From: Parafrankia irregularis
GTDB taxonomy: Bacteria > Actinomycetota > Actinomycetes > Frankiales > Frankiaceae
Length of the DNA stretch: 64,000 nt
NCBI RefSeq assembly: GCF_001536285.1
Contig: NZ_FAOZ01000005.1
Span: forward strand, 361,813-425,812
Direction: 5' to 3'
This document shows, in pieces, positions 1 through 64,000 of the stretch; the first letter of the stretch is position 1, and every line of letters starts with the position of its first letter. The position numbers were made by a program, and so were the translations under genes. Under the pieces are notes generated by a model that was not told the origin of the DNA, ran no database searches, and saw only the letters and a list, made by a program, of their open reading frames with translations.

Positions 1-1130
1 TGCCCGGACGTGTGGACCATCGCCACGCCCTTGTGGACGACCTTCGCGCCCCACCTGGTCAGGCCGTTGATCACTCGGTAGACGGCCGTCTCGTTGCCCG
101 GGATCAGGCTGGAGGCGAGCACGACGGTGTCACCGGCCTCGATGCGGATCGCGTGGTCCCGGTTGGCCATCCGCGACAGCGCGGACAGCGGCTCCCCCTG
201 GGACCCGGTCGAGATCAGGCAGATGTTGCGGTCCGGCAGCGAGTCGACGTCACGGGCATCGATCACCAGGCCCGGCGGGACCTGGAGCAGGCCCAGCTCG
301 CGGGCGACGCCCATGTTCCGGACCATCGAACGGCCGATGAAGCAGACCGACCGGCCGTGTGCCTCGGCGGCGTCGAGAACCTGCTGGACCCGGTGGACGT
401 GGCTCGCGAAGCACGCGACGACGATGCGCCGCTCCGCCTCGCGGAAGACCTTGTCGAGCACCGGCGCGATCGTGCGCTCCGAGGCGACGAAGCCCGGGAC
501 CTCGGCGTTCGTCGAGTCCGACAGCAGCAGGTCGACGCCTTCCCGGCCGAGCCGGGCGAAGCCGCCCAGGTCGGTCAGGCGACCGTCGAGCGGGAGCTGG
601 TCCATCTTGAAGTCACCGGTGTGCAGGACCAGGCCCGCGTCGGTGCGGATGGCGACGGCGACGGCATCCGGAATCGAGTGGTTGACGGCGAGGAACTCGC
701 AGTCGAACGGCCCGAACGAATGGCGCTCCTCCTCGCGGATCTGCAGGGTCACCGGCTGGATGCGGTGCTCCTGCAGCTTGGCGACCATGAGCGCGAGGGT
801 CAGCCGGGTGCCGATGAGTGGGATGTCCCGGCGCTCGCGCAGGAGGTAGGGAACGGCCCCGATGTGGTCCTCGTGCGCGTGGGTGAGGATCACCGCCTCG
901 ATGTCGTCGAGGCGATCCCGGATGGCGGTGAAGTCCGGCAGGATCAGGTCGATACCGGGCTGGTCCGTCTCGGGGAAGAGCACCCCGCAGTCGACGATGA
1001 GCAACCGGCCGGCGTGCTCGAACACGGTCATGTTCCGGCCGATCTCGCCCAGCCCGCCCAGCGCGATGATCCTCAGCCCGTCGGCACGCAGCGGCGGGGG
1101 CGGCCCCAGCTCGGGGCGCGGAGGCGTCAT
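1..1130 (-). CDS. rnj: Ribonuclease J (3' end beyond window)
   Basis: Metallo-beta-lactamase-fold RNase of the RNase J family, which has 5'-to-3' exonuclease and endonuclease activity in mRNA decay and rRNA maturation. About 376 N-terminal residues are visible. The zinc-binding motif LTHAHEDHIG lies near residue 80, LHTGDFKMD near residue 168, and the beta-CASP region follows (SDSTNAE, FASHVHR, STGSQGEPLSAL). The protein runs off the left edge, so the C-terminal domain is missing from view. Its ATG overlaps the dapA stop as ATGA, so the two are translationally coupled. dapA-rnj is a standard actinobacterial pair. Identification is secure from the motifs. Confidence 0.96.
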   Translation of the reverse strand, partial: MTPPRPELGPPPPLRADGLRIIALGGLGEIGRNMTVFEHAGRLLIVDCGVLFPETDQPGIDLILPDFTAIRDRLDDIEAVILTHAHEDHIGAVPYLLRERRDIPLIGTRLTLALMVAKLQEHRIQPVTLQIREEERHSFGPFDCEFLAVNHSIPDAVAVAIRTDAGLVLHTGDFKMDQLPLDGRLTDLGGFARLGREGVDLLLSDSTNAEVPGFVASERTIAPVLDKVFREAERRIVVACFASHVHRVQQVLDAAEAHGRSVCFIGRSMVRNMGVARELGLLQVPPGLVIDARDVDSLPDRNICLISTGSQGEPLSALSRMANRDHAIRIEAGDTVVLASSLIPGNETAVYRVINGLTRWGAKVVHKGVAMVHTSG

Positions 1131-2101
1131 GAAACCGCCGCCCCCGCGGCCGCCGCCGCGGTGTCGGACCGTGGCGACGCCGAAGCGGCACCGCCGGCCC
1201 CCGCGGCCGCCGGGTCCAGCACGGCGGCGGCGAGATCGGCGCGCAGCCGCGCACGCTCGGCCTCAGTGGCGTCGACCAGCGGGGACCGCACCGGCCCCGC
1301 GGGCAGGCCCGCCATCGCCAGCGCCGCCTTGGCCGTGATCACACCCTGGGTACGGAAAATTCCCTCGTATGCGGGCAGCAAGCCCTTGTGTAGCGCGATC
1401 GCCCGACCCACCTCACCGGCCCCGAAGGCCTCGATCATCGCCCGGATGGCGGGTGCGGCCACATGACCGACAACGCTGACCACGCCGCACGCACCAACGG
1501 ACAGCAACGGAAGATTGAGCACGTCCGTGCCCGAGTAGTAGGCGAGGCCGGTGTTGGCCAGCACCCACGACGACCCGGCGAGATCGTCCTTCGCGTCCTT
1601 CACCGCGACGATCCGCGGGTGCTCCGCCAGCCGCAGGAGCGTCTCGGTCGCGACGGGAACTCCGGACCTGCCGGGAATATCGTAGATCATCGTAGGCAGG
1701 CCCGTCGCGTCGGCGACGGCCCGGAAGTGGGCGAGCAGCCCGGCCTGCGGAGGCTTGCTGTAGTACGGCGTGACGACCAGCAGGCCGTCGGCGCCCGCCT
1801 TCTCGGCCGCGCCAGCCAGCTCCAGCGTGTGCCGGGTGTCGTTCGTGCCGACCCCGGCGATGATCCGGGCGCGTCCGCCGACCGCCTCACGGACCACACG
1901 CAGCAACGTGTCCTTCTCGGCGTCCGACGTCGTGGGGGACTCACCCGTCGTACCGTTGATGACCAACGCCTCGTTACCGGCGTCGACGAGATGCTCGGCG
2001 AGCGCCGCCGCACCCGGGACGTCCAGACCGCCATCCGAGGTGAACGGCGTGATCATCGCCGTGATCATCCGCCCGAACGGGGCCGGGGGCAATGCTGACA
2101 T
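1127..2101 (-). CDS. dapA: 4-hydroxy-tetrahydrodipicolinate synthase
   Basis: Class I aldolase that condenses pyruvate with aspartate semialdehyde, the first committed step of the diaminopimelate/lysine branch. Visible motifs are the substrate loop NGTTGESPT, the catalytic tyrosine region VTPYYSKPPQ, and the Schiff-base lysine region AVKDAKDD. About 324 residues from this start, with an Ala-rich tail. I chose the ATG at 2101 (MSALPPAPFGRM), which gives the usual short N-terminus. An in-frame start ten codons upstream at 2131 has a GGAGG core, but almost touching the codon, so neither is decisive. dapB and thyX, normally adjacent upstream, lie 6-14 kb away here. Confidence 0.94.
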   Translation of the reverse strand: MSALPPAPFGRMITAMITPFTSDGGLDVPGAAALAEHLVDAGNEALVINGTTGESPTTSDAEKDTLLRVVREAVGGRARIIAGVGTNDTRHTLELAGAAEKAGADGLLVVTPYYSKPPQAGLLAHFRAVADATGLPTMIYDIPGRSGVPVATETLLRLAEHPRIVAVKDAKDDLAGSSWVLANTGLAYYSGTDVLNLPLLSVGACGVVSVVGHVAAPAIRAMIEAFGAGEVGRAIALHKGLLPAYEGIFRTQGVITAKAALAMAGLPAGPVRSPLVDATEAERARLRADLAAAVLDPAAAGAGGAASASPRSDTAAAAAGAAVS

Positions 2102-2280
2102 ACCTGCCACGCTAGCGGGCACCTCCGACATCTCCTCCGACGGTCACCGACCGGCGGAGTCGGCATCCCCCACCAGGTGCCTGGAGCGGCGGGCGGGCGG
2201 CATCATCCGGACAGTCGCGCCGGAAACCCACCGACCCGGCGGACCCGGGCAGGGAACGAAGATCTACTTTCAAGCGGCTT

Positions 2281-2475
2281 TCAGGACCCTGGCGCCAGCT
2301 CCGCCGGACTCGACGGACCAGCGGACGGACGGCCGGCGGGCTCTTTTCGAGCACCGGCGATCATGTTGCGGTCGAGCCGCACCCACAGCTCACGACGACC
2401 CAGACGGACGAACGACCGCAGGCCACCCACGCGCGCCGCGCCGCCCGCGACTCCGGCGCCATAGTTCTTCGGCAT
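2281..2475 (-). CDS. Possible small basic protein, unknown
   Basis: A 64-codon reading frame in the 450-bp space between the 548-residue membrane protein gene and dapA. The middle of the peptide (SFVRLGRRELWVRLDRN) has a composition unlike random antisense translation, and third positions are mostly G/C. There is no clear Shine-Dalgarno sequence, and I recognise no family. The rest of the 2132-2579 interval shows an unusual A/T-rich patch near 2260-2282, perhaps part of a dapA promoter, and nothing else. This could equally be non-coding. Confidence 0.3.
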   Translation of the reverse strand: MPKNYGAGVAGGAARVGGLRSFVRLGRRELWVRLDRNMIAGARKEPAGRPSAGPSSPAELAPGS

Positions 2476-2579
2476 GCTCACCGCCCCGTCTCGCTCGACA
2501 GTTGGTTCAGGGTACCGCCCTGACCGCGGCGACGGTCGCCGTTCGCGGGCCCCGGCCGCGTCCTGCCGTCGTCACCAGG

Positions 2580-4226
2580 TCAGCCGGGCCCCCGACGGCC
2601 GGTCTCCTGGGCCTGCCCGGACATGATCGACGACGCCGGTTCGTCCGGCGGGGTGTGCCAGCCCAGCGCGCGCAGCCCGGACAGCACCGCCAGCGCGACC
2701 AGCAACGCGAGCAGGGCCTGTTTCGTCGGCCCGAGCACCCAGGCCGCCAGGCTCGACCGCTCCCTGGTCAGCAGGACCGTGGCGGCGAACGACGACGGCA
2801 CCGCCACCACCGCGACCGCGTCCGCGCCGAGCTGGAACGGCAGCGCCGACAGCGCGACCGTGAGGCTCATCAGGATCCCGATGGCCGCGGCCACCCGCCA
2901 CACGTCCGGCGAGACGCTCAGGCCGACCACGAGCCTGGCCCGCGCGGCGCGCCGCGCGTCCGTGCTGTAGAACGCGTAGACCTCACGGTTGCCGTGGACG
3001 TCCTCGACGTAGGTCCGGGCGATCCGCCGGTGCCACAGGTCGACGGTGATCGGCGTGCTCAGCTCGATGCTGGAGTCGTCGGTGCCGACGCTGACGTGGT
3101 AGCTGCCAGGACCGCCCGGATCGATGTCCACCAGCGCGACCGGGGTCAGCCACCGCTGCCGCATCGGGACCTCCCCGTCACGGACCGGGTGGCGCCGGGC
3201 CAGGATCGTCCGGCGCTCCTCCTTCATCTTGATCAGGCAGGGCCGGTACGGATCGACGATGACCGCCGCGAGTGCCTCCCACCGCCGCCCGTACTCGGCG
3301 ACGGTGCTCAGGACCGGCGTCGCCGCCGCGCCCGCCAGGCTCAGCTCGCCGATCCAGGTGGTGAACTCGCGCAGGTAGTACTCGATGTGCCCGATCTCCA
3401 ACGGCGTCGGGACGTCCGGGTCCCGCCACAGCTCACCGACCGCGAGCAGCAGGGTGTCGGCGCTGCTCAGCGGGTCGAACGGCTCGTCCAGCGCCCGGCC
3501 CAGCAGGTTCTGGGCCGGTTCGAGCAGTTCCTGCCAGGAACGCAGCGTCGGCGCGGGGACGACGAGGTCGGCCTCGGCGTCGAGATAGGTCCGCACCGCC
3601 TCGAACGGCAGCGGCCGGTCCCCGCGCGGTGCCAGCTGCGGCAGGTTGCCGGTGAGCCGCCCTGGGCGGAAGCGTGAGATCGCGTCCACGACCCGGCGGG
3701 CCGGGCCGGGCAGCGGGCACCCGGCGGCCTCGGCGAGCAACGCGATCAGATTGCCCTGGATCGCGACCGACGTCCCGTAGGGCATCAGGTGGGCGTCCGA
3801 CCCGCCGGGGCCGACGAGGTCGAACCCGACGAGCGCGCGTTTGGGCAGGGTGGAGATCGGGAGCAGGAGGCAGACCTCGGGCGGCAGCCGGCCCGCGGTG
3901 TCGAGCCGGCCGGTGCCCGGGACGATGCTGTTCAGCAGCCCGTCCAGCGGCCCCCAGTTGATCGACCTGGCGAGCTGGCAGCGGTTGGCGCTGACGATCG
4001 TGAACTGGTCGACGACCCGGCGCCGCAGCCCCTGGTACTCCGCCGGGGGCGCCAGCAGCATCGTGGTGACCTCGTCCACATCGGTGAGGTCGAGAATCGG
4101 GGCACTGTCGGCGTCGTCCCGCCGGCGCCACCGCCGCAGGCGGCCAGGCCAGGGCCCCGCAGGCCCCGCCGAACTACCCGAACCACCCGAACTGCTCACA
4201 TCGGGCGACAGTAGCAGCACCCTCAC
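2580..4226 (-). CDS. Unrecognised 548-residue membrane protein
   Basis: No family recognised. Residues 1-45 are a low-complexity Gly/Ser/Pro then Arg-rich stretch. Residues 46-420 form a soluble domain with no obvious catalytic motif, and WGPLDGLLNSIVPGTGR is a distinctive segment. Three hydrophobic helices follow at about 430-455, 458-478 and 500-523, then a short hydrophilic tail. This suggests a large cytosolic domain anchored by C-terminal helices. The start is a GTG with no clear ribosome-binding site; other in-frame GTG codons downstream are possible. It lies 24 nt downstream of ackA in the same direction, so it may be the third gene of an xfp-ackA transcript. Coding status is well supported by length and codon pattern; function is unknown. 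Confidence 0.8.
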   Translation of the reverse strand: MRVLLLSPDVSSSGGSGSSAGPAGPWPGRLRRWRRRDDADSAPILDLTDVDEVTTMLLAPPAEYQGLRRRVVDQFTIVSANRCQLARSINWGPLDGLLNSIVPGTGRLDTAGRLPPEVCLLLPISTLPKRALVGFDLVGPGGSDAHLMPYGTSVAIQGNLIALLAEAAGCPLPGPARRVVDAISRFRPGRLTGNLPQLAPRGDRPLPFEAVRTYLDAEADLVVPAPTLRSWQELLEPAQNLLGRALDEPFDPLSSADTLLLAVGELWRDPDVPTPLEIGHIEYYLREFTTWIGELSLAGAAATPVLSTVAEYGRRWEALAAVIVDPYRPCLIKMKEERRTILARRHPVRDGEVPMRQRWLTPVALVDIDPGGPGSYHVSVGTDDSSIELSTPITVDLWHRRIARTYVEDVHGNREVYAFYSTDARRAARARLVVGLSVSPDVWRVAAAIGILMSLTVALSALPFQLGADAVAVVAVPSSFAATVLLTRERSSLAAWVLGPTKQALLALLVALAVLSGLRALGWHTPPDEPASSIMSGQAQETGRRGPG

Positions 4227-4250
4227 ATAGCGCGCGCCCGCCCGAGATGC

Positions 4251-5360
4251 TCACCCCGCGTGTGCCGGCAGCTGCGCGCGGGCCGCCCGGGCGATCTCGA
4301 CGTCCTCACGCGCCTCGATGATCAGGGTGCGGACCGACGCTCCGGAAGCACTGATCTCCAGGTCCCCGCCCTGATACGAGCTGTTGCGCTCCGCGTCGAG
4401 CGCGACGCCCAGGAAACCGAGCCCGGCGGCGGCACCGGAGCGCACCGGCGGGGCGTGCTCCCCCACCCCACCCGTGAAGACCAGGGCGTCCAGCCCACCG
4501 AGGGCGGCCGTCATGGCGGCGATCTCGGCCCGCAGCCGATGCAGGTAGACGGCGAGGCCCAGGGCCTCCGGCGTACCGGGCCGCCGCGCGCCGTCGAGCA
4601 CCGCGCGCATGTCCGCGGAGCCGACGAGCCCGGTCATGCCGCTGCGGTGGAACAGGGCGTCCGTCAGCTCCTCGGCGGTCATCCCCCGCTCCGTCTGCAG
4701 CCACAGCAGCAGGCCGGGGTCCACCGTTCCCGAGCGGGTGGCCATCACCATGCCCTCCAGCGGGGTGAAGCCCATCGTCGTGTCGACGCTGACGCCGTCG
4801 CGCACCGCCGCCAGCGACGCTCCCGAGCCCAGGTGCGCGGTGACGACACGCCGGGCGCCGGTGAGCTCCGCGGCGCGCCGTGACGCGTACGCGTGGGACA
4901 GGCCGTGAAACCCGTACCGACGCACCCCGTACTCGTCGCGCCAGCGCATCGGAACCGGGTAGGTGATCGCCTCGGGCGGCATGCGGGCGTGGAACGCGGT
5001 GTCGAAGCAGGCGACCCTCGGCACCCCCGGCAGCACCGCCGAGACGTCCGCCAGCGCGGTCAGCGCCGCCGGCTGGTGCAGCGGCGCAAGTGGCACCAGC
5101 GCGCGCAGCTGCCGCTCGACCTCGTCATCGACCAGGACCGGGTCGACGAAGACAGACCCCCCGTGCACCACCCGGTGGCCGGTGATCGCCACCTCGCCAG
5201 CCTGGGCGAGCTCCTCGACCGCCCGTTCCAGCTCGTCGGGGTCGGGCCGGCCGGCGACCGCACGCAGGTCGTGCGCGGCCAGCACCCGGTCGCCCGGATC
5301 GAGCAGCCGCAGCTTCACGCTGGACGAGCCGGCGTTGACCACCAGCACGTTCCCGCCCAT
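4251..5360 (-). CDS. ackA: Acetate kinase
   Basis: Interconverts acetyl phosphate + ADP and acetate + ATP. Family motifs occur in order: VNAGSSSVKLR at the N-terminus, FDTAFHARMP, the catalytic-histidine segment HLGSGASLA, TMGFTPLEG, and FTGGVGEHAPPVR. At 369 residues it is somewhat shorter than the roughly 400 usual, but all motifs are contiguous with no sign of a frameshift. It begins 50 nt after the phosphoketolase stop. Acetyl phosphate made by that enzyme is its direct substrate, so the pair forms a complete ATP-yielding branch. A purine-rich GAGGACGGGG precedes the ATG. Confidence 0.96.
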   Translation of the reverse strand: MGGNVLVVNAGSSSVKLRLLDPGDRVLAAHDLRAVAGRPDPDELERAVEELAQAGEVAITGHRVVHGGSVFVDPVLVDDEVERQLRALVPLAPLHQPAALTALADVSAVLPGVPRVACFDTAFHARMPPEAITYPVPMRWRDEYGVRRYGFHGLSHAYASRRAAELTGARRVVTAHLGSGASLAAVRDGVSVDTTMGFTPLEGMVMATRSGTVDPGLLLWLQTERGMTAEELTDALFHRSGMTGLVGSADMRAVLDGARRPGTPEALGLAVYLHRLRAEIAAMTAALGGLDALVFTGGVGEHAPPVRSGAAAGLGFLGVALDAERNSSYQGGDLEISASGASVRTLIIEAREDVEIARAARAQLPAHAG

Positions 5361-5410
5361 AAGACCCCGTCCTCGGTCGCTCTCGGCTCTCGGCCGCTCC
5401 CGGCCTGACC

Positions 5411-7846
5411 TCAGTACGGCCAGGTCCAGTCACGGATGCTGGGATCGTCCTCGCCGTGGTCCCGGGTGTAGGCCCGGGCGGCCAGCCGAGCATCGATCAT
5501 CCGCTGCCGCACGTGCGCGGCGCGCGCCCCCAGGCTGGGCACCCGGTCGATCACGTCGACCACCAGGTGGAAGCGGTCCAGATTGTTCATCATCACCATG
5601 TCGAAGGGCGTGGTTGTCGTGCCCTCCTCGATGTAGCCCCGCACGTGCATGTTGTTGTGGTTGCGACGGCGGTAGGTGAGCCGGTGGATCAGCCACGGAT
5701 AGCCGTGGTAGGCGAAGATGATCGGCCGGTCCGAGGTGAACAGCGCGTCGAAGCGGGCGTCGGAGATCCCGTGCGGGTGCTCCGCCTCGTCCTGCAGGCT
5801 CATGAGGTCGACGACGTTGACGACACGCACCTTCAGGTCGGGGAAGTGCTGGCGCAGGATGTCGACCGCGGCGAGCGTCTCCAGGGTCGGGATGTCCCCG
5901 GCGCACGCCATGACGACGTCCGGGGTGCCGTCGCCGTCCTCGGTGTGGTCGTTGCTCGCCCAGTCCCAGATGCCCAGGCCGCGGGTGCAGTGCGCGATCG
6001 CGTCCCGCATCGGCAGGTAGGTCAGCGCGGACTGCTTGCCGGCCACGATCACGTTGATGTAATGCCGGCTGCGCAGGCAGTGGTCCGCCACCGAGAGCAG
6101 GGTGTTCGCGTCCGGCGGCAGGTAGACCCGGATGATCTCGGCCTTCTTGTTCACCACATGGTCGATGAAGCCCGGGTCCTGGTGCGAGAAGCCGTTGTGG
6201 TCCTGCCGCCACACGTGGCTGGTGAGCAGGTAGTTCAGCGACGCGATCGGCCGCCGCCACGGAATGTGCCGGGACGTCTTCAGCCACTTCGCGTGCTGGT
6301 TCACCATCGAGTCGACGATGTGGATGAACGCCTCGTAGCAGGAGAAGAAGCCGTGCCGGCCGGTGAGCAGGTACCCCTCCAGCCAGCCCTGGCACAGGTG
6401 CTCGGAGAGCACCTCCATCACCCGGCCGTCCGGCGCGAGGTCCTCGTCCGTCTCCACGACCTCGGCGTTCCAGGCCCGCCCGGTGGTCTCGAACAGCGCG
6501 CCCAGCCGGTTCGAGGCGGTCTCGTCCGGGCCCATGACCCGGAAGGTGTTCGGGTTGGCGCGCATGACGTCCCGCAGGAAGCCACCGAGCACCCGGGTCG
6601 CCCCCGTCCAGGCCCGGCCGGGCTTGGGCACGTCGACCGCGTAGTCGCGGAAGTCCGGCAGGGTCAGGTCACGCAGCAGCTCGCCGCCGTTGGCGTGCGG
6701 GTTGGCGCTCATCCGGCGCGTTCCCACCGGGGCCAGCGCCGCGAGCTCGGGCTTCAGCCGCCCGTCGGGCTCGAACAGCTCCCAGGGCCGGTAGCTGCGC
6801 AGCCAGGTCTCGAGCTGGGCGAGGTGGGCCGGGTCGCGCTTCGGCTCGCTGATCGGTACCTGGTGCGAACGCCAGTTGCCCTCGACCGGCAGCCCGTCCA
6901 CCGTGGTCGGGCCGGTCCAGCCCTTCGGAGTGCGCAAGATGATCATCGGCCAGGCGGGCCGGGACGGATCACCAAGCCGACGGGCCCGGTCCTGGATGTC
7001 GTGGATCCGCGAGATCGCGAGGTCGAGACAGTGCGCGAACCGCTGATGGACCTCCGCGGGGTCGTCGCCGGCCACGTGCAGCGGCTCGTAGCCGTAGCCC
7101 CGCATCAGCGACTCGAGCTCGGCCTCCGGGATACGGGCGAGGATGGCCGGCTGCGCGATCTTGTAGCCGTTGAGGTGCAGGATCGGCAGCACGACGCCGT
7201 CCCGCACCGGGTCGAGGAACTTGTTCGAATGCCAGCTCGCGGCCAGCGGCCCGGTTTCCGCCTCACCGTCACCGACGACGGCGGCGACCAGCAGGTGCGG
7301 GTTGTCGAAGGCTGCTCCGAAGGCGTGCGTGAGGGCATAGCCCAGCTCACCGCCCTCGTGAATCGAGCCGGGCACCTCCGGCGCCACATGGCTCGGAATG
7401 CCTCCGGGGAAGGAGAACTGGCGGAACAGCCGCCGCATGCCCTCCCGGTCCTGGGCCACTGACGGGTAGATCTCGCTGTAGGTGCCCTCGAGATAGGTGT
7501 TCGCCACGATCCCCGGACCGCCGTGACCAGGGCCGACCACATAGATCGCGTCAAGGTCGTTGCGCCGGATGACCCGGTTGAGGTGGGCGTAGATCAGGTT
7601 GAGGCCGGGTGTGGTCCCCCAGTGGCCGAGCAGGCGCGACTTGATGTGCTCGGCCCGCAGGGGCTCGGACAGCAGCGGATTGTCCAGCAGGTAGATCTGC
7701 CCGACCGAGAGGTAGTTCGCGGCCCGCCAGTAGGCGTCGACCAGGCGCAGCTCCTCGGTGGACAGCGGGCGTGCCGCCGCCACGGCTGGCCCTGCCGACC
7801 CCGCCGCCCTGGCTGAACCCGCGTCGATCTCGGCAACGTCGATCAT
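5411..7846 (-). CDS. xfp: Phosphoketolase (Xfp family)
   Basis: Thiamine-diphosphate enzyme that splits xylulose-5-P (and often fructose-6-P) with phosphate to give acetyl phosphate and glyceraldehyde-3-P or erythrose-4-P. Hallmarks are [17 protein letters not shown], the ThDP-binding [16 protein letters not shown]-like RSHQVPI, and [13 protein letters not shown]. From the chosen ATG ([10 protein letters not shown]) it is 811 residues, the normal length. That start has a strong AGGGGAGGG five to six nt upstream; a longer frame to 7918 lacks such support. Followed by ackA. Substrate preference cannot be read from the sequence. Confidence 0.96.
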
Positions 7847-8051
7847 GCTGGCCCTCCCCTGCCCGTCCCGCCCTGGCGCCGTTGCCCGCGCGTCTGCCCC
7901 ACCGCTCGACCCCATCATCGTTCCCCTCGACCAGGCCCGAACGCTGATCCCTTGTGAGCATGGGAGTGGTCAGGTCAGCCCGCGGCTGGCGGGGCCGAAC
8001 GTCGGGAGTCCCGGCGCCGAAGGGCCCTTGCCGGGCCGGCGGGGCGCAGGA

Positions 8052-8861
8052 TCAGCCTTCGCCCGCCAACGGGCTCGACGCCACCTCGGTGCCGTCGTCG
8101 AGGGTTCGCACCTGGAAGTCGGCGAAGACGTTCGGCGCCACCTCCTGCAACGCCCGCAGGATGGCGACCGCCAGGCCGCGGATCTCGACATCGGCATGCT
8201 CGCTGGCCCGCATCGCGACGAAATGCCGCCACGCGCGGTAGTTGCCCGTGACGACGATCCTGGTCTCGGTCGCGTTCATCAGCACCGACCGTGCCGCCTG
8301 CCGCGCCTGCTTACGCCGCGACGTCGGCGCCGACACGTCGGCGAACCGCTTCTCCAGGCCCTCCAACAGCCGCGCGTAGGCCTCCATCGAGGCGGCGGCG
8401 GCCTCGGTGAACAGATCGTGCAGCTCCGGATCGTCGGCGATCACCTCGGGCTCGACGAGTGCCGCGTCATGCTCGGGGACGTATCGCTGGGAGAGCTGGC
8501 TGTAGGAGAAGTGCCGGTGCCGCACCAGCTCGTGCGTGAGGCTGCGTGACACCCCGGTGATGTAGAGGGACACCGACCCGTGTTCGAGGACCGACAGGTG
8601 GCCGACGTCGAGGATGTGCCGCAGGTAGCCCGCGTTCGTCGCGGTCGCCGGGTTCGGCTTGCTCCAGCTCTGGTAGCAGGCTCGACCCGCGAACTCCGCG
8701 AGTGCCTGGCCGCCGTCGGCGTCGGTGCTCCATGGCACGTCGCTCGGCGGCAGGAACTCGGTACGGGCGATGACCTGCACCCGCAGGCGAGCCACCGCCG
8801 GTACCTGGGCCCCCTCCGGGGACCGGCCCGGCCCGGCGGACCCGACGGTTTCGTCCGGCAT
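8052..8861 (-). CDS. thyX: Flavin-dependent thymidylate synthase
   Basis: FAD-dependent methylation of dUMP to dTMP using methylenetetrahydrofolate and NADPH. The diagnostic ThyX signature [13 protein letters not shown] is present near the middle, preceded by HLSVLEH and followed by [19 protein letters not shown]. From the ATG at 8861 ([10 protein letters not shown]), which has a GGGGGAGGG just upstream, the protein is 269 residues. The open frame extends further upstream to 8990 without support. In many actinobacteria thyX lies directly between dapB and dapA; here both neighbours are displaced. Confidence 0.96.
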
Positions 8862-9513
8862 GAAACCCTCCCCCACAGCGCTCTCCACGAGACTGACCTC
8901 CACAAGGAATCCGCACCCACACGCTCGGCGACCCGCCCGGCCCTCGATCTGGACTCGGGTCAGACGGCGCGCCACGCGCCCCCCGGCCACGGGTCAGGCT
9001 GCGGATGCGAGCCTCCCGACCTCGCCGGCAGCGGATGCGCACCACGGTATCCGCTCGCTTCGCGGTGACCCGGCCGGGCATCGGACGAGACCCCGAGGGA
9101 CCACCTCATCAACAGCAGCATCGTCTTCCCGGTCCGACCCGCGCCGGGACCCGTTGGCGTGGGCGTCATCGGCATGCACCAGACCGGTTACGTTCGAACC
9201 GCCCAACCGCCCCGTGTCGCCACCCACTTACCCGTCCGGTGACCCGTCCGGAACACGGCGGTGGCCGCGACGGCCCACCGTGGTACACCGGATGTGGGCT
9301 CTTCGCCACAGCCGGTGAGGGGTCCGGTGCTCACCCGGAAGTGTGGCCTCGGCCGGGGGTCTCCGCCCCCGTCAGCTCCCGGCCGAGGCCCACACCGACG
9401 GCGGGCACCATGTCCACCACGCGGCCGCGACCACCGGTCGGCCCGTCTCCCGCGCCGCCGACCGGCGCCGCGGCCGCGTGGCGCGAACGGGCGCCGCACC
9501 GGCACCGCACGGA
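8862..9513. other. 652-bp non-coding interval, hisS to thyX
   Basis: No reading frame in this interval looks coding; long frames on both strands here are low-complexity Arg/Pro translations. It should hold the hisS 3' end and the thyX promoter. The only strong structure is the large inverted repeat at 9341-9395. Confidence 0.6.
9341..9395 (-). terminator. Large imperfect inverted repeat after hisS
   Basis: Arms 9341-9357 (GTGTGGCCTCGGCCGGG) and 9378-9395 pair over 17 bp with one bulged base, around a C/G-rich core that can form an inner hairpin. It begins about 120 nt downstream of the hisS stop. There is no U-tract, which is usual for hairpins in this G/C range. Terminator or 3' stabiliser function is inferred. 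Confidence 0.5.
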
Positions 9514-10833
9514 TCAGGCGTCGGGGGCCCACCGCGCGGGGTCGGCGGTGCGCTGGTCGCCGGTCGCCATGTTCTTGACCTCGTGCTCGCGGTCGTCCGC
9601 GAACGGCGGGAACCAGACGTTCGGGATTCCCTTGCGGGAGGCGTAGCGGACCTGCTTGGCGATCTTGTCGGCCTGGTGGTACGTCTCAACCCGCAGGCCG
9701 CGCTCGCGCAGCGTCCGGGCGGTTGCAAGCGCCACCTGACGCCGTTCGTCACTCGGGATCACCATCAGCACCTGGGCCGGGCTCGCCGGGCCGCCGCCGA
9801 CCAGACCGTCCGCGACGAGCTTGGCGAAGATCCGGGTCAGCCCGATCGAGATCCCGACTCCGGGCAGATTGCGCCGGATGAACGTCCCGGCGAGGTCGTC
9901 GTACCGACCGCCTGAGCAGATGCTGCCGTAGCCGGGTGCGTCCACGAACTTCGCCTCGTAGACGGTGCCCGTGTAGTAGTCCAGGCCGCGCGCGATCGAC
10001 AGGTCGGCCACCACGCTGCCCGCCGGCAGGTCGGCCAGATCGTCGAGCACCCGCCCCAGCTCGTCGAGCCCTTCGGTGAGCAGGTCTGACTTGACTCCGA
10101 GCCGGCCGACCTCGTCGACGACCGAGGCGTCGGAGCCCCGGACCGCGGCCAGGTCGAGGCAGGCCTTCGCCTGGTCCGCACTGAGGCCCACCGGGCCGGT
10201 CAGCAGCGCCTCCACCCCCGCACGACCGATCTTGTCGATCTTGTCGGCGGCCCGGATCACAGCCAGCGGATCGCCGATGCCGAGGCCCTCGTAGAAACCC
10301 TGCAGCACCTTGCGGTTGTTGATGTTCAGCGTCCAGGCTGGGACGCCGAGCGTCGTGAGGATCTCGTGCACGATCCGGGGCAGCTCGGCGTCGAAGTGCA
10401 GCGGCACGTGATCGACGTTGATGACGTCGATGTCGCACTGGGTGAACTCGCGGTACCGGCCCTCCTGCGGCCGCTCCCCGCGCCAGACCCGCTGGATCTG
10501 GTACCGCTTGAACGGGAAGACCAGGTCGTTGAAGTGCGCGGCGACGTAACGGGCGAACGGGACCGTCAGGTCGAAGTGCAGACCGAGACGCGCGCTGTCG
10601 TCATCGTCGGTGGCCTGCAGGCGCCGCAGGGTGTAGACCTCCTGCGACGTCTCGCCCTTCGCCATCAGTGCCTCGAGCGCCTCCACCGACGGGGTCTCGA
10701 CCGAGCAGAACCCGTACCGCTCGAACGAGGCACGAATGGTGTCCAGCCAGCGCAGCTCCACCATCCGCACGTCGGGAAGCCACTCGGGAAACCCGCTGAC
10801 CAGCGTGGGACGAACCACGGGCGCATCGGCCAT
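9514..10833 (-). CDS. hisS: Histidyl-tRNA synthetase
   Basis: Class II synthetase that charges tRNA-His. Motif 2 appears as VWRGERPQEGRYREFTQ, the histidine-binding segment as ARGLDYYTGTVYE, and motif 3 as GVGISIGLTRI. The C-terminal anticodon-binding domain (LMVIPSDERRQ to the end) is complete. At 439 residues it is full length. GAGGAG lies about nine nt upstream of the ATG. It sits 171 nt after the J-like/FN3 gene, in the block that separates dapB from thyX, and I see no relA beside it, where hisS is often found in actinobacteria. I see no T-box element. Confidence 0.95.
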   Translation of the reverse strand: MADAPVVRPTLVSGFPEWLPDVRMVELRWLDTIRASFERYGFCSVETPSVEALEALMAKGETSQEVYTLRRLQATDDDDSARLGLHFDLTVPFARYVAAHFNDLVFPFKRYQIQRVWRGERPQEGRYREFTQCDIDVINVDHVPLHFDAELPRIVHEILTTLGVPAWTLNINNRKVLQGFYEGLGIGDPLAVIRAADKIDKIGRAGVEALLTGPVGLSADQAKACLDLAAVRGSDASVVDEVGRLGVKSDLLTEGLDELGRVLDDLADLPAGSVVADLSIARGLDYYTGTVYEAKFVDAPGYGSICSGGRYDDLAGTFIRRNLPGVGISIGLTRIFAKLVADGLVGGGPASPAQVLMVIPSDERRQVALATARTLRERGLRVETYHQADKIAKQVRYASRKGIPNVWFPPFADDREHEVKNMATGDQRTADPARWAPDA

Positions 10834-11004
10834 CGCCGATCAACTCCTCTTTCTCGACACTGCTGGCACGCGATCTCTTCGCGCGCTCATCGGACCCTGG
10901 ATGCGCGGCGATCACCGATGTCGAGAAAAGAAGAACACGATCCCAACCTTACAGCGGCACCGGTCGGCACCGGTCGCCACCAGCCGGGGCGGCCGACGCG
11001 GACG

Positions 11005-13686
11005 TCAGCCAGCCCCACTCCCGCTCCCGCTGCCGCTCCCGGCCCCGACGACGCCGCCACCAGCCGGGGCTGTCCGCACCGCGGCGGCGGAACCCGGTCC
11101 GACAACGGTCAGGCAGCCGGTCGCATCGATCAGGACACGGCCGGCCGCGGCACCCGCGACCACCAGCTCACCGCGCTCCCGCACGCAGGCGAACAGGGCG
11201 ACATGCAGTGGACGGACGTCCGGCGGCAGGAAGCCGCCATCGATGTCATACCGAGTGTTGGTGATCTTGCGCGTGGTGGCGCCCAGTTCCTGCGCGCCGG
11301 CGGGCGGGAGGTCCGCACGGGCGGTGACCATCATCTCGGTGCACCCCGCCGGCCAGGTCCAGCACAACCGGCCGCCCTCCATCCGCAGATCCGAGGCCGG
11401 GCCGATCTCGTCGGCCGCTGTGCGCGGTCCCGGCGGGGGCACCTCGAACGCGGCGGCGCCGGCCTGTCCGCCTTCGGGCGGTGCGCCATCAACCGGCCCC
11501 AGCGTGGAACCGCCGCTCTCGCTCCGGGGCTGCTCTGCCGCGCCCGGCCCGGCGGCGCCCGGCCCGGCCGCGCCCGGTCCTGCGGCGCCCGCGCCGGCCG
11601 TGCCCGCGCCGACGGGGTCGGCGGTGCCAGCAGGGTCGGGCCATCTCGCGGGCTTCGACCACACTCCGCCGATGCCGGCGATCACCTCGTATTCAGGGAT
11701 CGACGAACCGCGGAACACCCCGCCGTCCTCGATGACGGTGGCTGGCGTGACGCCCACCGCCCGAGCCTTCCCGTCCGCCGTGATCCGGCGGATGCGATAG
11801 CTGGCATCACCAGGAGTTACTGTCCGCCGCCAGCTGATGACCACGGAGGACCCGTCCCAACGCGCGGCCACGCCGGTCGGCGGTTCGACCGACGCAGGCC
11901 CAGCAGCTGCCGTTTCAGCGGACTGCGGTTGCGCCGGCAGTCCTTCCACCGCCGGCCGTTCCGCCGCCGGCCGTTCGGTGGACGGCCGTTCGGTGGACGG
12001 CGCCGGGCGGGCGGACGTGTCTGCTCGCGGGCCCACCGTCGTCGCCGACCCGGTTCCACCGCTCGCGGCACCCGGGCCGGCGGCGCCGGCCGCGGGTTCG
12101 GCCAGCAGGGCGAGTGCCTCTTCGTGGTCCGCCACCAGGGCCACCGCCGCCCGGACCAGCCGGACCCGGTCCGGGCCGACCGACGTCCGCGCCCGGCGGA
12201 CGAGCTCGTCCGCCTGGGCACACTGGTCGAGCGCCAGCGCCCGCACCTCCTCGAGCAGCCGCCCACCGGGGCCTGGCACGTCGGCGGCGAGGGGGGCAAG
12301 GGCCTCGAGGAGGCCCAGCACCGCGCGGTGACGGTTCGCGGTGAGCTCGGCGACGATGGCCTGCCAGCGCTCACCGGCGTCCCGGATCACCCGCTCGACC
12401 TCGTCGTCGAGCGCCCTGATCGGTGGCAGCGTCTCGCCCGCGAGCTCCCGGGCGCGGGCGATCTCACCGCTGGCCGCGATCGGCCGCCCCGCCCGCAGCT
12501 CGGCACGGGCACGCGACAGCAGGGCCTGCCAGTCGCTGGCCCGGGCCGGCACCGGTCGGGAGGCCGGCCGGTCGCGCGTGGGCGCGTCACTGCCGGTGGT
12601 CTCGGCCGCTCCCCCGGAGCCGCCCGTGGCCGGCCCACCGCCCGTCCACCCACCTTGCGCGGCACCGCTTCCCGGACGCGACGGGTGCGACGGGCTCGTC
12701 AGACGCCCGGTCTCCGGTGGCTCCACGCCGTGCTCGCGGGCGAGATCCGCGACGACCGCGCGGGCCCGGCCCTGGTCGAGGCCCTCGGCCACGGCCTGGG
12801 CGACGAGCTCGGCCGCGGCCGTGGCGAGCAGGCGGTCCTCGATCAGCACGGCGGTGGCCACCCGCGGCCGCAGCACCGCCTTGACCGGCTCGACGAGCGC
12901 GTCGAGATAGGCCTCGGGGTCGCCGTCGACGAGCAGCGCCCGCGCCGCCGTGAGCAGGTCGTCCAACAGTGCGCGGCGCCGGTCCGGCCGACGCTCGCGG
13001 TTGCGCGCCGCGGCGGCGTCGCGGACGGCGCGGATCTCCTCCCGGCTGCTTTCCGGCGTGACCCCGAGCAGGTCGAAGAGGCTTCGCGGCGGGGTGGTTC
13101 CCACGATCCGGCCAAGCTCGTCGAGATCGGCGCGCACCTGGCGTATCACCTCGGCCGACACGGGCCGGCGGGCCGACGTGGCCGTGGCCCGTTCCGCCGT
13201 GCCGGCGGGGAGCCGCCGATGCCGGCGTATGCGCAGCTCGAACGCCGCGTCGTCGATTCCATGCGTGGCCGCCAGCGCACGCAGCCCGGCGATCTTGTCC
13301 TCGGGCAGGCCACCGAAGCGGCTCACCAGCCGGCGAACGGCGGCGTCGAGCTCGGCGAAGCGCTCGCCGTCCCGGGCGGTGCGGGCGGCGGCGACCCGCC
13401 CGGCGAGCTCCGTTCGGGCCGCCGTCGTTCGCAGCGCCGCGGACAGTTCGCCGTGCAGGCCCAGCAGCGCGATGATCACACCGCGGTAGCGGGGATGATC
13501 CCGGCTGCGCTGCCAGAACGCCCAGACCTCGTCGATGCGTGCCCAGACCTCGGCGTCGCCGAGCCGGGCGGCCTCCTCGATCGGGATGTCGTAGATCTCG
13601 AACGGGTCACTCTGCTCGGCACCGCCGCGGGCGTGGACCGCGGCGAGCACCCGGCTCCGGTAGTCGTTCGAGTCGAAGGGCAGCAC
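11005..13686 (-). CDS. J-like and fibronectin-like partner of Hsp70
   Basis: An 893-residue protein starting at a GTG with GGGAG six to seven nt upstream. Residues 1-160 form an alpha-helical N-terminal domain containing SDPFEIYDIP and VWAFWQRSRDHPRYRG. Residues 200-263 resemble a J domain: helix I SLFDLLGVTPESSREEIRA, then RERRPD where J domains have HPD, then a helix III-like RALLDDLLTAARALLVDGD. A helical region follows at 380-530, then Pro/Ala/Glu linkers. Residues about 600-682 look like a fibronectin type III module (VEPPTGVAARWDGSSVVISW), and 762-850 look like a second beta module. The tail is Gly-Ser repeats. It is 40 nt downstream of the Hsp70-like gene, so likely its co-chaperone or adaptor. 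Domain calls are by eye. Confidence 0.75.
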   Translation of the reverse strand: MLPFDSNDYRSRVLAAVHARGGAEQSDPFEIYDIPIEEAARLGDAEVWARIDEVWAFWQRSRDHPRYRGVIIALLGLHGELSAALRTTAARTELAGRVAAARTARDGERFAELDAAVRRLVSRFGGLPEDKIAGLRALAATHGIDDAAFELRIRRHRRLPAGTAERATATSARRPVSAEVIRQVRADLDELGRIVGTTPPRSLFDLLGVTPESSREEIRAVRDAAAARNRERRPDRRRALLDDLLTAARALLVDGDPEAYLDALVEPVKAVLRPRVATAVLIEDRLLATAAAELVAQAVAEGLDQGRARAVVADLAREHGVEPPETGRLTSPSHPSRPGSGAAQGGWTGGGPATGGSGGAAETTGSDAPTRDRPASRPVPARASDWQALLSRARAELRAGRPIAASGEIARARELAGETLPPIRALDDEVERVIRDAGERWQAIVAELTANRHRAVLGLLEALAPLAADVPGPGGRLLEEVRALALDQCAQADELVRRARTSVGPDRVRLVRAAVALVADHEEALALLAEPAAGAAGPGAASGGTGSATTVGPRADTSARPAPSTERPSTERPAAERPAVEGLPAQPQSAETAAAGPASVEPPTGVAARWDGSSVVISWRRTVTPGDASYRIRRITADGKARAVGVTPATVIEDGGVFRGSSIPEYEVIAGIGGVWSKPARWPDPAGTADPVGAGTAGAGAAGPGAAGPGAAGPGAAEQPRSESGGSTLGPVDGAPPEGGQAGAAAFEVPPPGPRTAADEIGPASDLRMEGGRLCWTWPAGCTEMMVTARADLPPAGAQELGATTRKITNTRYDIDGGFLPPDVRPLHVALFACVRERGELVVAGAAAGRVLIDATGCLTVVGPGSAAAVRTAPAGGGVVGAGSGSGSGSGAG

Positions 13687-13726
13687 CGCGGACTCCCTGT
13701 TGAAGACGTGACGCTCTGACGGCGGC

Positions 13727-15562
13727 TTACGGCCAGCCCGGCGACCCACCGAGCCCGCCGAGCCCGCCGGAGTCGCCGTCCCGCGGCTTCTTGCGCAGCG
13801 GGTCCGGACCACCGGTGGCGGGCCGGTCCAGGCCCCGCTCCCGGCGGGCACGCGCGACCTGCTCACGCTCGCGGGCGACGTCCGCCTGGCTGAGCGCGGC
13901 CGAGGTCTCGATGCGGACGGTCAACGGCTGGTCGGCGAGCCCTTCGTGCCGGGCCGTCACCTCCAGGATGCCGTCGAAGCCCATGCGGAACATGATTTCA
14001 ATCTGGGTTCCGGCAGGATAGCCCGGCGGAATCCCGATGATCTCCGCATTCGTGATGATCTTGTTGTCCTCGATCCGGGTGGATTCCACTCCGCCGGCCT
14101 GCTCGACGACATGCACCATCACCGCGTCCTGATCATCGCGGACGGTGCCGAACAGCCGGCGAACGGCAACCGGCAGCCGGTCGTTGCGGTGCACGAGGAA
14201 GACCGCGCGCTGGTCGCCGAACCGGTCCAGCGCCAGCACCCCGAAACCCCGCGACACCACGTTGACGACCTGGACCTCGACCGTCCGGCGAACCCGGTCC
14301 GCGGGCAGCCCGAGGGCCTCGGCCAACCGGCGGCAGGCAGCGTCCAGATCGGCCGGCGCCGCGGTGTCCACCGAGGCCCCGTCCACCAGCTGGCCGCGGG
14401 TCACCAGGTCGGCGGCGACCAGGCGCTCCATCGCCTTCTTCTGGCCGTAGATGGCGGCACCGCGAGCGACAGCCAGATCGGGATCGGTGAGTTCCACCGG
14501 CACGGACAGCTCCGCGGCCAGGCGACGGGCGACGGCCGGCATCCGCGACGCCCCGCCGACGAGCAGGACCCGGTCGACACCGCGAACTCCCCGCTCACGG
14601 GCGGCGTCGATGGCCGACCGGGTCAGCGCGAGGGTGCGGTCGAGCAGACCGGCGGTCAGGCTCTCCATCTCGTCACGGGTGAGGGTGACGTCCAGAGATC
14701 TGCCGCCGTGGCTGACCGTGACCACGGTCGACTCGGCCTGGGTCAGCTCGCGGCGAGCACGCTCGGCGGCGAGTGACAGCTCCTGGGCCGCCTCGCCGTT
14801 GTCCAGCGGGTCGTCGGCATCGGGGTGGGCCGCGAGGAAGCGGTCGGAGAGAAAAAGGACGATCTTCTCGTCCCAGTCCGCCCCGCCGAGCTGATGATCG
14901 CCATCGGTGGCGACGACGGAGACCCTGCGGTCGGCGAGCTCGACGATGGTCACGTCGAAGGTCCCTCCGCCGAGGTCGTAGACGAGGGCCACCTCCTCGG
15001 CGAGCGCCCCCGGCCCGGCGAGTGTCCGCCGGCCCGCGACCTCGAAACGGGCGAACCCGTAGGACAGCGCGGCGGCCGTCGGTTCGTTGATGACATCCAC
15101 GACGTTCAGGCCGGCGTACTCCCCCGCCAGCACCGTCGCCCTGCGCTCCTCGTCACCGAAGTAGGCGGGGACGGTGATGACCACGTCGCGGACCGGCTCG
15201 CCGACGGTCAGGCCGGCATCCGAGACCAGTGCCTTGAGGATCAGTCCGCTCACCGCGGGCGCCGACCACGCCGCCCCGTGCGTCACGAAACGCCAGTCAC
15301 GGTCGCCCATCCGGCGCTTGACGAGCGAACAGACGTCATCAGGGCGGGCCCGGGCGAGCCGCCGGGCGGTCTCCCCGGTGATGTAGTCGTTCTGACCGAC
15401 GAAGAGGACCACGCTGGGCAGCGTGGACGACCCGTCCATCAGCGGGACGACCTCGGGATCGCCGGAGCTCGCGACGGTCGCCAGGCAGCTGAAGGTCGTC
15501 CCCAGGTCAATACCGAAAACGGTTCCGGCGTTCGCCGCCCGGCCACCTGTATGTCGCGCCAC
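13727..15562 (-). CDS. Atypical Hsp70 (DnaK-like) protein
   Basis: ATP-binding Hsp70 fold, 611 residues. Nucleotide-binding motifs are intact: FGIDLGTTFS (16-25), VINEPTAAALSYG (157-169), YDLGGGTFDV (195-204), LLVGGASRMP (333-342). An insertion of roughly 40 residues (about 380-425) follows the ATPase domain. The usual linker (VLLLDVTPLSLG) is replaced by a divergent segment around VVNVVSRGFGVLAL. A substrate-binding beta domain (about 430-553) is recognisable (EDNKIITNAEIIGIPP), but only about 55 charged, Gly-rich residues follow, so the helical lid is essentially absent. The start is a GTG without a clear ribosome-binding site. It heads a pair with the J-like/FN3 gene and is unlikely to be the housekeeping dnaK. 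Confidence 0.9.
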   Translation of the reverse strand: MARHTGGRAANAGTVFGIDLGTTFSCLATVASSGDPEVVPLMDGSSTLPSVVLFVGQNDYITGETARRLARARPDDVCSLVKRRMGDRDWRFVTHGAAWSAPAVSGLILKALVSDAGLTVGEPVRDVVITVPAYFGDEERRATVLAGEYAGLNVVDVINEPTAAALSYGFARFEVAGRRTLAGPGALAEEVALVYDLGGGTFDVTIVELADRRVSVVATDGDHQLGGADWDEKIVLFLSDRFLAAHPDADDPLDNGEAAQELSLAAERARRELTQAESTVVTVSHGGRSLDVTLTRDEMESLTAGLLDRTLALTRSAIDAARERGVRGVDRVLLVGGASRMPAVARRLAAELSVPVELTDPDLAVARGAAIYGQKKAMERLVAADLVTRGQLVDGASVDTAAPADLDAACRRLAEALGLPADRVRRTVEVQVVNVVSRGFGVLALDRFGDQRAVFLVHRNDRLPVAVRRLFGTVRDDQDAVMVHVVEQAGGVESTRIEDNKIITNAEIIGIPPGYPAGTQIEIMFRMGFDGILEVTARHEGLADQPLTVRIETSAALSQADVAREREQVARARRERGLDRPATGGPDPLRKKPRDGDSGGLGGLGGSPGWP

Positions 15563-15568
15563 ACCCGA

Positions 15569-15574
15569 AACTTA
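15569..15574 (-). promoter_or_regulatory. Possible leaderless -10 of the Hsp70-like gene
   Basis: TAAGTT (minus strand) fits the actinobacterial TANNNT -10 consensus and lies six nt before the GTG start, the spacing typical of leaderless transcripts. It would explain the missing ribosome-binding site. No clear -35 is visible. Confidence 0.3.
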
Positions 15575-15642
15575 TCCATCCGCACCGGGTCGGGCAGAGA
15601 GCGGACTGGGTGACGGCTTCGCGACACCCCCGCCCGTACCGG

Positions 15643-17840
<2,198 letters not shown>

Positions 17841-17885
17841 AACACTCCTGTCAGGAGGAGGACCCCCGCGGACACAGGGGCCGAC

Positions 17886-20075
17886 TCAGGATTCGGCGGC
17901 AACCGCGTCAACGGCCTCCGCGCCAGGCGCCAGGCTGATCTTGCCCCGGGCATCGATCTCCGTGATCTCCACCTGCAGCTTCTGGCCGACGGACAGCACG
18001 TCCTCGACCTTCTCCACCCGCTTGCCACCCGCGAGCTGCTTGAGCTTGCTGACGTGCAGCAGGCCGTCCTTGCCCGGCGTCAGCGAGACGAAGGCACCGA
18101 AGTTGGTGATCTTCACGATGGTACCGAGGTAACGCTCGCCTACCTCGGGCATCTGCGGGTTGGCGATCGCGTTGATCGCCGAACGGGCGGTCTCGGCGGA
18201 CGTCCCGTCGGCGGCGCCGATGTAGATCGTGCCGTCGTCCTCGACCGTGATCTCGGCGCCGGAGTCCGCCTGGATCTGGTTGATCATCTTGCCCTTGGGC
18301 CCGATGACCTCACCGATCTTGTCAACCGGGATCTTCACCGAGATGACCCGCGGCGCGTGCGTGGACATCTCGTCCGGCGCGCCGATGGCCTCGGCCATCA
18401 CTTCCAGGATCGTCAGGCGGGCCGCTCGCGCCTGCTGCAGCGCACCGGCCAGCACCGAGGCGGGGATGCCGTCGAGCTTGGTGTCGAGCTGCAGCGCCGT
18501 CACGAAGTCGCGGGTGCCGGCGACCTTGAAGTCCATGTCACCGAAGGCGTCCTCGGCTCCGAGGATGTCGGTCAGGGTGACGAACGTGTCGCCCTCCTGG
18601 ATCAGCCCCATCGCGATGCCGGCCACCGGCGCCTTGAGCGGCACACCGGCGTTCAGCAGCGACAGCGTGCTGGCACACACCGAGCCCATGCTGGTCGAAC
18701 CGTTGGAGCCCAGCGCCTCGGAGACCTGGCGGATCGCGTAGGGGAACTCCTCGCGGTCCGGCAGCACCGGGAGCAGGGCCCGCTCGGCGAGCGCGCCGTG
18801 GCCGATCTCGCGCCGCTTCGGCGAGCCCACCCGGCCCGTCTCACCGGTGGAGTACGGCGGGAAGTTGTAGTTGTGCATGTACCGCTTGGTGCGCTCCGGG
18901 TTGAGCGTGTCGACGGTCTGCTCCATCCGCAGCATCGCCAGCGTCGTGACGCCGAGGATCTGCGTCTCGCCCCGCTCGAACAGCGCCGATCCGTGTACCC
19001 GCGGGATGTAGTCGACCTCGGCCGACAGCTCCCGGATCTCGGTGGTGGAACGGCCGTCGATGCGCACGCCGTCCGCGACGATCCGGGAACGGACCAGCTT
19101 CTTCGTCAGCGCCCGGTAGGCCGGGCCGATCTCCTTGTCGCGCCCCTCGAACTGGCCGGAGACCTTCTCCACGGCCAGCACTCGGACCCGCTCCAGCTCC
19201 GCCTCGCGCTCGGCCTTGCCAGCGATGCGCAGCGCCGCCGCCAGCTCCTCGCCGACCGCCGCCGTCAGCGACTCCAGCACGTCGGCGTGGTAGTCGACGA
19301 ACAGGGGGAAGTCGCGCTGCGGCTTGGCCGTGCCGGCCGCCAGCTCGCTCTGGGCCCGGCACAGCTCGCGGATCGCCGGCTTCGCGGCTTCCAGACCGGC
19401 CGCGACGACCTCTTCCGTCGGCGCGGGCGCACCGCCCGCGAGCAGGCCCACCGTCCCCGGCGTGGCCTCCGCCTCGACCATCATGATCGCGACGTCGGAG
19501 CCGTCCTCCAGCACCCGGCCGGCCACGACCATGTCGAACGTCGCCCGCTCGAGCTCGGCGTGGGTCGGGAAGGCGATCCACTCACCGTCGACGAAACCGA
19601 CCCGGGTCGCCCCGATCGGACCGCTGAACGGCAGCCCCGCCAGCATCGTCGACGCGCTCGCCGCGTTGATCGCGACGACGTCGTAGAGGGTCTCCGGATC
19701 CAGCGCCAGCACCGTCGCGACGACCTGGATCTCGTTGCGCAGCCCCTTGGCGAACGAGGGCCGCAGCGGTCGGTCGATGAGCCGGCAGGTCAGGATCGCG
19801 TCCTCGCTGGGGCGACCCTCCCGGCGGAAGAAGGAACCGGGGATGCGCCCCGCCGCGTACATCCGCTCCTCGACGTCGACCGTGAGCGGGAAGAAGTCCA
19901 GCTGCTCCTTCGGCGACCGACTCACCGTCGTCGCCGAGAGGACCATGGTGTCGCCCAGGTAGGCGACCACCGAACCGGCCGCCTGCCGTGCCAGCCGGCC
20001 GGTCTCGAACCGCACCGTGCGGGGCCCGGCCGGCGTCGTGATGACCGCCTCGGCCGCCTGTGTCGAGTCGTCCAC
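17886..20075 (-). CDS. pnp: Polynucleotide phosphorylase
   Basis: Phosphorolytic 3'-to-5' exoribonuclease; actinobacterial orthologues also have guanosine pentaphosphate synthetase activity. Two RNase PH domains are visible ([18 protein letters not shown]; second core around [20 protein letters not shown]), then a KH domain with [12 protein letters not shown] and an S1 domain ([20 protein letters not shown]). I chose the GTG at 20075 ([11 protein letters not shown]): GGAG lies six nt upstream, and the N-terminus then matches the family. Longer frames from 20087 or 20114 lack good sites. Length 729 residues. A conserved leader structure lies just upstream (20122-20200). Confidence 0.96.
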
Positions 20076-20121
20076 TCGATACTCCATCCTCTTCGTGGGC
20101 CGTGCCCGCGCCATCGAGGAT

Positions 20122-20200
20122 GCCGGTGCTCAGTCGAAGTCTCCCGGGCCCGGCACCGCTACCACTGGCACCGCTCGGGCGGCCACGACCGAGGACCGGC
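20122..20200 (-). ncRNA. Actino-pnp leader RNA (candidate)
   Basis: In the pnp 5' region, arms 20186-20200 (GCCGGTCCTCGGTCG on the transcript) and 20122-20136 (CGACTGAGCACCGGC) form a 15-bp stem with one C-C mismatch and one G-U pair. They enclose a C/G-rich apical part with the segment CCCGGGAGACTTCGACTGAG. Position (47 nt before the pnp GTG) and sequence resemble the Actino-pnp motif described upstream of actinobacterial pnp genes, thought to act in autoregulation by RNA processing. The match is from memory. Confidence 0.7.
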
Positions 20201-20297
20201 GACTCATGCCGCGCGGACCCGGTCAGGTCCTGCGGCCGCCAGGCGGCCCGATCGCCGCCGGCGGCCCGACGCCCCGGTACCTACCCCGGATGCGCCG

Positions 20298-20323
20298 GAG
20301 GGAGCGCCACCCGGCGCTCCCTC
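20298..20323 (-). terminator. rpsO terminator hairpin
   Basis: A perfect 11-bp stem (GAGGGAGCGCC / GGCGCTCCCTC) with a four-nt loop starts eight nt after the rpsO stop, preceded by A-rich AGCAAACAAG on the transcript. It separates rpsO from pnp and may be partially read through. Confidence 0.7.
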
Positions 20324-20330
20324 TTGTTTG

Positions 20331-20600
20331 CTATCGACGCAGACCGAGTCGCTCGATCAGTGCGCGATAGCGGTTGATGTCCGTCTTCGCCAGGTAGTTC
20401 AGCAGGCGGCGTCGGCGCCCGACGAGCAGCAGCAGCCCGCGTCGACTGTGGTGGTCGTGCTTGTGGACCTTCAGGTGCTCGGTCAGGTCACTGATGCGAC
20501 GGGTCAGCATCGCCACCTGGACCTCGGGCGAACCCGTGTCCCGTTCGACCGTGGCGTAGTCCGACATGATCTTCTGCTTGACGTCGCTTGAGAGCGGCAC
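20331..20600 (-). CDS. rpsO: 30S ribosomal protein S15
   Basis: Primary 16S rRNA binder that organises the central domain of the small subunit. The sequence is typical throughout: [32 protein letters not shown], and the C-terminal [13 protein letters not shown]. The GTG at 20600 (VPLSSDVKQ) gives the canonical 89 residues and has AGGTGG just upstream. The open frame extends to 20651 but the extra residues are not family-like. rpsO before pnp is conserved across bacteria. Confidence 0.97.
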
Positions 20601-21085
20601 GCTCCACCTCGTTCCTCGTCTGGGACGGCGCGCGCCCGGGGTCTTCTGCACCCGAGCCTCCTGCCGGTGTAGGCCTGGCGAACCGTCGCCCCACGCCCAC
20701 CGACCCCCGGGGCCATCGGCACCACACCGAACCCGCCCCTACGATCGCCGGACCTCGACGACAGCTGAGCGCCATCAGCCACGCTGCGCACCACCACCTG
20801 CACCCGGCCCCACCCTCGGTGTCTCCACCGCAGTGTCTCCACCGCGGGGCTCCCCCGCAGTGGACCGGGCACCACCAGTTGCACCACGCAAAACAAGCTG
20901 TGAACCATCAGCAACCGCCGCGAGCCAACCATTCGGCACGCCGTCACCGGACACACCGCTCCCGCTTGAAGGGCAAGCCTATCAACCCCCGGGGGGCCGC
21001 CCGGACACCGACCGAGCGCTTTCCGTCGTCGACTCGGACCCGCGGCCTCCTCGATCGTGGACCGTGCGACGGAAAAGCCTCCCTG
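20601..21085. other. 485-bp non-coding interval, ribF to rpsO
   Basis: No credible gene. It should contain the ribF 3' end and the rpsO promoter and leader. The one distinct feature is a tandem direct repeat: GTGTCTCCACCGC at 20819-20831 and again at 20833-20845. TAGGCT on the minus strand near 20977-20982 could be a -10 but lacks a convincing -35. Confidence 0.5.
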
Positions 21086-22015
21086 TCAGACGGGCAGGGT
21101 GGCCGACCGGGTCGCGTCCACATCTCGCCCCATCTGCTCGACAAGCTCGTCGACGGAGTCGAACCGCAGAGTGGGACGCAACCTGCGGGTGAACTCGTAG
21201 GTCATGTACTCGCCATAAAGGTCGCCGTCGAAGTCCAGCAGGAACGCCTCGACCCGGCGGTCCCGCCCCTCGAACGTCGGGTTCGTCCCGATCGAGATCG
21301 CGGCGGCCCGGCGCTGGTCGGACCAGCTCGCGAAACCGGCGTAGACGCCGTCGTCAGGAATCGCGGACCACGGCGCGCACTGCAGGTTCGCCGTCGGGTA
21401 GCCGATCGTCCTGCCACGCGCGTCGCCGTGCACGACGACGCCCTCCACCCGGTGCGGCCGCCCCAGCGCCGCCGCGGCGCCCTCGACGTCCCCAGCGGCC
21501 ACCCGCCGCCGGATCTCGGTCGAGGAGAGCACCTTCTCGTCCGCGCGGACGAGCCCGATGCCCTCCACCTCGAAGCCCTCCGCCCGCCCGTCGCGGGCCA
21601 GGCTCTCGACGTTGCCGGCCGCCCGGTGGCCGTAGGTGAAGTTCTCCCCCACCACCACGGTCGTCGCACGCAGCCGCCCGACCAGAACCTGGCGGACGAA
21701 CTCCTCCGCCGGGATCCGGCTGAACTCCAGGGTGAACGGGGCGACGCACAGCGCGTCGACGCCGATCGCGGCCAGCAGCTCCGCCTTGTACCGCAGCGTG
21801 GTCAGCTGGGCGGGATGGGTACCGGGACGGAGAACCTCCGCCGGGTGCGGGTCGAAGGTCAGCACCGTCGACCGTTGCCCGCGCTGGCGCGCGAGCTCGA
21901 CCGCCCTGCCCACGATCCGGCGGTGCCCCAGGTGAACACCGTCGAAGAAGCCAATGGTGACGACTCCCCCCGGCCAGTCCTGGGGGGTGTTCTCCACTCC
22001 GCGCCAACGTCGCAC
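21086..22015 (-). CDS. ribF: Riboflavin kinase / FAD synthetase
   Basis: Bifunctional enzyme that makes FMN and then FAD. The N-terminal adenylyltransferase domain shows GFFDGVHLGH, TFDPHPAEVL and VVGENFTYGHRAAG. The C-terminal kinase domain shows GRTIGYPTANL and DGVYAGFASW. The GTG at 22015 (VRRWRGVENTPQDW) gives 309 residues and matches the usual actinobacterial N-terminus; AGG lies eight nt upstream. The frame continues to 22225 as antisense-like Arg-rich sequence. It follows truB by 118 nt, the standard order. Confidence 0.95.
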   Translation of the reverse strand: MRRWRGVENTPQDWPGGVVTIGFFDGVHLGHRRIVGRAVELARQRGQRSTVLTFDPHPAEVLRPGTHPAQLTTLRYKAELLAAIGVDALCVAPFTLEFSRIPAEEFVRQVLVGRLRATTVVVGENFTYGHRAAGNVESLARDGRAEGFEVEGIGLVRADEKVLSSTEIRRRVAAGDVEGAAAALGRPHRVEGVVVHGDARGRTIGYPTANLQCAPWSAIPDDGVYAGFASWSDQRRAAAISIGTNPTFEGRDRRVEAFLLDFDGDLYGEYMTYEFTRRLRPTLRFDSVDELVEQMGRDVDATRSATLPV

Positions 22016-22133
22016 CTGCCGAAGCCTAGGGCATCGCGAGTCGATCTTCGATCGCCGTTCGGGGCAACGGGGTGACCACGGCGGCAGCCATCGGGGACCG
22101 CGCCGACGGGCCGTCGCGCGCCGAGTCGAACGC

Positions 22134-23042
22134 CTACGCCGGCGCGAACACGACGACGGGCCGGGCTGTTTCGTCTCGATCCTCGAACAACGCCAGGACC
22201 GCGCCGTCCGGCCCGAAGACGCCATACGGGCCGGAACGACCTAGCGCAGGCAACCATCGACCGTGAGCGACATCACGCGCCTGATCGAGATCGACATCGC
22301 GGCGCGGGAACGCCGCCGCGACCGCCGCTCCCAGTGGGACGACCGCCGCGGGACCCCGCTCGGCCAGCTCGTCGAGGCCGACCGCGGCCGCCAGGCCGAA
22401 CGGCCCGACCTCGCTGCGGCGCAGCGCCGTGAGGTGGCCGCCGCAGCCGAGAGCGGCGCCCAGATCACGCGCGAGAGCACGGATGTAGGTGCCGCTCGAA
22501 CAGGCCACGACGACATCCAGGTCGGTCCCACGACGGGCCAGCAGCTCGAAACGGCTCACGGTGACCCGCCGAGCCGCCAGCACCACGTCCTCGCCGGCCC
22601 TGACCCGTGCGTAGGCCCGCACACCGTTGACCTTCACCGCGCTGACGCTGGACGGAACCTGGTCGATCGCACCGGTCAGCGCCGCCATCCCGGCCGCGAG
22701 CTCGCCCGCGCCGACCTCGACCGGCCGGTCGGCGACCGGCTCGCCCTCGGCGTCGTCCGTCGTGGTGGTCCGCCCGAGCCTGATCGTGGCCTCGTAGACC
22801 TTCGCCGTCAGGGCCAGATGGCCGAGCAGCCTGGTACCGCGCCCGACGCCCAGCACAAGCACACCGGTCGCCATCGGATCAAGAGTCCCGGCGTGGCCGA
22901 TACGCCGGGTCCGCAGCAGGCGTCGACAGCGGGCGACGACGTCGTGCGACGTCCAGCCGGCCGGCTTGTCGACGACGACGAGCCCGTCCGGAGTGGCCGG
23001 CGCGGGCGGCGTTGGCGGCGCGGGCGGTGACGTGTCGCTCAC
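22134..23042 (-). CDS. truB: tRNA pseudouridine-55 synthase
   Basis: Converts U55 of the tRNA T-loop to pseudouridine. Visible are LVVVDKPAGWTSHDVV, the catalytic-aspartate motif GHAGTLDPMATGVL, and YEATIRLGRTTTTDDAEG. The C-terminal part is the actinobacterial extension. It is 302 residues from a GTG that overlaps the upstream gene's stop as GTGA, indicating coupling. A Pro/Ala-rich N-terminal lead of about 20 residues precedes the core. Confidence 0.96.
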   Translation of the reverse strand: MSDTSPPAPPTPPAPATPDGLVVVDKPAGWTSHDVVARCRRLLRTRRIGHAGTLDPMATGVLVLGVGRGTRLLGHLALTAKVYEATIRLGRTTTTDDAEGEPVADRPVEVGAGELAAGMAALTGAIDQVPSSVSAVKVNGVRAYARVRAGEDVVLAARRVTVSRFELLARRGTDLDVVVACSSGTYIRALARDLGAALGCGGHLTALRRSEVGPFGLAAAVGLDELAERGPAAVVPLGAAVAAAFPRRDVDLDQARDVAHGRWLPALGRSGPYGVFGPDGAVLALFEDRDETARPVVVFAPA

Positions 23043-24172
23043 CGGCTCAGCCGCGGGGCGTGGACGAGCTCCTCGCGGAACCGGTCCATCGTGGCCGCCA
23101 ACGACTCCGAGGACGAGACCCCGGCGGCGAAGCGATGCCCGCCGCCGCCGAGCGTGGTGCACAACGCACCGACGTCCACCGCGCCCTTGGAGCGCACCGA
23201 CAGCTTCCAGATCCCGCCGTCCTGCTTGCACACGAGCGCGACCTCGGCCTCCGACACCGTACGCACGGTATCGATCACGGCCTCGATCTCGTCGTAACCG
23301 ATCCCGGCCAGGCGCAGATCGGACTCGGTGCACCAGGTCCAGATGAGATCGAGCTCCGGCTCGAGCCGCGCCCGTTCCAGGGCCTGGCCCAACAGTTTGA
23401 GATAGCCGAACCGGTGGGTGTCCCACAGCGTGCGGCAGATCTGGTCATGGCGGATCCCGGTGGCAAGCAGCCGGGCAGCCAGCTCGTGGACCGCGGGCGT
23501 CGTCGCCGCGAAGCGGAACGAGCCGGTGTCCGTGACGAGGCCCGTGTAGACCGCCGCGGCGATGTCCCGGTCGAGCTCCACCCCGAGCGCGTCGATGATC
23601 CGCGTGACCAGGACGCTGGTCGACGCGGCCTCCGGATCGACGAAGTTGACCTCTCCGAAGAGGGTGTTCGAGGCGTGATGGTCCACGACGAGGGACCGTG
23701 CGCCGGCGAGTCGTCGCGACAGCCGGCCCAGCCGCTCCTCGCTGCCGACGTCCAGGGTCACCACCAGTGCCGCGGCGGCGCCGAGGCCGTCGAGGTCGCC
23801 CGGCGCGACGAGCAGATCCTGACCGGGAAGGAAACGCAGCGTACGGGGGACGACAAACGGCTCCGCGTCGAACGAGACCCGCGGTCGCGCGCCCAGGCGG
23901 CGCAACGCCAGGCCCAGCGCGATGGCCGACCCGAGGCTGTCACCATCCGGGTTGACATGCGCCAGCAACAGCACCGGCGCACCCGTGTCCGCGGCCGAGC
24001 GCAACGCCCGGACCGCCGCGCCGAAGGCCTCGCCGGCACCGACCGCACCGGCAGCAGCGGTCGCACCGGCAGTGGCGGTCGCACCGACAGTGGCAGCGGC
24101 AGTGGCGCCGATGCGGTCCGTGTCCCCGGTACCAGCGCCCATCGGGCCCGTTCCCGCGGACATGACGGTCAT
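23039..24172 (-). CDS. DHH/DHHA1 phosphoesterase (NrnA-like)
   Basis: Member of the NrnA family, which degrades nano-RNA and dephosphorylates pAp. Motifs are HVNPDGDSLGSA, TLDVG, the DHH motif VDHHASN, and the DHHA1 motif GGGGHRFAAG. 377 residues. The first 45 residues are a low-complexity Ala/Gly/Thr tract encoded partly by an 18-bp repeat, atypical for the family. Its ATG overlaps the rbfA stop (ATGA), and its own stop overlaps truB (GTGA), so rbfA-nrnA-truB is a tight operon. Substrate choice between nano-RNA, pAp and cyclic dinucleotide products is not resolvable here. Confidence 0.93.
   Translation of the reverse strand: MTVMSAGTGPMGAGTGDTDRIGATAAATVGATATAGATAAAGAVGAGEAFGAAVRALRSAADTGAPVLLLAHVNPDGDSLGSAIALGLALRRLGARPRVSFDAEPFVVPRTLRFLPGQDLLVAPGDLDGLGAAAALVVTLDVGSEERLGRLSRRLAGARSLVVDHHASNTLFGEVNFVDPEAASTSVLVTRIIDALGVELDRDIAAAVYTGLVTDTGSFRFAATTPAVHELAARLLATGIRHDQICRTLWDTHRFGYLKLLGQALERARLEPELDLIWTWCTESDLRLAGIGYDEIEAVIDTVRTVSEAEVALVCKQDGGIWKLSVRSKGAVDVGALCTTLGGGGHRFAAGVSSSESLAATMDRFREELVHAPRLSR
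24044..24097. repeat. Three 18-bp tandem repeats inside nrnA
   Basis: Units 24044-24061, 24062-24079 and 24080-24097, consensus CGCACCGGCAGTGGCGGT. They keep the frame and encode the Ala/Thr/Gly-rich N-terminus of the phosphoesterase. Probably slippage-generated linker sequence. Confidence 0.75.
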
Positions 24173-24738
24173 GACGCCGACTCCCGGCGCACGGCCTCGC
24201 GGTCCTCCCCGGCGACCTCGTCGAAGCCGACGCCGGCGTCCCCGGCATCGTCCTCGTCCAGCCCGTCCGCGAAGGTGTCCGCATCAGCGCCGGCGTCGGA
24301 GAGGTCGAGATCGTCGATCTCACGGGGCCGGCGGTAGGGGTCCGGCTCACCGGCGGGCTGGGCATCCTGCCGGGCCAGGGCCAGCTCCGCGTCGCGCCGG
24401 CGCGCCACGGAGAGCAGATCCTCCAGATGCCGCGCGTCGTCCGGCAGCCGGTCGTGTACGAACGTCAACGTCGGGGTGACCTTGACGCCGGTCGCCCGCC
24501 CGACCTGGCTGCGCAGCATGCCCTTGGCCGACTCCAGCGCCGCGGCCGAGGCCTGCCGGGCCTCGTCGTCGCCGTAGACCGTATAGAAGATCGTCGCGTC
24601 CACCAGGTCCGGCGTCACCCGGGCGTCCGTGATGGTCACCATCCCGAGACGGGGGTCCTTGACACCGCGCTCCAGCGTGGACGCGACCACCTCACGGATG
24701 CGTACCGCCAATCGACGCGCACGGGCCGGATCAGCCAC
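24169..24738 (-). CDS. rbfA: Ribosome-binding factor A
   Basis: KH-like 30S assembly factor needed for 16S 5'-end maturation and cold adaptation. The core (VASTLERGVKDPRLGMVTIT; MLRSQVGRATGVKVTPTLTF) occupies residues 1-120. A C-terminal acidic extension of about 60 residues (DDLDLSDAGADAD, DEDDAGDAG) is longer than usual. The start is GTG with GGAGG six nt upstream. It heads the rbfA-nrnA-truB operon. Confidence 0.95.
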   Translation of the reverse strand: MADPARARRLAVRIREVVASTLERGVKDPRLGMVTITDARVTPDLVDATIFYTVYGDDEARQASAAALESAKGMLRSQVGRATGVKVTPTLTFVHDRLPDDARHLEDLLSVARRRDAELALARQDAQPAGEPDPYRRPREIDDLDLSDAGADADTFADGLDEDDAGDAGVGFDEVAGEDREAVRRESAS

Positions 24739-24916
24739 CGTCCACCTCCCTCACTCACCCGGTCGACCTGGGCGGCGGACACCACGGTGCCCGGCCTGAC
24801 CACGGTCGACACCCACCATTTCCTACCTACCCCGGGTCACCGCCTACTCGGCTGCTCCGGGCATGCGGACCGCAGCGGAGATGCGCCAGCAGCCTGGATG
24901 ACCACCCGGAAGCGTC

Positions 24917-25246
24917 CTAGGACAGGGCTGTCTCCGAGCAGGTCATGCCGTCGGCATCCTGATCGGACAGGTAGCGCACCCGCGCCGAGAGAATTTCCAG
25001 CTCAGGGCGCCCGGCCACCAGGTCCTCGCAGGCGCTGAGCACGTCCGCGCAGTGCGCCCGGTCCGCGGCCACGACGGCGACCCCGATCTCGACTCGACGG
25101 TGCAGATCGTGGCTCCCGGTCTCCGCGACGCTGACGACGAACCGCCGGCGAAGCTCCGCGACGACCGGCCGAACCACCGACCGCTTCTCCTTCAGGGAGT
25201 GCACGTCCCCGAGAAGGATGTCCAGTGTCAGACTCCCGATCCACAT
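24917..25246 (-). CDS. DUF503 family protein (YlxP-like)
   Basis: Small 109-residue protein of the YlxP/DUF503 family, found between infB and rbfA in many Gram-positive bacteria. The family opening MWIGSLTLDILLGDVHSLKEK and FVVSVAETGSHDLHRR are clear. Biochemical role is not established; conserved position suggests a ribosome assembly link. It lies 178 nt upstream of rbfA and is separated from infB by a strong hairpin. Confidence 0.9.
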   Translation of the reverse strand: MWIGSLTLDILLGDVHSLKEKRSVVRPVVAELRRRFVVSVAETGSHDLHRRVEIGVAVVAADRAHCADVLSACEDLVAGRPELEILSARVRYLSDQDADGMTCSETALS

Positions 25247-25275
25247 GATCTTTCCGCGACCTGTCGGGCGACGTC

Positions 25276-25319
25276 CCGGGGCCGGTCGAACCCGCGCACA
25301 CGGGTTCGACCGGCCCCGG
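25276..25319 (-). terminator. 19-bp perfect hairpin after infB
   Basis: Arms 25276-25294 (CCGGGGCCGGTCGAACCCG) and 25301-25319 pair perfectly with a six-nt loop, starting 11 nt after the infB stop. It is the likely terminator or 3' stabiliser of the rimP-nusA-ylxR-infB transcript. Confidence 0.75.
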
Positions 25320-25329
25320 CTTCGTCGGA

Positions 25330-28300
25330 TCAGGTGCGGGGAACCTCCCGCTGCTCGAAGGTCTCGATCACGTCATCGATCTTGATGTCGTTGAACGACC
25401 CGAGACCGATACCGCACTCGTAGCCCTCGCGAACCTCGGTCGCGTCGTCCTTGAAACGCTTGAGCGAATCGACGGTGAGGTTGTCCGCGACCACGACACC
25501 GTCCCGGATGAGCCGGGCCTTGGTGTTGCGGCGGATGATGCCGGACCGGACGAGCGAACCGGCGACGTTGCCCACCCGAGGAACGCGGAAGACCTCGCGC
25601 ACCTCCGCGGTGCCGAGCTGAACCTCCTCGTACACCGGCTTGAGCATGCCCTTGAGGGCGTTCTCGATGTCCTCGATGGCCTGGTAGATCACCGAGTAGT
25701 AGCGGACCTCGACACCCTCACGGTCAGCCAGCTCCGTCGCCTTGCCCTGCGGCCGGACGTTGAAGCCGATGATGACCGCTTCCGAGGCCGACGCCAGCAT
25801 GACGTTGGTCTCGGTGATCGCACCGACACCGCGGTCGATGATCCGAAGGCCGACCTCGTCGCCGACGTCGATCTTGAGCAGAGCGTCCTCGAGGGCTTCG
25901 ACCGAACCCGACACATCGCCCTTGAGGATGAGGTTGAGCTGGGTCTTCTCGCCCTCCTTCATCCGCTCGAGGATCGACTCCAGCGTCGGGCGGCCACGGC
26001 TCAGCGCCAGCTCGGCGTTGCGCTCGCGGGCCTGCCTGCGCTCCGCGATCTGCCGGGCGACCCGGTCCTCGGGCACGACGAGGAAGTTGTCACCGGCGTC
26101 GGGAACGCTGGTGAAACCGAGCACCTGCACGGGCCGGGCCGGGCCGGCCTCCGCCACCTGGGCGCCGTTCTCGTCGAGCATCGCCCGGACGCGGCCGAAG
26201 GCCTCGCCGGCGACGACCGAGTCGCCGACCCGCAGGGTTCCGCGCTGGACCAGCACGGTCGCCACCGGGCCGCGCCCACGGTCGAGGCGACCTTCGATCG
26301 CCACACCCTGAGCCTCGGTCCCCGTCGGGGCCTGCAGGTCGAGGGATGCGTCCGCGGTCAGGATGACCGCCTCGAGCAGCTCGTCGATACCGGTCCGGTT
26401 ACGGGCCGACACGTCGACGAACATCGTGTCGCCGCCGTACTCCTCCGCCACCAGGCCGTACTCGGTGAGCTGGCCGCGGACCTTCGCCGGGTCCGCGCCC
26501 TCCTTGTCGACCTTGTTCACCGCGACCACGACCGGCACACCGGCCGCCTGGGCGTGGTTCAACGCCTCGATCGTCTGCGGCTTCACACCGTCATCCGCCG
26601 CCACCACGAGGACCACGATGTCGGTCACCTGCGCACCACGGGCACGCATCGCGGTGAAGGTCTCGTGACCCGGGGTGTCGATGAAGGTGATCGGACGCTC
26701 GGTGCCGTCGACGTTCGCCCGCACCTGGTAGGCACCGATGTGCTGGGTGATGCCGCCGGCCTCGCCGCCGACGACGTCCGTCGAGCGGACCGCGTCGAGC
26801 AGCTTGGTCTTTCCGTGGTCGACATGACCCATGACCGTGACCACGGGGGGCCGGGCCGAGAGCTCGATGTCGTCGCCGTACTCGCCGCCGAAGGAGAGGT
26901 CGAAGCTCTCCAGGAGCTCCTTGTCCTCGTCCTCGGGGCTGACGATCTGCACGTCGTAGCCCAGCGTCACACCAAGCAGCTGCAGCGTCTCGTCCGTGCA
27001 GGACTGGGTCGCGGTGACCATCTCACCCAGCTGGGTGAAGACCACCTGGACCAGCGCACCGGGGTTCGCGTCGATCTTGTCCGCGAAGTCGGCGAGCGAC
27101 GCACCGCGAGGAAGCCGGATCGCCTGGCCGTTGCCGCGCGGGACCATCGCCCCCATGCGCGGCGCCTCAAGCCCGCTCTCCCATTCCTGCCGCTTCGCGC
27201 GCTTGGACTTGCGCTGCCGGCCGGGACGCCCACGACCGCCGGGCCCGAAGGCACCGGCCGTCGTTCCGCCGCGGCCACGACCACCGGCAGCCGGACGCCC
27301 GCCGCCGCCGGGACCGCCGCCGCCACCGGGACGACCGGGAGCACCGCCACCGCCGCCACCGCCACCGGGACGACCGGGGGCGCCGCTACGGAAGCCGCCA
27401 CCGCCACCGCCGGGACGCGGGCCACCGCCACCGCCACCGGGACGACCGGGAGCACCGCCACCGGGACGGCCGGGAGCACCGCCCGCCGGACGCGGCTGGA
27501 ACATGTTCGAGTTCGGGCGCGGGCCACCGGAGCCACCGGGGCGCGGCGGCATCTGGTTCGGCGACGGACGCGGACCACCGGGACCACCGCCGGTGCCACC
27601 GGGACGCGGCGGCATCTGGTTCGGCGACGGACGCGGACCACCGGGACCACCCGGGCCGCCGGGGCGCGGGCCACCTGGGCGCGGGCCACCCGGGCGCGGA
27701 GCACCGGGACGCGGCGGCGCCGAGGGCGAACCGCCCTGGCCGGAGCCGGCACGCGGGCCTGCCGACGGAGTGGTGTACGGGTTGTTGCCCGCACCCGCGG
27801 GCCGGGGACCGGGCCGCGGGCCAGGGCGAGGACCGCCACCCGCGCCGGGACCGCCGGGCCTCGGGCGAGGCTGGGCCGGGCCGGGCCGGGGACCGCCGGC
27901 CGTCGGGCCAGCCGGGCCCGGACGCGGCGCCGAAGCACCGGGCGGGGTGGCTGGCGCGGAAGGCGTGGACGGTGCGACTGGCGCCGCGGGCGGCGCTGCT
28001 GACGCCGCGATGGGGCGGGGGTGCTGGGGAAGCGGCGCGGACGGCGGGGCGGCCGGCGGCTGCGCCACCGGGGGCTGCGCCGCAGGCGGAGTGGCCGCCG
28101 GCCCGGACGGCCTCGCGATGCCGGGCATCGGGCCAGGACGACCCGGAGCACCCGGGGCACCGGGGGCGGGGCGACCGGCAGGGCCGGGCCGCGGGCCGGG
28201 ACGACCGGGCATCGGACCCGGACGAGGCGGCGGGGTCGGCCGGGCACCGTTACCGGGCCGCGGGCCGGGGCGTGCGGGCGAGGCGGAACCTTCCGCGGGG

Positions 28301-28452
28301 AAGGCTTCCTTGAGCTTGCGGACTACGGGTGCCTCGACGGTGGACGAGGCGGACTTAACGAACTCGCCGAGATCCTTCAGTTTGGCGAGCACGGTCTTGC
28401 TGTCGACGCCGAGCTCTTTCGCGAGCTCATGTACGCGGGCCTTTCCTGCCAC
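25330..28452 (-). CDS. infB: Translation initiation factor IF-2
   Basis: GTPase that places initiator tRNA on the 30S subunit and promotes subunit joining. The N-terminal IF2N domain ([21 protein letters not shown]) is followed by about 350 residues of Pro/Gly/Arg low complexity (roughly 55-410), then a second IF2N motif, then the G domain near residue 540 ([24 protein letters not shown]) and domains II-IV to the end. 1040 residues, in the actinobacterial range. The start is GTG with AAGGAG four nt upstream. The linker DNA is highly repetitive. Confidence 0.97.
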
Positions 28453-28684
28453 GGTGCTCCTTCGTTCGGCCCGCGGTCCATGCCCGCGTGACCTCGTTAC
28501 CTGCTGGTCGTGATCATGGCTGCGTTCTCACTGCGCGGTCATCGCTGTCTCGACCTGCTTCCCTGTCGACGTCGATCTGGCGTCGCCTTCCGGCGCGAGC
28601 CACCCGAACCGAAACCTCCGGAACGGGTACCGCTCCGCTGTCACACCGGACTCCACGCTGGCGCGTGTAGCCCGTACCACTGTT

Positions 28685-29038
28685 CTACATGCCTCTGTTG
28701 CGCGTGCGCAGTTCCAGGTACGCCCTGACCTGGTTCAGCCCGAGCGGCCCGGGAACCCGCAGCGCCCGCGGGAACGCCTTGCGGCGCTCCGCGAGATCGA
28801 CGCAGCCCGGGTCGGGGTGCACATGTGCACCCCGACCATGCATCCGGTGGCGAACATCCGGGAGGAGCTCCCCACCTACCACGACGATACGCAACAGGTC
28901 CGACCGCGCCACCCGGGCCCGACAACCGACACAGGTACGAACCGGCCCTACCGGGATCGCGGTTCCGGAGATCATGGCACCGGAGATCGCGGTTCGGGCT
29001 GGGGACACATGAGGAGTCGGCTCCGCACGGCGCGCCAT
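28685..29038 (-). CDS. YlxR family RNA-binding protein (DUF448)
   Basis: Small nusA-infB operon protein of the YlxR family, proposed to bind RNA. The core RTCVGCRARVARSDLLRIV and GRGAHVHPDPGCVDLA is unmistakable. From the ATG at 29038 (MARRAEPTPH) it is 117 residues and starts eight nt after the nusA stop; a start at 28975 (MISGTAIPVG) would give 96. Neither has a strong ribosome-binding site. 232 nt without a gene separate it from infB. Confidence 0.88.
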   Translation of the reverse strand: MARRAEPTPHVSPARTAISGAMISGTAIPVGPVRTCVGCRARVARSDLLRIVVVGGELLPDVRHRMHGRGAHVHPDPGCVDLAERRKAFPRALRVPGPLGLNQVRAYLELRTRNRGM

Positions 29039-29045
29039 GATAAGT

Positions 29046-30134
29046 CTATCCCGTTGCGCCCCGAGAGTGGCCCCCCGCCGTGGAGGACCTCCGCGGCCCT
29101 GTTCCGGATCCGTTGTGCCGGGGCGCGGCGTCCCCGGTTGGCTGGTCCGCACGGTCCGGGTTCCCCTCGGTGTCGGAGTGGATGTCGATCCGCCAACCGG
29201 TGAGCCGCGCCGCGAGCCGGGCGTTCTGCCCTTCCCGGCCGATGGCGAGCGACAGCTGGTAGTCGGGCACGACAACCCGGGCGGAACGATTCGCCAGGTC
29301 GGTGACCTCGACCTTCGAGACCCTCGCCGGTGAGAGCGCGCTGCCGACGAACGCCGCGGGATCCGCCGACCAGTCGACAATGTCGATCTTCTCGCCGTGC
29401 AGCTCCGCCATGACGGCGCGCACCCGGCTCCCCATCGGCCCGATGCAGGCGCCCTTCGGGTTCACCCCCGGCGCCTTCGAACGCACCGCGATCTTGGTGC
29501 GGTGGCCGGCCTCGCGCGCGATCGCCGCGAGCTCGACCGTGCCGTCGGCGACCTCGGGCACCTCGAGCCGGAACAGGCCCTTCACCAGCTCCGGGTGGGT
29601 CCGCGAGAGGGTGACCGTCGGGCCGTGGGCTCCTCGCGACACATGCACGACGTAGCACTTGATCCGGTCGCCGTGCTCCAGCCGCTCACCGGGCACCTGC
29701 TCGGCCGGTGGCAGCACGCCCTCGACCGTGCCGAGGTCGACCAGCACCACCCGGGAGCCCGCGCGCTGCTCGTGGTGCTGCACCACCCCGGAGACGACCT
29801 CATGCTCCCGGTCGGCGTACTGGCCGTAGGTCACTTCCTGCTGCGCCTCCCGGAGACGCTGCATGATGACCTGCTTCGCGGTCATCGTCGCGATCCGACC
29901 GAAGTCCGCGGGCGTGTCGTCCCACTCGCGCGAGGTGCCGTCCGGAGCGCTCTCGCGGGCGAAGACGGCCACCTCACCGCTGGTCCGGTCGATCACCACC
30001 CGAGCATCGTCAGCGGAGCCGGTGGTGTGCTTGTAGGCGGTCAACAACGCGGTTTCGATCGCTTCGACGAGCGTGTCGAAGGCGATCTCCTTCTCGCGCT
30101 CGATTCCCCGCAGCGCAGCGACGTCGAGCTTCAC
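29046..30134 (-). CDS. nusA: Transcription termination/antitermination factor NusA
   Basis: RNA polymerase-binding elongation factor. The N-terminal domain ([23 protein letters not shown]), S1 domain, and KH1/KH2 ([39 protein letters not shown]) are complete in 362 residues. The last 40 residues are hydrophilic; there are no acidic C-terminal repeats. The GTG start overlaps the rimP stop (GTGA), with AAGGAG eight nt upstream. rimP-nusA-ylxR-infB is the classical nusA operon. Confidence 0.97.
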
Positions 30135-31126
30135 CGGTTCATCTCCTTGCTGTTCCGGCCGCCGCGGCCCGCTTCCGCGCCCACGGCATCATGATCTTCC
30201 GCTGTCTCGTCGGTGTCCGCTGTCTCGTCGGTGGGATCCGCACCGTCCGCGCCGAGGTGCTCGACACCCTCGTCGGCGGCATCTGAGTCGTCGAAGCCCT
30301 CGACGTCCTCGACGTCCTCGACGTCGTCAAGGTCGACGACGTCGTCAAGGTCCTCGACGTCGTCGACATCCTCGATCTCGGTCTCCAGGTCCGCCCCATG
30401 CGATCCGGTCGCGGCCTCGCCCTCGTTCTCACCCGAACCGCCCGGCTCGGAGCCGGCGGGCGCGCCGAACTCGACCTGCACCGTCGCCCGGGTGACGGTG
30501 CTGTAGACGACGCGCTCCAGCCGGGTGCGCGCCGGGCGGCCACGGCGAGCGACGCCGGTCGGGATCGCCAGATCAGCACCATCGTCACCGGCGGAGAGCA
30601 CCCTGCCTTCGATCTCGCTGCCGTCAGCACGGCGGACGAGCACCAGCCGGCCGACCGCGCGACGCCAGTGCCGCGGCTCCACCAGCGGGCGATCGACCCC
30701 GGGCGAGGTCACCTCAAGAACGTAGGGCCCGCCGAGCGGACCGGCGCCGGACCCCGACGGCGGGCGGGCACCCGCCGCGTCGCCCTGCTCGGCCGCGGAG
30801 CCCTGCTCGTCCTCATCGAGAGCCGCCGAGACGATCCTGCTCGCATCCGCGACCGCATCAAGATCGATACCTTCGTCGCGGTCGACGACGACTCGGATGA
30901 CACTGCGCGAACCCGCCCGCGCGACGGTCACATCCTCGAGATCGAAACCGGCCGCGGCCAGCCTTGGCTCGAGCCGACCGCGCAGCTGGGCGCGTATGGC
31001 GTCCGCCGCCGCCCGGCTCTCGCCTGCGGCCGGCGACCCGCCGGCGGTCTGTGCCCTGCCGGTGCCCCGGGACGACGCCGTCGGCCGACGGACCTCCGCC
31101 CGGCCGGAGTTTCCCGCCCTAGCCAC
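30131..31126 (-). CDS. rimP: Ribosome maturation factor RimP with acidic tail
   Basis: 30S assembly factor. The conserved core ([25 protein letters not shown] near residue 140) is interrupted by a Ser/Gly/Ala-rich insertion (about 105-128). At 331 residues it is about twice the usual length. Residues 230-331 form a strongly acidic tail with [10 protein letters not shown]-type repeats encoded by a 9-bp tandem repeat around 30299-30380. A 35-residue Ala/Arg lead precedes the core. The GTG start has only AGG nearby. Confidence 0.93.
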
Positions 31127-31491
31127 CTAGCCTGTCCCTTCCCCCACCGACGCGGCGCCTCTGCCCGCGGCCTGTTCCTCCGGCGACCGACCGCGGCGAC
31201 GCAAAAGCAGCCACATTACCCTCGGATGCGCCCTCGCCCCGGATGCCGCCCGGACGCGATGGGGACCCGATGCACTGTCGCCAGCCCAGATGCACTGCCG
31301 CCAGCCCCGACGCGCTGTCGCCCCGCGTGCGCGCGCCCGCCGGGTCAAGCGTCGAGCGTCACACAGTCGAGATCCTTAGCCTACGTCTGCGGACGGGCCT
31401 CTCCAATTTCGGGCCGGTCCGGCGACCGGACCGGCCCGGCGGTGCGACCGCGGGGCCGGCACCGGGCCGCCCATGTGCGAAGCTGCCTGCC
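31127..31491. other. 365-bp divergent intergenic region
   Basis: Lies between the rimP operon (leftward) and the lipoprotein pair (rightward), so it should hold both promoters. It contains a degenerate 20-bp repeat, copies at 31269-31287 and 31289-31307 (GATGCACTGYCGCCAGCCC), with a weaker third copy from 31309. TAATGT on the minus strand near 31212-31217 is a possible rimP -10. No gene seen. Confidence 0.45.
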
Positions 31492-32103
31492 GTGCCCACA
31501 GCAGTCGGTTCCGGTCCGTCGCGCCGGGCGATCCTGGCCGCTGTCCCGCTGGTCGGCGCCGGAGCATCGGTCCTTCTCGCCTCGGCCGGCTGCACCAGCT
31601 CGGACCCGGTGGCCCCGACGCCGACGGCGAACCCGGCTGACGTCGCGGCCGCCACGGCAGCCCACCAGCGGGAAGCCGAGCTGCTGACCGCCTACGACGC
31701 CGCGATCAGCCGCCATCCCGGGCTCGCCACGACACTGCGCACGATCCGCGCACATCACGCCGACCACGCCAGCGATCTGGCCGCCCTCGGGTTGCCCGGC
31801 GTCGGCGCGTCCGCTACATCCGCGACATCCGCGGCGCCCACGACATCCGCGGCAGCGGCGACAGAACCCACGACGTCCGCCGGGGATCCTGCGCCGAACA
31901 CCGCGGACCCAGCGGACACATCCGAGACACAGGCCGCCACGCTCACCGCCCTCGCGGCCCTAGAAGGCACCACCGCCACCGCGCACCGGGCCGGCTGCCT
32001 CACCGCGAGCACGGGCCTGGCGGGGCTGCTGGCGAGTCTGTGCGCGGCCGAGTCCGCGCACGCGGAGCTCATCGGCAAGGCGCAGCCGACGGTGGCCCGG
32101 TGA
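31492..32103 (+). CDS. Putative lipoprotein, ferritin-like fold
   Basis: A 203-residue secreted protein. The N-terminus has arginines (SRR), a hydrophobic stretch and a lipobox-like ASAGC at about residue 36, so export and lipidation are likely. The remainder has helical segments (HQREAELLTAYDAAISRHP, IRAHHADHASDLAAL) separated by a Thr/Ala-rich linker, suggestive of a ferritin-like bundle. The GTG start lacks a strong ribosome-binding site. Its stop overlaps the next gene's GTG. A gene pair like this is common beside the nusA operon in actinobacteria; function unknown. Confidence 0.8.
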   Translation: MPTAVGSGPSRRAILAAVPLVGAGASVLLASAGCTSSDPVAPTPTANPADVAAATAAHQREAELLTAYDAAISRHPGLATTLRTIRAHHADHASDLAALGLPGVGASATSATSAAPTTSAAAATEPTTSAGDPAPNTADPADTSETQAATLTALAALEGTTATAHRAGCLTASTGLAGLLASLCAAESAHAELIGKAQPTVAR

Positions 32104-32585
32104 CCGCCACCACCGGGGTCGCCGCCTCGGCCGCACCCGACCCGCAGGCCAGGGCGCTGTCGTCGATGCTGGCCTCGGCGCACGCCGCCGTCTACGCGGC
32201 CGCCGCGGCGGGCGGCGTACTCGCCCCGCTGGGCGACGCGGCCCGCCCCGCTCGGGATCTGGCCAGGACCGCCCTCGACAATCACCGCGCTCTGCGGGAC
32301 ACCCTGGTCGCGATGCTGAGAACACGCGGAGCGACGCCTCCCGCTGCGCTCGCCGCCTATCGGCTGCCGGTCGAGCCGGCGGGTGTCGCCGGATCACTCG
32401 ACCTCCTCGCCCGCATCGAGGACCAGTCAGCGGTTTCCGCCCTCGCCGCGGTGGACGTTCTCACCGGTGCCGACCGGGAGATGGCGGTCGACACACTGGT
32501 CGCCATGACGCTGCGGGGGCAGCGAGCCCGGCTCGCCGCCGGTGTCGCCCCGGCGTCCGTAACCGCCGCTTTTCCCGGCCGCTGA
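32100..32585 (+). CDS. DUF4439 ferritin-like protein
   Basis: A 161-residue protein with Ala-rich helices (LASAHAAVYAAAAAGGVLAPLG, then HRALRDTLVAMLRTRGATPP, then DREMAVDTLVAMTLRGQRAR) typical of the DUF4439 four-helix fold. No signal peptide, unlike its partner. The GTGA overlap with the upstream lipoprotein stop indicates coupled translation. Function unknown. A 115-nt gap with no gene separates it from the convergent HAD gene. Confidence 0.82.
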   Translation: MTATTGVAASAAPDPQARALSSMLASAHAAVYAAAAAGGVLAPLGDAARPARDLARTALDNHRALRDTLVAMLRTRGATPPAALAAYRLPVEPAGVAGSLDLLARIEDQSAVSALAAVDVLTGADREMAVDTLVAMTLRGQRARLAAGVAPASVTAAFPGR

Positions 32586-32700
32586 GCGGCCACTCGGCAG
32601 GCAGGGATCCGGGCAGCGCTGCCCGCTCGCCGCACGGAGCCCCTCGCCGCACCGAGGCCGGTCGAACGGATGCTGGTCGTCGGACGGCGGGCGTCCGGAA

Positions 32701-33681
32701 TCAGCGCGGTGGTGGCGTCCCCGGCCTGGCCGCCCCGAACGCGTCGAGGACGTCGAGAAGCTGTCCGAGCCGGGCGATGACCGCGTCCGCGGCGACAGGC
32801 CGCTGTCCCCCGACACGTTCCTCGTCATCCCGAGGAATCGGATCGGCAAACGGATTCGGGCGGGCCGGTCCGGCCAGCTCCGTCCGGCCCGGTCCGAGAC
32901 CGCCGGGTACGAGACCGCCCGGTCCTGGACCGGCCCGGCCATCCGCGACGAGGACGGTGCGCATGCCGGCGGCTCGGGCACCACGGATGTCGGTCTGCAC
33001 GCGGTCGCCGACGAAGAGAACACGGGACGGATCCACCAGCCCGAGCGCGTCAAGCACAGCCTGGAACGCGATCGGATGCGGTTTGTCGAACGGAAGATCA
33101 CTGGTGTAGACCCGCGCGTGGAACAGACCGAGCAGGCCGTCCCGCTCAAGCAGCCGCTCGTGCCACAGCCGTGGCCAGCGGGTGTTCGTCAGCAGGCCGA
33201 CGAGCAGGCCACGGGCGCGAACGAGGTGCACGAGCAGCAACGCCTCGGGGTCGCACATCGTGTGCGGGGTCCACGCCGCCAGGTCACGACGGGTGGCGGC
33301 CTGCAGCACCGCGGCGGCCACGTCGACACCCAGCCGGGCCGAGGCCTCGGCGAGCAGCTCGGTGACCGAGCCGGTCATCCCGTCCTGGGCACCGTTCCCG
33401 GACAGCCCGTCGGCGCCCTCCCGGCCCCGCCACCAGGCTGATTCCAGCCCGGCCAGGATCGCGGTGATCTCATCCGCGTGCGCCGGCGAGATCTCGATGG
33501 CGGCCATTCGCCACAGGTCGAGCAGGTCCACGTCGTGGAACGGCGTCAGTGTGCCGCCCCAGTCGAAGACCACGGCTTCGAGCGGCCTTCCGCCGTTCGG
33601 GCCCGAAGCCCCGACGGCAGCCGGGTCGACGGCTCCGCCGACAGCCGGGTCGGTGCCCTGCGTGAACCACGAGAAGGCCAC
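32701..33681 (-). CDS. HAD-superfamily hydrolase
   Basis: Haloacid dehalogenase-like phosphatase, 326 residues. Motif I is VFDWGGTLTPF, in which the second catalytic aspartate is replaced by glycine (DWGGT, not DxDGT). Motif II is LLTNTRW, the lysine region is FDKPHP, and motif IV is VLFVGDRVQTDI. The C-terminal 70 residues after DGRAGPG are low complexity. The loss of the second motif I aspartate, the usual acid/base, leaves the reaction uncertain. The start is GTG with a weak site. It follows the Rrf2 gene across an 18-bp repeat tract. Confidence 0.88.
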   Translation of the reverse strand: MAFSWFTQGTDPAVGGAVDPAAVGASGPNGGRPLEAVVFDWGGTLTPFHDVDLLDLWRMAAIEISPAHADEITAILAGLESAWWRGREGADGLSGNGAQDGMTGSVTELLAEASARLGVDVAAAVLQAATRRDLAAWTPHTMCDPEALLLVHLVRARGLLVGLLTNTRWPRLWHERLLERDGLLGLFHARVYTSDLPFDKPHPIAFQAVLDALGLVDPSRVLFVGDRVQTDIRGARAAGMRTVLVADGRAGPGPGGLVPGGLGPGRTELAGPARPNPFADPIPRDDEERVGGQRPVAADAVIARLGQLLDVLDAFGAARPGTPPPR

Positions 33682-33733
33682 CCGATCACCGAGCTGGCCG
33701 CTGGCCCACGGCTGGCCGGCGGCCCGCGACTGC

Positions 33734-33805
33734 CTGGTGACCAGCGGCCGTCTGGTGGCCTCTGGCCATGTGGTGGCCCCTGCCTATCTGGTGGTCCATG
33801 CGTCC
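33734..33805. repeat. Four degenerate 18-bp tandem repeats
   Basis: Units at 33734, 33752, 33770 and 33788, consensus CTGGTGGCCYCTGGCCAT, each 18 bp with several substitutions. They fill the HAD-Rrf2 gap and run into the last codons of the Rrf2 gene, so they supply its C-terminus and stop. Confidence 0.6.
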
Positions 33806-34239
33806 GGATCCTCCCGCAGCTCACAGACGATGTCCGGCAGTTTCCCGCTGGCGACGTCGGCGAGGGTCACGGCTTCCAGTACCCGGCGCAGGTTGACCCT
33901 GGTCGCGATCCAGACGTCCTGGAGATGCTTGGCCGCGCCCTCGTAGTGCGCGGTCTCCGGTGGACGGCCGCGGACGCTGGCCAGCGGGCCGTCGGTCGCC
34001 CGGATCACCGTGGCGATCGTGATGTCCTCCGCAGGGCGGCAGAGCTGGTAGCCGCCGTCGGCACCGCGGCGGCTCTGCACGAGGCCGCTGCGCCGCAGGT
34101 CGGTGAGGATGTTTTCCAGGAAACGCAGGGGGAGGTCCTGTGCCGAGGCGAGGGTCTCCCCCTTGACGAGGTTGCCGTCCGAGGCAGCGAGCGTGAGCAG
34201 GGCCCGCAGTGCGTAGTCGGCCCGGGCGGAGATCTGCAT
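33784..34239 (-). CDS. Rrf2-family transcriptional regulator
   Basis: Winged-helix regulator of 151 residues. The family opening MQISARADYALRALLTLA, the recognition region LPLRFLENILTDLRRSGLV and the wing SRRGADGGYQL are clear. Only two cysteines are present, at about residues 68 and 139, so the three-cysteine cluster site of IscR/NsrR is absent; it may sense a metabolite, as the sulfur regulator CymR does. It lies downstream of and co-directional with an SsuABC-like importer, its most likely target. No ribosome-binding site is evident at the ATG. Confidence 0.9.
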   Translation of the reverse strand: MQISARADYALRALLTLAASDGNLVKGETLASAQDLPLRFLENILTDLRRSGLVQSRRGADGGYQLCRPAEDITIATVIRATDGPLASVRGRPPETAHYEGAAKHLQDVWIATRVNLRRVLEAVTLADVASGKLPDIVCELREDPDAWTTR

Positions 34240-34289
34240 GGCACTATCTTGCAGCCCGCAGCGCCGAGCGGCGCTCGGTGGCCCCGCGG

Positions 34290-34314
34290 ACCTGGGTGGC
34301 CGGGCAGCCCAGGT
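34290..34314 (-). terminator. Hairpin after ABC permease gene
   Basis: ACCTGGG (34290-34296) pairs with CCCAGGT (34308-34314) across an 11-nt G/C-rich loop, about 18 nt after the permease stop. Possible weak terminator between the importer and the Rrf2 gene. Confidence 0.4.
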
Positions 34315-34331
34315 CGCGCGAGGGCGGCCGG

Positions 34332-35375
34332 TCAGACCCCGGTACCGGACGGGCCCTGGCCGCCGCCCGCGGGTGCCGGCAGGTGCCCCCCACCCGGCTC
34401 GGCACCCGGCCCGGCGACCGCCTCCGGGCCGGGTCGCCGGGGCCCACGGGCCGCCTTGACCGCGGCCGAGCCTTCGGCCAGCAGGCCCCTTCGCTGCCGC
34501 ATCCGCCGGTCGAGGGCGTTGAAGGCGGCATCCACGACCACGCCGACGACGAAGATCGTCAGCATGGACACCATGACACCGACGGTGTCCGAAAGGTCAC
34601 GGGCGTTCTGCAGGTTGGCACCGATCGAGGGATGGCCGGGGACGATGACGATCAGCTCGCCGGCCATCAGGCTGCGCCATGCGAACGCCCAGCCCTGCTT
34701 GAGCCCGGCGAGCACCGACGGCAGCGCCGCCGGGGCCACGACATGCCGATAGAGCGCGAAGCCCTTCGCCCCCATGCTGCGCCCGACCCGGACCAGCAAC
34801 GGCGGGACGTAGTCGACGCCGTAGATGACGCCGTTGGCCACCGACGGAGCGGCCCCGAGCACGACGACGAACATGATGGCCGACTCGCTGAGCTGGAACA
34901 GCAGGATCGCGAGCGGGAACCAGACGATGGACGGCATCGTCTGCAGCGCGGTGATGAACGACCCCACCGCGGTCCGCAGCAGCGCGAAGCGCGCGACCGC
35001 GAGTCCGACGGCCGCGCCGATGACCACCGCGAGCGCGTAGCCCTGGCCGGCACGACTGAGGGTCCGGCCGAGCGCGTCCCAGAAGTCGGCGGTGCCGAGC
35101 TGGCTGAAGAACTCGGGCAGGGCCTCGTCGGGGCCCGGCAGCACATAGGTCGGCTTCCAGCCCGACCAGACGACCGCCTGCCAGAGCAGCAGGAACAGCG
35201 CGAACGCGGCGACCTTCGGCCAGGTCGCGGACCACGTGCGGCGGGCCAGCGGACGCTGCTCGCCCACCGGGATGTCGAGCGCGTCGAGGCCGGCCAGTGT
35301 CTGGTCCGGCGTCCCGTCCGACGTCCGGTCCGGCGTCCGGAGCGAGGGCACGCCGGTGTCGGTGTCAGTGGCCAT
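34332..35375 (-). CDS. ABC importer permease (SsuC/TauC type)
   Basis: Inner-membrane permease of the nitrate/sulfonate/taurine group, 347 residues. A hydrophilic N-terminus of about 45 residues precedes the first helix (VAAFALFLLLWQAVVW). The coupling-helix region (GRSMGAKGFALYRHVVAPAA) and the conserved GLKQGWAFAWRSLMAGEL segment are present. The C-terminal 60 residues are an unusual basic Pro/Gly tail. The ATG overlaps the upstream ATPase gene by 11 nt, so the subunits are co-translated. Confidence 0.92.
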   Translation of the reverse strand: MATDTDTGVPSLRTPDRTSDGTPDQTLAGLDALDIPVGEQRPLARRTWSATWPKVAAFALFLLLWQAVVWSGWKPTYVLPGPDEALPEFFSQLGTADFWDALGRTLSRAGQGYALAVVIGAAVGLAVARFALLRTAVGSFITALQTMPSIVWFPLAILLFQLSESAIMFVVVLGAAPSVANGVIYGVDYVPPLLVRVGRSMGAKGFALYRHVVAPAALPSVLAGLKQGWAFAWRSLMAGELIVIVPGHPSIGANLQNARDLSDTVGVMVSMLTIFVVGVVVDAAFNALDRRMRQRRGLLAEGSAAVKAARGPRRPGPEAVAGPGAEPGGGHLPAPAGGGQGPSGTGV

Positions 35376-36126
35376 GACGCGCGACCTCCTCCCGCAGCCG
35401 TGCCGTCACGGCGGCGGCCAGCTCGGAAACCTGGGGCTGATCGATGCGGCGCGGGCGGTCGATCTCGACGTCGAAGACCTGCGCGACCCGGCCGGGCCGG
35501 GAGGAGAGCAGAACGATCCGGTCCCCCAGCCGCACGGCCTCCCGCACGTCATGGGTGACGAACAGGACGGTGATGCCGGTCTCGCGCCAGATCCGCTCCA
35601 GCTCGTCGTGGAGGAGGTCGCGGGTCATCGCGTCGAGCGCCCCGAACGGCTCATCCATGCAGAGGATGTCGGCCTCCTGGGCGAACGCCCGGGCCAGGCT
35701 GACCCGCTGCCGCATGCCCCCGGACAGCTCGTGCGGACGCCGGTCCGCCTGCCCGGCGAGGCGGACCATCGCGAGCAGCTCGCGAACTCTCGCCTCCCGC
35801 GCCGCCTTCGGCACCCGGCGCAGTTTCAACGGCACCTCGACGTTGCCCCCGGCGGTCAGCCAGGGCAGCAGGGCCGAATCCTGGAACATCATCCCGACCC
35901 GGCGCCCACCGGTGTCGACCGTGCCCGTCGTGGGCTGGTCCAGGCCGGCCACCAGCCCGAGCAGGGTCGACTTGCCGCAGCCGGATGCTCCGAGCAGGCA
36001 GACGAACTCACCGGGCCGGACATCCAGCGTGATGTCGTCCAGTGCGCGGACCTGACCTGCGCCGCCGCCGAAGACCCGGCTGACGCCGTCGATCCGCAGC
36101 GCCGCGCCCGTCGTGAGAACGCTCAA
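35365..36126 (-). CDS. ABC importer ATPase (SsuB/TauB type)
   Basis: Nucleotide-binding subunit with Walker A GASGCGKST, Q-loop MMFQDSALLPW, signature LSGGMRQR, Walker B ILCMDEPFGALDA and switch histidine VTHDVREA. The best start is a TTG at 36126 (sequence LSVLTTGAALRI) with GGGGAG six nt upstream, giving 253 residues. The open frame upstream to 36264 crosses the giant inverted repeat and the binding-protein stop, so it is unlikely to be translated. Confidence 0.92.
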   Translation of the reverse strand: MSVLTTGAALRIDGVSRVFGGGAGQVRALDDITLDVRPGEFVCLLGASGCGKSTLLGLVAGLDQPTTGTVDTGGRRVGMMFQDSALLPWLTAGGNVEVPLKLRRVPKAAREARVRELLAMVRLAGQADRRPHELSGGMRQRVSLARAFAQEADILCMDEPFGALDAMTRDLLHDELERIWRETGITVLFVTHDVREAVRLGDRIVLLSSRPGRVAQVFDVEIDRPRRIDQPQVSELAAAVTARLREEVARHGH

Positions 36127-36156
36127 CGCTTGCTCCCCTCGGGATATGTCGTGCGC

Positions 36157-36203
36157 CGGAGCGGGTGTCGTGGCGGCATATGGCCGCCACGACACCCGCT
36201 CCG
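36157..36203 (-). promoter_or_regulatory. Giant intercistronic inverted repeat
   Basis: Arms 36157-36176 (CGGAGCGGGTGTCGTGGCGG) and 36184-36203 are perfect 20-bp complements around a seven-nt centre in which one further C-G pair can form. It lies between the binding-protein stop (36233) and the ATPase start (36126). Such a hairpin could protect the upstream mRNA and partly stop transcription, giving more binding protein than transporter. Confidence 0.8.
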
Positions 36204-36232
36204 TTACCTGTCTGTGCTCTCGCGCCCGTGGG

Positions 36233-37306
36233 CTACTTGTCCGCGACCGCCGGCTCGCCCGCATCGGCGAGAATCCTGTTGACGACCGAGAGGTCGAAGA
36301 TCCCGTCGAGCTGGGGGTCCTTGATGAGCCCGAGCTCCTCCTGGTGCGCGGCCGAGGTGAACAGCGACTTCGCGACCGGGTCCGGGCTGAACGTCAGGCC
36401 CTTCCAGGCGGACGAGACGACGTCGTCGGCGAGCGGCTTGCCGGTGAGCTTCTTCAGCGCCTCGTTCGCGGCGGCCTGCCCGGCGGCCGGGTCGTCGTTC
36501 AGCTGGTTGATCACATTGATGTTCGCCGTGATCAGCCGCTCGACGATCTCCGGGTTCTTCTTCAGGTAGTCCGTGCGGACGAGCAGGACGGTGGTGACGA
36601 ACTTGCCGTCGGTCTCGGGCCACTCGTCGGCCTCGTCGACGAGGACGTGGCCGCCCTCCGAGACCAGCCTGGACGCGGTCGGCTCGGGCACCCACGCGCC
36701 GTCGATGGCACCGGACTTGAACGCGTCGACGGTGACCGAGTTGTCCTGCGGGCGGATCGAGACGTCGCCGCCGCCCTTGGTGTCGGTCTCGAAGCCCTTC
36801 TTCTTGAGGAAGTAGCGCAGCGCGACATCCTGGGTGTTGCCGAGGCTCGGGGTGGCCAGCGTCTTGCCGCGAAGCTGGTCGACCGAGGTGATCTCCGGCT
36901 TCACCACCAGCGCCGCACCGCCGGAGGTCACCCCGGAGACGATCCGGATGGCTTCGCCCCTGGACTTGATGAAGGTGTTGACGGCCGGGTTCGGACCGAT
37001 GAAGCCGGCATCGATCGCGCCGGAGAGGATCGCCTCCGCCTCCTGCGTGCCCGAGTTGAACGTCGAGGGCGCCAGCTTCACTCCGGAGCCGAGCTCCTTG
37101 GCGAAGGTGCCCTGCTCAACGCCGACCAGCGCCGGGGCGTGGGTGAGGTTCGGGAAGTACCCGAGCCGCAGGGTTCCCGTGACCTCCCCGGAGGCCGCCA
37201 CGGACTCCGACCCCCCGTCGTCGCCCGAGCAGGCGGCCACCGTCAGCGCTAGCGCACTGGCAGCAACCAGTGGCACGAACCTGCGCCACAGACCCTGGGG
37301 CTTCAT
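36233..37306 (-). CDS. ABC importer substrate-binding lipoprotein
   Basis: SsuA/TauA/NMT1-like periplasmic-type binding protein, about 357 residues. The signal peptide (MKPQGLWRRFVPLVAASAL) ends in a lipobox TVAAC, so it is membrane-anchored. Mature motifs are LRLGYFPNLTHAPALVG, GPNPAVNTF, and PTASRLVSEGGHVLVDE. Start: GAGAGGG lies eight nt before a GTG immediately preceding the ATG; I chose the ATG. First gene of the importer. The ligand (sulfonate, nitrate, thiamine precursor or other) cannot be told from the sequence. Confidence 0.93.
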   Translation of the reverse strand: MKPQGLWRRFVPLVAASALALTVAACSGDDGGSESVAASGEVTGTLRLGYFPNLTHAPALVGVEQGTFAKELGSGVKLAPSTFNSGTQEAEAILSGAIDAGFIGPNPAVNTFIKSRGEAIRIVSGVTSGGAALVVKPEITSVDQLRGKTLATPSLGNTQDVALRYFLKKKGFETDTKGGGDVSIRPQDNSVTVDAFKSGAIDGAWVPEPTASRLVSEGGHVLVDEADEWPETDGKFVTTVLLVRTDYLKKNPEIVERLITANINVINQLNDDPAAGQAAANEALKKLTGKPLADDVVSSAWKGLTFSPDPVAKSLFTSAAHQEELGLIKDPQLDGIFDLSVVNRILADAGEPAVADK

Positions 37307-37333
37307 CACGTTCCGTACCCTCTCCCACACACC

Positions 37334-37356
37334 CGATCGTTCAACAAACTCGATCG
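37334..37356 (-). promoter_or_regulatory. Possible operator dyad upstream of importer
   Basis: CGATCG at 37334-37339 and 37351-37356, separated by 11 A/T-rich bases, about 28-50 nt upstream of the binding-protein start in a locally A/T-rich stretch. Symmetry and position suit a dimeric regulator such as the nearby Rrf2 protein. No convincing -10/-35 pair found. Confidence 0.3.
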
Positions 37357-37562
37357 AATGCGTCTTGTCGATTGATTACGTCGAGAAGGTAAGGATGCCA
37401 GAGATAGGGCGATAGCGCCACAGCAATGAACACAGACACCGCAAAGCATCGCGATCAGTGATCGAACGACCACGATCCAGCGATTTCGGGCGGTGGAGGC
37501 GGTGGAGAAGGAGGCGACCTGACAGTCGCCGGTGAGAGCCGGGCTCAGCCCGGACGTCCGCG

Positions 37563-38414
37563 CTAGAAGAGGATCGAGGCGAACGTGCCCACGCGCTCGA
37601 AGCCGACACGCTCATAGGCGCGGCGCGCGACGTGGTTGAAGTCGTTCACGTACAGGCTCACGACCGGAGCGAACATCGCCCGGGCCAGCGCGACGACGCT
37701 GGCGGTACCGGCGGCGCCGAGGCCGCGGCCGCGTAGCGCCGGGTCAACCCACACGCCCTGGATCTGGCAGACGTCCCCCGCGACGGCACCGAGCTCCGCC
37801 TTGAACAGCACCCGGCCGTTCTCGATGTGGGCGAAGGACCGCCGCTGCCCGATGAACTCGGCGACCCGGGAGCGGTAGAGCGCGCCACCGTCGGCGCCGA
37901 CCGGCGAGACCCCGATCTCCTCGGTGAACATCGCGATGCAGGCGGGGAGCAGGATGTCCAACTCGTCTGGCCGGACCTGGCGGACCCCGGGATCGGGCGC
38001 GATCCTGGGCTCGTCGTTGATGGCGAGTAAGGGCTGCTCGCCGCGGATCTCCCGGGCCGGGCCCCACACCGGCTCCAGATGCCGCCACATCGCGGCGACC
38101 GCCGAAGCGACGCCGACAATCGACGAACAGCGGCGCCCCTGGCGGCGGGCCCGCTCGGCGAACAGCTTCGCCGAGTCCGGGCCCGCCCCCACGGGCCAGA
38201 GGTTCGCGCCGGAGTAACACAGGGCTGTGAGGGTGCCGTCGACCGTGTGCCCCCAGACCTCGGCGCCCAGGCGCCAGGGATCCAGGCCACACGCCGCCAC
38301 CCGCGACGCGACGAACACGTCCGCGACCGGGTTGCGGCTCAGCAGCTCGGTGACCGCGGGAAGATCCCGGTCATCGAGCAGCCTCGTCGGAGTGGAGCGA
38401 AGCGGCAGACCCAT
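37563..38414 (-). CDS. DUF4081 GNAT acetyltransferase
   Basis: A 283-residue protein with a DUF4081 N-terminal domain (DRDLPAVTELLSRNPVADVFV) and a C-terminal GNAT domain whose acetyl-CoA loop reads VDPALRGRGLGAAGTA, followed by VNDFNHVARRAYERVGFE. Cytoplasmic acyltransferase of unknown substrate. It follows ispG by 16 nt, the conserved order seen in mycobacteria and streptomycetes. AAGG lies five nt before the ATG. A short G/C hairpin follows the stop. Confidence 0.92.
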   Translation of the reverse strand: MGLPLRSTPTRLLDDRDLPAVTELLSRNPVADVFVASRVAACGLDPWRLGAEVWGHTVDGTLTALCYSGANLWPVGAGPDSAKLFAERARRQGRRCSSIVGVASAVAAMWRHLEPVWGPAREIRGEQPLLAINDEPRIAPDPGVRQVRPDELDILLPACIAMFTEEIGVSPVGADGGALYRSRVAEFIGQRRSFAHIENGRVLFKAELGAVAGDVCQIQGVWVDPALRGRGLGAAGTASVVALARAMFAPVVSLYVNDFNHVARRAYERVGFERVGTFASILF

Positions 38415-38430
38415 CCAGCCCTTCCCGTTG

Positions 38431-39585
38431 TCAGGCCACAGACACCGACGGCGTACCGGAGGCCGCGCCGTCAGCCTCCATCTCCTCCGCGATTCGCATG
38501 GCCTCCTCGATCAGAGTCTCCACGATCTGCGCCTCGGGGACCGTCTTGATTACCTTGCCACGGACGAAGATCTGACCCTTGCCGTTGCCGGAGGCAACGC
38601 CGAGGTCGGCCTCGCGGGCCTCACCCGGGCCGTTCACGACGCAGCCCATGACGGCCACGCGCAGCGGCACCTCCATGCCCTCGAGGCCCGCGCTGACCTC
38701 GTTGGCGAGGGTGTAGACGTCGACCTGGGCCCGGCCACAGGCCGGGCAGGAGACGATCTCCAGTCGCCGCTCCTTGAGCCCGAGCGACTCCAGGATCGCC
38801 GCGCCGACCTTGACCTCCTCGATCGGAGGAGCCGACAGCGAGACCCGGATCGTGTCGCCGATGCCCTCGGCCAGCAGGGCTCCGAAGGCGACCGCCGACT
38901 TGACGGTGCCCTGGAACGCCGGGCCGGCCTCGGTGACGCCGAGGTGCAGCGGGTAGTCACAGGCCTGGGCCAGCAGCCGGTAGGCCTGAATCATGATCAC
39001 GGGGTCGTTGTGCTTCACCGAGATCTTGATGTCGCGGAAGTCGTGCTCCTCGAACAGCGAGCACTCCCACAGCGCCGACTCGCAGAGCGCCTCCGGGGTG
39101 GCCTTGCCGTACTTCTCCAGCAGGCGCTTGTCGAGCGACCCGGCGTTGACCCCGATCCGGATCGGGGTGCCGGCGCCCTTCGCGGCACGCGCGATCTCCC
39201 CGACCTTGTCGTCGAACTGCTTGATGTTGCCCGGGTTCACCCGGACCGCGGCGCAGCCCGCGTCGATCGCGGCGAACACGTACTTCGGCTGGAAGTGGAT
39301 GTCGGCGATCACCGGGATCGGCGACTTGCGCACGATCGCCGCGAGGGCGTCCGCGTCGTCCTGACTCGGAACGGCGACCCGCACGATCTGACAGCCGGCG
39401 GTGGTCAGCTCGGCGATCTGCTGCAGGGTGGCGTTGACGTCCGAGGTCAGCGTGGTGCACATCGACTGGATGGAGACCGGGGCGTCACCTCCGACCGGCA
39501 CGTTGCCCACGTGGATCTGCCGGCTGACCCGCCGGGTTCCGACCGGGCGGGGCGGAGCGGCGGGCATGCCCAGAGTAACGGTCAC
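38431..39585 (-). CDS. ispG: 4-hydroxy-3-methylbut-2-enyl diphosphate synthase
   Basis: [4Fe-4S] enzyme of the MEP isoprenoid pathway, converting MEcPP to HMBPP. Motifs are [13 protein letters not shown] near the N-terminus, [19 protein letters not shown], and cluster-ligand cysteines in [14 protein letters not shown] and [12 protein letters not shown]. 384 residues, the short two-domain bacterial form. The GTG start has GAGGA four to five nt upstream. With dxr two genes upstream it supplies two steps of the same pathway. The 260-nt gap to rip1 shows no gene. Confidence 0.96.
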
Positions 39586-39845
39586 GATGTCCTCACTGGC
39601 GTGTCGGATTCTTGATCGTCAATTGGCGACCCAACCCCGGTTCGTAAGCACGACCGGGGAATCCGGGTCGATCAGGTCCGAGCCGATTCACAGATCGGCC
39701 GGATCGGTCAATCAGGTCGATGGACGTCGTGCGGAGGCGGCGCACTCACGACGGCCGGCGCGACGCCCGACCGGATCCGCCGGATCGACCGGCGACCGGG
39801 ACGTCCACTGACCACCACCGCGCGCCACCGCGGGTACACGGCGGC

Positions 39846-41033
39846 TCACTGGTTGATGCGGATGGGGTTGACGATGTCGGCGGACAGAATGATCAGACTG
39901 AACCCGACGAGAACAACGACCGTGGCGTACGTGGCTGGTAACAGCTTCGCGAAGTCCACCGGCTGCACTGGACCTCGGTAACCACGCAGCCGCCGCAGTC
40001 CGTGTCGGGCCTGCTCGAAACCGAGCACCGCGATGTGCCCGCCGTCGAGCGGGAGCAGCGGCAGCAGGTTGAAGATCCCGATGGCGAGATTGATCGCGGC
40101 CACGAGGAACAGGAAGACCCCGATGCGGTCGGACCAGTCCTCGTCAGCGGTGACCACGTCGCCACCGAGGCGGGCCGCGCCCACCACACTGATGAAACCG
40201 CTCTCGTCGCGGTTGTCACCGAAGATGCGGCTGATGTCATCGAGCCGTTCGGTGAACGTGTCGTACATCCCGGTAAACCCGGAGCCGATCACCTTGAAGG
40301 TCTCCGGAACGGCTCCGAGCACCCCGTAGTGAACGGACTCCTGCCCCGGCCTGACTCCCAGGGCTCCGACCGGGTCCTTCCCCTCGCCACCAGTCCTGCG
40401 GTCACGCAGGACCTCGCCGAGGTCGGGGCGCAGGGTCAGCTGCCGGCCGTCCCGGGAGACGACGAGCTCGGCGGGCCCGGGCCCGTGCTCGCGCACCAGC
40501 CGGGTGAAGTCCTCCCACGTGGTGATGGACGTTCCCTCGAAGCTCACCACCCGGTCGCCCTTGAGCAGCCCGGCGGCCGCCGCCGGGCCGGCCCCGGTGC
40601 ACTCGGTCTGGCCCGCCGCGGGCAGGCACGTCGTCTCCCCGATCAGCGTCTCGCTGGTCTGCTTGGTGCCGAGAGTGACCAGCACGCCGTAGATCAGCAC
40701 GATCGCGATGACGAAGTGGACGAACGAGCCCGCGGACATCACGACCAGCCTCGCCCGTGCCGGGGCCTTGTAGAAAGCCCGCGGCTCGTCAGCCGGGTCG
40801 ATCTCCTCGAGGGAGGTCATTCCCTCGATCTTGACGAACCCGCCGGCCGGGATGGCCTTCACCCCGTACTCGGTCTCCCCGCGCTGCTTCGACCACAGGG
40901 TGGGGCCGAAACCGACGAAGAAGCGGGACGCCTTCATCCCGAAGTACCGGGCCGTGACGAAGTGCCCGGCCTCGTGCAGGACGACCGAGACAAACAGGGC
41001 GAGGACGAAGGCTGCGATGCCCAGGGCTGCCAT
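39846..41033 (-). CDS. Site-2 intramembrane metalloprotease (Rip1/RseP-like)
   Basis: M50 zinc protease that cleaves transmembrane substrates such as anti-sigma factors. The zinc motif HEAGH lies at about residue 20 in the first helix, the second motif NLLPLLPLDGGH lies near residue 330, and a PDZ domain sits between them (GPAAAAGLLKGDRVVSFEGT). Several membrane helices. 395 residues from an ATG that overlaps the dxr stop as TGATG. The dxr-rip1-ispG order is conserved in mycobacteria. Confidence 0.94.
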   Translation of the reverse strand: MAALGIAAFVLALFVSVVLHEAGHFVTARYFGMKASRFFVGFGPTLWSKQRGETEYGVKAIPAGGFVKIEGMTSLEEIDPADEPRAFYKAPARARLVVMSAGSFVHFVIAIVLIYGVLVTLGTKQTSETLIGETTCLPAAGQTECTGAGPAAAAGLLKGDRVVSFEGTSITTWEDFTRLVREHGPGPAELVVSRDGRQLTLRPDLGEVLRDRRTGGEGKDPVGALGVRPGQESVHYGVLGAVPETFKVIGSGFTGMYDTFTERLDDISRIFGDNRDESGFISVVGAARLGGDVVTADEDWSDRIGVFLFLVAAINLAIGIFNLLPLLPLDGGHIAVLGFEQARHGLRRLRGYRGPVQPVDFAKLLPATYATVVVLVGFSLIILSADIVNPIRINQ

Positions 41034-42283
41034 CAAGCACGTCCTCCGGCCGCCACAGGTCGCCCACCGGCCTGTTCGATCAGACGGTTCGCCGCGGCAC
41101 GGGCCTCGCGCTCGGTCTCGAACACCTCGTCCAACGTCGGACGGGCGATCACCTCGTGCGCTTCCACCACCTCAGCCACCAGGTCGACGATACGGACGAA
41201 CGGCAGCCCACCCGCGAGAAAGGCCGCGACGGCCTCCTCGTTCGCCGCATTGAACACCGCCGGAGCTGTGCCACCGAGCCGGCCCGCCGTCCGGGCGAGG
41301 TCGACCGCGGGGAACGCGACGGTGTCGAGTGGCTCGAAGGTCAGCGACTGCGGCCGGGTCCAGTCCATCGGCGGCTGTGCCAGGGGCACCCGGTCCGGCC
41401 ACCCCAGCGCCAGGGCGATGGGCAGGCGCATGTCCGGCGGCGACACCTGCGCGATGGTCGAACCGTCGGTGAACTCGACCATCGAGTGGACCAGCGACTG
41501 CGGATGAACGACGACCTCGATGTCGTCGTAGGGCACCCCGAAGAACAGGTGCGCCTCGATCAGCTCGAGGCCCTTGTTCATCAGCGTCGCCGAGTTGATG
41601 GTGACCAGTGGCCCCATCGCCCACGTCGGATGCGCGAGCGCCTGCTCGCGAGTGACGCCGGCCAGCTCGTCCCGGCTCCGCCCGCGGAACGGACCGCCGC
41701 TGGCGGTCAGCACCAGCTTGTGGACCTCCTCGCGCCGCCCCCCGCGCAGGCACTGGGCCAGCGCGGAGTGCTCGGAGTCCACCGGTACGAGCCGGTCAGG
41801 ATTGCCGCCCAGCGCCTCGAGCACCAGCGGGCCTCCGGCGACCAGGGACTCCTTGTTCGCCAGGCCCACCGTCGCGCCTGCCTTGAGCGCCGCCAGGGTC
41901 GGGGCGAGCCCGACCGAGCCCGACACCCCGTTGAGAACGATGTCGGCCGGCCAGGACGCGATCTCGACGGCCGCGTCGGGCCCCGCGAGAATCTTGGGAA
42001 CCGCGAACTCCCCGCGGCGGTACCCGCGTCGGGACGCCTCCGCGAAGAACGCGAGCTGCAGATCCTGCGCCGCGGACGCGGCGGCCACACCGACCGCCTC
42101 GACGCCGAGATCGAGCGCCTGCTCCGCGAGCAGGTCCACCCGTGACCCGCCGCCCATCAGCGCCACCACCCGGAACCTGTCCGGGTTGCGGCGTACGACA
42201 TCTATCGCCTGGGTTCCGATCGAGCCGGTGGACCCGAGCAGAACCACTTCACGCTGGACCGAAGCCTCCGCCACACCGCCCAT
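41033..42283 (-). CDS. dxr: 1-deoxy-D-xylulose 5-phosphate reductoisomerase
   Basis: NADPH-dependent second enzyme of the MEP pathway. The N-terminal nucleotide motif is [16 protein letters not shown]. Metal and substrate residues lie in [43 protein letters not shown] and [14 protein letters not shown]. 416 residues, slightly long through an Ala/Gly tail. It heads the dxr-rip1-ispG-GNAT cluster. Confidence 0.96.
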
Positions 42284-42438
42284 TCTCGCAGGCCCTTCGA
42301 CGCTTGGACCGAGGCCTGTTCGGTTCCTGACACGTGCAACCCGAAGGTGTGCATTGGGTGCACCCGCGCCTACCCGCGGTCAGCGCCGAACACGCTGACC
42401 TGCCCCGTAGCCACTGGCCTCTCACCTGGCGTCAACCC

Positions 42439-43923
42439 TCACCCGCCAGCGGCCGCCGGGCTCGCCGATGCGGTAGCGGACACAGAGGGGACCACTGGAG
42501 TGGGGGACGGAGTCGGTCCGGTCGTGGGCTCGGTGGTGCTATCCGGTACCGCGGATACGGACGGTTCCGGGCCTGCCGACCTCGTCGCGGACGCCGGTGC
42601 CGGGCTCGTCGTGGGAGCGGCCGGCCTGGTCGCACCGCCCCCGGCCGTGCCACCGCCGCCGGACGCACCCCCACCGGTGACCGTCCGGCCGTCGGCCGGA
42701 TGCCCGCCGAAGAACTCCAGGGCGACGACGGTCGCGCTCAGGCTCGACACGGTGGCCCCGAGCTCGGGCCGCGCGGCCGCGCCCGGCCAGGTGTGACCAC
42801 CACCCTTGATGGCCAGCACCCCGACGTCCTTGCCCGTCGGGCAGGACGTCCAGGCAGTGAGCGCGGCGCTGGACATCTCCGCGCCGGCGGAATGCTCACC
42901 TCCGCAGCCGAACGCCCTGGCGTACCGGTCGGTACGGCTCTCGACGGGCTGCGCGACCAGCCCCACGAAGGGCGCGGTACGGGCCGGGCCGCCGCCGTCC
43001 CAGGGAGCTATCGCGTCCGCGGTTCCGTGCATCTCGAGCAGGTTCGCGCGCGGATCCGCGCAGTCGTCCGGGATCCGGCTCGCCGCGACCGTGACAACGG
43101 CCGCGAACCGGTCGGGCAGCGCGCAGGCGAGCTCCAGCACCATGTCGGCGCCATCGGAGAAGCCGCTGGCGAACACCCGCTTCGAGTCGAGGCACATCCG
43201 GCCCGTCAGGTCGTTGAGCACCGTGCCGATGAACAGAACGTCGTCGGGGCCGACCTCGGCCGAGCGAGTGAGGTTCCACCGGGCGGACACGCCGACCGGG
43301 GTGACGACCGCATAGCCCGATCTGGTCCCCGCGTCAGCCATCCCGGTGTACTGCTCCAGCTGGTCCACGGACTGGTCGCGGTCGTGCAGGTTGACGACGA
43401 GCGGAAGCGCCGTGCCCGCCCTGGCGCCCTGGGGCACGGCGAGCCGGTACTGCCGATCCGTGCCCGCGACGGTGACGGTCTCGGTGGTGACCCCGGACGG
43501 CAGGCTCTTGCCCGTCTGGCAGCCGCTGGCCGGCGGCGCCGGCACGGTGGGAAGCGCGGCCAGCGCGGCGGCACCCGAAGCCCCGGCCCTGCCCAGCGCG
43601 GTCGCGACCGGCGCCGCGGCATCGGATTTGCCCGACGGGGACTGTGACATCGCGTACCAGAGCAGCAGGAGGAGCACCCCCGCCGCGGCGGTGATCGGCA
43701 GCCAGAGCGTGCTGTTCGGCCGGGAGCCGTTGCGCAGCGCACCGGAGCGAGCCCGCACCCGGCCCGCGGCCGACCTCGCCGAGCCCGCGGCCGACCTCGC
43801 CGAACCGACACCAGATCTCGCTGATCCGACACCAGGTCTCGCTGATCCGCCGGTCGACCTCGCCGAACCGGCGCCGGGCCGGCCGTTGCCTCGCCGACGC
43901 CCGGCAGGGCTCCCGAACGCCAC
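42439..43923 (-). CDS. Membrane-anchored esterase (LpqC/PHB depolymerase-like)
   Basis: Alpha/beta-hydrolase of the CE1/polyhydroxybutyrate depolymerase group, 494 residues. A basic N-terminal repeat region of about 70 residues precedes one transmembrane helix (LWLPITAAAGVLLLLLWYAM). The extracellular catalytic domain has nucleophile motif ASGFSDGADM, acid region HGTADAIAPWDGG and histidine KGGGHTWPG. A Ser/Thr/Pro/Ala-rich tail of about 90 residues follows. The GTG start is two nt after the rlmN stop. Substrate unknown; a wall- or matrix-linked ester is plausible. The N-terminus is encoded by 21-bp tandem repeats. Confidence 0.9.
   Translation of the reverse strand: MAFGSPAGRRRGNGRPGAGSARSTGGSARPGVGSARSGVGSARSAAGSARSAAGRVRARSGALRNGSRPNSTLWLPITAAAGVLLLLLWYAMSQSPSGKSDAAAPVATALGRAGASGAAALAALPTVPAPPASGCQTGKSLPSGVTTETVTVAGTDRQYRLAVPQGARAGTALPLVVNLHDRDQSVDQLEQYTGMADAGTRSGYAVVTPVGVSARWNLTRSAEVGPDDVLFIGTVLNDLTGRMCLDSKRVFASGFSDGADMVLELACALPDRFAAVVTVAASRIPDDCADPRANLLEMHGTADAIAPWDGGGPARTAPFVGLVAQPVESRTDRYARAFGCGGEHSAGAEMSSAALTAWTSCPTGKDVGVLAIKGGGHTWPGAAARPELGATVSSLSATVVALEFFGGHPADGRTVTGGGASGGGGTAGGGATRPAAPTTSPAPASATRSAGPEPSVSAVPDSTTEPTTGPTPSPTPVVPSVSATASASPAAAGG
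43765..43869. repeat. Five 21-bp tandem repeats in esterase gene
   Basis: Units begin at 43765, 43786, 43807, 43828 and 43849. Two subtypes are present (CGCGGCCGACCTCGCCGAGCC-like and GACACCAGRTCTCGCTGATCC-like, written to 21 or fewer bases). They stay in frame, encoding seven-residue GSARSxx units of the cytosolic N-terminus. Confidence 0.85.
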
Positions 43924-43925
43924 GG

Positions 43926-45068
43926 CTAGCGCCCCGTCCGCCGACGGGCCGGCGGTTCGGCCGCGAGCTGGCCGCACGCGGCGGCGATCTCCCGGCCGCG
44001 GGTGTCGCGCACTGTCGCCGTGACGCCGCGGGCTCGCAGTCGATCCACGAAGACCCGCTGGCCGCGGGGGGCGCTCGCCTGCCAGGACGAGCCGTCCGTC
44101 GGGTTGAGCGGGATCAGGTTCACATGTGCCAGCTGGCCGGCGAGCAGGGCGCCGAGGGCGTCCGCCCGCTCGGGAGAGTCGTTGACGCCGTCGATCAGCG
44201 CGTATTCGATGCTCACCCGCCGGCCGGTGATGCGGGCGTAGTCCCAGGCAGCCTCGAGGACCTCGGCCACGGGCCACCGCGTGTTGATCGGAACGAGCTC
44301 GTTGCGCAGCTCGTCGTCCGGCGCGTGCAGCGAGAGCGCGAGCGTCACCGGAAGCCCCTCACCGGCCAGCCGACGGATCCCCGGCACCAGGCCCACCGTG
44401 CTCACCGTCAGGCTCCGCGCCGAGAGACCGAGACCGTCCGGCGTGGGCTCGACGAGCCGCCGCAGCGCGGCGAGCAGCGCGTTGTAGTTCGCCAACGGCT
44501 CACCCATGCCCATGAACACCACGTTCGACAACCTGCCGGGCCCACCGGGCAGGTCGCCCCGAGTCATCGTGCGAGCCGCATCCACCACCTGTTCGACGAT
44601 CTCGGCCGTCGAGAGGTTGCGGGTGAGACCACCCTGGCCCGTCGCGCAGAAGGGACAGGCCATACCGCAGCCCGCCTGGCTCGAGACACAGACGGTTGTC
44701 CGCTGCGGGTACCGCATCAGCACGGACTCGATCTTGGCGCCGTCAACCGTGCGCCAGACGGTCTTGCGGGTCTGGCCACCGTCACAGTCCGCCGTGGTGG
44801 CGGCGGTGAGCAGCCGCGGCAGCAGCGAGTCGACGAGCGTCGCCCGGACCTGCGCGGGCAGGTCGGTCATCGCGGCGGCGTCCTCGGCCCGCAGATGTCG
44901 GGCGAAGTAGTGCCGGGCGAGCTGGTCGGCCCGGAAGGCCGGCAGGCCGAGCGACTCGGCCACGGCACGCCGTTCGTCGCGGGAGAGGTCCGCGAGGTGA
45001 CGCGGCGGGCGAGACCGCACTGCCACCAGTGGCAGGAGGTCTCCGGAATCGGCGGTCGTGGCAGTCAT
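43926..45068 (-). CDS. rlmN: Dual-specificity RNA methyltransferase RlmN
   Basis: Radical-SAM enzyme that makes 2-methyladenosine in 23S rRNA and some tRNAs. The cluster motif is [11 protein letters not shown], preceded by [17 protein letters not shown], the SAM-binding region, and the mechanistic cysteine near the C-terminus ([10 protein letters not shown]) are present. 380 residues. A GGCAGACTG box lies eight nt upstream of the ATG. The LpqC-like esterase follows two nt after its stop. It is read in the same direction as cdsA, 169 nt upstream. Confidence 0.96.
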
Positions 45069-45076
45069 CGCCTGTC

Positions 45077-45085
45077 CAGTCTGCC
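45077..45085 (-). promoter_or_regulatory. GGCAGACTG box upstream of rlmN
   Basis: One of three identical nine-base motifs in this window, all on the coding strand upstream of a gene (rlmN, pyrH, rpsP). Here it starts 16 nt before the ATG. Function unknown. Confidence 0.4.
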
Positions 45086-45205
45086 AGGCAGTCCGGCGAG
45101 ACGGCGCCCCGGTGATCCACGAGGCCCGTTCGCCGCCCCGGGTCTGCGCCGGTCAGAACGCGCCCGCGGCCCCGCGGAGCCTCGCCCGGTCAGTCAAGGT
45201 CGGCT

Positions 45206-45239
45206 CAGGTCGGACCGGTCGGCCCAGGTCGGACCGGTC
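45206..45239. repeat. 15-bp direct repeat at the cdsA 3' end
   Basis: CAGGTCGGACCGGTC occurs at 45206-45220 and 45225-45239; the second copy overlaps the cdsA stop codon. Each copy contains a near-palindromic GGTCGGACC. Possible 3'-end structure; no function assigned. Confidence 0.6.
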
Positions 45240-46392
45240 AGCCGAGGAACGCGGTGATGAGCAGCCAGGCCACCGGGGCCGTGCACAGCAGGGAGTCGAG
45301 GCGGTCCATGATCCCGCCGTGGCCGGGCAGCAGACTGCCCATGTCCTTGATGCCGATGTCCCGCTTGAGCAGCGATTCGCCCAGGTCACCCACAGTCGCG
45401 GAACAGGCGGTGGCCACCCCGAGCAGCGCTCCCTGCCAGATCTCACCGTCCAGCGGCCAGGTCATCAGGACGGCGCCGACGATGACGCAGCCGACGATCG
45501 ACCCGGCGAAGCCCTCCCACGACTTGCCGGGCGAAACCGACGGAGCCAGCTTGTGGCGTCCGCCCGAGAGCACACCCGCCGTGTAGCCGCCGATGTCGCT
45601 GGCGACCACCGTGCCGAGGAACGCGATGGTGCGCCAGTGGCCGTCCGGCGCGGAGGTCAGCAGGGTCGCGAAGCCGGCCGGAAAACCGACGTACGCGGCG
45701 GTGAAGGCGCAGGCGGCGAAGTCCCGCAACCGTGCCGCGCTGTTCGCCGTCGTGGGATCACGCACGCCACGGACGGCGACGGCGGCGAGGATGGTGCCCG
45801 CCAGGGCCAGCACGAGTCCGTTCGTCCCGGCGCCGTACGCCGCGACAGGCATCGCGACGGCACCCGCCGCCAGTGGGACCAGCGGGACCGTCATCCCCGC
45901 GACATGCAGCGCACGGACGACCTCGTAGGTCCCGATCGCCACCGCGGCGCTGACCACGCCCACCCAGATCGGGTAGAAGGTGAACAGCGGGACGAGGATC
46001 ACCGCGCCGAGGACGATCCCCACCGCGATCGCGGCGGGCAGGTCACGGCCGGCCCTGATCACCCGCCGGCCGCTCTTCGCGGTGTTCGCCGCGGGCAGGC
46101 CGGCCGCGGCCGGCTGCTGGTCGCCTTCCAACGGCGGCTGGGCTGCCGGCCCGCGGCCCGCCGCATCACCGCCACCGCCGGTACCTGGCCCGACGACCGG
46201 GGCGGACGCGAGATCAGCGTCACCGGCCGGCGGTCGGGTGACCCGCTCCGAACCGGCGGCGCCGTTCGAACGACCGATGCCGTTCGAGGCATGGCCGCCC
46301 GGAGCAGGCCCGTCCGCCGGGACGAAGCCGTGCTGCTCCGTTCGGAGACCGTCCCGTCCCGGGTCGTCAGGCGTGTCGGCGCGGTCAGTCAC
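45238..46392 (-). CDS. cdsA: Phosphatidate cytidylyltransferase
   Basis: Integral membrane enzyme making CDP-diacylglycerol from phosphatidate and CTP. The CDS signature SLLKRDIGIKDMGSLLPGHG with the following MDRLDS is intact near the C-terminus. Multiple helices span the C-terminal 270 residues after a hydrophilic N-terminal region of roughly 110. The start is uncertain: I chose the GTG at 46392 (VTDRADTPDD) with GAGG eight nt upstream; frames from 46413 or further upstream are possible. It follows frr, the conserved tsf-pyrH-frr-cdsA order. Confidence 0.93.
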   Translation of the reverse strand: MTDRADTPDDPGRDGLRTEQHGFVPADGPAPGGHASNGIGRSNGAAGSERVTRPPAGDADLASAPVVGPGTGGGGDAAGRGPAAQPPLEGDQQPAAAGLPAANTAKSGRRVIRAGRDLPAAIAVGIVLGAVILVPLFTFYPIWVGVVSAAVAIGTYEVVRALHVAGMTVPLVPLAAGAVAMPVAAYGAGTNGLVLALAGTILAAVAVRGVRDPTTANSAARLRDFAACAFTAAYVGFPAGFATLLTSAPDGHWRTIAFLGTVVASDIGGYTAGVLSGGRHKLAPSVSPGKSWEGFAGSIVGCVIVGAVLMTWPLDGEIWQGALLGVATACSATVGDLGESLLKRDIGIKDMGSLLPGHGGIMDRLDSLLCTAPVAWLLITAFLG

Positions 46393-46544
46393 AGCCGTGT
46401 CCTCGGGCGGCATTCCCAGGGCCGGGATACTCACCGCTCCGCCCATCCCATCCGTTCCTACCGACACGCCCGGCACGCCACCCCTGGATGGTCCGAGGTG
46501 GCGGATGGGCACGGTGCCGCATATGGCTGAACGCTGCTCGGGGG

Positions 46545-47914
<1,370 letters not shown>

Positions 47915-47953
47915 TTAGCCGGGATCATCGGCCTGGGACGTTCATGCTGACTG

Positions 47954-47962
47954 CAGTCTGCC
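47954..47962 (-). promoter_or_regulatory. GGCAGACTG box upstream of pyrH
   Basis: Second copy of the nine-base motif shared with rlmN and rpsP, in the pyrH promoter region. Here it is part of CAGACTGCAGTC, itself nearly palindromic. Confidence 0.4.
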
Positions 47963-48130
47963 GCACGACTCAGGCACGGCTGCCCGTGGGGCCGCGTGGC
48001 GCGTCGACGAGCGCGAACTGTGGCCGGCCGGATCGGGCCGGTGCGGATCGCGCCGCCAGACGTCACCTTGTGCCGTGTGATGCCCGCGAACGCGAGGGGC
48101 CGCAGGGGCGAAGGACCGCAAACCGACGTC

Positions 48131-48175
48131 GGCCGGACATCCGCAGAGGGTTCATCCCCTGCCAGATGCCCGGCC
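48131..48175 (-). terminator. Long hairpin downstream of tsf
   Basis: GGCCGGACATC (48131-48141) pairs with GATGCCCGGCC (48165-48175) over 11 positions with one G-U on the transcript. An inner pairing of GCAG...CTGC and GGG...CCC extends it. It lies 32-76 nt after the tsf stop, suiting an rpsB-tsf terminator. Confidence 0.6.
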
Positions 48176-48206
48176 GTCTCTCCCCACCGGCGTGGCGAGC
48201 GCCTAC

Positions 48207-48821
48207 TCAGGCCTGCCGCACGTTGAACCGCGCGAACCGGCCCACCTCGATCTTCTCACCGAGTGAGGAGCCCGCCTGCTCCAGCAGGGCACGGATGGTG
48301 ATCTTGCCATCCTTCACCCAGGGCTGGTCGAGCAGCACCGCGCTCTTGATGTATCCGTTGACCTTGCCCTCGACGATCTTCGGGATGGCGTTCTCGTTCT
48401 TGCCCTCTTCGCGGGCCGCCGCCTCGTAGATCTTCCGCTCGGATTCCAGCACCTCGTTCGGGATCTGCTCCGCGGTCACGTACAGCGGATCGGCCGCCGC
48501 GATGTGCTGAGCGAGGTCACGCGCGAGTTGCTTGAAGTCCTCCGTCTTGGCGACGAAGTCGGTCTCGCAGCGAAGCTCCACGAGGACGCCCAGCGTCGGC
48601 GGAAGCTGCGGGTCGGTGCGGTGGAGGTAGGACTCGACAAGCCCGTTCACCGTGCTGCGGCCCGCGCGCTTGGCGACGCCCGCAAGACCCTTCTCCCGCA
48701 GCCAGGACTTGGCCTTCTCGAAGTCGCCGTCGTGATCGACAAGCGCCTTCTTGACGTCGCTCATCCCGGCGCCGGTGAGTTCCCGGAGCTTGCGGATGTC
48801 GGCGGCTGTGATGTCTGCCAT
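48207..48821 (-). CDS. tsf: Elongation factor Ts, short form
   Basis: Nucleotide-exchange factor for EF-Tu. The N-terminal UBA-like domain (DIRKLRELTGAGMSDVKKAL) and the exchange motif ELRCETDFVAKTEDF are intact. At 204 residues it is shorter than the roughly 280 of E. coli or Streptomyces; it appears to keep one core subdomain, as in Thermus. It ends cleanly with no frameshift sign. 243 nt with two hairpins separate it from rpsB. Confidence 0.96.
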   Translation of the reverse strand: MADITAADIRKLRELTGAGMSDVKKALVDHDGDFEKAKSWLREKGLAGVAKRAGRSTVNGLVESYLHRTDPQLPPTLGVLVELRCETDFVAKTEDFKQLARDLAQHIAAADPLYVTAEQIPNEVLESERKIYEAAAREEGKNENAIPKIVEGKVNGYIKSAVLLDQPWVKDGKITIRALLEQAGSSLGEKIEVGRFARFNVRQA

Positions 48822-48922
48822 GGTGCTCTTCTCGTCAGTTCCGATTGCTGGCGATGGTCAGCGTTGCTGGAAGTCTCGACGTCGGGACTACGCGACGCCG
48901 CCGCACGGGCGCCACCCACTCC

Positions 48923-48945
48923 GACCGCCGCCGCCAGCGGCGGTC
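48923..48945 (-). promoter_or_regulatory. Hairpin in rpsB-tsf spacer, distal
   Basis: GACCGCCGC (48923-48931) pairs perfectly with GCGGCGGTC (48937-48945) around five nt. Second of two hairpins between rpsB and tsf. Could attenuate tsf or mark mRNA processing. Confidence 0.5.
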
Positions 48946-48969
48946 GACGGCCTCCCGGACGGACGCCTA

Positions 48970-48998
48970 CCCCGCCGCCCGGCTGCCGGGCGGCGGGG
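48970..48998 (-). terminator. 13-bp hairpin in rpsB-tsf spacer
   Basis: CCCCGCCGCCCGG (48970-48982) pairs perfectly with CCGGGCGGCGGGG (48986-48998) around a three-nt loop, about 67 nt after the rpsB stop. Likely partial terminator that sets the rpsB:tsf ratio. Confidence 0.6.
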
Positions 48999-49064
48999 CT
49001 GGAGCAACGTCTCACGGCGGTGCGCAGACCGCCGGGAGACGTCGCGAGGTCGGGTCTGGCTTTG

Positions 49065-49982
49065 TCAGACGGCGGTGCCGACCGCATCCGGCTGGGGCTG
49101 CTCCTGCTGCTCCTCCTGCTGGCCTTCGGCGGCCGTGGGCTCACTCGCCGCGGCAGCGGCCGCAGCCGGCTCGGCCGCAGCGGGCTCACCCGCGGCGGGA
49201 GCGGCGTCGCCGCGCAGCAGCGCCTGCTCCCACTCGGCCAGCGGCTCCTCACCCGTGGACTGCTCGGGCTTCGCCTCGGCGTTGCTCGACGCGCCGGCGC
49301 GTGACATCAGGCCCTCGGCCACCGCGTCCGCGACGACCCGGGTGAGCAGGGCAGCGCTGCGGATCGCGTCGTCGTTGCCCGGAATCGGGTAGTCGACCTC
49401 GTCCGGGTCGCAGTTGGTGTCCAGGATCGCCACGACCGGGATACCCAGCTTGCGGGCCTCACCGACGGCGATGTGCTCCTTCTTCGTGTCAACGACCCAG
49501 ACCGCACTCGGCACCCGGCTCATGTCACGGATACCGCCGAGGGTGCGCTCGAGCTTCGCCTTCTCCCGGGTCAGCACGAGCTGTTCCTTCTTCGTGCGGA
49601 CCTCGGTGCCACCGGTCAGCTCGATCTCCTCGAGCTCCTTGAGCCGCTGGAGACGCTTGTAGACCGTGGAGAAGTTCGTCAGCATGCCGCCCAGCCAACG
49701 CTCCTTGACGAAGGGCATGCCGACCCGCAGGGCCTGCTCCTCGATCGCCTCCTGCGCCTGCTTCTTCGTCCCGATGAACAGGACGGTCCCACCGTGGGCG
49801 ACCGTCTCCTTGACGAAGTCGTAGGCCCGGTCGATGTAGGACAGGGTCTGCTGGAGGTCGATGATGTAGATGCCGTTGCGCTCGGTGAAGATGTAGCGCT
49901 TCATCTTCGGGTTCCAGCGCTTCGTCTGGTGCCCGAAGTGGACGCCGCTCTCCAGGAGCTGCTTCATGGTGACGACGGCCAT
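49065..49982 (-). CDS. rpsB: 30S ribosomal protein S2
   Basis: Small-subunit protein needed for S1 and mRNA engagement. Hallmarks are [36 protein letters not shown], and [20 protein letters not shown]. From the ATG at 49982 ([10 protein letters not shown]) it is 305 residues, including a C-terminal Ala/Glu/Gln-rich tail of about 70 residues. The long open frame upstream to 50507 is leader DNA. GGGAG lies 11 nt upstream, rather far. The leader has hairpins that might mediate S2 autoregulation. Confidence 0.97.
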
Positions 49983-50112
49983 GACTGGCGTCGCTCCCTT
50001 CTCGCCCGGCACGTTGACCGGGACGCCTCGGTTGTGACGGCCCCGGCGAGAGCCGGAGACCCCTGACGCCCGAATGGCCGTGGCCGCCGCGAGGCGGCGG
50101 ACCGAGGAGGCC

Positions 50113-50132
50113 CTCCCGGTCGTTACCGGGAG
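50113..50132 (-). promoter_or_regulatory. Hairpin in the rpsB leader
   Basis: CTCCCGGT (50113-50120) pairs with ACCGGGAG (50125-50132) around a four-nt loop, about 130 nt upstream of the rpsB start. A second small C/G hairpin lies just downstream near 50089-50105. Candidate S2 autoregulatory leader element. Confidence 0.4.
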
Positions 50133-50497
50133 CAGGCGTGCGAACTGAGCCCACCGAAATGGTCGGAGACCGGCTGCTGCCGGCCGCCGACCACCACCGA
50201 TGGCCCACGGCGCCACAGGCGGCCCAGCCGGACGGCCGGGACACCAACAACGCCGAGGCGACCTCGGCAGATGGACTCCCGCCAATGATACCCGGCCTCC
50301 GTGACCGCTCCCTGACCGAGGCCCGGGGGTCGCCCGCCCGGAGGGACGCCTGCGGCGCTGCTGGTCGGACGGCTCGCCAGCCCCGGCAGCCCCGCTGCCG
50401 AACCCGGAGCTCGGCGCGGCGCTCCGGATCGGCGGCCCCTGCCGGGCGAAGCCGAAGAGGTCACACAGAGACTCGGCGCAACCCCTTTCGTTTTCGT

Positions 50498-50506
50498 TTA
50501 TCCACA
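50498..50506 (+). promoter_or_regulatory. DnaA-box-like TTATCCACA
   Basis: Exact match to the E. coli strong DnaA box within an A/T-rich island between rpsB and the M23 gene. A 9-mer this A/T-rich is unexpected in DNA of this composition. DnaA binding is inferred. Confidence 0.4.
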
Positions 50507-50590
50507 ACAGGCTTCATTAGCCTCCGTTTGATGGCGGCTTCATGCACCCTTGTGTTGCTGGCCAAACCGGGCGCCCCCGCCGGCCAGCAG

Positions 50591-50629
50591 AGCGGCGGTC
50601 GGAACCGACCCGAGGGCCCGACCGCCGCT
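50591..50629 (+). promoter_or_regulatory. 12-bp hairpin upstream of M23 peptidase
   Basis: AGCGGCGGTCGG (50591-50602) pairs perfectly with CCGACCGCCGCT (50618-50629) around 15 nt, ending 66 nt before the GTG start. A leader attenuator, or a bidirectional barrier between the divergent genes. Confidence 0.5.
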
Positions 50630-50695
50630 CATCTGTCAGGGCGGCTCCGCCGCAACGACAGTTCGTCGTGTCTGCCGATCCGGAGGCGAACCGCT

Positions 50696-51277
50696 GTGTC
50701 CCACCCACCGCGCCTCGACCCGGCCGTGCTGATCATCCCGCTGCTCGCGCTGATGATCGCTCTCGTCTGCCCAGGGCGGGTGCCGATCCGGGCATCTGTC
50801 AGCGCCCCGGCCCCGAGCCAGCCGGCAGCAACCGCGCCGGGGCGATCCGAGTCGGCAGGCGACGCCAACGGGTGGACCTGGCCACTGCCAGGCCCCGTCA
50901 CGGTGGCGCGGGCGTTTCAGGCACCTGAGCACCCTTTCGGCCCAGGGCACCGTGGGGTCGACCTGAGTTCCCCGCCGGGTAGCCCGGTCGCAGCCGCCCG
51001 CTCCGGGGTCGTCGGCTTCGCGGGCTGGGTCGGCGACCGGTGGGTCGTCACCGTCGTGCACGGCTCGCTGCGCACCACCTACGAACCTGTACGTCTGCTC
51101 GTACACGAAGGTGACCAGGTCGCCAGGGGAGAGCAGATCGGGCTCCTCGAAGCCGGGCATTCCGGCTGCCCGACCGCGGCCTGCCTGCACTGGGGGCTTC
51201 TACGCGGGGCGGAGTACCTCAACCCGCTCACCTTCTTCCACCGGATCCGCCCCCGGCTGCTCCCACTGCTCGGATAG
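50696..51277 (+). CDS. M23 family peptidase
   Basis: LytM/lysostaphin-type peptidoglycan endopeptidase-like protein, 193 residues. A hydrophobic N-terminal helix (AVLIIPLLALMIALVC) suggests secretion or anchoring. The M23 domain has zinc ligands in PGHRGVDLSSP and the distal motif as CLHWGLL, where the usual HxH reads C-L-H. The GTG start has GGAGG nine nt upstream. It is the conserved neighbour of rpsB in actinobacteria. Activity depends on whether the Cys substitution is tolerated. Confidence 0.9.
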   Translation: MSHPPRLDPAVLIIPLLALMIALVCPGRVPIRASVSAPAPSQPAATAPGRSESAGDANGWTWPLPGPVTVARAFQAPEHPFGPGHRGVDLSSPPGSPVAAARSGVVGFAGWVGDRWVVTVVHGSLRTTYEPVRLLVHEGDQVARGEQIGLLEAGHSGCPTAACLHWGLLRGAEYLNPLTFFHRIRPRLLPLLG

Positions 51278-51359
51278 CCCCGGCAAATGTTCGGCGGAAT
51301 GGCGCCGGCTCCGGTCAGGAACATGCAAACTGCCCCAGCCCGACTGGAGGTCGTACCGG

Positions 51360-52316
51360 TCATCCCGGAGCGAATCTTGTGAGGGCACGGTGAATCTGGC
51401 TGCGCATGGTGTCGCTGCCCGTGTGGCCGGCATCGGCGACGGCGACGAGTTCCGCGTCGGGCCAGGCGCCAGCGAGCTCCCACGCGGTCTGGAAGGTGCT
51501 GCCCAGGTCATGGCGACCGTGGATCAACACCCCGGGTATTCCTGCCAGACGCCCTGCATTACGCAGCAGGACGCCCTCCTCCAGCCAGGCACCGTGGGCG
51601 AAGTAGTGCGCGCAGATCCGGACGAACGCGAGGCGGGCTGCCAGCGGACGACTGCTGTAGGCGTTCCGCCGTCCGTTCGGCTCCAGGGAGATGACCGCGT
51701 CCTCCCAGGCACACCACGCCTCGGCCGCCCGGGCCCGCACCTGCGGGTCGGGATCTTCCATCAGGCACGCGTAGGCCTTGACCAGATCACCCTCACCGCC
51801 GGCCCCGGACGTGGCGGAACGGAACCGCTCCCACTCCTGCGGGAAGAACCTCGCCACCCCGCGGTACAGCCAGTCGATCTCCGCACGCCGCGTCATGGCG
51901 ACTCCGGGGATGACGATCTCCGAGACCCGGCCCGGATGCCGCTCGGCGTAGGCGAGCGCCAGCGTCGACCCCCACGAACCTCCGAAGAGCAGCCACTTCT
52001 CGACATGGAGGTGCTCACGGAGCACCTCCATGTCAGCCAGCAGGTGCGCCGTGGTGTTAAAACGCATATCGGTGGCCGGATCACTCGCGTGCGGGATGCT
52101 ACGTCCACAGCCACGCTGATCGAAGAGCACCACTCGGAATCGGTCGAGGTGAGGAAACCGACGGGCGCCTACCGAGCAACCCGATCCGGGCCCACCGTGA
52201 ACGACGAGCGCAGGCTTCCCCTGCGGGTTACCGCAGACCTCCCAGTAGACGAAGTTGCCGTCACCGACCGGGATCATGCCTTTCTCGTGTGGTTCAACCG
52301 GAGAGCTGGTTTCCAT
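51360..52316 (-). CDS. Proline iminopeptidase-like serine hydrolase
   Basis: Alpha/beta-hydrolase of peptidase family S33, 318 residues, which releases N-terminal proline from peptides. The oxyanion motif HGGPGSGCS, the nucleophile motif FGGSWGSTLAL, the acid region IHGRHDLGS and catalytic histidine AGHTGSD are intact. Cytoplasmic. AAAAGGT lies directly upstream of the ATG, and TTGAAC/TAGGGG about 15 nt apart could be its promoter. It sits alone between the M23 gene and dprA, next to decayed sequence, so it may be an acquired gene. Confidence 0.93.
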   Translation of the reverse strand: METSSPVEPHEKGMIPVGDGNFVYWEVCGNPQGKPALVVHGGPGSGCSVGARRFPHLDRFRVVLFDQRGCGRSIPHASDPATDMRFNTTAHLLADMEVLREHLHVEKWLLFGGSWGSTLALAYAERHPGRVSEIVIPGVAMTRRAEIDWLYRGVARFFPQEWERFRSATSGAGGEGDLVKAYACLMEDPDPQVRARAAEAWCAWEDAVISLEPNGRRNAYSSRPLAARLAFVRICAHYFAHGAWLEEGVLLRNAGRLAGIPGVLIHGRHDLGSTFQTAWELAGAWPDAELVAVADAGHTGSDTMRSQIHRALTRFAPG

Positions 52317-52564
52317 ACCTTTTCACCCCTAGCGCGAAGGCCGTCAGTTCAATTGACTTTTGGGCGCCACCAGGTCGCTGGATGTGATGATATCGATGCC
52401 GATAGGAATCTTTCGCGCTCGGCGATCTGGCCGACGGCATCCACACGGCCGCCGAGCTCGTCCGCTGACTGATCGAGCGGCTCCGCAGCCTGCCGGCTAC
52501 TCGACGGCCAGCTTCGAGCCGCTGCCGGGCAGGACCCCGAGAGCCCCAGCCGCCAGGCAGCCGT
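52317..52564 (+). pseudogene. Possible decayed gene fragment
   Basis: The 248-nt gap between the iminopeptidase and dprA has lower G/C than its surroundings. On the plus strand at about 52416-52466 a frame reads ESFALGDLADGIHTAAELVR between two stops, continuing after the second stop as LIERLRSLPA. This looks like a helical protein remnant with in-frame stops. Family not recognised. Confidence 0.25.
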
Positions 52565-53764
52565 TCACGATCTGGGTGCAGCCCTGCTACCACCCGCCTG
52601 AGAGGATGATCTTCCCAGCGCCGTCAGCCGGTAGCCCGCCGGGGTCGCCTCGACCAGACCCTCCACGGCCAGCGGCCCGAGCAGTGCCAGCACCGTTCCG
52701 GGAGGACAGTCGACCCGGCGGGCAAGTGCCGCCACTCCGATGGCCGAACGGGCTGGCATCACGTCCAGCAGCTGCAGGACGAGGTCCGCGAGGCCGTCAC
52801 GGGCTCGCGTCGGGCCGCTCGGTCGGGGCGCCAGCTCACCGATCTCGCCGATCTCCTCACAGACCTCGCCCGCGCACGTGACCAGCGCCGTCTCCTCCCG
52901 CTGATCGCGCAGCAACCGGTGGCAGCCAGCACTCATCGCGCTGGTGACCGGCCCTGGGACCGCCATCACGGTGCGACCGAGGCGGCGGGCATGACGGACC
53001 GTGTTCAGCGCCCCGCTGCGCACACCAGCCTCCACGAGTACCGTGCCCGCACCAAGCGCCGCGATGATCCTGTTCCGGGTCAGGAAGCGGCGCCGGTAGG
53101 GCGGGCTCCCCGGGGGAGTCTCGCTGAGTACCAGACCGGAGGCCGCGATTTCGTCAAGCAGGTCGGCGTGGGCCGCTGGGTAGGGCACGTCGACGCCGCC
53201 CGCCAGGACCGCGATCGTCGATCCCCCGGCGGCGAGCGCACCGCGATGGGCGGCCGCGTCGACGCCGAACGCAGCTCCGGACACGATGGTCCAGCCGCGT
53301 TCAGCCAGCCCGAAGCCGAGTTCCTGGGCCTGGTGAAGGCCGTAGTCCGTGGCCGCGCGACAGCCGACGACCGCCACCGCCCGCCGAGTGATGTCGGCGA
53401 GGCCAGCCGTTCCCCGAGCCCAGAGCACGAGGGGCATCCCGTCGTCGCCACTCCTGTCGCCGCCGATCCGGTCGAGGACGTCGAGCCCGGCCGGCCAGTC
53501 CGGGTCGCCCGGGCACAGTGGGCGAGCTCCGACCCGCTCCGCGGCCTCGATGTCCTGCCGCGGATCAACACCAGGATGCTGCGCCCTGAGCCGCTCCCAC
53601 AGGGCCACCTCGCCGACCGCCTGCAACTGCTCGCGCAGTGACGCCCGGGCCGGAGCGGCGATCCGGCTGAGGCCGACGCGCGCAAGTCGACGTGCGTCGA
53701 CTTCGCCGCCTACCACCGGCGCCACCGGAGACGGTCCTGACAGGTGATCCGATGGCCTGCTCAT
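52565..53764 (-). CDS. dprA: DNA-processing protein DprA
   Basis: Rossmann-fold single-strand DNA binder that loads RecA during transformation. The Rossmann core shows VAVVGCRAATDYG, VSGAAFGVDAAAHRGAL, TRNRIIAALG and VEAGVRSGALNTVRHA. The C-terminal winged helix (ARRVDCPPGTVLALLGPLAV) is present. 399 residues from the ATG that overlaps the yifB stop (ATGA). yraN-yifB-dprA is the conserved group. Confidence 0.95.
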   Translation of the reverse strand: MSRPSDHLSGPSPVAPVVGGEVDARRLARVGLSRIAAPARASLREQLQAVGEVALWERLRAQHPGVDPRQDIEAAERVGARPLCPGDPDWPAGLDVLDRIGGDRSGDDGMPLVLWARGTAGLADITRRAVAVVGCRAATDYGLHQAQELGFGLAERGWTIVSGAAFGVDAAAHRGALAAGGSTIAVLAGGVDVPYPAAHADLLDEIAASGLVLSETPPGSPPYRRRFLTRNRIIAALGAGTVLVEAGVRSGALNTVRHARRLGRTVMAVPGPVTSAMSAGCHRLLRDQREETALVTCAGEVCEEIGEIGELAPRPSGPTRARDGLADLVLQLLDVMPARSAIGVAALARRVDCPPGTVLALLGPLAVEGLVEATPAGYRLTALGRSSSQAGGSRAAPRS

Positions 53765-55314
53765 GCCGACCACCCCGGCAGCCGCAGATCGAGGGCGAGG
53801 CCGACCTCGGCGGCGCCGGGCCGTTCAACCTCCGCCAGGTCCGCGATCGTCCAGGCGACGCGGAACACCCGGTCCAGCCCACGTGCCGTGAGCAGCCCGC
53901 GATCGAACGCACGGTCCGCGAGGCGGGTCGCCTCCGGGAGCAACGGCCACCGATGTCGCCAGGCGGGCCCGGGCACGTCGGAGTTACGGCGCCACGGCGT
54001 GCCGGCGAACCTCTTCTCCATCGCGGAACGTGCGCGTGCCACTCTCTCCGCGATCGTCCTGGAGGAGGTCGCGTGCCCTCGGTCCGCTTTCAGCTCCGCC
54101 CGGCTCGGCGAGTTCAGCTGGACCTGAATGTCGATCCGGTCCAGCAGTGGTCCTGACAACCGCGCCAGGTAACGCCGTCGAACCGTGCTCGGGCAGTCGC
54201 AACGGGCGTCCCGCGGGCCCCGGGCACGCGAGCAGGGGCACGGGTTCGCGGCCAGGACCAGCAGGAAGCGGGCCGGGAAGCGGGTGGTGGCCCGGGCTCT
54301 CGCGACCTCGATCAGGCCGCTCTCCAACGGTTGGCGCAGAGCATCGAGACTGCTACGCCCGAATTCCGGGCTTTCATCGAGAAAGAGCACCCCGTGGTGG
54401 GCCTGGCTGGCGAGACCCGGGCGGATGGCCGGGGAGCCGGAGCCGATGAGCGCGGCGGGGGTGGCTGAGTGATGCGGGTTCCGAAACGGCGGCCGGGTGA
54501 CGAGCGGCCGGCCGACCGGTAGGACGCCGGCCACCGAATGCACGGCCGTGACCTCCAGCGCTGCCCTGAAGTCCAGCGCGGGCAACAGGCCTGGCAGCCG
54601 CTCCGCCAGCATCGACTTGCCGGAGCCGGGCGGCCCCAGCATGAACAGGTGATGCCCACCCGCGGCGGCCACCTCCACTGCCAGCCGCCCACGGACCTGC
54701 CCAGCGACGTCCGCCAGATCGGGCATCATCTGCCCTGGATCGGCCGGCTCCCCCGGATCGACCGGCTGCGCGGAGCCTGCCGGGAGGAGCACAGCCGTCG
54801 GCCGGCCACGCAGCAGCGCCAACACACCTGCGAGGTCGTGCATGGGCTCGATGACGGCATCGGGAACCAGCGCGGCCTCCGCGGCGTTCGCGACGGGCAC
54901 AACAATCCGCTCCAAGCCTGCCTCGACGGCGGCCAGAACGGCGGGGAGTACGCCTCGCACCGGGCGGAGCCTGCCGTCGAGCGCGAGTTCCCCGATCAGG
55001 ATGCGGCTCGCCAGCGCTCCCGAGGGCACAGCCCCGGCCGCGCCCAGAATGGCAGCCGCCATCGCGAGATCGAATCCGCTGCCGGACTTTGGAAGGGTCG
55101 CCGGGAACAGCCCAACTGTGATCTTGTGATCCGGCCAGCGCTCGCGGGAGTTCACCACCGCGGCTCGCACCCGGTCCCGCGCCTCGTGCAGGGCCGCGTC
55201 CGGAAGGCCGATCAGTGTGAAGCCCGGCAGGCCGCGCCCCAGATCGGCCTCGACCTCCACGAGGCGCCCTTCGATACCGACCACCGCGACGGCCAGGGAA
55301 CGGGCGAGGGCCAT
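53761..55314 (-). CDS. Mg-chelatase-like AAA+ ATPase (YifB/ComM)
   Basis: 517-residue AAA+ protein; ComM homologues promote branch migration in natural transformation. An N-terminal Lon-like domain (VEVEADLGRGLPGFTLIGLPD) precedes Walker A GPPGSGKSML and Walker B VLFLDESPEF. The Mg-chelatase C-terminal domain contains CPCSRARGPRDARCDC, a four-cysteine cluster typical of the family. The ATG overlaps the yraN stop (TGATG), and its stop overlaps dprA. Confidence 0.95.
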   Translation of the reverse strand: MALARSLAVAVVGIEGRLVEVEADLGRGLPGFTLIGLPDAALHEARDRVRAAVVNSRERWPDHKITVGLFPATLPKSGSGFDLAMAAAILGAAGAVPSGALASRILIGELALDGRLRPVRGVLPAVLAAVEAGLERIVVPVANAAEAALVPDAVIEPMHDLAGVLALLRGRPTAVLLPAGSAQPVDPGEPADPGQMMPDLADVAGQVRGRLAVEVAAAGGHHLFMLGPPGSGKSMLAERLPGLLPALDFRAALEVTAVHSVAGVLPVGRPLVTRPPFRNPHHSATPAALIGSGSPAIRPGLASQAHHGVLFLDESPEFGRSSLDALRQPLESGLIEVARARATTRFPARFLLVLAANPCPCSRARGPRDARCDCPSTVRRRYLARLSGPLLDRIDIQVQLNSPSRAELKADRGHATSSRTIAERVARARSAMEKRFAGTPWRRNSDVPGPAWRHRWPLLPEATRLADRAFDRGLLTARGLDRVFRVAWTIADLAEVERPGAAEVGLALDLRLPGWSA

Positions 55315-55670
55315 CAGAAGGCTCCCCGGCGGTGCTCGACCCGGACCGGCCCCTGCTGTTCCCGATAGACCTCGAGAACATCGAATCGCACCACGGCGGG
55401 GGGATGGGGATGTTCGGCGAGCCAGCGGACGGCAAGGCGCCGGATACGGGCGGCCTTGCGACCGACGACCGCGGCGGCGCCGCTTCCGTAGCCTGACCCG
55501 CTACGTGCCTTGACCTCGCAGAAGACGAGAATGTCGCCGTGGCGCGCGACGATATCGATCTCGCCCTCACGACACCGCCAGTTGCGGGCGAGGATCTCCG
55601 CGCCCTCGGCGCACAGATGCTCGGCCGCGACATCCTCGCCGAACCGGCCGAACCGCTGACTGACCCGCAT
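55314..55670 (-). CDS. UPF0102 endonuclease-like protein (YraN)
   Basis: 118-residue PD-(D/E)XK-fold protein. The nuclease-like core is AEILARNWRCREGEIDIVARHGDILVF (shown here by its key residues E, D and the following EVKAR). Biochemical role not established; the family often sits with ComM and DprA. First gene of yraN-yifB-dprA, preceded by a 250-nt gap with a hairpin and DnaA-box-like motifs. Confidence 0.92.
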   Translation of the reverse strand: MRVSQRFGRFGEDVAAEHLCAEGAEILARNWRCREGEIDIVARHGDILVFCEVKARSGSGYGSGAAAVVGRKAARIRRLAVRWLAEHPHPPAVVRFDVLEVYREQQGPVRVEHRRGAF

Positions 55671-55681
55671 CCGAGGCTCCG

Positions 55682-55713
55682 TCTCACCGGGGGTCGCACG
55701 CCCTCCGGTGAGA
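55682..55713 (-). promoter_or_regulatory. Hairpin upstream of yraN
   Basis: TCTCACCGG (55682-55690) pairs with CCGGTGAGA (55705-55713), with further GGG/CCC pairing inside. It ends 11 nt before the yraN ATG, so it could limit translation of the operon. Confidence 0.45.
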
Positions 55714-55759
55714 TCAGGTTCCGCGCTCCCGCCCCGCGGAGACGCTTCAATCGGCTCCC

Positions 55760-55784
55760 TGTGGATAACCAGCTTTCATCCACA
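55760..55784. promoter_or_regulatory. Pair of DnaA-box-like motifs
   Basis: TGTGGATAA (55760-55768, the complement of TTATCCACA) and TCATCCACA (55776-55784) face each other upstream of yraN-yifB-dprA; the shared TGTGGAT/ATCCACA halves form a seven-bp dyad. They could be DnaA sites or another operator. Confidence 0.4.
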
Positions 55785-55920
55785 GAGCGGCAACGATGTG
55801 CGGCGCGCCACCGGGTAACCGGCGGACCGGCACCCCTCCACGTCTCAGGTGCCCCCCGCCGCGCCGGACATACCGGACACGCCGGACGGACCGAGGACTC
55901 CAGCGCTCAGGACCTGGCGC

Positions 55921-56217
55921 TCAGAGCTCGGCCTTGGTCAGTTCCTCGACATTGATGTCCTTGAACGTGACAACTCGAACGTTCTTCACGAAACGAGCGG
56001 GCCGGAACATGTCCCATACCCAGGCGTCCCGCAGCGTGAGTTCGAAGAAGACCTCGCCGTCCGAGCTGTTACGGATCTCGATCTGATAGTCGTTCGCCAG
56101 ATAGAACCGCCGCTCGGTCTCGATCACATACGAGAACAGCCCCACCACGTCGCGGTACTCGCGGTAAAGCTGGAGTTCCATCTCGGTCTCGTACTTTTCG
56201 AGATCCTCCGCGCTCAT
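55921..56217 (-). CDS. DUF2469 family protein
   Basis: 98-residue actinobacterial protein of unknown function. [20 protein letters not shown] and [20 protein letters not shown] are the family hallmarks. Its ATG overlaps the rnhB stop (ATGA). The lepB-rnhB-DUF2469 order is conserved in mycobacteria and streptomycetes. Confidence 0.93.
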
Positions 56218-56936
56218 GCGCTCTCCGTGGCGCCACGCAGGCTGGTCATAGCAACTCTTTCCTCCAGCCGCAGCAATCTTGTTCTCCCCGCCAGCCCCGC
56301 CTGGGCGGCGACGTTGACATACGACAGGCGGTGCTCGGCGCACGGCCCGTACCGCGCCAACGCGGCGGTGTGCGCCGCGGTGACGTAGCCCTTGTGCTGC
56401 GCGAAATCGTACTCGGCGTACTGCTCGTGCAAACAACGCATGATCCGGTCCCTGGTCACCTTGGCCACGACAGACGCCGCGGCGATGCACCCGACAGCCC
56501 GGTCTCCCTTGATCACTGCCAGCGACTCCACCCCGAATCCCTCCACCGCGAACCCGTCCGTCAGCACGTAGCCCGGCGAGACACCTAGGCGTGCGACAGC
56601 CCGACGCATGCCCATGATGTTGGCGACGTGCACGCCGATCCGGTCGATGTCCGCGGCGGGAACGACGACGGTCGCCACCGCCGCGGCGCTGGCCAGCACG
56701 TCCGCGTAGACCTCCTCGCGGACGCGCTCGGTGAGCAGCTTCGAGTCGTTGAGACGTGCGAGCCGGCGGGTCCGGCCTGGGCGCAGGATCACCGCGGCGA
56801 CCACCAGCGGCCCCGCGCAGGCGCCCCGGCCTGCTTCGTCCACACCCGCCACCGGCCCGAGGCCGCAGCGGGTCAGCGCCCGCTCATAGCCGAAAAGGCC
56901 GGCGTCGCTACGGACCGTCGTGCCACGCACATCCAT
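56214..56936 (-). CDS. rnhB: Ribonuclease HII
   Basis: Cleaves RNA in RNA-DNA hybrids and at embedded ribonucleotides. Catalytic motifs are [15 protein letters not shown] near residue 31, [20 protein letters not shown] and [20 protein letters not shown]. 240 residues, the usual length. It begins five nt after the lepB stop; its ATG has no obvious ribosome-binding site, so it may depend on readthrough from lepB. Confidence 0.95.
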
Positions 56937-56941
56937 GGGGA

Positions 56942-58297
56942 TCAGGGCGAACCACCCACGTCAGGCCGACGGTCGGCGCGTCGTACGCGCGACCGGACAG
57001 TCCCCCGGCGCGCACGCGCGGACCTCGGCCACAGACCGACCGCCCGTCCGGACCGCCCGGGCCGTCCCAGCCCGGCACGGCGACGCCGACGGCCAGGGAC
57101 CAGGAGCGCCAAGGCCGCCACCGGCGCCAGGAGCGCGTCCGCCGACCCCGGCAGGCCCGACCCGGAAGCGACCGGCTCGTGCTCCGCGTTGCCGCGATTC
57201 GCGGCGCTGGCCGACGGCACCCCGGAGAAGGTGTCCGGCACCGAAAGGATGCCGAAGCGCCCGAGTGGCCAGACCCGCACAAACGCGCGGCCAATCACCT
57301 TGTCGTGGGGCACCGGACCGTTCTGTCGCGAGTCCGATGACCGGGACCTGTGGTCACCCATCAGCCACAGGTCTCCGTCCGGAACCGTGATCGGACCGAA
57401 CTCCTGGAAATCGTTCTCGTAGACGTAGGGCTCGTCCAGGGCCTTGCCGTTCACCGTCACGCGCCCGGCTTCATCGCAGCAGGCGACGACGTCCCCACCG
57501 ACTCCGATCACACGTTTGATGAAGTCCTTCTCGCTGGGGGCGCCGAGGCCAAGCAGCTCCTGAACGTTCCGGACGAACCGGCTCAACCCGCTGCCGGGCT
57601 CGCTGACGACCGACTCCCGCTCGAAGCCGGTGCCCTCACCGTTGAACACCACGATCTCGCCGCGGTGCACGTCCTGGAAGTGGTAGATGACCTTGTTCAC
57701 CAGCACGCGGTCGTCGATGAGCAGCGTCCGTTCCATCGACTCGGACGGGATCCAGAACGCCTGCACGAAGACGGTCTTGATCAGCAGCGCGAGCAGGAAG
57801 GCGACGAGTACCAGGATCGGGAGCTCGCGTAGGAACGAGCCCCGCCCGCGGTCCCGGCCGGTGTCCGGCCGAGCGACCCGCCGCCCGGTGGCCGGCGAGG
57901 CCCCGCTCCCGTGCTCGTCACGACCGCGCTCCTCGGGCCCGGACGAAGCGCTCGTCTCCGCCTCGTACACGGCTCCCACCACCCCGCCGCCGATGCCCGC
58001 GTTGACGCCGGCCACGACCGGCTCAAAGGGCTTGACCAGCTCGGCGGGCTCCTTGACCGACTCGGCGGGATCCACGTCGACGGAGTTGACGGGGCCGACG
58101 GGTCGCGCGGACCCGTCATCGGCACCGGAACCAAGCTCAGCGGCGGCGGGATCCGGAGCTGAACCCGTCACGCCCGGATCCATGCCGGAAACCGCGGGAC
58201 CTGGGGCGTCACCGTGCGGCCCAGGACCGGCAGACGCCGGATCGCCTTCACCCGAACCGTCGAACGGTTCGGGTGTGCCGCGGTCGGATCCACTCAC
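56942..58297 (-). CDS. lepB: Signal peptidase I, extended form
   Basis: Membrane-bound leader peptidase. A transmembrane helix ([20 protein letters not shown]) near residues 160-180 precedes the catalytic serine motif [10 protein letters not shown]; the lysine motif is [10 protein letters not shown], and the box E region is [12 protein letters not shown]. At 451 residues it is much longer than usual: about 150 residues of acidic low complexity at the N-terminus, and a second hydrophobic stretch ([15 protein letters not shown]) plus a very basic tail at the C-terminus. The GTG start has AGGTGG four nt upstream. Confidence 0.94.
58249..58275 (-). promoter_or_regulatory. 12-bp hairpin at the start of lepB coding region
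   Basis: CACCCGAACCGT (58249-58260) pairs perfectly with ACGGTTCGGGTG (58264-58275) around a three-nt loop. It lies codons 8-16 into lepB, where a stable hairpin could slow early translation. Confidence 0.45.
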
Positions 58298-58451
58298 TGC
58301 GCCACCTCGCCAGGTCGGCCGTCATTCGTCATCGGACAGGCAGAGGCCCGCCAAGGCCGCGGTCTGACCGGACCGCAATCGACCGGATCAGCCCACGACC
58401 TGACCATCCTGATGCACCGCCCGCGCGGTGGAGTGGTTTGGTGACCGGCCA

Positions 58452-58489
58452 GTCGCCAGATACCCACCAACCGGAAGGCCTCTGGCGAC
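58452..58489 (-). terminator. rplS terminator-like hairpin
   Basis: GTCGCCAGA (58452-58460) pairs with TCTGGCGAC (58481-58489) around a 20-nt loop, starting 16 nt after the rplS stop. Probably ends the rplS transcript before lepB. Confidence 0.55.
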
Positions 58490-58504
58490 GGTTCACCGGG
58501 AGCT

Positions 58505-58861
58505 TCAGCGGCCGACCGGCTCGCGCTTCTCCTTGATCTTCGCGGCCTTGCCACGAAGCTGGCGAAGGTAGTAAAGCTTCGCCCGGCGGACATCACCGCG
58601 CGTCACGACCTCGACGCGCGAGACGATCGGGCTGTGGAGCGGGAAGGTCCGCTCGACGCCAACGCCGAAGCTCACCTTGCGAACGGTGAACGTCTCCCGG
58701 ACACCGCCGCCCTGGCGACGGATCACCACGCCCTGGAAGACCTGGATGCGCTGGCGGTTACCCTCGACCACGCGCACGTGGACCTTCAGCGTGTCGCCCG
58801 GCCAGAACTCCGGCACGTCCGTCCTGCGCGACTCGGCGTCGAGGCTGTCCAGGGTGTGCAT
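58505..58861 (-). CDS. rplS: 50S ribosomal protein L19
   Basis: Large-subunit protein at the 30S-50S interface. [29 protein letters not shown], and the C-terminal [20 protein letters not shown] match the family. From the ATG at 58861 ([11 protein letters not shown]) it is 118 residues, the normal length. GAGGAAAG lies about 12 nt upstream. It is detached from trmD by 425 nt, so it likely has its own promoter. Confidence 0.97.
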
Positions 58862-59286
58862 GGCAGTCGCTTTCCTCAGGGTTGTCACAGGCAAATGCAT
58901 GGAACGGTCCGCCGGCCACGACCAGCGTTTCGCTGCGGCCTTTCGACCTCCCGGTCACACGGCCTCACACCGGCACGGGGCCGGACGAAGCATGCGCCAG
59001 GACGGCGAAGCGGCAGAACAGCGGTCACGCCGGATCGGCGGGCCGACCGGGTGCGCCGGATCGACAGACCGACAAGGCCACCAACCGACAACGTCACGAA
59101 CCAACCAGGTCAGTTCAACCAGGCCGGCGGGTGACGGGTCAGTGTTGCGTGACACCGTCGGTCAGGAACCAGCGGACACCGCATCCTACTGTGCCACACG
59201 AGCGAGGTGTCCGGTCGGCAGGCCCTGTCCAGGCCACCCGCGCCGCCCCCGCCAGGCCGGATCCGTCACCTGGGCGCGTCACGCCG
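58862..59286. other. 425-bp non-coding interval, trmD to rplS
   Basis: No credible gene. It holds a possible rplS promoter (59183-59212) and short CCAACCAACC-type A/C-rich stretches around 59090-59130. Otherwise nothing distinct. Confidence 0.5.
59183..59212 (-). promoter_or_regulatory. Possible rplS promoter
   Basis: TAGGAT (59183-59188, minus strand) is a good actinobacterial -10. GGACAC (59207-59212) 18 nt upstream is a weak -35. It is about 320 nt before the rplS start, implying a long leader. Confidence 0.35.
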
Positions 59287-60066
59287 TCACACCGCGCTGC
59301 CCTCGAGACCGTCGCCACCAGTCGGCGGGGCACTCCGCGCATTCGGCGCGTTCGCCAGGACCGCCCGGTCAGCCGCGGACAGTTCGATCCGATCGAGCAG
59401 CTCAGGACGTCTGCGCCGGGTACGCAGCAGAGCCTCGTCCCGGCGCCACCGGGCGATGGCCGCATGATCACCGGAGCGGAGGATCGCGGGCACCTCACGC
59501 TCCCGCCAGATCGGCGGACGGGTGTACACCGCACCCTCAAGCAGGCCATGCGCGAAGGAGTCGTCGGTGATGGACTCGACGTTGCCGACAACACCGGGAA
59601 GCAGCCTCGTCACCGCCTCGACGATCACGAGCGTGGCGGCCTCCCCGCCGGCGAGAACGTAGTCGCCGATGGAGATCTCGTCGTCGGCCCAGGCCTCGAC
59701 CACCCGGCCGTCGATGCCCTCGTACCGGCCGCAGCAGAAGACCAGCCAGTGCTGCTCCGCGAGCTCGGCCGCATAGCGCTGGGTGAACGGGACGCCCGCA
59801 GGCGTCGGAACCACCACGCGAGGACGGCGGGTGGGATCACCACCACTGACGGCCCGCAGCGCCTCATCCCATGGCTCTGGGCGCATGACCATGCCCGGCC
59901 CGCCGCCATAGGGGGCGTCGTCGACCGTCCGATGGACGTCATGAGTCCATTGCCGCAGGTCATGGGTGTGGATGTCGACCAGATCCCGGGCGGCCGCGCG
60001 CCCGACCAGAGCGAGCTCCAGCGGACGCAGGTAGTCCGGGAAGATCGTCAGGACGTCGATGCGCAT
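59287..60066 (-). CDS. trmD: tRNA (guanine-37-N1)-methyltransferase
   Basis: SPOUT-class enzyme that methylates G37 next to the anticodon, guarding the reading frame. MRIDVLTIFPDYLRPL, PYGGGPGMVMRPEP, the knot motif CCGRYEGIDGRV and IGDYVLAGGEAA are intact. The ATG at 60066 gives 259 residues; the frame upstream to 60141 adds unrelated residues. It follows rimM by 87 nt in the rpsP-KH-rimM-trmD group. Confidence 0.96.
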   Translation of the reverse strand: MRIDVLTIFPDYLRPLELALVGRAAARDLVDIHTHDLRQWTHDVHRTVDDAPYGGGPGMVMRPEPWDEALRAVSGGDPTRRPRVVVPTPAGVPFTQRYAAELAEQHWLVFCCGRYEGIDGRVVEAWADDEISIGDYVLAGGEAATLVIVEAVTRLLPGVVGNVESITDDSFAHGLLEGAVYTRPPIWREREVPAILRSGDHAAIARWRRDEALLRTRRRRPELLDRIELSAADRAVLANAPNARSAPPTGGDGLEGSAV

Positions 60067-60153
60067 CCGTCCGCCTTCGTCGGAGAGGGTGCCGTCGGCC
60101 GTCGGATCAGGTGCCGTTGGCGCGACGGTGATCCGCCCCACCTCGGCGGCGGA

Positions 60154-60801
60154 TCAGTCGAGGTCGAGCAGGCCAGGTGGCGGGTCGACCACGATGTGGC
60201 CTGCCTCCAGGTCAACCGTCGGGACGATCTCCCGGACGAAGGGGATGAGGTGTTCTCCCCCGCCGGCCCTGCTGATCGCCAGCATCTCCCCGGCCGGTGA
60301 ATGGATCACGTCGATCACGTCGCCGAGCGGCTCGCCCGCGGGCGTCTGCGCCCGCAGGCCGACGAGATCACGGTCCCACCACAGGTCGCCGTCATCGTCG
60401 TCGTCGGGTTCCGCCGGTGACCCGGACTCGTCGGAGTCGATGGTCAGCAGGGTGCCCCGCAACGCCTCCGCGGCGTTGCGGTCGCCCACACCGTCGAACC
60501 GGACCAGCAACCGGCCGGAATGCCACCGGGAGGTCACGACCCGCAGCATCGGCTGAGTGGACGTCGCCGTCGCACCGAGCGGCGAGGTCGCGCCCGTACC
60601 CGTGCTGCCGTTACCCGTGCCGGAGTCACCCGTGGCGGCGGGGACACCCGCCGCCGTCACCGAGTCACCCGCGACCTGACGGCCCAGCACGGACCCGGGC
60701 GCGAAACGCCGCTCGGGCAGGTCCGTTCGGACGTCGATGGTCACATCACCGCGAACACCGTGCGGACGCCCGACCCGCCCGACAATGACGGGCTCACCCA
60801 T
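60154..60801 (-). CDS. rimM: 16S rRNA processing protein RimM
   Basis: 30S assembly factor that binds S19. The N-terminal domain opens VIVGRVGRPHGVRGDV, and the C-terminal PRC-barrel contains DLVGLRAQTPAGEPLGDV and HLIPFVREIVPTVD. 215 residues. A Thr/Gly/Ser-rich insertion of about 40 residues (45-85) interrupts the first domain. The ribosome-binding site is weak. It is 39 nt after the KH gene. Confidence 0.93.
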   Translation of the reverse strand: MGEPVIVGRVGRPHGVRGDVTIDVRTDLPERRFAPGSVLGRQVAGDSVTAAGVPAATGDSGTGNGSTGTGATSPLGATATSTQPMLRVVTSRWHSGRLLVRFDGVGDRNAAEALRGTLLTIDSDESGSPAEPDDDDDGDLWWDRDLVGLRAQTPAGEPLGDVIDVIHSPAGEMLAISRAGGGEHLIPFVREIVPTVDLEAGHIVVDPPPGLLDLD

Positions 60802-60840
60802 GAGAGGTTGCGGCGCGCCCGTGAACGGAAGAGACGGACA

Positions 60841-61074
60841 TCACCGGTCCACGTCGACAACGTCGATACGCAGACCGCGACCGCCCACACCGCCCATCAC
60901 GGTACGCAGCGCCCGGGCTGTCCGGCCACGACGACCGATCACCTTGCCGAGGTCGTCGGGATGCACCCGCACCTCCAGCGTCCGGCCGCGCCGGTTACTC
61001 GACAGATCGACCCGCACATCGTCGGGATAGTCGACGATGCCGCGGACGAGGTGTTCGAGAGCCGCCTCGAGCAC
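60841..61074 (-). CDS. KH-domain RNA-binding protein (KhpA-like)
   Basis: 77-residue protein with one KH domain; the GxxG loop is GRRG within VHPDDLGKVIGRRGRTARAL. Homologues (KhpA/YlqC) bind RNA with KhpB in Gram-positive bacteria. The GTG start directly abuts the rpsP TAG, with no spacer, so translation is probably coupled. Confidence 0.92.
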   Translation of the reverse strand: MLEAALEHLVRGIVDYPDDVRVDLSSNRRGRTLEVRVHPDDLGKVIGRRGRTARALRTVMGGVGGRGLRIDVVDVDR

Positions 61075-61515
61075 CTACTGCCCCGCGACCGGCTCTGCGG
61101 ACGCCGTCTCGGCGTCGTCGGCGGCAGCCGACTTCTTCGCCTTCTTCGGGGTCGTCGCCGGCTTGTCCGCCGCGTCGGCGGCCGCACGGGCAGCCTCCTG
61201 GAAGACCTCGCGCTTGTCGGCCTTCGGCGCCGGGAACCTCATCGGCGGAGGCGCCGGCAGGCCCTTGAACTTCTGCCAGTCGCCAGTCACCTTGAGGATC
61301 GCCAGCACCGGCTCCGTCGGCTGCGCGCCGACCGAGAGCCAGTGGCCGACGCGCTCCGCGTCGACCTTGATGATGCTCGGGTCCGACTTGGGGTGGTACT
61401 GCCCGATGGCCTCGATGACCCGGCCGTCCCGCTTGGTACGGGCGTCGGCGACGACGATGCGGTAGTGCGGCTCGCGCATCTTGCCGAGGCGCTGAAGTTT
61501 GATCTTTGTTGCCAC
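61075..61515 (-). CDS. rpsP: 30S ribosomal protein S16
   Basis: Small-subunit assembly protein. [36 protein letters not shown] and [20 protein letters not shown] are canonical. From the GTG at 61515 it is 146 residues; the last 65 are an Ala/Lys-rich extension common in actinobacteria. There is no close Shine-Dalgarno sequence (GGAG is about 14 nt away). It heads rpsP-KH-rimM-trmD. Confidence 0.96.
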
Positions 61516-61693
61516 GGTGGTCGAACGGCTCCAGACATATCGATGACCACCAGAGCTACACGGGCACCCGTGACACCCCGATGGCGGGAGAACACCGCCG
61601 ACGACAGACCACCCTGGCACTCCCCCAGAACTCCGGGGAACACGCCCGATGGCGGCCACGCCGACGCCGGCAGGCAACGCCGGTATGACCTTA

Positions 61694-61702
61694 CAGTCTG
61701 CC
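61694..61702 (-). promoter_or_regulatory. GGCAGACTG box upstream of rpsP
   Basis: Third copy of the nine-base motif, continuing into TAAGGT, which could be a -10. It lies about 180 nt before the rpsP start. A promoter in this position is plausible, with the box as its spacer or an activator site. Confidence 0.45.
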
Positions 61703-61778
61703 AGATCACCTGCCGGGACCGCGCCCGGGGAGTCGGGAGCGTTCCCGATCGACCCCGGCCACCGCGCCCCGATCGGTG

Positions 61779-63359
61779 TCAGCGGCCTGAACGGGGGCGC
61801 CGCGGCGGGGTCCCCTTGCCGCCAGAACCGTTGCCGCCGAGGCCGCTCTGCTGAATCAGAGCCGAGAGGTCCGGCATGCCCTCGGGCCCCGGGGCCATGC
61901 CCGGACCGAGCGCGGGCGGCCCGTCCTGCCCGGTCTTGCGGTCCTGCGACTGCGCGGCCCGGGCCGCCGGGTTTCCGCTGCGGCGCGCGCCTTTGCCCTT
62001 CTTCGGCGCCTTGCGGGCCTGCGCGGCCTTCCCCCGGCCCAGGCCGGGAATCAACCCGGACCCGCCGGCCATCTGCTTCATCATCTTGCGGGCCTCACCG
62101 AAACGGTCCAACAGCTGGTTGACCTCGGTGACGGTGACTCCGGAGCCACGCGCGACGCGGGCCTTCCGGGACGCCTGCAGGATCTTCGGGTCGCGCCGCT
62201 CGGCCGGGGTCATGGAGCGGATGATGGCGACCACCCGGTCGAGGTCGCGATCGTCCACCTGGGCGAGCTGATCCTTGATCTGCCCCATGCCGGGAAGCAT
62301 GCCGAGCAGGTTGCCGATCGGGCCCATCTTGCGCACGGTCAGCATCTGCTCGAGGAAGTCCTCGAGGGTGAACTCGGCGGTGGCCATCTTCATGGCCATC
62401 GCCTCGGCCTGCTCGACCTCGAACGCCTTCTCGGCCTGCTCGATGAGCGTGAGCACGTCACCCATGCCGAGGATGCGCGACGCCATCCGCTCGGGGTGGA
62501 AGACGTCGAAGTCCTCGAGGGACTCGCCGGTCGAGGCGAACATGATCGGCGCGCCGGTCACCCGGGCCACCGACAGCGCGGCGCCACCACGGGCATCGCC
62601 GTCAAGCTTGGTCAGGACGACACCGGAGAAACCGACGCCGTCGGCGAACGCCTGGGCGGTGGAGACCGCGTCCTGACCGATCATGGCGTCGAGGACGAAA
62701 AGGATCTCGTCCGGCGAGACCGCGTCCCGGATGTCGGCGGCCTGGCGCATCATCTCCTCGTCGACACCGAGCCGGCCGGCGGTGTCGACAACCACCACGT
62801 CGAAGACATGGCGGCGGGCGTGGGCGAGCGCATCCCGCGCGACCCGGACCGGGTCACCGACGCCGTTGCCCGGCTCGGGCGCGAACACCTCGACCCCGGC
62901 CCGGCCTCCGACGACCTGGAGCTGGTTCACCGCGTTCGGGCGCTGCAGGTCGGCGGCCACGAGCAGCGGGGTGTGCCCCTGGGCCTTCAGCCACCGGCCG
63001 AGCTTGCCGGCGAGGGTCGTCTTACCGGTGCCCTGCAGACCCGCGAGCAGGATCACGGTGGGCGGCGTCTTCGCGAAGCGCACCGTGGTGGTGCCGCCAC
63101 CGAGGATGGCGACGAGCTCCTCGTTGACAATCTTGATGACCTGCTGCGCCGGGTTGAGCGACGCGCTCACCTCGGCGCCGCGCGCCCGCTCCTTGACGGC
63201 CGCGACGAAACCGCGGACCACGGGGAGGGCGACATCGGCCTCCAGCAGCGCCACCCGGATCTCTCGGGCGGTGGCGTCGATGTCGGCGTCGGTCAGCCGC
63301 CCCCTGCCCCGCAGCGACGTGAAGACCTTGTCGAGGCGGCTGGAAAGGGTGTCGAACAC
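61779..63359 (-). CDS. ffh: Signal recognition particle protein Ffh
   Basis: SRP54-type GTPase that binds signal peptides and SRP RNA. The N domain ([20 protein letters not shown]) is followed by the G domain with [28 protein letters not shown] and [10 protein letters not shown], then a Met-rich M domain ([18 protein letters not shown]) and a Gly/Pro tail. 526 residues from the GTG at 63359, with GGAG nine nt upstream. The frame upstream to 63752 is not family-like. It lies downstream of ftsY, its receptor. Confidence 0.96.
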
Positions 63360-63854
63360 GCGCACACACTCCGAGATCGCAGACGAACCGCAGCCACCAG
63401 CGTACGCATCACTCGCTGATCCGGAAGCGGGGGTCGGGACGACAGTCGACGCCGATGTGGACGCCGGCCCTGCCCAGCCGAGCCCAGGCCGGCCCAGCCC
63501 ACAGGCCGGCCCGGCCCGGCGAGGCGTGCCCGCACGGAACCCGGCACGAGGCCGGCCGGCTCCGCCCTCTGCGCTGAGGAGGGCGAGACACCTCGCCGGA
63601 GGCTCAAAGCCCGACCGAAACTCCTGGCGGACGCTCGGTGACGACCGAGGCGCTCCTGGTCGAGACTGGGCGCGGCAGTCCGCGGATCCCGACGGATCCG
63701 CACACGCGGAAAGCGTAGAGCTGCGGCTGGCCGCTGGGAAGGCCGGCGACAACCAAGAATGTGGTCCCTGCGTCCACCGGCAACACGCCCTGCCGGCAGG
63801 ACGTCCTGCCGGCAGGGCGCCCGAGGACGACGGGGCCGCCGACGAGCCGTCAGG
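63360..63854. other. 495-bp non-coding interval, ftsY to ffh
   Basis: No credible gene. Contains the ftsY terminator palindrome (63787-63818), an eight-bp hairpin GCGGATCC-N4-GGATCCGC at 63682-63701, and GCCCAGCC/GGCCCG-rich repeats at about 63465-63525. The ffh promoter should lie here; TACGCT on the minus strand near 63712 is one candidate -10. Confidence 0.5.
63787..63818 (-). terminator. 32-bp perfect palindrome after ftsY
   Basis: GCCCTGCCGGCAGGAC is followed directly by its complement, so the 32 bp form one uninterrupted palindrome that itself contains two CTGCCGGCAG sub-palindromes. It starts 36 nt after the ftsY stop. Likely terminator; it could also be a protein-binding site. Confidence 0.65.
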
Positions 63855-64000
63855 TCAGGCCGGCTCGCCCAGCAGTGCGTCGACGAACGCCTCGGCCTCG
63901 AACGGCGCGAGATCGTCCGGGCCCTCGCCGAGCCCGATCAGCTTGACCGGCACACCCAGCTCCCGCTGCACCGCGATGACGATGCCCCCCTTGGCCGTCC
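63855..64000 (-). CDS. ftsY: Signal recognition particle receptor FtsY (C-terminal end only)
   Basis: Only the last 48 codons are present. They read TAKGGIVIAVQRELGVPVKL, then IGLGEGPDDLAPFEAEAFVDALLGE and the stop; IGLGE and DLxPF are the closing G-domain motifs of the SRP receptor. ftsY directly before ffh supports the call over another SRP GTPase. The rest lies beyond the right edge. Confidence 0.93.
   Translation of the reverse strand, partial: TAKGGIVIAVQRELGVPVKLIGLGEGPDDLAPFEAEAFVDALLGEPA

Follow-up and report, generated by a model that had tools for sequence, protein, structure and literature searches.

Parafrankia irregularis encodes, next to an Hsp70-like protein, a large partner protein that contains a real J fold without the HPD motif; the two genes form a conserved pair, and the partner is not named by any of the family models used here. 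By computation, both genes are inherited together, domain D2 of the partner has the J fold, no HPD is present at the structurally equivalent site, and the Hsp70 has lost R167, Q378 and D393 of DnaK as well as the helical lid. This suggests that a relative of Frankia possesses a chaperone pair working without the textbook trigger, since the HPD and the arginine of the Hsp70 are both missing. The explanation to which we give slightly better than an even chance is an Hsp70-scaffold pair in which the J folds would dock or assemble the Hsp70 and would not fire it by the HPD-Arg167 route.

The partner gene lies directly downstream of an Hsp70-like gene

The window analyzed, a stretch of 64,000 nucleotides of P. 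irregularis DNA (contig NZ_FAOZ01000005.1, assembly GCF_001536285.1) from a genome of 9.5 Mb, carries both genes on the minus strand. The gene for the Hsp70-like protein (13727..15562; 611 amino acids; Pfam HSP70, E 5.7e-93) is located directly upstream of the partner gene (11005..13686; 893 amino acids), for which the GTG start at 13686 was picked from the alignment of orthologues and from an AGGGAG sequence upstream. The genes around the pair are presumably housekeeping genes. Judged by the partner protein, the closest named relatives are Parafrankia and Frankia. In single-sequence scans, the partner did not reach the cut-off of any Pfam, NCBIfam or PADLOC family, and no J domain was found in it by single-sequence scans of Pfam, NCBIfam and PDB sequences. 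The Pfam DnaJ model has five matches in the host genome, none of them on the contig of the window.

Domain D2 of the partner has a J fold

The initial annotation had proposed that residues 200-263 of the partner, encoded by 12898-13089 on the minus strand (PRSLFDLLGV...RERRPDRRR...DGDPEAYLDA), follow the plan of a J domain, and had named profile-profile comparison and structure prediction as suitable checks. Both bear the proposal out. AlphaFold2, VIA-align, hhalign and a profile search of the PDB delimit a J-fold domain, D2, at residues 199-265 (12892..13092, minus strand). The AlphaFold2 model containing D2 has a pLDDT of 89.1 and a pTM of 0.48, the latter value making the arrangement of domains in the model uncertain, and it places helices at residues 203-207, 215-230, 236-253 and 257-283. 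The DGDPEAY motif, which had been taken for the end of helix III, instead leads into helix IV (257 onwards) in this model.

When the D2 model was compared with known structures by VIA-align, the best 23 of 50 rows were all J-protein chains (Z 5.7-7.9), ahead of the highest-ranked unrelated chain at Z 4.8. Foldseek returned no match at E <= 0.001; among the 50 rows listed, J domains had the top probability, up to 0.96, the best other match reaching 0.30. For the comparison by sequence profile, a J-domain reference profile was built from 25 distinct J-domain segments gathered in this analysis, and hhalign aligned residues 190-270 with it at a probability of 90 (P 1.6e-6), covering helices I and II. 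When the scan window was slid along the protein, probabilities of 89-91 % were obtained wherever helices I and II were both inside, 76 % for the scan window that cuts helix II and at most 5.4 % for all others. The best of 200 column shuffles reached 2.1 % and the reversed profile 0.1 %.

A search of all PDB sequences with the family profile (E up to 10) gave 13 matches, 11 of which are J proteins aligned with profile positions 170-226; each match is weak, the best being DNAJC3 with E 0.013. The same profile, run on 35 genomes and listed up to E 0.01, also matched weakly at 16 places beyond the family: 11 are DnaJ domains that the Pfam DnaJ model finds too, one belongs to the partner in a third Hsp70 pair, and the remaining four look unrelated. 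Three frames of about 380-400 amino acids (G029:C64, G028:C1:7608105 and G033:C254) that had been considered as DnaJ were dropped as chance matches after reading, and we take them to encode an IMP-dehydrogenase-like protein; the weak profile match at G030:C1:4883805 looks unrelated on reading. From the predicted structure and the profile comparisons, D2 is judged to be a J fold with a similarity far above background, a case built on the combination of structural ranking, profile evidence and controls. On the basic face of helix II in the window sequence, R22 of DnaJ is kept as R219, K26 is replaced by D223 and R27 by A224.

The remainder of the partner includes a candidate second J fold

A helical module follows D2 at residues 266-322 (12721..12891, minus strand), with AlphaFold2 helices at 257-283, 288-300 and 305-318. 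Further towards the C-terminus, profile A4 points to a fibronectin type III-like domain at residues 598-690 (11617..11895, minus strand). This profile matched fibronectin chains over part of the domain (positions 2-42 of 87) with E 1.3e-6, and the Pfam fn3 model at E <= 0.1 matched 5 of 27 members (best 0.017) and gave no match for the window's own partner sequence.

At the N-terminus, AlphaFold2 and VIA-align indicate a probable first J-like fold, D1, at residues 24-98 (13393..13617, minus strand), in which a loop SRDHPRY (61-67) replaces the HPD loop. D1 was modelled alone from 56 sequences (A3), eight more distant partners included, with a pLDDT of 90.5. J, HscB and RAC chains made up 21 of the top 23 rows from VIA-align (Z 4.7-6.5), the other two being a respiratory-complex chain, and the next unrelated row had Z 4.6; as a Z below 8 can reflect a common arrangement, this limits the reading of D1. 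Foldseek gave no match for the D1 model at E <= 0.001, comparison with J-domain profiles by sequence gave no support (probability 0.3-0.4), and kinship of D1 and D2 by profile is weak (P 0.002). The modelled structure thus makes D1 probably a second HPD-less J fold.

Aligned structural ranges place the HPD site on R230-E231-R232, and RPD caps helix III in the model

The register of the HPD was deduced from the aligned ranges of VIA-align and from helix positions, not from coordinates. Residues 3-65 of E. coli DnaJ align with 200-262 of the model (61 pairs), and LGV 10-12 falls on 207-209. Together with the LGV anchor, these ranges correspond to an offset of 197, which places H33-P34-D35 of DnaJ on R230-E231-R232 (12991..12999, minus strand). 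In the model, the RPD triplet, R233-P234-D235 (12982..12990, minus strand), stands directly before helix III (236-253) and caps it.

Conservation at both sites was read from an alignment (A2) of 52 sequences: 29 orthologues, including the window's own, 22 paralogues and one distant relative, L061/G332, which belongs to a different family within the same class. Residues 230-232 read R-[AEQ]-R in 28 of the 29 orthologues, and R232 is kept in 28 of the 29 orthologues and in 21 of the 22 paralogues. RPD is present in all 29 orthologues and in orthologues only; the corresponding columns of the paralogues read PHD (17), AHD (2), GHD (1), PLD (1) and RHN (1), and those of G332 read PAG. Not one of the 52 aligned sequences has HPD at columns 233-235. 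The initial annotation was therefore right that the HPD is lost, but not that its histidine had become arginine within a kept motif; the arginine at the position it had singled out is fixed in the orthologues, but not beyond them.

In several structural rows that cover the full domain, few model residues are left unaligned (8fe2, none; 8fe5, one; 5nro, two; 4rwu, two). To bring RPD onto HPD, three unaligned residues would be needed, so that the shift is too large for the 0-2 observed. A contrary result came from hhalign with orthologues only, which opens a three-residue gap in helix II and sets RPD on HPD. In DnaJ, several loop residues separate the HPD from helix III, and the loop between helices II and III is longer than the roughly five residues of the D2 model. 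With the structural rows weighed above the orthologue-only hhalign result, RPD is, in model and alignment, best described as the start of helix III and not as the HPD site.

The Hsp70 of the pair lacks the residues that receive the HPD

According to Mayer (2021; PMC8215388), H33 of DnaJ touches the linker of DnaK at the backbone of L391, P34 touches P419, and D35 touches R167 and Q378. These positions were examined in an alignment of 23 orthologue and 21 paralogue rows of the Hsp70 with 30 canonical DnaKs of Frankiaceae and E. coli DnaK. The position of R167 is taken by Asp156 in the window (15095..15097, minus strand), and Asp is found there in 22 of the 23 orthologue rows, one being unreadable, and in all 21 paralogue rows. 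At the position of Q378, the window has Tyr372 (14447..14449, minus strand), and Tyr is present in 22/23 orthologue rows and Tyr or Phe in 21/21 paralogue rows.

As had been noticed in the initial annotation, the linker is changed as well. The equivalent of the DnaK linker (VLLLDV...) reads VEVQVVNVVSRG (14246..14281, minus strand), with Asn in place of D393; Asn is found in 21/23 orthologue and 16/21 paralogue rows, Asp being still present in five paralogues. The linker region of the Hsp70 was aligned twice; the results disagree by a few residues at 389-392, and the window's change of D393 to Asn appears in both. The 54 residues between the ATPase domain and the linker (374-427; 14282..14443, minus strand) form a stretch that exceeds its DnaK counterpart by about 47 residues. 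In the canonical DnaKs from the same bacterial family, R167, Q378 and D393 are unchanged in 30/30.

The Hsp70 of the pair keeps P419 and, wherever readable, K70, P143 and D148; D481 is kept in 22/23 orthologue and 21/21 paralogue rows, and E217 and D477 are changed in most or all rows. Past the beta-sandwich, its C-terminus (13730..13924, minus strand) has no helical lid, with 54 residues after the position of DnaK 507 as compared with 131 in E. coli DnaK; the range among lid-less rows is 14-54. Other lid-less Hsp70s of the class have Asp, Asn, Gly, Ser, Gln or Glu at position 167, L223 alone keeping Arg, and four further Hsp70s with long C-termini have Arg (L222) or Pro (L221, L225 and L226) there. 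By alignment, the Hsp70 of the pair is thus an actin-like ATPase domain protein with catalytic residues and without the residues that receive the HPD or the helical lid. In Tomiczek (2020; PMC7289447), the HPD is treated as invariant and the arginine that it contacts as crucial to the Hsp70 cycle, changes in the arginine network are reported to lead to ineffective stimulation by the J protein, and the same Arg-to-Asp change was assayed in Ssq1 as R207D.

Both genes are inherited together and the partner is under purifying selection

Residues 1-327 of the partner were matched in 34 of 35 family genomes, including all 27 that are >=90 % complete and little contaminated. A paralogue 34-40 % identical is present in 34 family genomes, 29 of which also have an orthologue of at least 62 % identity. 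A search of the phylum, with five candidates scored per genome, found the partner in at least 2 of 396 genomes, one of them being that of the window. In four divergent within-genus comparisons, D2 showed dN of 0.04-0.06 and dS of 0.42-0.68; against a near-identical genome, dN was 0 and dS 0.10, and against two genomes of another genus dN was 0.17-0.19 and dS 0.41-0.49. These sequence comparisons show that the partner frame is a genuine gene subject to purifying selection.

An Hsp70-like frame is present in the locus stretch of all 52 aligned partners. At the 44 loci readable at position 167, the Hsp70 frame shares the partner's strand and lies ahead of it, with 0-743 bases between its end and the aligned region of the partner. 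In the window's genome, the paralogue partner also adjoins an Hsp70 of its own, and each partner subfamily goes with its own Hsp70 subfamily, the mean Hsp70 identity being 77 % and 81 % within and 50 % between subfamilies. Subfamily-matched Hsp70s and the occurrence of both partner versions in 29 of 35 genomes are as expected if the pair was duplicated as a unit. Pairing is not obligatory, as genome G025 has an Hsp70 of the orthologue type (69 % identity across 574 residues) and no trace of a partner in the 6 kb downstream of it.

Proposed role of the J folds and alternative explanations

In the explanation that we favor, the pair would be a dedicated chaperone module with a lid-less Hsp70 whose ATP site is intact and whose receptor for the HPD is gone. 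The partner would serve as a large scaffold, with D2, and probably D1 too, near its N-terminus, each with helices behind it, and with one or more domains of the fibronectin type in its C-terminal half. This one Hsp70 would be held on scaffold and target by the J folds, and ATP hydrolysis would presumably be timed without a trigger through the HPD-Arg167 contact. That the basic face of helix II is kept only in part argues against docking in the manner of DnaJ. The unpaired Hsp70 of G025, the more diverged pairs of the wider family in which a J-like D2 is not recognisable, and the closeness of the D1 Z values to those of unrelated folds also count against this explanation.

Alternatively, the J folds may no longer bind the Hsp70 at all and may instead pair mutually or with other proteins, the Hsp70 being held elsewhere on the partner or acting independently. 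The losses of the HPD, of part of the basic face and of the receptor residues would fit such an arrangement, as would the Hsp70 without a partner in G025 and the diverged family members that dispense with the J fold of D2 (no J-like D2 was recognisable in the alignment for the pairs L210-L213, L216, L219, L220 and L224). Against it stand the Hsp70 frame found beside the partner at 52/52 loci and the constraint on D2, whose dN/dS in the four within-genus comparisons is about 0.1 as compared with about 0.2 for residues 1-330, although in the two other-genus comparisons D2 is not more constrained than residues 1-330. We regard this alternative as unlikely, but as one to be taken seriously.

Less likely still is a charge-swapped trigger, by which D2 would stimulate the Hsp70 with R232 facing Asp156 and the pair would be orthogonal to DnaK/DnaJ. 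The distribution of charges invites this reading, as 43 of the 44 readable paired loci combine Asp at Hsp70 position 167 with Arg at partner residue 232 or 233, and the G332 pair has Gly at 167 and neither partner Arg. In addition, as stated in PMC5519331 and PMC7289447, DnaK R167H suppresses DnaJ D35N, which indicates that the Asp35-Arg167 contact can be re-paired. However, the partner region is rich in Arg, in L053 and L109 residue 232 is not Arg and only residue 233 is, the diverged pairs L209-L212 all have Asp at 167 and yet L210 and L212 lack a matching Arg at the aligned place, and the register itself comes from aligned ranges and not from coordinates. The proposal in the initial annotation that the changes in both proteins evolved together holds insofar as the losses co-occur in the compared pairs, but the losses of HPD and receptor are shared by ancestry and so amount to essentially one event, which also weakens the charge-swap argument. 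The G332 pair, with the Hsp70 Asp and the partner Arg both absent, is the only variation within the family, and its sequences are consistent with coupling without proving it. The fuller proposition, an orthogonal pair that combines an inverted Asp35-Arg167 contact, a scaffold bearing two J folds in tandem and a lid-less Hsp70, is slightly more doubtful again.

That D2 is an ordinary J domain with RPD in place of HPD at the same site is highly improbable: it has in its favor the orthologue-only hhalign alignment, but the structural rows leave too few residues unaligned, RPD stands directly before helix III and is conserved in orthologues only, and the residues contacted by the HPD aspartate are gone from the Hsp70. 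A helical bundle resembling a J domain by chance, conceivable as no single-sequence family match was obtained, as Foldseek stayed above E 0.001 and as middling structural scores come easily for helical bundles, has equally little chance of being correct, for independent evidence from sequence profiles and structure agrees, with shuffled and sliding controls.

Comparison with known systems

A conserved pair in which both sides of the trigger are missing and the J fold and the ATP site are kept constitutes a natural experiment. It poses the question of whether a J fold can place an Hsp70 and leave it unfired or whether the contact can be rebuilt with reversed charge, and either outcome would help to separate recognition from trigger steps and could give orthogonal chaperone pairs. 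The analysis also brings to light a J-fold family that is missed by the single-sequence Pfam and NCBIfam scans run here. Among the open-licence PMC papers listed on HPD-less, degenerate or tandem J domains, on lid-less bacterial or Frankia Hsp70s and on Ter/FNIII/Hsp70, no title or abstract opening describes the pair, which is not proof of absence, and the accessible part of a paper on DnaK duplication (PMC11019930) names neither Frankia nor R167.

The J domain of DnaJ bound to DnaK (5nro) shares with D2 the four-helix J fold (residues 200-262; 2.1 A over 61; Z 6.8), LLGV in helix I and I21-R22 of helix II. Unlike DnaJ, D2 has no HPD, has K26 and R27 replaced and is embedded in a large scaffold. 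The Hsp70 of the pair resembles DnaK in its ATPase domain with K70, P143 and D148, in its beta-sandwich domain and in D481, and differs from it by the changes at R167, Q378, D393, E217 and D477, by the longer stretch before the linker and by the absence of a lid.

In the GAP1-N2 systems, as outlined in Kaur (2020; PMC7159879), an actinobacterial FNIII protein fused to a DnaJ domain is encoded beside HSP70, GrpE and GTPases. On that account, in both cases an HSP70 is encoded together with an actinobacterial FNIII protein that resembles J proteins, but a DnaJ domain, GrpE and GTPases are present there, whereas here the HPD is absent and the Hsp70 is lid-less. Two other loci of the partner family lie near TerC or TerD genes. 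A Pfam scan of nine neighboring frames at two loci of the family found TerC/DUF475, TerD, AIM24 and a glycoside hydrolase, with no match for two of the nine and no GTPase among them. From what that source describes, the FNIII-DnaJ proteins of the GAP1-N2 systems may be wider kin of the partner.

By analogy, the nearest functional precedent is Pam16 (Tim16) of the mitochondrial import motor, which according to PMC5773037 and PMC10939069 is an adaptor beside Hsp70 with a J-like domain and a corrupted HPD. D2 resembles it in combining a J-like domain that has a corrupted HPD with a position beside an Hsp70; Pam16 has a true J protein, Pam18, as its partner, whereas here it is the Hsp70 itself that lacks the receptor residues.

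Genomic context and relatives of the Hsp70/partner pair

The neighbours of the focal pair on the same strand of the window (8052-10833 and 15643-20114) resemble thyX, hisS, dapB, M16 peptidase and polynucleotide phosphorylase genes, and the Hsp70 and partner genes therefore lie within, and are surrounded by, a housekeeping stretch. In another genome, G025, an Hsp70 of the orthologue type is encoded at L227 (G025:C155:1500-11500) where the partner gene is absent, and because the frames next downstream resemble a broken thyX and an acetate kinase gene, loss of the partner from this locus seems likely.

Hsp70 numbers are high in the window's own genome (G000) and its relatives, and 18 stretches in G000 match the Pfam HSP70 model. 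G000 also encodes a second Hsp70/partner pair (L058, G000:C46:19500-34000), whose partner frame of 1237 aa contains, C-terminal to its J-like region, a double-zinc-ribbon-like stretch (Pfam match under the cut-off); in a Pfam scan of neighbouring frames, this Hsp70 is preceded, at a distance of about 4 kb, by a gene of the TerC/DUF475 family.

At DnaK position 167, the contact of the HPD aspartate, Hsp70 frames longer than 840 aa in this group of genomes (L221, L225 and L226) carry Pro. A third lid-less Hsp70 type has Asn there (L174, L214, L215, L217); in its partner D1 is recognisable and the second J-like region is much diverged, with a helix III of QDERQTAAENI type. R167 is retained in a lid-less Hsp70 at L223 (G015:C203, 2826-4370), and the product of the following gene (4413-5597) begins with what appears to be a J-like stretch lacking HPD, FFGIPPYS...RRDWYAKTSSGNPRGREKA.

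In G332, from another family of the class, a distant Hsp70/partner pair in which RPD is absent (L110, G332:C1:280000-296000) lies near genes for TerD-domain, TerC/DUF475 and AIM24 proteins, as detected by Pfam scan of neighbouring frames, and this neighbourhood may be linked to a tellurite-type stress response.
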